A stretch of DNA of 24,155 nt from a virus: positions 1-24,155 of the IMG/VR virus record IMGVR_UViG_3300002835_001069; one strand, 5' to 3'. This document shows, piece by piece, positions 1-24,155 of the stretch; position 1 is the stretch's first letter; each line of letters starts with the position of its first letter. The notes beneath the pieces are model-generated. The model saw nothing but the letters and a program-made list of their open reading frames with translations, was not told the origin of the DNA and searched no databases. A program made the translations under genes and the position numbers.

Positions 1-81
1 ATCGGAACTCCGTGCGGACTCCGTGTAGTGCCCACTACTTGCGACAAAGGGGATTATGATGGCTTGGAAGCCTTGGTATGA
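1..81 (+). CDS. 3' end of an upstream gene (partial, tentative)
   Basis: Reading from base 1 in frame 1 gives 26 residues beginning IGTPCGLRVVPTTCDKGDYD and ending at a TGA at 79-81. The residue mix (Gly, Val, Pro, Asp) looks like a real protein end. Frame 2 stops at once. Frame 3 also stays open, to a TGA at 57-59 that would form an ATGA overlap with the next gene, but its residues look less protein-like. I infer that the tail of a head or connector gene enters from the left and overlaps the next gene. Too little is present to name it. Confidence 0.4.
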   Translation: MGTPCGLRVVPTTCDKGDYDGLEALV

Positions 82-244
82 GCGTGCTGCTGAATTGCAG
101 AACGCTGCAGAAGTTGAAGAGTTTATGAAGGGCGTGTTTGGTCAACGTCCAAAACTTACGCAACCAATTGTTGCTGGTCTTGTCGCAGGTTATGCAAGTG
201 GTAAAGCCGCTGAAAAACTTGTGAAAAAGGCCAAAAAGAAGTGA
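56..244 (+). CDS. Small basic protein of unknown function in the head-tail joining region
   Basis: A 62-residue protein with an N-terminal amphipathic stretch (WYERAAELQNAAEVEEFM), a Gly/Ala-rich middle (IVAGLVAGYASGKAAEKL) and a Lys-rich C-terminus (KKAKKK). I do not recognise the family. The start is a tandem ATGATG. The ribosome site AAAGGGG at 46-52 lies 3 bases before the ATG at 56 and 6 bases before the ATG at 59, so the second ATG may be the true start. Its stop overlaps the GTG of the next gene (GTGA), which suggests translational coupling. Its place just before an HK97-gp10-like gene suggests a virion assembly role, but that is inference. Confidence 0.6.
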   Translation: MMAWKPWYERAAELQNAAEVEEFMKGVFGQRPKLTQPIVAGLVAGYASGKAAEKLVKKAKKK

Positions 245-555
245 CCTTATCTAAATTTAATAATGCAGTTAAAGCCGCTAGTCATGAGACTACAAGGCTT
301 ATGTCTGCACGTCTTCGTTCGGAAGCACAGGCCAGTGGTTGGCCTTCTCGTGTATCACGTACATTGCACGTCAAGCACGGCAATGATGGCTTTGAAGCGC
401 ATGTCTCAAACAAACACTATGAGACCGCGATGAACCTAGAGTATGGCACCCCAAGTACACAGCCTACTGCTGCTGTTCGTCGCTTTAAAAACAGACAAGA
501 CGAATCAGAGCATTTTTTTCTTGGTCGATTAGAGAAACACTTTGGTGACCTATGA
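241..555 (+). CDS. HK97 gp10-like neck / tail completion protein
   Basis: A 104-residue protein. Its C-terminal half contains NLEYGTPSTQPTAAVRRF, close to the 'EYGT...P.PFLRPA' pattern of the HK97 gp10 family, small proteins at the head-tail junction that help complete the tail. The N-terminal half is helical and charged, also as in that family, and the length is near the usual 100-140 residues. The start is a GTG that overlaps the previous stop (GTGA). No strong Shine-Dalgarno is seen, so translation probably depends on coupling. The stop overlaps the next ATG (ATGA). The family call rests on this motif, the size and the position before the terminator and sheath genes. Confidence 0.65.
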   Translation: MTLSKFNNAVKAASHETTRLMSARLRSEAQASGWPSRVSRTLHVKHGNDGFEAHVSNKHYETAMNLEYGTPSTQPTAAVRRFKNRQDESEHFFLGRLEKHFGDL

Positions 556-1253
556 GTTTTCTATTAGCCGAAGACGAAGCAGTCCGTAATCTATTGCTTG
601 GTATGACTGTTACAGACCAAAAATCTGTTACAGAAGAAGGCTCTACAAGAAACGTAGGTGTATGGTTTGGGCAACCTGACCAAGAACTTACAGAGCAAAA
701 GTACCCTTACATCACCATCGACATGGTAGACATCGCAGAAGACTTCTCACGTGCAATGCGTGGAAAAGTAAAACCAACTTACTACGCTGACCCATCAGTT
801 ATGGTGCAAGGTGCACAAGGAGTTCAACAAGTTAACTACGATGATGACGTTCACAACTGGGACATGGATTTTCCAATACCTGTCAATATTGACTATCAGT
901 TAACTACCTATTCTCGTCAACCACGTCATGACCGTCAACTTTTGGCTCAACTGCTCTACACAAAAATTCCACTTCGATTCGCAATCCTAAACACAGGCGC
1001 TAATACCGCTTTGGGAACGACTCGTCGTTTGGATGTCCTAGACATTGCAAAGCGTGATGTTTCGGAAAATGGCAAACGTTTGTTTGTCAATGCAATAACT
1101 GTGCGTGTCTCATCCGAGATTGCGCAGTCCACCTTCAATAAACTATATAAGGCGCTCGAACTCAATATTACTGGTGTGTCGGATACAGAGAGTAACCAAA
1201 ACTCTCGTGGTCCATTCACCATGATTGACCCGATTACTATAACTGCACCATAA
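552..1253 (+). CDS. Tail terminator-like protein
   Basis: A 233-residue protein. The N-terminal part has KYPYITIDMVDIAEDFSRAM, a 'YP.I.I..VD' strand typical of tail-completion proteins. The middle has NIDYQLTTYSRQPRHDRQLL, resembling the 'dl.YqI.v.s....' strand followed by a helix (QLLAQLL) in myovirus tail terminators. Terminators cap the end of the tail tube and join it to the neck. Position supports the call: it follows the gp10-like protein and directly precedes the sheath. It is longer than many terminators (130-200 residues), so another neck protein is possible. It starts by ATGA overlap with the previous gene. Confidence 0.55.
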   Translation: MSFLLAEDEAVRNLLLGMTVTDQKSVTEEGSTRNVGVWFGQPDQELTEQKYPYITIDMVDIAEDFSRAMRGKVKPTYYADPSVMVQGAQGVQQVNYDDDVHNWDMDFPIPVNIDYQLTTYSRQPRHDRQLLAQLLYTKIPLRFAILNTGANTALGTTRRLDVLDIAKRDVSENGKRLFVNAITVRVSSEIAQSTFNKLYKALELNITGVSDTESNQNSRGPFTMIDPITITAP

Positions 1254-1283
1254 GGAACCCCTTCACTTTAGTTAGGAGAAATC

Positions 1284-2792
1284 ATGGCTTATAGCCGTCC
1301 AGGCGTTTACATCAGTGAACGTCTTCTACCATCAGCAATCCCTGCTGGCGTTAGCGCCGATGCTGCTGGTGCCGTTGTTGCTACATTTGCACAAGGTCCA
1401 GAAGCAACAACGCTTGTTACTTCATGGTATGAATTTACCAAATATTTTGGTGGATACAATGCCTCATATCCAGCGACATTCCAAGTTGGCTCATTCTTCG
1501 CCAATGGAGGTCGTGAACTTTACGTAAAACGATTACTAGCAGCAGATGCTGTAAAGGCTGACGTCAATCTAGTTGATAGCGGAAGTGCTGCTCAAGTAGA
1601 AGTTTTAGCAAAGAATGCGGGAACTGATGGAAACAACCTTCGTGTTGTTCTTGAAGCAGGACAAGTGTCTGGAACATACACCCTGACCCTATACAAAGAG
1701 TCTGGAGCATCAGGAATTTCTGATGACATTCTATTAGAACGTTATGAAAACATCGTTTTTGATGACGATACTTCAAGCGATTATGCTGAAACCGTTATCA
1801 ACGTAGTTTCGCCAAACATCACTGTGACAGTAGACGGAGGATACGCAGGACAGACCATCACTTCTGCAACCTACCCACTAACTGGGGGAAGTAATGGAAC
1901 TACTCCAACTTCTGCAGACTACTTAACTTACAAGGGAGGAACTTCTTCAGTTTTTGAACGATTCTCAACTTTAGAGCGTCCACTTGTAATCTTTTTGCCA
2001 GATGCTAACGTGTTGGCTTCAGGTACTGCTTCAGTCTACGATGCAGCATCTTCTTGGTCTGAAGAACACAACGGCTTTGTAGTTGTTGACACAGATGCAG
2101 ACCTAACTGTTCTTCAAGCAATTTCATTTGCTGCCAGCCTAACAGATACTAGTAATGCTGCTGTCTACTACCCACACTTCTACACCTCTGACCCACTAGG
2201 TCGTGGTTCAGGTGCATTGCGTAGAATTGGTCCAGCAGGTGCAGTAGTTGGGCTTTACCTTACAACTGATGCAACACGTGGCGTATTTAAGGCTCCAGCA
2301 GGTATTGGAACTCAGGTTCTAGGTGCTGTAGCAATGGACCGCACATTTTCTTCAACTGAACTTGACTCTATGAACGCATCTACTTCTCCAATTAATCCGA
2401 TTCGTCAGATTCCTGGTGCAGGACTTTCAGTAATGGGAGCACGTACCCTCAAGCAAGATGGAACAGCAAACAAGTATGTAAACATGCGTCGTTCGCTAAT
2501 CTACATCCGAAAGAACCTAAAGAATCTCACAGAGTTTGCAATCTTTGAAAACAATGATGAGCGTCTCTGGGCACAGGTTCGTACATCGCTAACAGCATTC
2601 CTCTCTGAGTATCGTAACCAGGGTGGACTTCGTGGAGCAACCAACGCACAAGCATTCTTTATCAAGTGCGATGGAGAAAACAACACCACGACATCGATTG
2701 CAAATGGAGAAGTAAACATTCAGGTCGGTGTTGCTCTCCAGTATCCAGCAGAGTTCGTTGTCATTGACCTAAGTCAAAAGACAGCAAACTAA
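1284..2792 (+). CDS. Contractile tail sheath protein
   Basis: A 502-residue sheath subunit, which polymerises around the tail tube and contracts to drive the tube through the host envelope. The N-terminus MAYSRPGVYISERLLPS is the classic 'PGVYI.E' opening of phage sheaths. The C-terminal domain (about residues 368-500) holds the conserved core: the IPGAGLSVMGARTL strand, a VNMRRSLIYIRKNLKN segment, FENNDERLWAQVRTSLTAFL and, near the end, the strand YPAEFVVIDLSQ. The middle (about 90-300) is a variable, Ser/Thr-rich insertion domain. A clean AGGAG ribosome site at 1275-1279 precedes the ATG. It is followed by the tube gene, the usual order. This gene alone makes the phage a contractile-tail type. 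Confidence 0.95.
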   Translation: MAYSRPGVYISERLLPSAIPAGVSADAAGAVVATFAQGPEATTLVTSWYEFTKYFGGYNASYPATFQVGSFFANGGRELYVKRLLAADAVKADVNLVDSGSAAQVEVLAKNAGTDGNNLRVVLEAGQVSGTYTLTLYKESGASGISDDILLERYENIVFDDDTSSDYAETVINVVSPNITVTVDGGYAGQTITSATYPLTGGSNGTTPTSADYLTYKGGTSSVFERFSTLERPLVIFLPDANVLASGTASVYDAASSWSEEHNGFVVVDTDADLTVLQAISFAASLTDTSNAAVYYPHFYTSDPLGRGSGALRRIGPAGAVVGLYLTTDATRGVFKAPAGIGTQVLGAVAMDRTFSSTELDSMNASTSPINPIRQIPGAGLSVMGARTLKQDGTANKYVNMRRSLIYIRKNLKNLTEFAIFENNDERLWAQVRTSLTAFLSEYRNQGGLRGATNAQAFFIKCDGENNTTTSIANGEVNIQVGVALQYPAEFVVIDLSQKTAN

Positions 2793-2812
2793 CCCGAAGG
2801 AGAAACCTCTAA

Positions 2813-3418
2813 ATGCCAACAATTATCAATAATCGGTCGACGCTTATCACTGACCCGTTACGTAACTTTAGGTTCTTGGTAACCTTTATCCCACAGGACA
2901 ACAACAACACAACTCTCAATGGGTTGAAGTCAGCAACCTTTGGATTTACGTCGGTATCAGGTATGTCGGTGACGACAGACTCTATCCCTTATCGTGAAGG
3001 TGGTTACAACACCACAGTCCACCAGATTCCTGGTCAGACAACTTTCACACCAATCACTCTGCAACGTGGTGTCCTTCTTGGCTCTAAGCAGAACTGGGAT
3101 TGGATGCGTAATCTCTTCTCAACAGTTGCTGGTGGCGGTTCATTACGAAGCGTCTCTCAGAACTTTCGTTGCGACCTAGAGATTCAAGTCTTATCTCACC
3201 CAATCCCTGCAGCCTCCGATGCTGCTGGTGATAACGCATCAACCACTGACCACACAGCAATGCGTTTCCACGTGTACAACGCATGGCCAACAGCAGTGGC
3301 ATACTCTGACCTCAATGCAGGTGACAACGCACTATTCGTAGAACAGATGTCTTTGGTTCACGAAGGGTTCGATGTTAACTGGGCTCCAAACCTAACCACA
3401 AACGCACCAGACTTCTAA
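2813..3418 (+). CDS. Tail tube protein (T4 gp19-like)
   Basis: A 201-residue protein that forms the inner tail tube. The N-terminus contains DPLRNFRFLVTFIP, the typical 'dPl..frF.V.i' opening of gp19-like tube proteins. It is followed by FGFTSVSGMSVTTDSIPYREGG, matching the 'F..VsGl......yreGg' pattern, then TTFTPITLQRGVLLGSKQNWDWM, matching the 'itLkRG...d...w.w' pattern. The C-terminal strand (VEQMSLVHEGFDVNW) is the usual ending. An AAGGAGA ribosome site lies 8 bases before the ATG. It sits between sheath and assembly chaperone, as expected. Confidence 0.92.
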   Translation: MPTIINNRSTLITDPLRNFRFLVTFIPQDNNNTTLNGLKSATFGFTSVSGMSVTTDSIPYREGGYNTTVHQIPGQTTFTPITLQRGVLLGSKQNWDWMRNLFSTVAGGGSLRSVSQNFRCDLEIQVLSHPIPAASDAAGDNASTTDHTAMRFHVYNAWPTAVAYSDLNAGDNALFVEQMSLVHEGFDVNWAPNLTTNAPDF

Positions 3419-3429
3419 AAGGAATATAA

Positions 3430-4236
3430 ATGACGAAAACAATTAGTGCAGCGGTTAATCCCGCATTGGCAAACAACCTTATTCAACAGGCTATGGCTGA
3501 AACAAAGCCAGAACAGTCAGAAGTAAAAATCATTCCTCCTTCGGATAACGTAGTGACTCTCCCTGGCGGCTACATCAACGCCGCTGGGGAGGTCATTACT
3601 GAGGCAGAAGTGCGGGAATTAACTGGCGCTGATGAAGAAGCAATCGCAAAAGCGTCTGATGTAGGGCGTGCTCTATTAATCATTCTGCAAAGAGGAACAG
3701 TAAGAATTGGTGAAGAAAAAGCCACAGAAAAAATTCTTGACCAACTTCTTTCAGGAGACAGAGACACTCTTCTCCTTGCAATTTTCAAAGCAACATTTGG
3801 ACATAGTACGGAAGTTCCTGTGTTTTTTGGAAATGAGTTAAAACAAGTAGAAGTAGACCTTGACAAAGAAATTAAATTTAAAGTTCTTGTAGATTCAATT
3901 AATGACCGTGTTTTTACCGTAAAAGGAAGAAAACATGAGTACACCGTGCAACTACCAACAGGAGTTGCGCAAAAAGAAATGATTTTAAATTCAGACAAAA
4001 CTTCGGCTGAGTTAACAACGATTATGCTTGAGAATACCGTAATGCAAATTGACGGTTCTCCAGTATTGACAAAACAACAAGTGAGAAACCTAGGACTGGT
4101 GGACCGAAAAGCAATTGTTGATGAAATTAATTCACGCATTCCTGGTCCTCAATTCGACGACATTACTGTGGAAGACCCCGACACGGGAAAAGAGGTACTA
4201 GTTCCCGTTAATTTCGGGACCTTATTTCGATTCTAG
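3430..4236 (+). CDS. Tail assembly chaperone / gp26-like baseplate-hub family protein, zero-frame product
   Basis: A 268-residue protein. It opens with a low-complexity stretch; about residues 38-70 read VVTLPGGYINAAGEV and EVRELTGADEEAIAK, then comes GDRDTLLLAIFKATFGHSTE (about 109-128). This resembles the T4-type gp26/baseplate-hub family, in which 'lP..G..y', 'vRemtg.de' and 'DrdyLl.alRi.tyG' occur in that order. That family normally continues with a Cys-rich zinc ribbon; here the matching part (VPVFFGNELKQVEVDL) has no cysteine. The position between tube and tape measure is that of tail assembly chaperones, which hold the tape measure during tail assembly. It ends at TAG 4234-4236, but a second frame continues (see 4229-4384). 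I am sure it is a tail-assembly gene, less sure of the exact family. An AAAAGGAAT ribosome site precedes the ATG. Confidence 0.75.
   Translation: MTKTISAAVNPALANNLIQQAMAETKPEQSEVKIIPPSDNVVTLPGGYINAAGEVITEAEVRELTGADEEAIAKASDVGRALLIILQRGTVRIGEEKATEKILDQLLSGDRDTLLLAIFKATFGHSTEVPVFFGNELKQVEVDLDKEIKFKVLVDSINDRVFTVKGRKHEYTVQLPTGVAQKEMILNSDKTSAELTTIMLENTVMQIDGSPVLTKQQVRNLGLVDRKAIVDEINSRIPGPQFDDITVEDPDTGKEVLVPVNFGTLFRF
4222..4230 (+). promoter_or_regulatory. Probable +1 programmed ribosomal frameshift site
   Basis: The zero-frame codons here are TTA TTT CGA, then TTC TAG. A Phe-tRNA on TTT (4225-4227) can re-pair on TTC (4226-4228) by moving one base forward. The next codon is then GAT (4229-4231), which enters the open +1 frame. 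CGA is a slow codon in many bacteria and the zero-frame stop is two codons away; both favour slipping. The -1 frame closes almost at once (TAA at 4239-4241), so a -1 shift would not give a long product. A -2 shift would also reach the open frame, but I see no good re-pairing for it. Weak hairpins are possible downstream (AGCAC 4250-4254 with GTGCT 4274-4278). Confidence 0.6.
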
Positions 4237-4384
4237 TGTAACCCCTTACAGCACACTGCTTTCAGAGTGGACAGTGCTTACAGGAGAGTACAGAGGATGG
4301 ACATTAACGGAGATAAAGGGCTTATCTCCTAGAGAACGTAAGAACTGGATAGAGATAGCCAGTCATTTGAGTAGAAAGGATTGA
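4229..4384 (+). CDS. Frameshifted C-terminal extension of the tail assembly chaperone (GT-like)
   Basis: This frame is open from 4202 to the TGA at 4382-4384. From 4229 it encodes 51 residues, including SEWTVLTGEYRGWTLTEIKG and LSPRERKNWIEIASH. This is well-formed, Trp- and charge-rich coding sequence in a stretch that would otherwise be a 151-base gap in a genome with hardly any gaps. It has no ATG and no ribosome site. The only candidate own start is a GTG at 4274, which would cut off its front. Joined at TTT-C, the fusion would be about 317 residues. Known tail chaperones (lambda G/GT and relatives) are made in the same way just before the tape measure, mostly by -1 shifts. A sequencing error that split a single gene is the main alternative. 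Confidence 0.65.
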   Translation, partial: DSSVTPYSTLLSEWTVLTGEYRGWTLTEIKGLSPRERKNWIEIASHLSRKD

Positions 4385-4387
4385 TAA

Positions 4388-6919
4388 ATGGCAAACAAAA
4401 TGCTGTCAAATATTCAATCCTTGACTAGTGGCGTTTCAACACTGACCCAAAAAGTAAATGAACTCTACGCTGCCGTTGAAAAAGTATCTGGAGTTACCGA
4501 AGGGGTTGTTGGTGGCGTTCAGGGAATGCTCAAAACTAATGGCGGTGGAGCGCACCTAGCCACCGCTACTACTCGACCAGGAACTGGAGCCGATGGTGCT
4601 CGTTTTGCTGCTGGTACAGGCGCAATGCCTACCTATCAAAACATGCAAAACAATATGGCTAAGTTCTCTACTCCACTTCCAGGAGCAGGGTTTGGTGGTG
4701 GTGGAAGTTCAGTAAGTACATCGATGTTGGCGGTTGCTGGAGGAATGTCTCCAGGAAGAGTTGGAGCAGCGAACATCCTCGGTGGTCTTGGTCAGATTGG
4801 TTTTGGTCTTGCTGCTGGTGCTTATGCTGCGACTCCACCACTTGACTTAACTCTTAGTCGTTCTCTTGGGTATTACCAGGCAGGACTTACTATGCCTGGA
4901 ATTAGTCGTTCAAGTTTGCAACGTGCAACGTTTAGTGCATTGGGAGGCGGACTTTCTAGCGTTGGTTCTGACGCACTAGTGTCTGCAATCCTGGCTGGAC
5001 GAGGAGTTGGCGGAGGTGCTGGTAGCGCTGACTACCTAAAACTTACTAGTGAAGTCGGTAACGCTTACAAATACTTAGGAATGGAGAATGCTCCTGCAGC
5101 ACAAGCATTAGCAGGACTTCGTTCTGGTCCAATGGCTGCAAACCTGTATCAGTACGGAATTACTACATACGATTCACAAGGCCGTATGCGTGGAACAGGC
5201 GACATTGCCCGTCAATTAATGGAAAGAGTTACTGCTGGACGTGGGTTCAGTAATGTTGAATCTTTAAATCAATCTTTCTATAGAGGATTTTTAGGTGCCA
5301 ACCTAAGAACTATGGGATTTGATGAAGCGCAACAGACGATGCTTCTCCAATCAATGCGTGACATCACAATGGGTGGAACAGGTGACTTGTCTACTTCTAA
5401 ACCATTAGGTGATAACCAAAACACAATGCTCACATCTCAAGGACGCTTAAATGCATCACAGACAGAGTTAATGCTTAGAGGCGAATCCTCAATGTTAAAA
5501 GGATTTGAAAACGCTGCTGACACAGTTGAGACTTTTAATAGAGCATTACTGGAAGTGATTGAGCCACTTGGATACCTAAAAGGACTTATTTCAGGTGTTG
5601 CGGGAACGAACGCTGGACAAGGGCTTGCAACTGCTGCACCAAGCGTATTTGGTGGAATAAAGAAGACAATTATTGGTGGATTACTCATGGCTGGTGGCGC
5701 GGGACTTGCTGCCACTGGATTTGGTGCAATTCCTGGTGCTGCACTTGCTGGTGCAGGTCTTGGAGTAGCACTTGGTAGTGGTAGTCCAGGCTATGGTGCT
5801 GGATTTAACGCGTCTACAACCACAAAACAAAAGAGTGGCTCTCTAGTAACTGCAGGATTTGGAGCAAAAAGTAATACTGGAATTTGGGCTTCTACCAATG
5901 GTGTTCATAAGGGCATGGACTACGAAATGCCTATTGGCTCTCCCGTGGTGGCGGCACTTAGCGGTGTTGTATCCAGTGTAAATCCAGGAACTGATTATGG
6001 AACAGGCGTTGTTGTAGACCACGCAAATGGTTTACAGACAGTATATGGGCACTTAAGTCAAAAGAACGTTAACGTAGGTGACTACGTATCTACAGGACAA
6101 AGGCTTGGCCGTTCTGGTGCAAGTGGAAACGTAACTGGTCCACACCTACACTTTGAAGTACGAAAAGGAAACAACAATCCAGTAGACCCATCTCTTATTT
6201 CTAATGCTGGAGGAATCGACCCAACTTCTTTATACAAATCACAAAAGAGTTCTTCCTACTTAACAACATCTACCAGTTCTACGTCTAACTCATACGCAAG
6301 TGATGTTACCTACGTAGGTATGCAGGGAACTAAAAAGGAGGCAGAATGGGCAAGAGATTTGTTAAGTTCTTTAGGAGCACCTCACTCTGACTCAAACATT
6401 TCAGCAATAACTACTTGGATGCGATTTGAAGGTGGTGGAGGAAAAGTAACTGGAATTGGTGCTAACTCTGCTATGTACAATCCTCTAAACACAACTTTAG
6501 ACCGCCCTGGTGCCACAGCAATGAATAGTGTTGGAGTAAAGAGGTATTTATCTTGGGAACAAGGGATGAACGCAACCGTCTCTACATTATTAGGCAATAA
6601 AGCCTCTGATAGAGGGTACACATCTATAGTTGATGCCTTACAGAGCGACGCTGGTGTCTCCGCTATTTTGGGTGCAGTCAACAACTCTGCATGGCGTTCT
6701 GGAAAAGTAAACGACCCTGGGTACAAATTTCCAACAGGTGGTGGTTCTGTAGGTTTTGGAGCATCCTTCTCAAGTCCGCAAACCAGTTCAGGTGATAGAA
6801 ATGTTTACATTACAGTGAAGTATGATTCTGCTGACTCGGCTGCTGCAGTAAAACTGGCAAAAATGGTAGAGGGGTACCTAAAGAACGGTGCCAACAACTC
6901 AGCAATTGGAGGTTCATGA
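4388..6919 (+). CDS. Tape measure protein with M23 peptidase and lysozyme-like domains
   Basis: An 843-residue protein that should set tail length and cut cell-wall peptidoglycan on entry. The N-terminus (about 1-50) is a short coiled-coil-like stretch. Gly/Ala/Ser-rich sequence follows, with a hydrophobic segment at about 425-460 (IIGGLLMAGGAGLAATGFG), common in tape measures. Residues about 480-605 form an M23 (LytM-like) endopeptidase with a full active site: H507 and D511 (HKGMD), H555 (YGHL), H586 and H588 (HLHFEV). Residues about 650-770 form a second domain with WARDLLSSLGAP, TTWMRFEGG (possible catalytic E681), MYNPLNTT, VGVKRYLSWEQGM and NNSAWRSGK, which resembles lysozyme/transglycosylase-like domains of tail proteins. 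An AAAGGA site precedes the ATG. It follows the chaperone, the standard order. Confidence 0.88.
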   Translation: MANKMLSNIQSLTSGVSTLTQKVNELYAAVEKVSGVTEGVVGGVQGMLKTNGGGAHLATATTRPGTGADGARFAAGTGAMPTYQNMQNNMAKFSTPLPGAGFGGGGSSVSTSMLAVAGGMSPGRVGAANILGGLGQIGFGLAAGAYAATPPLDLTLSRSLGYYQAGLTMPGISRSSLQRATFSALGGGLSSVGSDALVSAILAGRGVGGGAGSADYLKLTSEVGNAYKYLGMENAPAAQALAGLRSGPMAANLYQYGITTYDSQGRMRGTGDIARQLMERVTAGRGFSNVESLNQSFYRGFLGANLRTMGFDEAQQTMLLQSMRDITMGGTGDLSTSKPLGDNQNTMLTSQGRLNASQTELMLRGESSMLKGFENAADTVETFNRALLEVIEPLGYLKGLISGVAGTNAGQGLATAAPSVFGGIKKTIIGGLLMAGGAGLAATGFGAIPGAALAGAGLGVALGSGSPGYGAGFNASTTTKQKSGSLVTAGFGAKSNTGIWASTNGVHKGMDYEMPIGSPVVAALSGVVSSVNPGTDYGTGVVVDHANGLQTVYGHLSQKNVNVGDYVSTGQRLGRSGASGNVTGPHLHFEVRKGNNNPVDPSLISNAGGIDPTSLYKSQKSSSYLTTSTSSTSNSYASDVTYVGMQGTKKEAEWARDLLSSLGAPHSDSNISAITTWMRFEGGGGKVTGIGANSAMYNPLNTTLDRPGATAMNSVGVKRYLSWEQGMNATVSTLLGNKASDRGYTSIVDALQSDAGVSAILGAVNNSAWRSGKVNDPGYKFPTGGGSVGFGASFSSPQTSSGDRNVYITVKYDSADSAAAVKLAKMVEGYLKNGANNSAIGGS

Positions 6920-8238
6920 TGTCTAGCCATAAAGATTACAAAGAACGTCTTAACAAAATTAAAGAAAGAAACGCACAAAAAGAAGACAATCGTAAAAGAG
7001 AAGCACGTGTAAAAGAGTTGCAAAAAAAGCGTGCCTTAATTCAATCTCAGGCTGACCGATTGTACGACCAGTATGAAGAACAGAATAACGCAGTTAAAAC
7101 AATCAGCAAAGCGATTGCTGTAGAAACTGACCCTGCAGTAAAGGAAACTCTTAAAGACAACAGAGCCATTACTGCAAATGCTAGAGACCAAATTTACGAT
7201 AAGTGGAAGATTCAAGACAACAGGTCTAAAGAGATAACAACTAAGATAAACGCTCTTAAGAAAAAGAAGTCATCTTCTAAATCGACATCTTCTCCTTCTT
7301 CTTCGTCCTCAAAACCAGCAGGTCCATCAGTCCAATCAAACGGTGGAAAGGTCAAGTTTCCGTACAGGTACAACGCTCCATTAATTCGAAATGCGTACTT
7401 TAATCCAACTAGCATCACCTCTACTTCACTTGACAAATTAACTATTAACTATTCGGCGTATAACACCGCACGTGATGCTTGGAAAAATGCAAAACCTGCA
7501 AAAGGTGCTGTTCAAATGGACAAAGAGATAGTTAAAGACCAGTTAAAGGGTTTAGCAAAAGACACTCCTAATACAAAAATTGACCCTCAACTGTATGGGT
7601 TTAGGTTTCTCTACAATCCAAAGGAAGTCACTATGGGTTGGGCTACACAAGCCCAGGTAGACCCACAGTTTATCCCGCAAGATGAGGCTCTTCCAGTGTC
7701 TACGGGACTCACTGCTGCTTCTGTAGACTTTACATTAGTGTTAAATCGTATCGAAGATATGAATTACTTAAATGAAAATGGGTTAACCTCACAAAGCCTA
7801 AAGAGAACACAACTTGAATCTGGACCACTTGTAGACGTAGACCCTGCACAAAGAGTTGCAAGACAACAAGCAGGATTTGCTTCGGCATTTCCTTACCCAG
7901 ATGCTGTTGCAATTGAAGATATGAAAGATATCTACAAAAAAGGAACCATGCATGACCTTGAGTACTTGTTTAAAGTGCTACATGGCCCTGCAGGAACGTT
8001 TAAAAATAATTTTGGCATAACAACCTCAGACTGGGCATACCTGCGCCTCTCCATAGTTGAATTGCATTTAGGCGATGGAATGAGGTACAAAGTAATGATT
8101 GACAGCGTAAACGTTAACCATACAATTTTTAACGACAGAATGGTCCCTATATTTTCAACAGTTCGCTTAAGTTGTCGTAGACTTCTTGATTATCCAAGTC
8201 AAAACCTTTCTGTAACACAGCCAGGAAGGACCTCATAA
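6916..8238 (+). CDS. Baseplate / tail-tube junction protein
   Basis: A 440-residue protein. Residues 1-120 are highly charged and coiled-coil-like (KERNAQKEDNRKREARVKEL). Next comes a Ser/Lys/Pro linker (about 115-145), then a globular part. That part holds YGFRFLYNPKEVTMGW, TAASVDFTLVLNRIED, and near the end LRLSIVELHLGDGMRYKVMI with NVNHTIFNDRMVPIFSTVRL. The 'F.yNP.ev' strand and the closing beta strands resemble tube-initiator and baseplate proteins that sit between the tube and the hub (XkdP or T4 gp48/gp54 type). The next gene encodes a LysM-like domain that in XkdP is part of the same chain. The start is ATGATG overlapping the tape-measure stop; GGAGG at 6908-6912 is better spaced for the ATG at 6919. 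Confidence 0.65.
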   Translation: MMSSHKDYKERLNKIKERNAQKEDNRKREARVKELQKKRALIQSQADRLYDQYEEQNNAVKTISKAIAVETDPAVKETLKDNRAITANARDQIYDKWKIQDNRSKEITTKINALKKKKSSSKSTSSPSSSSSKPAGPSVQSNGGKVKFPYRYNAPLIRNAYFNPTSITSTSLDKLTINYSAYNTARDAWKNAKPAKGAVQMDKEIVKDQLKGLAKDTPNTKIDPQLYGFRFLYNPKEVTMGWATQAQVDPQFIPQDEALPVSTGLTAASVDFTLVLNRIEDMNYLNENGLTSQSLKRTQLESGPLVDVDPAQRVARQQAGFASAFPYPDAVAIEDMKDIYKKGTMHDLEYLFKVLHGPAGTFKNNFGITTSDWAYLRLSIVELHLGDGMRYKVMIDSVNVNHTIFNDRMVPIFSTVRLSCRRLLDYPSQNLSVTQPGRTS

Positions 8239-8513
8239 TGATATTTTTAGATAGCAGGTACGTTGATGGGCGGTTGTACAAAGCCCGTGACTCACGCACT
8301 AACAAGTTTCAGGTTTCTGTATTTCGAGAGTTTCCATCTGAATCATCTAACTACTTCCTATACACCTGGGTAGAGACTGACAGAGTAGACAACCTTGCTA
8401 ATAGATTTTTAGGAAGCCCCCTGTTATGGTGGCGCATAATGGACTTTAATCCAGAAATTATAAACCCAAGTATAATTTTACCTGGAACTCAACTAAGGAT
8501 TCCAAATGAATGA
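8238..8513 (+). CDS. LysM-like baseplate protein (gp53-like)
   Basis: A 91-residue protein. The C-terminal half contains VDNLANRFLGSPLLWWRIMD, then NPEIINPSIILPGTQLRIPN, which is the LysM-like pattern 'D.l..iA.r.yGd..lWW.I...N.....p..l.pG..L.IP' found in baseplate wedge protein gp53 and in XkdP-type tail proteins. In baseplates this fold clamps the wedge to the hub or tube. Its ATG overlaps the previous stop (TAATG) and its end overlaps the hub gene by 8 bases. The tight linkage fits a subunit made in fixed ratio with its neighbours. Confidence 0.75.
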   Translation: MIFLDSRYVDGRLYKARDSRTNKFQVSVFREFPSESSNYFLYTWVETDRVDNLANRFLGSPLLWWRIMDFNPEIINPSIILPGTQLRIPNE

Positions 8514-9759
8514 TAACTTGCGTCAAAATAGACTAGGAACAAAGTTCTCAGTTACATTTCCAGACTTTCCTGGATTTAACCAACAACCTAAAAACTTTCG
8601 GTTAATTCAAGAAATTGGTAAACAAGATGTAATAGAACTTTCTTTTCCCTATCAATCTACTTTTTACTTGAAGGCTTTAAAAACTGGTGTAATTATGCTT
8701 GTTCAATGGCAAACTCAAATGGCTAAAGGAAAATTTTATGGTTACGTGTATCAAGTTGAGCCAAAAACAGAAAAGAGTATGGACCGTAGAGTTGTAGTTA
8801 AGGGTATTGGGGCTGCTTTTGGATTAAAAGAAACTGATGACAAAATTTGGGTAAACAAATCTGCCTCTCAAATTGTTGAAGAAATATCTAAGAAGTTTAA
8901 GTTAACCTCAAAGGTAACTGCTCACAAAACCATATTTAGTCAACAGTCTATGGTTAACCATACCTATTGGGAAAAACTACAGGAGTTAGCAAGAAGAATA
9001 GGGTACGTTTGTCAAGCATACGGTACCGAAGTTCACTTTCACCCTTTAGATAAAATGATTGACCAGTTTGTAACGTCAGCCCCAATTCTGAGCGCAGAAG
9101 ATAATGAAATACCTCGATACACTTCGGTATACCAAACTAAACTAGATTCTTTTGTGCCTTCTATGGGAGACTCAACTGCTCTTTCTATGTTCAATAAAAG
9201 AGAAAAAAACATAGCAGGAGTTGACCCTTATACCGCAAAAGTTTTTTCTAACTCTTCTTCACCGTCTAGTAAAAAGAAAATTAGAAAAGATGTAAAAACG
9301 CCATTATTCAAAGAGTCACTGTCTACAACAATATCAGTAAGTCCAAATATGGCTAGAACGCTATCTGATGCGCATGCAACTTTGTCAAGGTACTCTTATT
9401 TTGCCGAAGGAACTGGTCAAGGAGACCCAAGAGTTTCCCCTTACAAAACGATAGACATTAGAGGAACTGGGGAATTTACTGATGGTTATTGGGTAATCAC
9501 TAAGGTAGAGCACTTTGTTACTTGGTTTGGAAAATATGAAATGGAATTTTCTTGTATGACAGATGGGGTGGGAAAAAATCAAGACTCATCTAAAAGACCA
9601 GAGGTGGCACCCTCAAGTCCTACTAGAAATGTAGAATTTGAGATGTCTTTAGATGAAATTGCGGCTCCAACTAAAGTCAAAATTAGTGCACCTTCTGCAA
9701 TGATAAAGCAGACGAGCGGCGGGTTTAAGGTTACTCCAAGAAGATGGGAAAGTAGATGA
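8506..9759 (+). CDS. Baseplate hub protein (gp27 / late control D-like)
   Basis: A 417-residue protein that should form the trimeric hub at the end of the tail tube. Early strands (TKFSVTFPDFPGF and DVIELSFPYQSTFYLKALKT) are followed by KFYGYVYQVEPKTEKSMDRR and VVKGIGAAFGLK, matching the 'G.V..v........vv.GkG.....' pattern of gpD/gp27 hubs. Next come SASQIVEEISKKFKL and YWEKLQELARRIGYVCQAYG, the conserved helix 'sdw..l..LA...Gy.......' of the family. The C-terminal part (GYWVITKVEHFVTWFGKYEM) is a further hub strand pair. It lies between the LysM-like and gp25-like genes, as in other simple contractile tails. Confidence 0.75.
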   Translation: MNDNLRQNRLGTKFSVTFPDFPGFNQQPKNFRLIQEIGKQDVIELSFPYQSTFYLKALKTGVIMLVQWQTQMAKGKFYGYVYQVEPKTEKSMDRRVVVKGIGAAFGLKETDDKIWVNKSASQIVEEISKKFKLTSKVTAHKTIFSQQSMVNHTYWEKLQELARRIGYVCQAYGTEVHFHPLDKMIDQFVTSAPILSAEDNEIPRYTSVYQTKLDSFVPSMGDSTALSMFNKREKNIAGVDPYTAKVFSNSSSPSSKKKIRKDVKTPLFKESLSTTISVSPNMARTLSDAHATLSRYSYFAEGTGQGDPRVSPYKTIDIRGTGEFTDGYWVITKVEHFVTWFGKYEMEFSCMTDGVGKNQDSSKRPEVAPSSPTRNVEFEMSLDEIAAPTKVKISAPSAMIKQTSGGFKVTPRRWESR

Positions 9760-10172
9760 ATAAGGTAAAGAAAGACGAAGTGGCAATATCTTTGCCCTTT
9801 TCAATCGACCCTTACGGCAAAGTAAGTCAAACAAAAGACCAATCAAAAATTTGGGCTGACAAAGTCAGGTCAGTAGTAGGAACCGCTGTAAACGAAAGGG
9901 TTATGAGGCCCTTATTTGGGACAGACATTCCTCTTGCTATCTTTGAAAACCAGGACTCTGCTGCTGACATTGTTCAAGACTTGGTCACAACCTCCTTCAA
10001 CACCCAACTTCCAAGACTAGACCTTCAGTCAGTAAACACGGCTTTTGACTCTTTTACAGGCACCATTAATCTAGAAATTATCTACGCTCTTCCAAACGAA
10101 GAAGTAGTATCCACTACAATTGGATTTATCGCATTATCAGGCAACCTAATTCCTTATGAGGAGAACCTATGA
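9756..10172 (+). CDS. Baseplate wedge protein (gp25-like)
   Basis: A 138-residue protein of the gp25/GPW family, the wedge part that contacts the first sheath ring and starts sheath assembly. SLPFSIDPYGKVSQT matches the 'lPf.id..G.i....' opening; VNERVMRPLFGTDIPLAIFE matches the 'GER.mrP.fG..l....fe' core; FDSFTGTINLEIIYALPNEE matches the closing strands. Length is typical (110-150 residues). It starts by ATGA overlap with the hub gene and is followed by the gp6/J-like gene, with which gp25 forms the wedge core in T4. Confidence 0.9.
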   Translation: MNKVKKDEVAISLPFSIDPYGKVSQTKDQSKIWADKVRSVVGTAVNERVMRPLFGTDIPLAIFENQDSAADIVQDLVTTSFNTQLPRLDLQSVNTAFDSFTGTINLEIIYALPNEEVVSTTIGFIALSGNLIPYEENL

Positions 10173-11725
10173 CAGTCACCCCTCCGTCCAATATCCCTAT
10201 TGCTTTTGACTATACCAGCAAGGATTACACCTCAATTCGTGAGGAATTGATAGCACGTATCCAAGACCGTGTACCTAACTGGACTGCTGCTGACCCTGCA
10301 GACTTTGGAGTTGCTTTAGTAGAAGCATTTGCTTATATGGCAGATTTACTCTCTTACTATATAGACCGAAGTATAAACGAAGCATTCCTCGTAACTGCGA
10401 CACAACGTCAGAGCGTGCTTAATATTGCTCAAACGTATGGATATGTTCCTGCAGGTTATCGTCAGGCAACAGTGGATGTTACTTTCAGCAACTCTTCAGC
10501 ATCACAACTAACAATTCCTGAAGGAACAGTAATTACTGGAGAAATAGTAGTTGGAGACACTGTAACAACTCTCTACTTTACTACCGATGCTGCTGCTGTG
10601 GTTCCCGCTGCTGTAGCCTCAGTGCCAGGAGAAGAGACCGTCCCTGCTTCTGAAGGACGTTCAATCATACTTGTTGGAGATGATGTCAATATTTACGGTG
10701 AACGTATTGGGAACTCTACAGGAGAACCTGGAATGTCATTTGAACTAAGTCAAATCCCCGTAGTTGATGGAAGCATAGAACTGTATGTACAGGACGGTGA
10801 CCTTTACACTAAATGGACTCAAGTACAACATATCATTGACTACGGTCCAACAGACCAAGTATTTACTGCGGTATCTGATGAAGACAATGTAGTTACAGTT
10901 TTACTTGGGGACGGAGTTTCAGGAGTAATCCCAACTTTATACTCAGAGATTCGTGCTAAGTACATTGTGGGTGGTGGCGCATTGGGAAATGTAGAGCCAG
11001 ACACCATAATCACTATTGACTATTTACCTGGGTTATCAGAGGTTCAGGTCTCTGCAATTCAAAGTGCGATAACCGTAACCAACGACGACGTTGCGATAGG
11101 TGGAGCAGACCCTGAAGAAACAGACCAAATAAGAACCTCTGCGGCGCTCTCATTAAGAGCAAACAACAGAGCAGTTACGCTGCAGGATTATGCGGATTTG
11201 GCTTTAGCAGTGACTGGAGTTGGAAAAGCAAATGCTGTAGCAAATGTGTGGACCTCTGTAACTATATACATTTCTCCAACAAGAAACACAACAGATGCAG
11301 ATGAAAGTCCAGGATTAGATGGGGCAGGCAATCCAACTATTGAATGGACGGAGTTAGAATCTGACGTAGAACTTTATTTGTCTGATAAAACTCTTTTAGG
11401 AACTTCAGTAACAGTCTCTCCTCCTGTCTATGTAGACATTGTTGTTGGAGTTGATTACACCAAGTTAGACCAATACACAGCGTCCGAGGTTGAGGGCTCT
11501 ATAAAAAATCAACTATTAACAGATTTTGGGTACTCAAACATGGACTTTGCAGACACGATATACCCGCAAGATATCGAGTACTCTGTGCAACAAGTGCCAG
11601 GAGTAAAAACTGCAAAAGTAACTCTGTTCTATATCGACGGAGGTTCAGTGGCGCTTAACTCTTCACTAGTAAGTGGTTCTGATGAAATATTTAGACTAAA
11701 AGAAGAAAACGTAACTCTTGTATAA
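10169..11725 (+). CDS. Baseplate wedge protein (gp6 / baseplate J-like)
   Basis: A 518-residue protein of the baseplate J/gp6 family, which links the wedges into a ring. The N-terminus FDYTSKDYTSIREELIARIQ and FGVALVEAFAYMADLLSYYI are hallmark segments, followed by ATQRQSVLNIAQTYGYVPAG. The middle (about 110-280) is a beta-rich insertion with FTAVSDEDNVVTVLLGDGVS and IRAKYIVGGGALGNVEP. Later, GADPEETDQIRTSAALSLRA and VTLQDYADLALAV match the 'Ggad.Es.d..r..a......aVt..Dy..la' core of J proteins. Length fits the larger J proteins. GAGGAGA lies 6 bases upstream of the ATG, which overlaps the gp25 stop. Confidence 0.93.
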   Translation: MTVTPPSNIPIAFDYTSKDYTSIREELIARIQDRVPNWTAADPADFGVALVEAFAYMADLLSYYIDRSINEAFLVTATQRQSVLNIAQTYGYVPAGYRQATVDVTFSNSSASQLTIPEGTVITGEIVVGDTVTTLYFTTDAAAVVPAAVASVPGEETVPASEGRSIILVGDDVNIYGERIGNSTGEPGMSFELSQIPVVDGSIELYVQDGDLYTKWTQVQHIIDYGPTDQVFTAVSDEDNVVTVLLGDGVSGVIPTLYSEIRAKYIVGGGALGNVEPDTIITIDYLPGLSEVQVSAIQSAITVTNDDVAIGGADPEETDQIRTSAALSLRANNRAVTLQDYADLALAVTGVGKANAVANVWTSVTIYISPTRNTTDADESPGLDGAGNPTIEWTELESDVELYLSDKTLLGTSVTVSPPVYVDIVVGVDYTKLDQYTASEVEGSIKNQLLTDFGYSNMDFADTIYPQDIEYSVQQVPGVKTAKVTLFYIDGGSVALNSSLVSGSDEIFRLKEENVTLV

Positions 11726-12435
11726 TGGATATTATAAAAAGATTACAGGGAATTTACAGAGGAGTTGTCGTAGACAACCGAGACCCACTTCATTTGAGGC
11801 GTCTAAAGGTAAAGGTTCAGTCCACTTCGTTTAACAGTGACTCAGTAACGAATTGGATTTGGCCTGTTGTCTCTACTAAAAGACCTCCTGCAATTGGAAC
11901 TGGTGTCTACATCCTCTACGTAGGTGGTGACCCAGAGTATCCAGTATGGATTGGTGAGTTCTCAAAAGAACCACAGGGAGTCTTTGCTTACGGGTCTTGG
12001 TTTAGTAGTTCAGACCAAACTGCCGCTGCTATCAATACAGCCTATAACTTTTCAGTAAACAACAAAGACTATGAAGAAGGAATAGCAGTAAAAGATAATT
12101 CAAAGTTTACGGTAGAAGAAAGCGGAACATATAACGTACAGTTTTCAGCCCAAATACACCACAGAACTGGTGGAGGAGGAGGGTCAGGAGACAGCATCTG
12201 GATTTGGTTAAAAAAGAATGGCTCTAATGTAACCAATTCTGCAACTAGGCTAAACTTAAATTCTGGAAAATACGCAGTTGCTGCATGGAACTTTTTTATT
12301 GACTTAAAACATGATGAATACGTTCAACTGGCTTGGTCTACTGATACCACTCAAATGGCAATAGAAAGCGAATCAGCATCAAGCCCAAAGCCAGCAGTAC
12401 CCTCCTTAATCGTAACCATGAACCAGATAGCCTAG
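11725..12435 (+). CDS. Baseplate spike protein: OB-fold fused to a C1q-like jelly roll
   Basis: A 236-residue protein with two parts. Residues about 1-90 resemble the gp5/gpV OB-fold of baseplate spikes: YRGVVVDNRDPLHLRRLKVK, then NWIWPVV, PAIGTGVYILYVGGDPEYPV and WIGEF. Residues about 95-236 resemble the C1q/TNF-like jelly roll seen in phage tail proteins: FTVEESGTYNVQFSAQIHHR, SIWIWLKKNGSNVTNSATRL, AVAAWNFFIDLKHDEYVQLA and VPSLIVTMNQ. The usual gp5 lysozyme and beta-helix parts are absent. The spike would plug the hub, while the jelly roll could trimerise it or bind the surface. It joins the J gene by TAATG overlap. Both domain calls are by eye. Confidence 0.72.
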   Translation: MDIIKRLQGIYRGVVVDNRDPLHLRRLKVKVQSTSFNSDSVTNWIWPVVSTKRPPAIGTGVYILYVGGDPEYPVWIGEFSKEPQGVFAYGSWFSSSDQTAAAINTAYNFSVNNKDYEEGIAVKDNSKFTVEESGTYNVQFSAQIHHRTGGGGGSGDSIWIWLKKNGSNVTNSATRLNLNSGKYAVAAWNFFIDLKHDEYVQLAWSTDTTQMAIESESASSPKPAVPSLIVTMNQIA

Positions 12436-12502
12436 GAGTTCAGCAGACAAATAGGGGGCAAGTAGACGAAAATAGACCTTTAAGGTCGGAAGGAAGAGGA
12501 AA
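12436..12502 (+). other. 67-base intergenic leader with a small palindrome
   Basis: One of the few true gaps between genes here. It holds the palindrome GACCTT-T-AAGGTC at 12475-12487 and, after it, the purine-rich ribosome site GGAAGAGG before the GTG at 12503. There is no T-run after the palindrome, so a terminator is unlikely. It could be an RNA processing site or operator between the baseplate and fibre genes, but the sequence shows no more than the symmetry. Confidence 0.35.
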
Positions 12503-13096
12503 GTGACAGCGTCATATCCCACAACGGTTAAGTCGTTCACCACAAAAGTGGACTTTACAGACACCGTCCTTGCTGCCCATGTGAACTCTCTTCAAGAAGA
12601 GGTTGTTGCTTTACAGGGTAACCTAGGCACAAGTATTACCACAGGTTCTGGCTGGGTAGGAACAGTTGATTTTTCCACAACCAACTGGAACACCCTTAAA
12701 GACCGTTTAGCAAACATTGAGTACGGACTCAAAGATGTTTACGATGACTTTATATCTCTAACAGGAGGTTCAGTCATCACATCCTCTGCAAACAACGTCA
12801 TAAGCCTCACCATAAAGGCAAAGTCGGGTCAAACAGCAAACTTGATTGAGTTCAAAAACTCTTCTAACGCAGTGGTTTCAAACGTAACCGCTAGTGGAAA
12901 TATCTTTACATACAGTCAACAGGTTGTTCCTATCGTGTACTCAGCAACTCAGCCCTCAAGCGTTCCTGCTGGAACTATATGGGTAGACTCTTCTTCAGAT
13001 GTCTCTATTATTTCTCCGCAAGTAGATGGAACAGATATAACAAACTTATTAATGTCCGATGATGGAATCAAAATACTGATGGGAGCAATCATATGA
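12503..13096 (+). CDS. Tail fibre-like structural protein
   Basis: A 197-residue protein. The N-terminus (VKSFTTKVDFTDTVLAAHVN, then SLQEEVVALQGNLGT) matches a short module common at the start of phage fibre or appendage proteins. The middle is Ser/Thr/Asn-rich and beta-prone, and the C-terminus has YSATQPSSVPAGTIWVDSSS, a 'P......GtlW.dt' motif found in fibres. It starts at GTG with a purine-rich ribosome site (GGAAGAGGAAA) a few bases upstream. Its end overlaps the next gene (ATGA). Position after the spike and before another fibre-like protein supports a role in the adsorption apparatus. Confidence 0.6.
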   Translation: MTASYPTTVKSFTTKVDFTDTVLAAHVNSLQEEVVALQGNLGTSITTGSGWVGTVDFSTTNWNTLKDRLANIEYGLKDVYDDFISLTGGSVITSSANNVISLTIKAKSGQTANLIEFKNSSNAVVSNVTASGNIFTYSQQVVPIVYSATQPSSVPAGTIWVDSSSDVSIISPQVDGTDITNLLMSDDGIKILMGAII

Positions 13097-13479
13097 CATA
13101 CAAAACAGCGCAAGTATACAGTGGTTCTGAATGGATAGACTTAGCAGTCGCGATAACCGATGCAACAAAAAGAGAAGTAGTAAACATATCAGGTACCTCT
13201 CACCCTTTAACCTTGGCAAACGCTGGAAGAGCGTTAGTTTTTACTAACTCAAGTACCGTATCTGTTACAGTTCCTGTAGAAAGTTCTGTAAACTTTGATA
13301 TCGGTCAAACAATTATTCTTTTACAAAAAGGAACTGGACAGGTGCAGGTAGAAGGCGCTGTAGGAGTTACGCTTTTATCTTCTGGTTCAAAAACAAAAAT
13401 AGATGCTCAATATGGAGAAGCAAGACTAATAAAGATTGCTTCAAATGAATGGTTACTATCTGGCGACTTGTCGGTTTAA
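13093..13479 (+). CDS. Small fibre- or appendage-like structural protein
   Basis: A 128-residue, mostly beta protein: VYSGSEWIDLAVAITD at the front, then HPLTLANAGRALVFTNSSTV, FDIGQTIILLQKGTGQVQVE and RLIKIASNEWLLSGDL at the end. These match the beta-strand module often found at the ends of phage fibres, with the pattern 'l...d.g..i.f......v.vp.....f..G..i...q.G.g...' then 'a.l.ki..neW...Gd'. In many phages this module is the C-terminus of a longer fibre; here it is its own gene, coupled to the 12503 gene by ATGA overlap. The two proteins may act as one fibre split in two. Confidence 0.6.
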   Translation: MTYKTAQVYSGSEWIDLAVAITDATKREVVNISGTSHPLTLANAGRALVFTNSSTVSVTVPVESSVNFDIGQTIILLQKGTGQVQVEGAVGVTLLSSGSKTKIDAQYGEARLIKIASNEWLLSGDLSV

Positions 13480-13489
13480 GAGGACGTAA

Positions 13490-15445
13490 ATGGCTAAATA
13501 TGGTCGGTTTACCTATGGAACAGATACCTACGGTCTAAAACCAAAACTTGCTTATTCAGTAAATCCAATGACCTTAACGGTCTTAGATTTTCATAAAACA
13601 TATGTTACGTGGCAACCGCCTACGGGTGAATTTACACGAATTAGACTTGTACGAAATCAAGCAGGATATCCCGAGCATGCTGAAGATGGAGTAATTCTTT
13701 GGGAAGAGACTGCGACAGAGGGAAATGTTTCTAGAGACGACTTCATAGATTCTGAAGATGCTGTTGGAGTTCCTGCCTTAGAAAGTGGCAGACAAGTATT
13801 CTATAGGGTCTTTCTCTTAATTGACGCTGGCTATTGGGTTTCTGCAGGTCAAATCTCAGATTTAATCCCTACAAACCACAATATGCAAGAACGAATGATG
13901 AACACTCTTCCAAGAGTTTTTACAAGCAGTATTCAAAGTCCTCTTGGAATTGTTGATGAAACTTCTGCACTATTCTCTTTTATGGACGGCCTGTCCTTTA
14001 CATATGAGCAACTGCTAACTCAAACAGATTTAGCAAGACCTAACCATGCTGTTGATAGAACTCCAGCATCCTTAGTTCCTTTAGAATCTTTTAACGTAGG
14101 GCTTGATTATGAACCAAACATTCCTTTGCGTAGTCAAAAGAGGCTAGTGCGTGAAGCGCTGTACATGTATAGCCGCAAGGGATTAAAAAGCGGGATTGAC
14201 ACATACGTAGAGGCTTTGACTGGGTATGCGCCGACAACAACTGTGTCAACAAACTTACTTCTAACTGCTCAAGACTCAACTTTCTATGACTCTACTGGAA
14301 ATTGGCAAACAACAAACTGCACCATAGATGCTGTAACAACTCAAGTGCCTCCTACATCTGAAAAAGTTATTGATGAAACGTACACCTGTGAAATTATCGC
14401 TGCTAGTAGTTCCTCTCAAATAAACTTAGGTGCTGATGCGCCAATCACTAAGGGCGTTCCTGTAGAGGAAGAGGCTGAGTACACTTTTGGATTTCAAGGA
14501 AAATCTCCAACAAGTGCTGGAAACATAACTATGTCTGTGCGTTGGTACGACAAAGACGGTGCTTTTTTAAGCGCATCTACAGCAACAGCACTTGCAGCAA
14601 ATAACACTTGGCAGAGCAAGTGGACCACCATAACTAGCCCAACAGATACGGTTTATGCCAGTTTACGTTTTGCATTTAGTGCTGCTGGAACTTACTATGT
14701 AGACCAAGTAGATTTGCATGCTGGAGATGTCCAATCATTCGATGAAGCAAGAGCAATTAACATTTTGTTAAATCCAAATAAAAGTAACTACATAAAGAAC
14801 CCTTCATTTGAAGGGACTACTAATGAGTGGACAATTACAGCAGACGCGTTTACTTTAGACTCGAATGTTCCTCTAGATATCCTTGCAAGTGATGAGTCTC
14901 TACAAGTAGACATCTCCTCTGGAGCAACGATAGAGACCACCACTGATACAGTTCCTGTTGCTGAAAAGTACTTCACACTATCGTTCTACGCAGTAGCGTC
15001 TGCACCTGTTGACGCTACAGTAACCTTGACACCCAGAGATAACGCTGTAGATATTACTGAAGCAGAAATATCTGGCTCAATTAGCCTCTCAACATCTTGG
15101 CAAAGATACTCAGTTACTACATACGTAGACTCTTCTCAAGTGTTGACAGAGTTAGACTTTGCATTAAACGTTGAAGTTGACCCTTTATCAGGAGAGACAG
15201 CCAATGTTGACTCTTTCCAGTTAGAGGCTAGTTTTACTGCTACTGACCCCTTTGATGGAAATCTATCTTCTCAATTTGGCGTTGTTTGGGAAGGTACAGC
15301 AAACGAGTCTGCGTCACACATGTACTACGGAAAAGCCTTAAAGGTACCTAGACTTTCTCAGACACTTATAGACTGGGTTCCGCCAAACTCTTTCTGGCGC
15401 ATAGTGACCTATAGCGGAGTTGAATACACCAATCTGTCCATATAG
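13490..15445 (+). CDS. Baseplate gpI-like protein fused to fibronectin- and carbohydrate-binding-like domains
   Basis: A 651-residue protein. Residues about 20-125 look like a fibronectin type III-like fold (VTWQPPTGEFTRIRLVRNQ, then GRQVFYRVFLLIDAGYWVSA). Residues about 130-245 resemble the tail protein I/gpI family that joins fibres to the baseplate: NMQERMMNTLPRVFTSSIQ, LFSFMDGLSFTYEQLLTQTD and KRLVREALYMYSRKGLKSGI. Residues about 250-410 and 428-580 look like two CBM4_9-type carbohydrate-binding domains; the second opens with NYIKNPSFEGTTNEWTI, the usual 'N..fE.....W' signature, and each ends in a 'VD...L..' strand. The last 60 residues are a separate end piece. I infer a receptor-binding role. 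GAGGA precedes the ATG. Confidence 0.65.
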   Translation: MAKYGRFTYGTDTYGLKPKLAYSVNPMTLTVLDFHKTYVTWQPPTGEFTRIRLVRNQAGYPEHAEDGVILWEETATEGNVSRDDFIDSEDAVGVPALESGRQVFYRVFLLIDAGYWVSAGQISDLIPTNHNMQERMMNTLPRVFTSSIQSPLGIVDETSALFSFMDGLSFTYEQLLTQTDLARPNHAVDRTPASLVPLESFNVGLDYEPNIPLRSQKRLVREALYMYSRKGLKSGIDTYVEALTGYAPTTTVSTNLLLTAQDSTFYDSTGNWQTTNCTIDAVTTQVPPTSEKVIDETYTCEIIAASSSSQINLGADAPITKGVPVEEEAEYTFGFQGKSPTSAGNITMSVRWYDKDGAFLSASTATALAANNTWQSKWTTITSPTDTVYASLRFAFSAAGTYYVDQVDLHAGDVQSFDEARAINILLNPNKSNYIKNPSFEGTTNEWTITADAFTLDSNVPLDILASDESLQVDISSGATIETTTDTVPVAEKYFTLSFYAVASAPVDATVTLTPRDNAVDITEAEISGSISLSTSWQRYSVTTYVDSSQVLTELDFALNVEVDPLSGETANVDSFQLEASFTATDPFDGNLSSQFGVVWEGTANESASHMYYGKALKVPRLSQTLIDWVPPNSFWRIVTYSGVEYTNLSI

Positions 15446-15457
15446 GATGCTCCTATG
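15442..15457 (+). promoter_or_regulatory. Hairpin covering the ribosome site and start of the small membrane protein
   Basis: The perfect inverted repeat ATAGGA-TGC-TCCTAT (15442-15456) contains the Shine-Dalgarno AGGA (15444-15447) in its left arm and the first two bases of the ATG start (15455) in its right arm. The upstream stop TAG (15443-15445) is also in the left arm. A ribosome ending the upstream gene would open the hairpin, so translation of the membrane protein may depend on upstream translation. The stem is only 6 bp, so the effect may be small. Confidence 0.4.
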
Positions 15458-15727
15458 ACAGACCTCCTCATTGCAGTAGTGCTTACAGGCTTTGCCGTAA
15501 CCTACGTTCTAGAACTTCTCGACATAACCCTTCTTGGGACATGGATTGGTAAGTCCAGTATAAACATTTTCTTTGCTCCACCATTAAGTTTTGGAGCCAT
15601 GTACGTCTTGTATGGGCTGCATCTCAACTTGGTGATTTTGGTCCCAGCCGCTACCTTTGTCTCCTTGGTACTAACCAAGTACTTAAACAAACCGATGACG
15701 GTTCAACAGAGGTTGACACGTTTGTAG
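15455..15727 (+). CDS. Small integral membrane protein, holin candidate
   Basis: A 90-residue hydrophobic protein with about three possible membrane segments: residues about 3-30 (LIAVVLTGFAVTYVLELL), 34-55 (SINIFFAPPLSFGAMYVLYG) and 56-74 (LHLNLVILVPAATFVSLVL). A basic tail (RLTRL) follows. Size, segment number and position just after the fibre genes fit a phage holin, which forms lesions in the cell membrane at lysis. No endolysin gene is next to it, so the function is only a guess; another small phage membrane protein is possible. AGGA lies 7 bases before the ATG, inside a small hairpin. Confidence 0.55.
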   Translation: MTDLLIAVVLTGFAVTYVLELLDITLLGTWIGKSSINIFFAPPLSFGAMYVLYGLHLNLVILVPAATFVSLVLTKYLNKPMTVQQRLTRL

Positions 15728-15735
15728 GAGGGGCC

Positions 15736-16311
15736 ATGAAAAAGATTATTGTTTTGCCGTATAAAGATGGCGACGTAAAAGACGGATTACGACGTCTCAT
15801 AAACTTAAACCCAGATGCTCTAGTTGTGTTTCCAGTAATGAACTTGCCATTGTTTAACGCCTCAATTGAAGAAGTGTTAAATGAGACGGGGGTTAAGTTT
15901 CATTTATTTTTTACAGACGGTGATAAACAGATAGATACGCTTGTAGTTCGTGCGCAAGACATAACTATGTGTAACAACCCTAGAAAAGAAATAACAAGAG
16001 AAATAACCGCCGAGGATATTCTTGCAATGGTTTGGGAAGACACTACTGAGGCGCATCTACTTCTTCATGCAGTTGAGGACCTAGCATTGGAGACCTGGAA
16101 TATTGAAGACGGACTGGAACTTATCGAGGTCGAGTTTGACGACGAGGAGTCTGACCTGCTGTATGAAGAGATGCAGGAAGCCTTATCTAACTTTATCGAA
16201 TCCTTTGCTAACTACATCACCAGCGGTGTTCTAGACACCCTCTCAAAAGCCGTAGAAGACCGCTTGAGAGAAGATATGGGCAAAAAAGACATCGACCCAT
16301 TTGGCGAGTAG
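15736..16311 (+). CDS. Acidic protein of unknown function
   Basis: A 191-residue protein I do not recognise. Residues 1-75 alternate strands and helices (KKIIVLPYKDGD, PDALVVFPVMNLPLF, VKFHLFFTDGD), like a small alpha/beta nucleotide-binding-type fold, but I see no P-loop or known motif. Residues about 85-190 are helical and very acidic (LELIEVEFDDEESDLLYEEM), suggesting a protein-binding surface. It has a strong AGGAGGGG ribosome site. It lies between the holin candidate and the replication initiator, at the switch from virion to replication genes, and shares its frame with the initiator, separated by one TAG and 9 bases. Confidence 0.6.
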   Translation: MKKIIVLPYKDGDVKDGLRRLINLNPDALVVFPVMNLPLFNASIEEVLNETGVKFHLFFTDGDKQIDTLVVRAQDITMCNNPRKEITREITAEDILAMVWEDTTEAHLLLHAVEDLALETWNIEDGLELIEVEFDDEESDLLYEEMQEALSNFIESFANYITSGVLDTLSKAVEDRLREDMGKKDIDPFGE

Positions 16312-16320
16312 AGTTCGCCC

Positions 16321-17301
16321 GTGAAAATCCCTCAGGAGGCGTTTACCGCCCAATTAACCGACTATCAGTTCCGACTGTTGGTCGTACTATGCCGTTTTTC
16401 GGGCTCCAGAGGCCGTTTTAAGGCCTCAATAGAGGCTTTGGGTAGAGAGACTGACAAGAAGTCCGATAAGACCGTTAGAAGGGCTCTTAAGGAACTTGAG
16501 AAGCAGGGCCTCATTAAGACCTCTCCGACTCGACGTGCCAACGGATTCAACAGCCTACTCATGATTGAGATACAGGACTCAAATTACCGCGCTGAAGAGG
16601 ACTCAAATTACCGCACCTCACATGACTACGTGACTAATAGTCCACGTAGCCAATCTACTAATAAGCCATTAGTACCTAATAGCCAAAATAGTAATCAATT
16701 AAAAGAACTTAGAAACACCGAAGGTGTTTCACTAAAGGAAGTGAAGGTTCCTATGAAAAACTATGACGATGGCGACGACTTGGCAGGCTTTGGACTCATT
16801 GAACCAAAAGATGCACCAACGCAGAAAATCTCTAAACGCGACCCGAAAACACGCGGCAAGCGTCCAGAGCATGAGTGGACCCCAATGGATGTCGCTGCAG
16901 AGTTTTCTTTTCGGGTTGGGCGCAAGTATCCCCTCCTCCCAGGAACCGTCAATGTCAGAGCGCTGTCAGGAGCACTGTCAAAGTTTAGAAAACAATACGG
17001 AACAACCGCTCTCATAGAACTTGAGTTGCTTCGTCTGTTTATGGTTGATGAACGTAACTTTAAGCAGATTGGTGACGAGGCTCCAAGCCTTTATAAACTT
17101 TACTTAGCGTCATTTGGCAAGAAGATGAACCAAGCCAGAGAGAGTTTAGGACTTGGTCGAGTTGCACAAGAGAAAACGCCAACTGTTAAGATGGCAACTC
17201 TAACCGCAAGTGATGGACGAGAGTTTCAAAACTCTATGTCTGGAAGAGCGCAGTTAGAGCGCTATGAAAAGAAGATACAGGGGGAATCTAATAGTGTATG
17301 A
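16321..17301 (+). CDS. Winged-helix replication initiator (lambda O / replisome organiser-like)
   Basis: A 326-residue protein. Residues about 10-80 look like a winged-helix DNA-binding domain: LTDYQFRLLVVLCRFSG, IEALGRETDKKSDKTVRRAL and KELEKQGLIKTSPTRR. A Ser/Asn/Gln-rich linker with the repeated peptide EDSNYR follows (about 85-135), then a basic stretch and a helical C-terminal domain (about 190-290). This layout fits phage initiators that bind the origin through the N-terminal domain and bring in the helicase loader, which is the next gene. The start is a GTG without a clear ribosome site; the only in-frame codons upstream before a TAG are not starts. The linker DNA carries repeats typical of an origin. 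The gene overlaps the loader gene. Confidence 0.7.
   Translation: MKIPQEAFTAQLTDYQFRLLVVLCRFSGSRGRFKASIEALGRETDKKSDKTVRRALKELEKQGLIKTSPTRRANGFNSLLMIEIQDSNYRAEEDSNYRTSHDYVTNSPRSQSTNKPLVPNSQNSNQLKELRNTEGVSLKEVKVPMKNYDDGDDLAGFGLIEPKDAPTQKISKRDPKTRGKRPEHEWTPMDVAAEFSFRVGRKYPLLPGTVNVRALSGALSKFRKQYGTTALIELELLRLFMVDERNFKQIGDEAPSLYKLYLASFGKKMNQARESLGLGRVAQEKTPTVKMATLTASDGREFQNSMSGRAQLERYEKKIQGESNSV
16574..16590 (+). repeat. Iteron-like direct repeat, copy 1
   Basis: AGGACTCAAATTACCGC, identical to the copy at 16598-16614. The two starts are 24 bp apart. The repeat encodes the peptide DSNYR, so it could be a duplicated peptide rather than a binding site, but every third base is also identical. Confidence 0.7.
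16598..16614 (+). repeat. Iteron-like direct repeat, copy 2
   Basis: A perfect second copy of AGGACTCAAATTACCGC. It is followed within 12 bases by the first inverted repeat of the cluster. Confidence 0.7.
16626..16649 (+). repeat. Inverted repeat 1 of the origin-like cluster
   Basis: CTACGTG and CACGTAG are perfect reverse complements around a 10-base centre, which itself can pair ACT with AGT. The centre contains CTAATAG. Confidence 0.65.
16656..16674 (+). repeat. Inverted repeat 2 of the origin-like cluster
   Basis: TACTAAT and ATTAGTA are perfect reverse complements with a 5-base loop (AAGCC). The left arm contains the CTAATA motif also found in inverted repeat 1. Confidence 0.65.
16712..16730 (+). 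repeat. Inverted repeat 3 of the origin-like cluster
   Basis: GAAACACC-GAA-GGTGTTTC, an 8-bp perfect stem with a 3-base loop. It is directly followed by a smaller one, TCACT/AGTGA (16729-16744). No T-run follows and it lies inside a gene, so it is not a normal terminator. Confidence 0.65.
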
Positions 17302-18016
17302 CGTCAATCAACTTTCATCTTTAAAAAAGCATTGGTTATTACGTACTTCAAATATTCCGCGTCGTTTTCTTGGTCTTGAAATTGCGGATTTAGTTGAGCG
17401 TTCAGGAGAGGTTCCTCTTGAGTATGACCAGTGGATTGGTGACGTCGCTAACGGCCTTGTTATAAAGCAAGTGGGAAACATCGGCACAACTGGCGTAGGA
17501 ATGCTGTTTGATGGTGGCCCTGGCATTGGTAAGACAACTCATGCAGTTGTGGCTGCTATGGAGGTTATTAGACGACTTCCAGATGATGATGATGAGTCTC
17601 GTAAAATTTTGGGTATGAGTGCAACTGATTACGGATTAAATGCTCGTCCTATCTACTACATGACTTACCCTGAGTTTTTGTCAAAGAAGAAGTCGACATT
17701 TGACGCGGACCCAGAAGACAAGAAGCAGATGGTTTACGAACTAGATGGGCTTCATGGGCGTTCAAAGTTTGACTTTTTGAACGTACGAATACTCGTCATA
17801 GATGACTTAGGAAAAGAGTATGGTTCAAAGTACGACGATGCGTCCTTTGATGAGATACTTCGTGCAAGGTATGACAAGGCGTTGCCCACTATTGTGACAA
17901 CGAACGTTATGCTGGAAAACTGGAATGACAAGTACAGTGAAGCGATGGGCAGTTTTGCTCAAGAAGCATTCGTACGTGTTCCAATTTTTGGTTCTGATTT
18001 GAGGGGTGCACAGTGA
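17294..18016 (+). CDS. DnaC-like AAA+ helicase loader
   Basis: A 240-residue ATPase that should load the DnaB-like helicase encoded three genes downstream. Walker A is GGPGIGKTT (K80), Walker B is ILVIDDLGKEYG (D170, D171), and the sensor-1-like segment is LPTIVTTNV; this is the DnaC/IstB-type arrangement. I chose the GTG at 17294 because CAGGGGGAA lies 9 bases upstream and it overlaps the initiator stop by 8 bases. An ATG at 17264 in the same frame would add 10 residues but has a longer overlap and no good ribosome site. Its end overlaps the next gene (GTGA). Length fits the family (about 240-260). Confidence 0.85.
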   Translation: MYDVNQLSSLKKHWLLRTSNIPRRFLGLEIADLVERSGEVPLEYDQWIGDVANGLVIKQVGNIGTTGVGMLFDGGPGIGKTTHAVVAAMEVIRRLPDDDDESRKILGMSATDYGLNARPIYYMTYPEFLSKKKSTFDADPEDKKQMVYELDGLHGRSKFDFLNVRILVIDDLGKEYGSKYDDASFDEILRARYDKALPTIVTTNVMLENWNDKYSEAMGSFAQEAFVRVPIFGSDLRGAQ

Positions 18017-18321
18017 AAGGCGGCAGCGTGAAGGCTTCGTGGAGAACAGTACAACTGTTCATCTCTGCGCAGGCTGCTGGAATTTTCGAAGTCGAACTCG
18101 ACACTGACAGTAAAAAACTTCGATGCAATTGTCCAAAGTGGAAGAAGACGTTTAATTGCAAGCATGTTCGCTTTGTTGATGACCGTATGTACATGAACGA
18201 TGGGCACTACTCCATTCTTGTGCCCGAAGAGATTCCTGAGGAACTTGCGCTAGACGCAAGCGATACTGCGGAGAAGTTTCGTGAGTTTGTTTTAAAGTAC
18301 GCTAAGATAGAAGTACTATGA
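18013..18321 (+). CDS. SWIM zinc-finger protein
   Basis: A 102-residue protein. The segment LRCNCPKWKKTFNCKHVRFV has C38, C40, C49 and H51 in the order CxC-x8-CxH, the SWIM zinc-finger signature. The front part (VQLFISAQAAGIFEVELD) gives the strand that usually precedes it. SWIM domains bind DNA or proteins and occur in recombination and transposase-related proteins; a small stand-alone one in a replication operon is less common. The start is a GTG overlapping the loader stop; its own stop overlaps the next ATG (ATGA). The target is unknown. Confidence 0.75.
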   Translation: MKGGSVKASWRTVQLFISAQAAGIFEVELDTDSKKLRCNCPKWKKTFNCKHVRFVDDRMYMNDGHYSILVPEEIPEELALDASDTAEKFREFVLKYAKIEVL

Positions 18322-18734
18322 AAAACGGAGACATATCAAATGTCTCCTCTCCACAAGTTATTGCTACTACTGATGTAGTAATTAAATTAGTTGAAGAAGA
18401 GACACGTCGGCTACTAGGTAAGAAGATTACCTATAAACTTGGCGAAGTCGATTTGCTTGGAGCCAACAGATTGTGGATACTTGCTAACAACTACGGCATT
18501 TCCTTAGAACTTGCTGGTTTTGAGACAGAAGGTTGGACAGAAGAACTTCTTGAAAAATCTTTTGAAAAGTTAGAGCGTCGTGTAGTTAACCCGTTTAACT
18601 ACTGGCAGTTGTACGAGAGTGTAGATGAGTTAGTCGCAACACTTCCGTATCGACCAAATTTGAAGGGCGTTATCGACAAGCCCGACCGAGTTGCGCGATA
18701 TGGTTCAGCAGGAGTAGAACTAGCCAATCTTTAG
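18318..18734 (+). CDS. Protein of unknown function in the replication operon
   Basis: A 138-residue protein I do not recognise. Residues about 14-60 are helical (VIKLVEEETRRLLGKKITYK), followed by LLGANRLWILANNYGISLEL and WTEELLEKSFEKLERRV. The C-terminal part has FNYWQLYESVDELVATLP and a basic stretch. It has no cysteine motif, membrane segment or P-loop. It lies between the SWIM protein and the helicase and begins by ATGA overlap, so it is probably made together with the replisome proteins. Confidence 0.6.
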   Translation: MKNGDISNVSSPQVIATTDVVIKLVEEETRRLLGKKITYKLGEVDLLGANRLWILANNYGISLELAGFETEGWTEELLEKSFEKLERRVVNPFNYWQLYESVDELVATLPYRPNLKGVIDKPDRVARYGSAGVELANL

Positions 18735-18751
18735 AGCCTTGAGGGGGCGAT

Positions 18752-19999
18752 ATGGCAGCAGATAACGAACACCGTCTGGTCAGTAAAGTAATTCGTGACC
18801 GTGACATCGTCCCTGCCCTTTCACGAGGTGTTCAAGACGGATGGTTTTTAGACGAAGACAATCGCAAGGTATGGAGTTTTGTTCGCAAGCACTACAGCGA
18901 ATATCGTGAAGTTCCAACTGGCGTAACAGTCAAAGACCATTACCCAAATTACAAGATTCTTGATGTAGAAGACTCCGTTGAGTATCTACTAGACACGATG
19001 GTCGACTTCCGCCGTCGACTACTTACTCGTCAAGGTTTAGAGAACGCGGTCGAGTTACTGCAAGACAACAATCATGATGCTGCTCTTCTTGCTATGGAGC
19101 AGGCGATTGCAAAAGTTAATGAACAGGGCGTACTTGGCACTCATGAAGTTGACTTGTCAAAGAACACTGAAGAACGCTACGCAGAATACAAAGCGTTACA
19201 AGATAAAAAGTTTTTAGGAATACCAACAGGGTTTGAAAAGATTGATGAAGCAACAGCGGGACTGCAAGGCGGACAATTAATCACGGTCATTGCTCCACCA
19301 AAGACTGGTAAGTCTCAGATTGCTCTTCAGGTTGCAATAAACATTCACACATTGGGATACACCCCTATGTTCCAATCCTTTGAGATGAACAATCACGAGC
19401 AACAGCAGCGTCACGATGCGATGCGTTCCCACATATCTCATGGCCGTCTGCGTCGTGGAAAATTATTGCCAGCAGAAGAATCTCGTTACATCGATACTTT
19501 AAACGCCATGGAGAAGGAGCACTCATTCCATTTGGTAGATGCCGTTAACGGTATTACTGTGTCTGCTTTATCAGCAAAGATTGAGCAGTGCAGTCCTGAC
19601 ATTGTGTTTGTAGACGGTGTCTACTTGATGCTTGATGAGATTACTGGTGAAATGAACACACCTCAAGCAATCACTAACATAACACGTGCACTAAAGAGGC
19701 TGGCTCAGAAGATAAATAAGCCAGTAGTTATTACTACTCAAACTCTTCTATGGAAGATGCGTGCTGGAAAGGTGACTGCAGACTCAATTGGTTACTCGTC
19801 TTCCTTCTTCCAAGACTCAGATGTAATCCTTGGCCTTGAGCCAGTAGAAGAGGATGAAGAGATTAGGCTTTTAAAGATTGTTCAATCACGTAACTGTCCT
19901 CCAAGTGAGACTGCGATTACTTGGCGTTGGGAGACTGGGTGCTTTCATGATGAGTCCTTCATGACTAAGTGCGCATACTGCATGAATTGGAGCAAGTGA
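18752..19999 (+). CDS. DnaB-like replicative DNA helicase
   Basis: A 415-residue RecA-type helicase that unwinds DNA at the fork. The N-terminal domain (about 1-125) looks like the DnaB N-domain (RKVWSFVRKHYSEYREVPTG). The motor domain begins with FLGIPTGFEKIDEATAGLQG, the standard 'iPTGf..lD....Gl..G' lead-in. Walker A is APPKTGKSQ (K187). The Walker B strand is DIVFVDGVYLML (D288), with DGVYLM in place of the usual DYLQLM. A KPVVITTQTLLW segment and an arginine-bearing VQSRNCPPSE segment follow. A short Cys pair (CAYC) near the end is unusual. GAGGGGG precedes the ATG. Its stop overlaps the primase start (ATGA-like TGATG). Confidence 0.9.
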   Translation: MAADNEHRLVSKVIRDRDIVPALSRGVQDGWFLDEDNRKVWSFVRKHYSEYREVPTGVTVKDHYPNYKILDVEDSVEYLLDTMVDFRRRLLTRQGLENAVELLQDNNHDAALLAMEQAIAKVNEQGVLGTHEVDLSKNTEERYAEYKALQDKKFLGIPTGFEKIDEATAGLQGGQLITVIAPPKTGKSQIALQVAINIHTLGYTPMFQSFEMNNHEQQQRHDAMRSHISHGRLRRGKLLPAEESRYIDTLNAMEKEHSFHLVDAVNGITVSALSAKIEQCSPDIVFVDGVYLMLDEITGEMNTPQAITNITRALKRLAQKINKPVVITTQTLLWKMRAGKVTADSIGYSSSFFQDSDVILGLEPVEEDEEIRLLKIVQSRNCPPSETAITWRWETGCFHDESFMTKCAYCMNWSK

Positions 20000-20934
20000 T
20001 GGATGTAGAGAAGGTTCTCCTATCACTTGATTTACCTCTTGCAGCGCAACGTGGTGATGAGGTTAACGGCCTTTGTCCTATGCACAAGAAGCGCACAGGA
20101 AAAGAAGACCACCACCCATCATGGTGGATAAACATTATGACTGGTGCACACATTTGTTTTTCTTGCGGTTACAAGGGAAACTTATACACGCTTGTTCGTG
20201 ATTTGCGCGGCATTGATTACCACGACGCAAAAGAGTTTATTGATGGTCAAGAAGAATTTCCCATAGATGCTTTATTACGCCGTATTAAAGACTTGCCACA
20301 ATATGTACAGCCAGAAGCAGAGCCAATCGGCATGTCAGAGGCTCGTTTGGCCGTCTACTCAGAGCCTCCCGCATTAGAGTTAAAGAAAAGATTTTTAACT
20401 GCAGAAGCAGCAAAACATCACGGAGTATTTTGGGATGTAAACAACTCAGCATGGATTCTTCCTATCCGTAATCCTGATACACACGAGTTAATGGGATGGC
20501 AAGAGAAGGGTGCTTCGGGCCGCTTCTTTCGCAATCAACCAACGGGAGTTAAAAAGTCAAAAACAGTATTTGGTGTCGAGGTAATGGCAACCGACATTCT
20601 TGTGGTTGTTGAATCTCCATTAGATGTTGTACGTCTTCGTTGTGCTGGTGTTGAGGGTGCTGTATCTACTTTTGGCGCAATAGTTAGCGAAGACCAAGCA
20701 AAGATTATGCGAAGAGCGGACAAAGTAATTGCTGCTTTTGATAAAGATGAGGCGGGGTTGAAGGCTGCAGAATCAATGCGTCCTTATGCTCGAAAGTATG
20801 GTTTGAACTTGTTCTTTTTTGATTACAAGGGCATTGATGTAAAAGACCCAGGTGACATGACTATTAATGAGATTCATCAGGGTATTGAGAACGCCAAGTC
20901 TTACGTATTAGGCAAAGAGGCATTCTTTGTTTAA
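19999..20934 (+). CDS. DnaG-like DNA primase
   Basis: A 311-residue primase that makes RNA primers for the fork. A zinc ribbon lies at the front: C26-P-M-H29 and C53-F-S-C56, a CHC2-type set. A TOPRIM catalytic domain follows, with VVVESPLDVV (E205) and AAFDKDEAG (D248, D250), the metal-binding acidic residues. It is shorter than bacterial DnaG (about 600) and lacks an obvious helicase-binding C-domain, as in many phage primases. I chose the ATG at 19999 because GGAG sits about 8 bases upstream and it overlaps the helicase stop; upstream in-frame starts would lengthen the overlap. The helicase gene next to it fits a joint helicase-primase role. Confidence 0.88.
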   Translation: MDVEKVLLSLDLPLAAQRGDEVNGLCPMHKKRTGKEDHHPSWWINIMTGAHICFSCGYKGNLYTLVRDLRGIDYHDAKEFIDGQEEFPIDALLRRIKDLPQYVQPEAEPIGMSEARLAVYSEPPALELKKRFLTAEAAKHHGVFWDVNNSAWILPIRNPDTHELMGWQEKGASGRFFRNQPTGVKKSKTVFGVEVMATDILVVVESPLDVVRLRCAGVEGAVSTFGAIVSEDQAKIMRRADKVIAAFDKDEAGLKAAESMRPYARKYGLNLFFFDYKGIDVKDPGDMTINEIHQGIENAKSYVLGKEAFFV

Positions 20935-22432
20935 CGGAACCTTAAAACCTTATCAGGTAGAAGCAGTCAGTCGTATGGTTGGCGAGAAAAGGATGTTAGT
21001 TGCTTATGAGATGGGTCTTGGTAAAACCTGCATGACGATTGCAGCACTTGAACAACTATCGCCTAAAAAGGTTCTTGTGGTTGCTTTATCGAGTCTTAAG
21101 TATCAGTGGGAAAAAGAAATAAAGAAGTTTTCTGATTCTACAGTTCAGGTCATTGATGGTAATAAGAAGACTAGAGAGGCTCAATACTCCTCCAATGCTA
21201 GGTATTTAATCACTAATTACGAGTCCATCGTTAATGACTGGGATATAGTAAAAAACCTATATTTGGACGCAATCGTCTGCGACGAAGCCACGGCTATAAA
21301 GGGATTTAAGTCTAAGCGCTCCAAAAAGGTCAAGGAACTATCTCGTAGCGTTTCTATTAAGTTTGCTCTAACAGGAACACCTATCGAAAATGGTAGGCCA
21401 GAAGAGTTGTATAGCATTATGCAGTTTGTTAATCCAACTCTTCTTGGTCGTTTTGATTTATTTGACCAAACCTTTATTGTTCGCAATCACTTCGGTGGAG
21501 TGCAGCGTTACCGTAATCTTCCTATTTTTCACGAAAAGATGAAGGCTTGTTCTGTAAGGAAGGTACAGACAGACCCTGATGTAGCCCCTCACCTTCCTAG
21601 CGTTATTAACCGTGACCCTCTGCTTGTTCCTTTTGATTCGACTGGTCGCAAGTTGTATCACTTCATTGCAGAAGAACTAATGAATGAACTAGTAGAAGCA
21701 AAGCAATTGTTGGGTGCAAGTTTTTCCATCGCTGCACATTATGGGGAGGGGTATAAGCCTGGTAGTCCTGCAGACTTAATGCGTGGGTCGATAATGTCAA
21801 AGATAACCGCTCTGCGAATGGTCTGTGACAGTCCATTGCTTCTTGCAGGTAGTGAGTCTCAATATGCTCAGTATTTAGTAGCGGAAGGTCATGTAAAACT
21901 TCAAGGCGCTAAATCTCCCAAATTAGACGTTCTTGTAGACTACGCCAAAGAACATCTAGAGACCGACCCAGATGCAAAGATAGTCGTATTCACTTCTTAC
22001 CTTGATGCCGTCGCTTTAATCTTTGACAAACTTGGAGGAACAATTTATACAGGAGAAATGAATTCCAAAGAAAAAGAAAGGAGCAAAGAAAAGTTTTTAA
22101 CTGACCCAGAATGTAGGGTCTTTATTTCATCAGATGCTGGGGGCTATGGAGTAGACCTGCCTAATGCAAACCTTTTAATTAACTATGACCTGCCATGGAA
22201 TGCTGGTCTGGCGGTTCAAAGAAATGGGCGTATAAAGCGTACGTCAAGCCGTTGGCCTACTATCACCATTCAGGATATACTGATGAAAAACTCAATAGAA
22301 GAACGCCAACATGAGATGCTCCAGCAGAAGGGCGCTGTGGCTAACGCCGTACTTGACGGTGCGGGAATCAACTCTCGTGGTGGTGTAGACTTAACAGTAG
22401 GAAGTCTTTTGAACTTCCTTATGAAATCGTAG
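20927..22432 (+). CDS. SNF2-type DNA helicase / translocase (superfamily 2)
   Basis: A 501-residue ATP-driven DNA motor. The front LKPYQVEAVSRMVGEKRMLV is the Q-motif-like region of SNF2 proteins. Walker A is YEMGLGKT (K33), motif II is VCDEATAI (D119, E120), motif III is LTGTPIENG, motif V is SSDAGGYGVDLPNANLLINY, and motif VI is QRNGRIKR (Q431, R435, R438). It is near the small end for the family and has no extra domain. It starts at TTG with AGAGG about 9 bases upstream, overlapping the primase end by 8 bases. Phage members of this family act in replication, repair or recombination; which one here is unknown. Confidence 0.88.
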   Translation: MFNGTLKPYQVEAVSRMVGEKRMLVAYEMGLGKTCMTIAALEQLSPKKVLVVALSSLKYQWEKEIKKFSDSTVQVIDGNKKTREAQYSSNARYLITNYESIVNDWDIVKNLYLDAIVCDEATAIKGFKSKRSKKVKELSRSVSIKFALTGTPIENGRPEELYSIMQFVNPTLLGRFDLFDQTFIVRNHFGGVQRYRNLPIFHEKMKACSVRKVQTDPDVAPHLPSVINRDPLLVPFDSTGRKLYHFIAEELMNELVEAKQLLGASFSIAAHYGEGYKPGSPADLMRGSIMSKITALRMVCDSPLLLAGSESQYAQYLVAEGHVKLQGAKSPKLDVLVDYAKEHLETDPDAKIVVFTSYLDAVALIFDKLGGTIYTGEMNSKEKERSKEKFLTDPECRVFISSDAGGYGVDLPNANLLINYDLPWNAGLAVQRNGRIKRTSSRWPTITIQDILMKNSIEERQHEMLQQKGAVANAVLDGAGINSRGGVDLTVGSLLNFLMKS

Positions 22433-22440
22433 GAGGGGTA

Positions 22441-22881
22441 ATGGCACGCGTAGCAAACCAAGAGCCAAGAGGTGTTGACAAAGACGACACCCTTTCACAG
22501 GCACAGCAGTACATTTTTTATAAAAAACAAGTTGAGTACTTTCAACAACAGATGAAAGATTTACGTGAAGACCTCTTCTCCGTAATTGATGACAGCGGTG
22601 AAAAGGATGACAAAGGAAACATCATCTTTGAATTGCCAAAAGAAATTGAAGGCTTTACTTCTATGACAAAGCAGCGTCGAGTTACTAGAAAGATTGATGA
22701 AGATGTTGCGTTTGAAATTATTGATGAACGCGGTTTACGCGATAAGTTGATAAAGACTGTAGAAGTAATTGATGAGGATGCACTGATGGCATCCCTTTAC
22801 AGCGATGAACTTACTGAAGAAGAAGTTGACGAAATGTATCCGCAAACTGTTGTGTGGGCATTGGTGATGAACAAACGATGA
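22441..22881 (+). CDS. Charged protein of unknown function
   Basis: A 146-residue protein I do not recognise. Residues about 18-50 form a likely coiled coil (SQAQQYIFYKKQVEYFQQQM). The middle reads DKGNIIFELPKEIEGFTSMT and KQRRVTRKIDEDVAFEIIDE; the end is acidic and then hydrophobic (LTEEEVDEMYPQTVVWALVM). The layout resembles small phage proteins near replication genes that have a 'helix, then beta hairpin, then helix' form, but no function follows. GGAGGGG lies just before the ATG. Its stop overlaps the next small gene (ATGA). Confidence 0.65.
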   Translation: MARVANQEPRGVDKDDTLSQAQQYIFYKKQVEYFQQQMKDLREDLFSVIDDSGEKDDKGNIIFELPKEIEGFTSMTKQRRVTRKIDEDVAFEIIDERGLRDKLIKTVEVIDEDALMASLYSDELTEEEVDEMYPQTVVWALVMNKR

Positions 22882-23018
22882 ATTCCTATACATTTGATTG
22901 CGGTGGATGCACTACGACTACTCTAACAATCACAACTGATATTGATTTGTCTTCAAAAAAAGAACGGCCAATCTGTCCATGTGGCTCTATTGTCCCAATG
23001 TTTTTACGTAAGGAATAA
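22878..23018 (+). CDS. 46-residue zinc-ribbon-like protein
   Basis: A short gene starting by ATGA overlap with the previous stop and ending at TAA 23016-23018. It encodes 46 residues with two Cys pairs, FDCGGC (C8, C11) and ICPCG (C33, C35), spaced as in a small zinc ribbon, with a beta-prone TTTLTITTD between them. The end is basic. The next gene's ATG follows one base later, with AAGGA inside this gene's last codons serving as its ribosome site. Tight coupling and the Cys pairs argue that it is real. Confidence 0.65.
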   Translation: MNSYTFDCGGCTTTTLTITTDIDLSSKKERPICPCGSIVPMFLRKE

Positions 23019-23019
23019 C

Positions 23020-23496
23020 ATGCCAGGATTAAGAGGAGAAGACGAGATTTATGAGGCCTTTAAAGACCTCGAATACATTCCTGGTTCAAAGAAGAAGCGT
23101 CGTGAACCAGACCCAAAAGTTTCTCGCCGTAAAAGCGGTGAGACTAATGGTTGGGATGAAAACCCAATCGTTAAAACATTAGGAGGCAAAGAAACAGAAG
23201 TCTTTACAATCGGTGCACTAGCACAAGCATTGGAAAAGACAATCGTCACTGTTCGTTTATGGGAACGCAAAGGATATATCCCACGTGCCCCGTATCGACT
23301 TAGGTCTAAGACTTTAAAAGGTCAAAAGACTGGAGGAAATCGGGTTTATACCCGCAATCTCATAGAGTCTGCAGTTGATGAGTTTTCTAAGCGAAACCTA
23401 CTTGGCTCTGCTCGTGTAGAGTGGAGCCAACACGAAGACCTTACAGAGGCTTTATTAAAGCGCTGGAAGGAAATCACATCCACCGAGAGCCAATAG
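23020..23496 (+). CDS. MerR-like helix-turn-helix DNA-binding protein
   Basis: A 158-residue protein. After a basic, Lys/Arg-rich front (PGSKKKRREPDPKVSRRK), residues about 65-95 read VFTIGALAQALEKTIVTVRL, then WERKGYIPRAPYRL. This is the MerR-type pattern 'y.i..lA..lg.s..TlR.We..G.ip.', with NRVYTRNLIESAV completing the winged part. MerR-like phage proteins act as regulators or excision/partition-type DNA binders; no effector domain follows. I chose the ATG at 23020 because AAGGA lies 5 bases upstream; longer in-frame versions would run through the 46-residue gene. It could regulate this operon. Confidence 0.75.
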   Translation: MPGLRGEDEIYEAFKDLEYIPGSKKKRREPDPKVSRRKSGETNGWDENPIVKTLGGKETEVFTIGALAQALEKTIVTVRLWERKGYIPRAPYRLRSKTLKGQKTGGNRVYTRNLIESAVDEFSKRNLLGSARVEWSQHEDLTEALLKRWKEITSTESQ

Positions 23497-23520
23497 GCCT
23501 CATTACCTAGAAAGAAACAA

Positions 23521-24155
23521 ATGCCAATTACAAAACCAGCAGTAAACGCTGATTCTTACTTAGATGAAGACAGCGAAACAGCAACACCTAAGGTTGGAAC
23601 AACTGTGCAACAAGGCTGGGATGCCGTTGATGCACTTCTCAACACAGAGAACTCTGAATATCCAACCGACTTCCGTTTCTCTGAGGAACCACAACTTGTT
23701 AAGTTCCTAGAGGATTCACCATTTGCAACTTACGAACAGCACTGGATTGAGCGACCTAAGGGTAAGAAGTCCTTTGTATGTATGGGTGACGAGTGCCCGT
23801 TGTGCGAGATTCTTGGGGACAAGCCTCGTGGTAAGTTTGCATTTAACGTACTCGTACTCGCTGGAGAGACAGAGGGACTACAAATCCTTACTGCTCCTCC
23901 ATCACTGGCTCGTCAGATTAAGAAAGCACATGACGATGAGCGCAAAGGGCCTCTTTCAAAAGAGTTCTGGGAGATTTCTCGACTAGGCACTGGCCCAACG
24001 ACGCAGTACACCCTCAACTTCGTCCGTGGTCGTGACCTTGCCGAGGAGTGGAAACTTAACCCTGATACGGTTAATGAGTTAGTAGCATCCGCTGAACCTT
24101 ATACAGCAGAAGTAATTCGAGAGACCCCTCGCTCTGAACTACTAGAGGTTGCTCG
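23521..24155 (+). CDS. gp32-like single-stranded-DNA-binding protein (partial, 3' end missing)
   Basis: The frame opens at ATG 23521 and stays open to the window edge, 211 codons. The acidic start is followed by FRFSEEPQLVKFLEDSPFAT and YEQHWIERPKGKKSFVCMGD. A likely zinc site is formed by H74, C87, C92 and C95 (FVCMGDECPLC), the His-Cys3 set seen in T4 gp32-type proteins. KFAFNVLVLAGETEGLQILT and TTQYTLNFVRGRD supply OB-fold-like strands. Such proteins coat single strands at the fork, which fits the replication genes upstream. An AGAAAG sequence lies just before the ATG. The acidic C-terminal tail expected in the family would lie outside the window, so the call is moderate. Confidence 0.65.
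   Translation, partial: MPITKPAVNADSYLDEDSETATPKVGTTVQQGWDAVDALLNTENSEYPTDFRFSEEPQLVKFLEDSPFATYEQHWIERPKGKKSFVCMGDECPLCEILGDKPRGKFAFNVLVLAGETEGLQILTAPPSLARQIKKAHDDERKGPLSKEFWEISRLGTGPTTQYTLNFVRGRDLAEEWKLNPDTVNELVASAEPYTAEVIRETPRSELLEVA

Follow-up and report, generated by a model that had tools for sequence, protein, structure and literature searches.

A predicted +1 frameshift in a T4-type phage tail assembly chaperone gene, probably promoted by an upstream Shine–Dalgarno-like motif and hairpin

Tail chaperones and +1 frameshifting

The tail chaperones of bacteriophage T4 are reported to be gp26 and gp51 (Vladimirov, Gautam and Davidson 2022, as cited in PMC10885494), and T4 is the stated exception to the G-T rule (PMC5009743). 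According to the account relayed in PMC10885494 of work published in 2022, some T4-like phages carry short and long copies of the chaperone instead of a frameshift.

Well-conserved +1 frameshifts are few in bacteria and phages, and the mode of their stimulation is debated. In bacterial prfB (RF2), an internal Shine–Dalgarno (SD) sequence is located about 3 nt from the slip site CUU-UGA. A review from 2016 goes no further than to say that +1 shifting is “perhaps” stimulated by structure on the 5′ side (PMC5009743). In the consulted portions of two further reports, engineered upstream hairpins stimulated +1 shifting in yeast (PMC3639245) and on 70S ribosomes, in the latter case to about 60% of the SD effect (PMC6321510). 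These portions describe artificial constructs and name no natural phage example, and upstream hairpins that stimulate +1 shifting were found in the literature in engineered tests only. Hairpins are also part of the split ribosome sites of T4 genes 38 and 25, where they shrink the SD spacing from 22 to 5 nt and from 27 to 11 nt, respectively (PMC3014915).

The locus described here resides in a metagenomic virus record (IMG/VR record IMGVR_UViG_3300002835_001069), of which a stretch of 24,155 nucleotides, termed the window, was analyzed. The proposed reading, to which a probability of roughly 0.88 is assigned, is that a tail assembly chaperone (TAC) gene of the T4 type is expressed as two forms through a +1 slip at UUU-C, and that the slip is probably promoted by an SD-like motif and a hairpin.

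The locus and its reading frames

All features of the locus are on the plus strand. The 0-frame open reading frame (ORF; 3430..4236) encodes 268 amino acids, the putative short form of the chaperone, which is T4 gp26-like and belongs to the PF12322 family. Its 3′ end reads TTA TTT CGA TTC TAG. The candidate +1 slip site, TTT C (4225..4228), is where the Phe-tRNA would re-pair from UUU to UUC, and the next 0-frame codon is CGA. The remaining 0-frame tail, CGA TTC TAG (4228..4236), consists of two sense codons and the stop. In the +1 frame, an extension of 51 amino acids (DSSVTPYST...GWTLTEIKGLSPRERKNWIEIASHLSRKD) occupies 4229..4381, with its stop codon at 4382-4384.

The original prediction had placed the 0-frame stop at 4236 after TTT CGA TTC TAG and an open +1 frame at 4202-4384; these coordinates all check out. 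When TTTC is read as a single Phe step, the added piece comprises 51 residues without an ATG and the joined product 317 residues, as had been claimed. The −1 frame is indeed closed by TAA at 4239-4241, so that an extension of the lambda type, produced by a −1 shift at a heptamer, is not found in the window. An Rfam search returned no match.

Conservation of the junction and the extension

A search with the 0-frame protein retrieved 80 viral contigs, and profile searches retrieved several hundred more. In total, 468 loci were processed, of which 458 had a usable junction; 270 of these were distinct, and they formed 123 clusters when grouped at 80% identity across 180 nt. The +1 continuation proposed for the window recurs across all of these junctions, far more consistently than chance would allow. 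TTT occupies the slip position in 123/123 clusters, with C as its 3′ neighbor in 117 and the T of an immediate stop in six (TGA in three, TAA in two and TAG in one). TTT accounts for 377 of the 648 Phe codons in the same genes (58%, with TTC at 42%), which gives its invariance a log10 p of about −29 if the clusters are taken as independent. Every cluster has between zero and three sense codons between TTT and the 0-frame stop. Other slip sites in the overlap were considered and rejected; the CCC at 4204, for instance, is not conserved (locus L005 has CCG).

The extension lies in the +1 frame in all 123 clusters. It ranges from 44 to 83 residues in length and invariably retains the signature [WYF]..L..[ED]R. 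Its pairwise dN/dS in the +1 frame is 0.20, 0.15 and 0.14 in clades A, B and C, respectively, compared with about 1.0-1.2 in one of the alternative frames and 2.0-2.3 in the other. The extension is conserved as a protein (dN/dS 0.14-0.20) rather than drifting freely, and in these comparisons purifying selection is confined to the +1 frame.

As the window derives from a metagenomic record, a sequencing error or a decayed gene could in principle produce such a break. The comparison with relatives refutes both explanations. The same break is present in 458 loci from independent assemblies and complete isolate genomes, no close relative carries the gene in a single frame, and the extension is under purifying selection. 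Both of the outcomes that the original prediction had named as refuting it were checked, and each was decided in its favor.

The +1 frame could also be entered through a −2 shift, a mechanism employed by phage Mu (PMC5009743) that leads to the same frame. This route is highly improbable, since in nearly all clusters it would require the tRNA-Phe to pair anew with UGU or UAU, with a mismatch at the middle position. In contrast, the +1 step always offers re-pairing from UUU to UUC or UUU in the P site, in every cluster.

Among isolated phages, the Streptomyces phages BRock, LuckySocke, Alone3, GiJojo and pSt2308 match the 0-frame protein at 35-38% identity. The junction in these five phages reads CTG TTT CGC/CAG GAA CTC TAA/TGA. 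In BRock, LuckySocke, Alone3 and GiJojo the extension has been annotated as a hypothetical protein of its own, and in pSt2308 it is unannotated. BRock and its allies share the arrangement with Bacillus phage SP-15, and the annotations of all of them are without a frameshift.

These annotations raise the question of whether the +1 ORF is instead an independent small gene that has a start of its own, reached by reinitiation or through a split ribosome site formed by the SD and hairpin, with no fusion being made. A separate ORF was drawn by the annotators of the four Streptomyces phages, a separate gp51-like gene is annotated in KVP40 and in cyanophages, and T4 gene 25 is initiated from just such an SD-hairpin site, located where gene 26 ends (PMC3014915). 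An independent start is nonetheless improbable. In 44 of the 123 clusters there is no ATG, GTG or TTG in the first half of the extension, and a +1-frame start codon occurs near the reach of the SD-hairpin in only 16. The rarity of start codons where the SD-hairpin would act makes initiation an unlikely purpose for it. Furthermore, in every cluster the +1 frame runs through the invariant TTT without a stop, and a separate gene would not require TTT-Y to be conserved. Judging from the comparative sequence, a +1 frameshift at this site is very likely real.

The same junction, as TTT CGC or TTT CTC, was also observed inside assembled Streptomyces, Saccharothrix and Nonomuraea genomes (loci L462-L468). 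These occurrences point to prophages or phage-derived tail elements.

Identity of the protein

The gene order at the locus is sheath, T4-type tube, chaperone gene and, directly 3′, a tape-measure-like gene with an M23 domain. The tail sheath protein (1284..2792) matches PF17482 and phrog_23, and the tail tube protein (2813..3418) belongs to the T4 gp19 family (PF06841, 9.9e-27). The tape-measure-like protein (4388..6919) contains a Peptidase_M23 domain (PF01551, 4.9e-30) and matches phrog_10030, tail length tape measure.

PF12322 (T4_baseplate) matches 25/25 members of the group A1, with a best value of 4.7e-12. The protein of the window itself scores 15.9 bits, under the cut-off of 24.5. The same family matches both T4 gp26 (residues 1-206 of 208) and T4 gp51 (residues 1-201 of 249), which leaves a C-terminal piece of gp51 beyond the match. 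The profile of the extension aligns with the set of gp51 C-termini over 24 columns, a match of moderate strength (hhalign E 3e-5, probability 73.5), in which the extension side reads YRGWTLTEIKGLSPRERKNWIEIA. The profile of the 0-frame family matches T4 gp26 alone weakly (hhalign probability 9.6), and the link to gp26 therefore rests on Pfam.

A search of the PDB by sequence gave no match. The AlphaFold2 model of the 0-frame protein alone has a pLDDT of 85.8, and its PDB match of best probability is 2ob9, the HK97 tail assembly chaperone (probability 0.91, TMt 0.55, E 0.5). In BFVD, the model matches T4-like hub proteins, that of SP-15 among them. It was observed that most relatives have two CxxC pairs in the 0-frame protein, resembling a zinc ribbon, which the protein of the window does not have.

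The tail chaperone identity put forward in the original prediction is supported by the gene order, the PF12322 family, the gp51-like extension and, tentatively, the fold match to the HK97 chaperone (E 0.5). The gene can be assigned to the T4 gp26/gp51 type of TAC, and its product would act as a chaperone. This identity is known territory, whereas the +1 frameshift of this branch is unannotated in the examined records. The link to T4 gp26/gp51 had been overlooked, and so had two elements on the 5′ side of the slip codon, an SD-like motif and a hairpin.

The SD-like motif and hairpin upstream of the slip codon

The SD-like GAGGU of the window (4192..4196) ends 28 nt 5′ of the slip codon and is recognized by a bias of the underlying Glu codon to GAG. 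The predicted RNA hairpin (4200..4222) pairs 4203-4207 with 4215-4219, in addition to 4200-4201 with 4221-4222. In the following, the first T of TTT is numbered 0, and comparisons are made with synonymous-codon shuffles.

The Glu codon at −33 is GAG in 25/25 clusters of clade A, 36/36 of clade B and 15/15 of the Streptomyces group, that is in 76/76 overall. The share of GAG in the gene bodies is 35%, 36% and 55%, respectively (p 3e-12, 1e-16 and 1e-4). Where a Lys occupies the SD position, it is encoded by AAG in 6/6 cases. This codon bias keeps the motif (A)GGAGGU or GAGGU at −35..−29.

Directly 5′ of the slip codon, the region −30..−1 folds with a mean minimum free energy of −7.6, against −3.5 for the synonymous shuffles, with a mean z of −1.93 over the 123 clusters. 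Of the 30 segments further 5′, the nearest, which overlaps the hairpin, averages a z of −0.94; as far as −210, the remaining ones have values from about −0.7 to +0.1. The signal is strongest in clade B (z −3.40), followed by clade A (−1.65), the Streptomyces group (−1.58) and clade C (−0.54). Individual clusters reach a synonymous-shuffle p<0.05 in 80% of cases in clade B, 31% in clade A and 53% in the Streptomyces group. No consistent signal of downstream structure was found from 0 to 120 nt 3′ of the slip with simple folds, a method that does not cover pseudoknots.

The window belongs to clade A, in which the stem −24..−18 / −11..−5 (4201-4207 / 4214-4220 in the window) is paired in 87.9% of cells, compared with at most 58.5% for slid registers. 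The covariation score of this stem is 0.305, against 0.179 for shuffles (0/500 reach the observed value) and at most 0.147 for slid controls. The pair −19/−10 joins two third codon positions and is seen as GC, UA, AU and CG; parsimony on the tree gives eight double changes, of which six preserve pairing. Within clade B, two registers, CCGCUA/UAGCGG and CUGCCA/UGGCAG, alternate via coordinated synonymous codon changes. As a consequence of this alternation, no covariation is found there in one fixed register, and the support for the clade B hairpin comes from the folding energy and the coordinated codon switching. A stem-length test gave no significant case in the Streptomyces group. The hairpin of the window itself (−7.9 kcal/mol, z −1.97, synonymous-shuffle p 0.10) is weakly significant when taken alone.

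The two elements tend to occur together. Both are present in 87 clusters and neither in 18, with 13 and 5 discordant (Fisher 2e-9, a value not corrected for relatedness). The SD-to-slip distance is about 28 nt when unfolded, and folding of the hairpin would shorten it to mostly 4-11 nt (range 2-13).

It could be argued that the frameshift is real but that the SD and hairpin arise as a side effect of protein constraint or common ancestry, the slip being driven solely by TTT-C together with a slow next codon or a nearby stop. Clade C (e.g., L209, L159 and L176) retains TTT-C and the extension in the absence of the SD-like motif and hairpin, and these elements are thus not essential. The relatedness of the clusters means that the p values are overstated, and the hairpin of the window is weak. 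On the other hand, the folding signal survives shuffles that preserve the amino acids, the hairpin signal falls on synonymous third positions with four types of pair, and GAG is found at every one of the SD sites. The genes of the window also contain 28 other in-frame occurrences of TTT-C, which indicates that TTT-C alone is probably insufficient. Reading the SD and hairpin as by-products is accordingly possible but rather unlikely; from the sequence comparisons, their role as a stimulator is probable in the clade of the window and in most related clades.

The proposed mechanism

Most ribosomes would terminate at 4236 to give the short form of 268 amino acids. A fraction would slip one base forward, with the tRNA-Phe on the UUU at 4225-4227 re-pairing with UUC, to give the long form of 317 amino acids. 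In the proposed sequence of events, the ribosome passes the SD and the stem before UUU reaches the P site. Once UUU occupies the P site, the SD could pair, and the hairpin could refold close to the E site, to the rear of the ribosome. The resulting strain may help the tRNA-Phe to step from UUU to UUC. The SD and hairpin would in this way place duplex RNA beside the E site, much like the internal SD of prfB. As a point against the proposal, CGN in the A site is not a rare codon in every case.

If the two products act like G and GT of lambda, the tape measure may be coated by many copies of the short form, and a few of the long form may recruit tube subunits. The natural series of junctions with and without the SD-hairpin, and with a sense or a stop codon after UUU, makes the question of stimulation directly testable in reporters.

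The wider family and T4

Distant relatives with a +1 extension behind TTT include SP-15, SagM-GXN1, LR756508, Mel-JY01 and immuto, and probably LIS04. A different arrangement was read from the sequences of Bellamy, S-SKS1, S-TIM4, ACG-2014g, HTVC008M, phiM7, Aeh1, YB07, KVP40, Atu_ph07, Desulfovibrio phage 7757 and a Lysobacter MAG, in which a −1 extension lies behind T_TTT_TTY. The −1 frame is open across the heptamer in these 12 genomes, and some of them additionally contain an ATG from which a separate gene could start. This suggests −1 frameshifting in relatives of T4.

In the 12 T4-like or related genomes (loci L479, L480, L481-L487, L489, L478 and L469), the heptamer is located directly before the gp26-like stop, with the gp51-like piece annotated as separate or missed. 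The locus L475 (LR756511) has an extension-like piece in the −1 frame and no clear slippery heptamer at the gene end.

In T4 itself (L474), gp26 (5803-6429) and gp51 (6480-7229) both match PF12322, with gp51 having the additional C-terminal piece that resembles the extension. T4 gp26 and gp51 thereby become connected to frameshifted chaperones, the long form of which has been missed by the examined phage records.

Comparison with known systems

A similar layout is found in lambda gpG/gpGT (PMC5009743), where the gene likewise lies 5′ of the tape measure and gives both a short product and, through a frameshift near the 3′ end, a longer one. The shift in lambda is −1 at a heptamer, whereas the one proposed here is +1 at UUU-C. 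The short protein here belongs to the larger T4_baseplate family, with no sequence similarity to gpG shown. With T4 gp26/gp51, the short part shares its Pfam family, and the extension resembles the gp51 C-terminus. T4 uses two genes, reportedly without a frameshift in the sources consulted, whereas both forms would here be produced from one gene by the +1 shift.

Shifts of +1 in phage structural operons have been described for cps and tsh of the Listeria phage PSA (PMC5009743). These are capsid and tail shaft genes that slip at a CCC-U proline codon, with a downstream pseudoknot or stop as stimulator. The haloarchaeal myovirus HSTV-2, a contractile phage, has a probable +1 shift at the tail-chaperone position (PMC5009743, PMC8211752). 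It differs in its archaeal host, and the comparison made here covers the direction of the shift and the gene position.

The bacterial prfB gene shares an internal SD 5′ of a +1 slip codon, and its CUU-UGA is resembled by the six clusters in which TTT directly precedes the stop. Here, the SD is about 28 nt away with a hairpin in between, and the A-site codon is usually sense. In the window, neither the 3-nt SD spacing nor a direct stop is found, the SD ending 28 nt away and CGA following TTT.

The arrangement of the SD and hairpin recalls the elements of T4 genes 38 and 25. The element of gene 25 is located at the end of gene 26, the homolog of the gene described here, in the same place as the SD-hairpin. 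The T4 hairpins serve initiation at AUG, whereas a slip codon without a start codon is found at this locus. The engineered hairpins (PMC3639245, PMC6321510) are similarly placed a few nucleotides 5′ of the slip codon and, from what the consulted portions describe, mimic an internal SD on 70S ribosomes.

On balance, a natural +1 element consisting of SD, hairpin, 4 to 7 nt and UUU-Y, in which the hairpin would carry the internal SD to the slip codon, appears to extend across most of a large phage lineage. The need for two forms of the chaperone would then be met by +1 frameshifting in this lineage, while many T4-like relatives probably rely on −1 frameshifting at U_UUU_UUY and T4 itself has a pair of gene copies.
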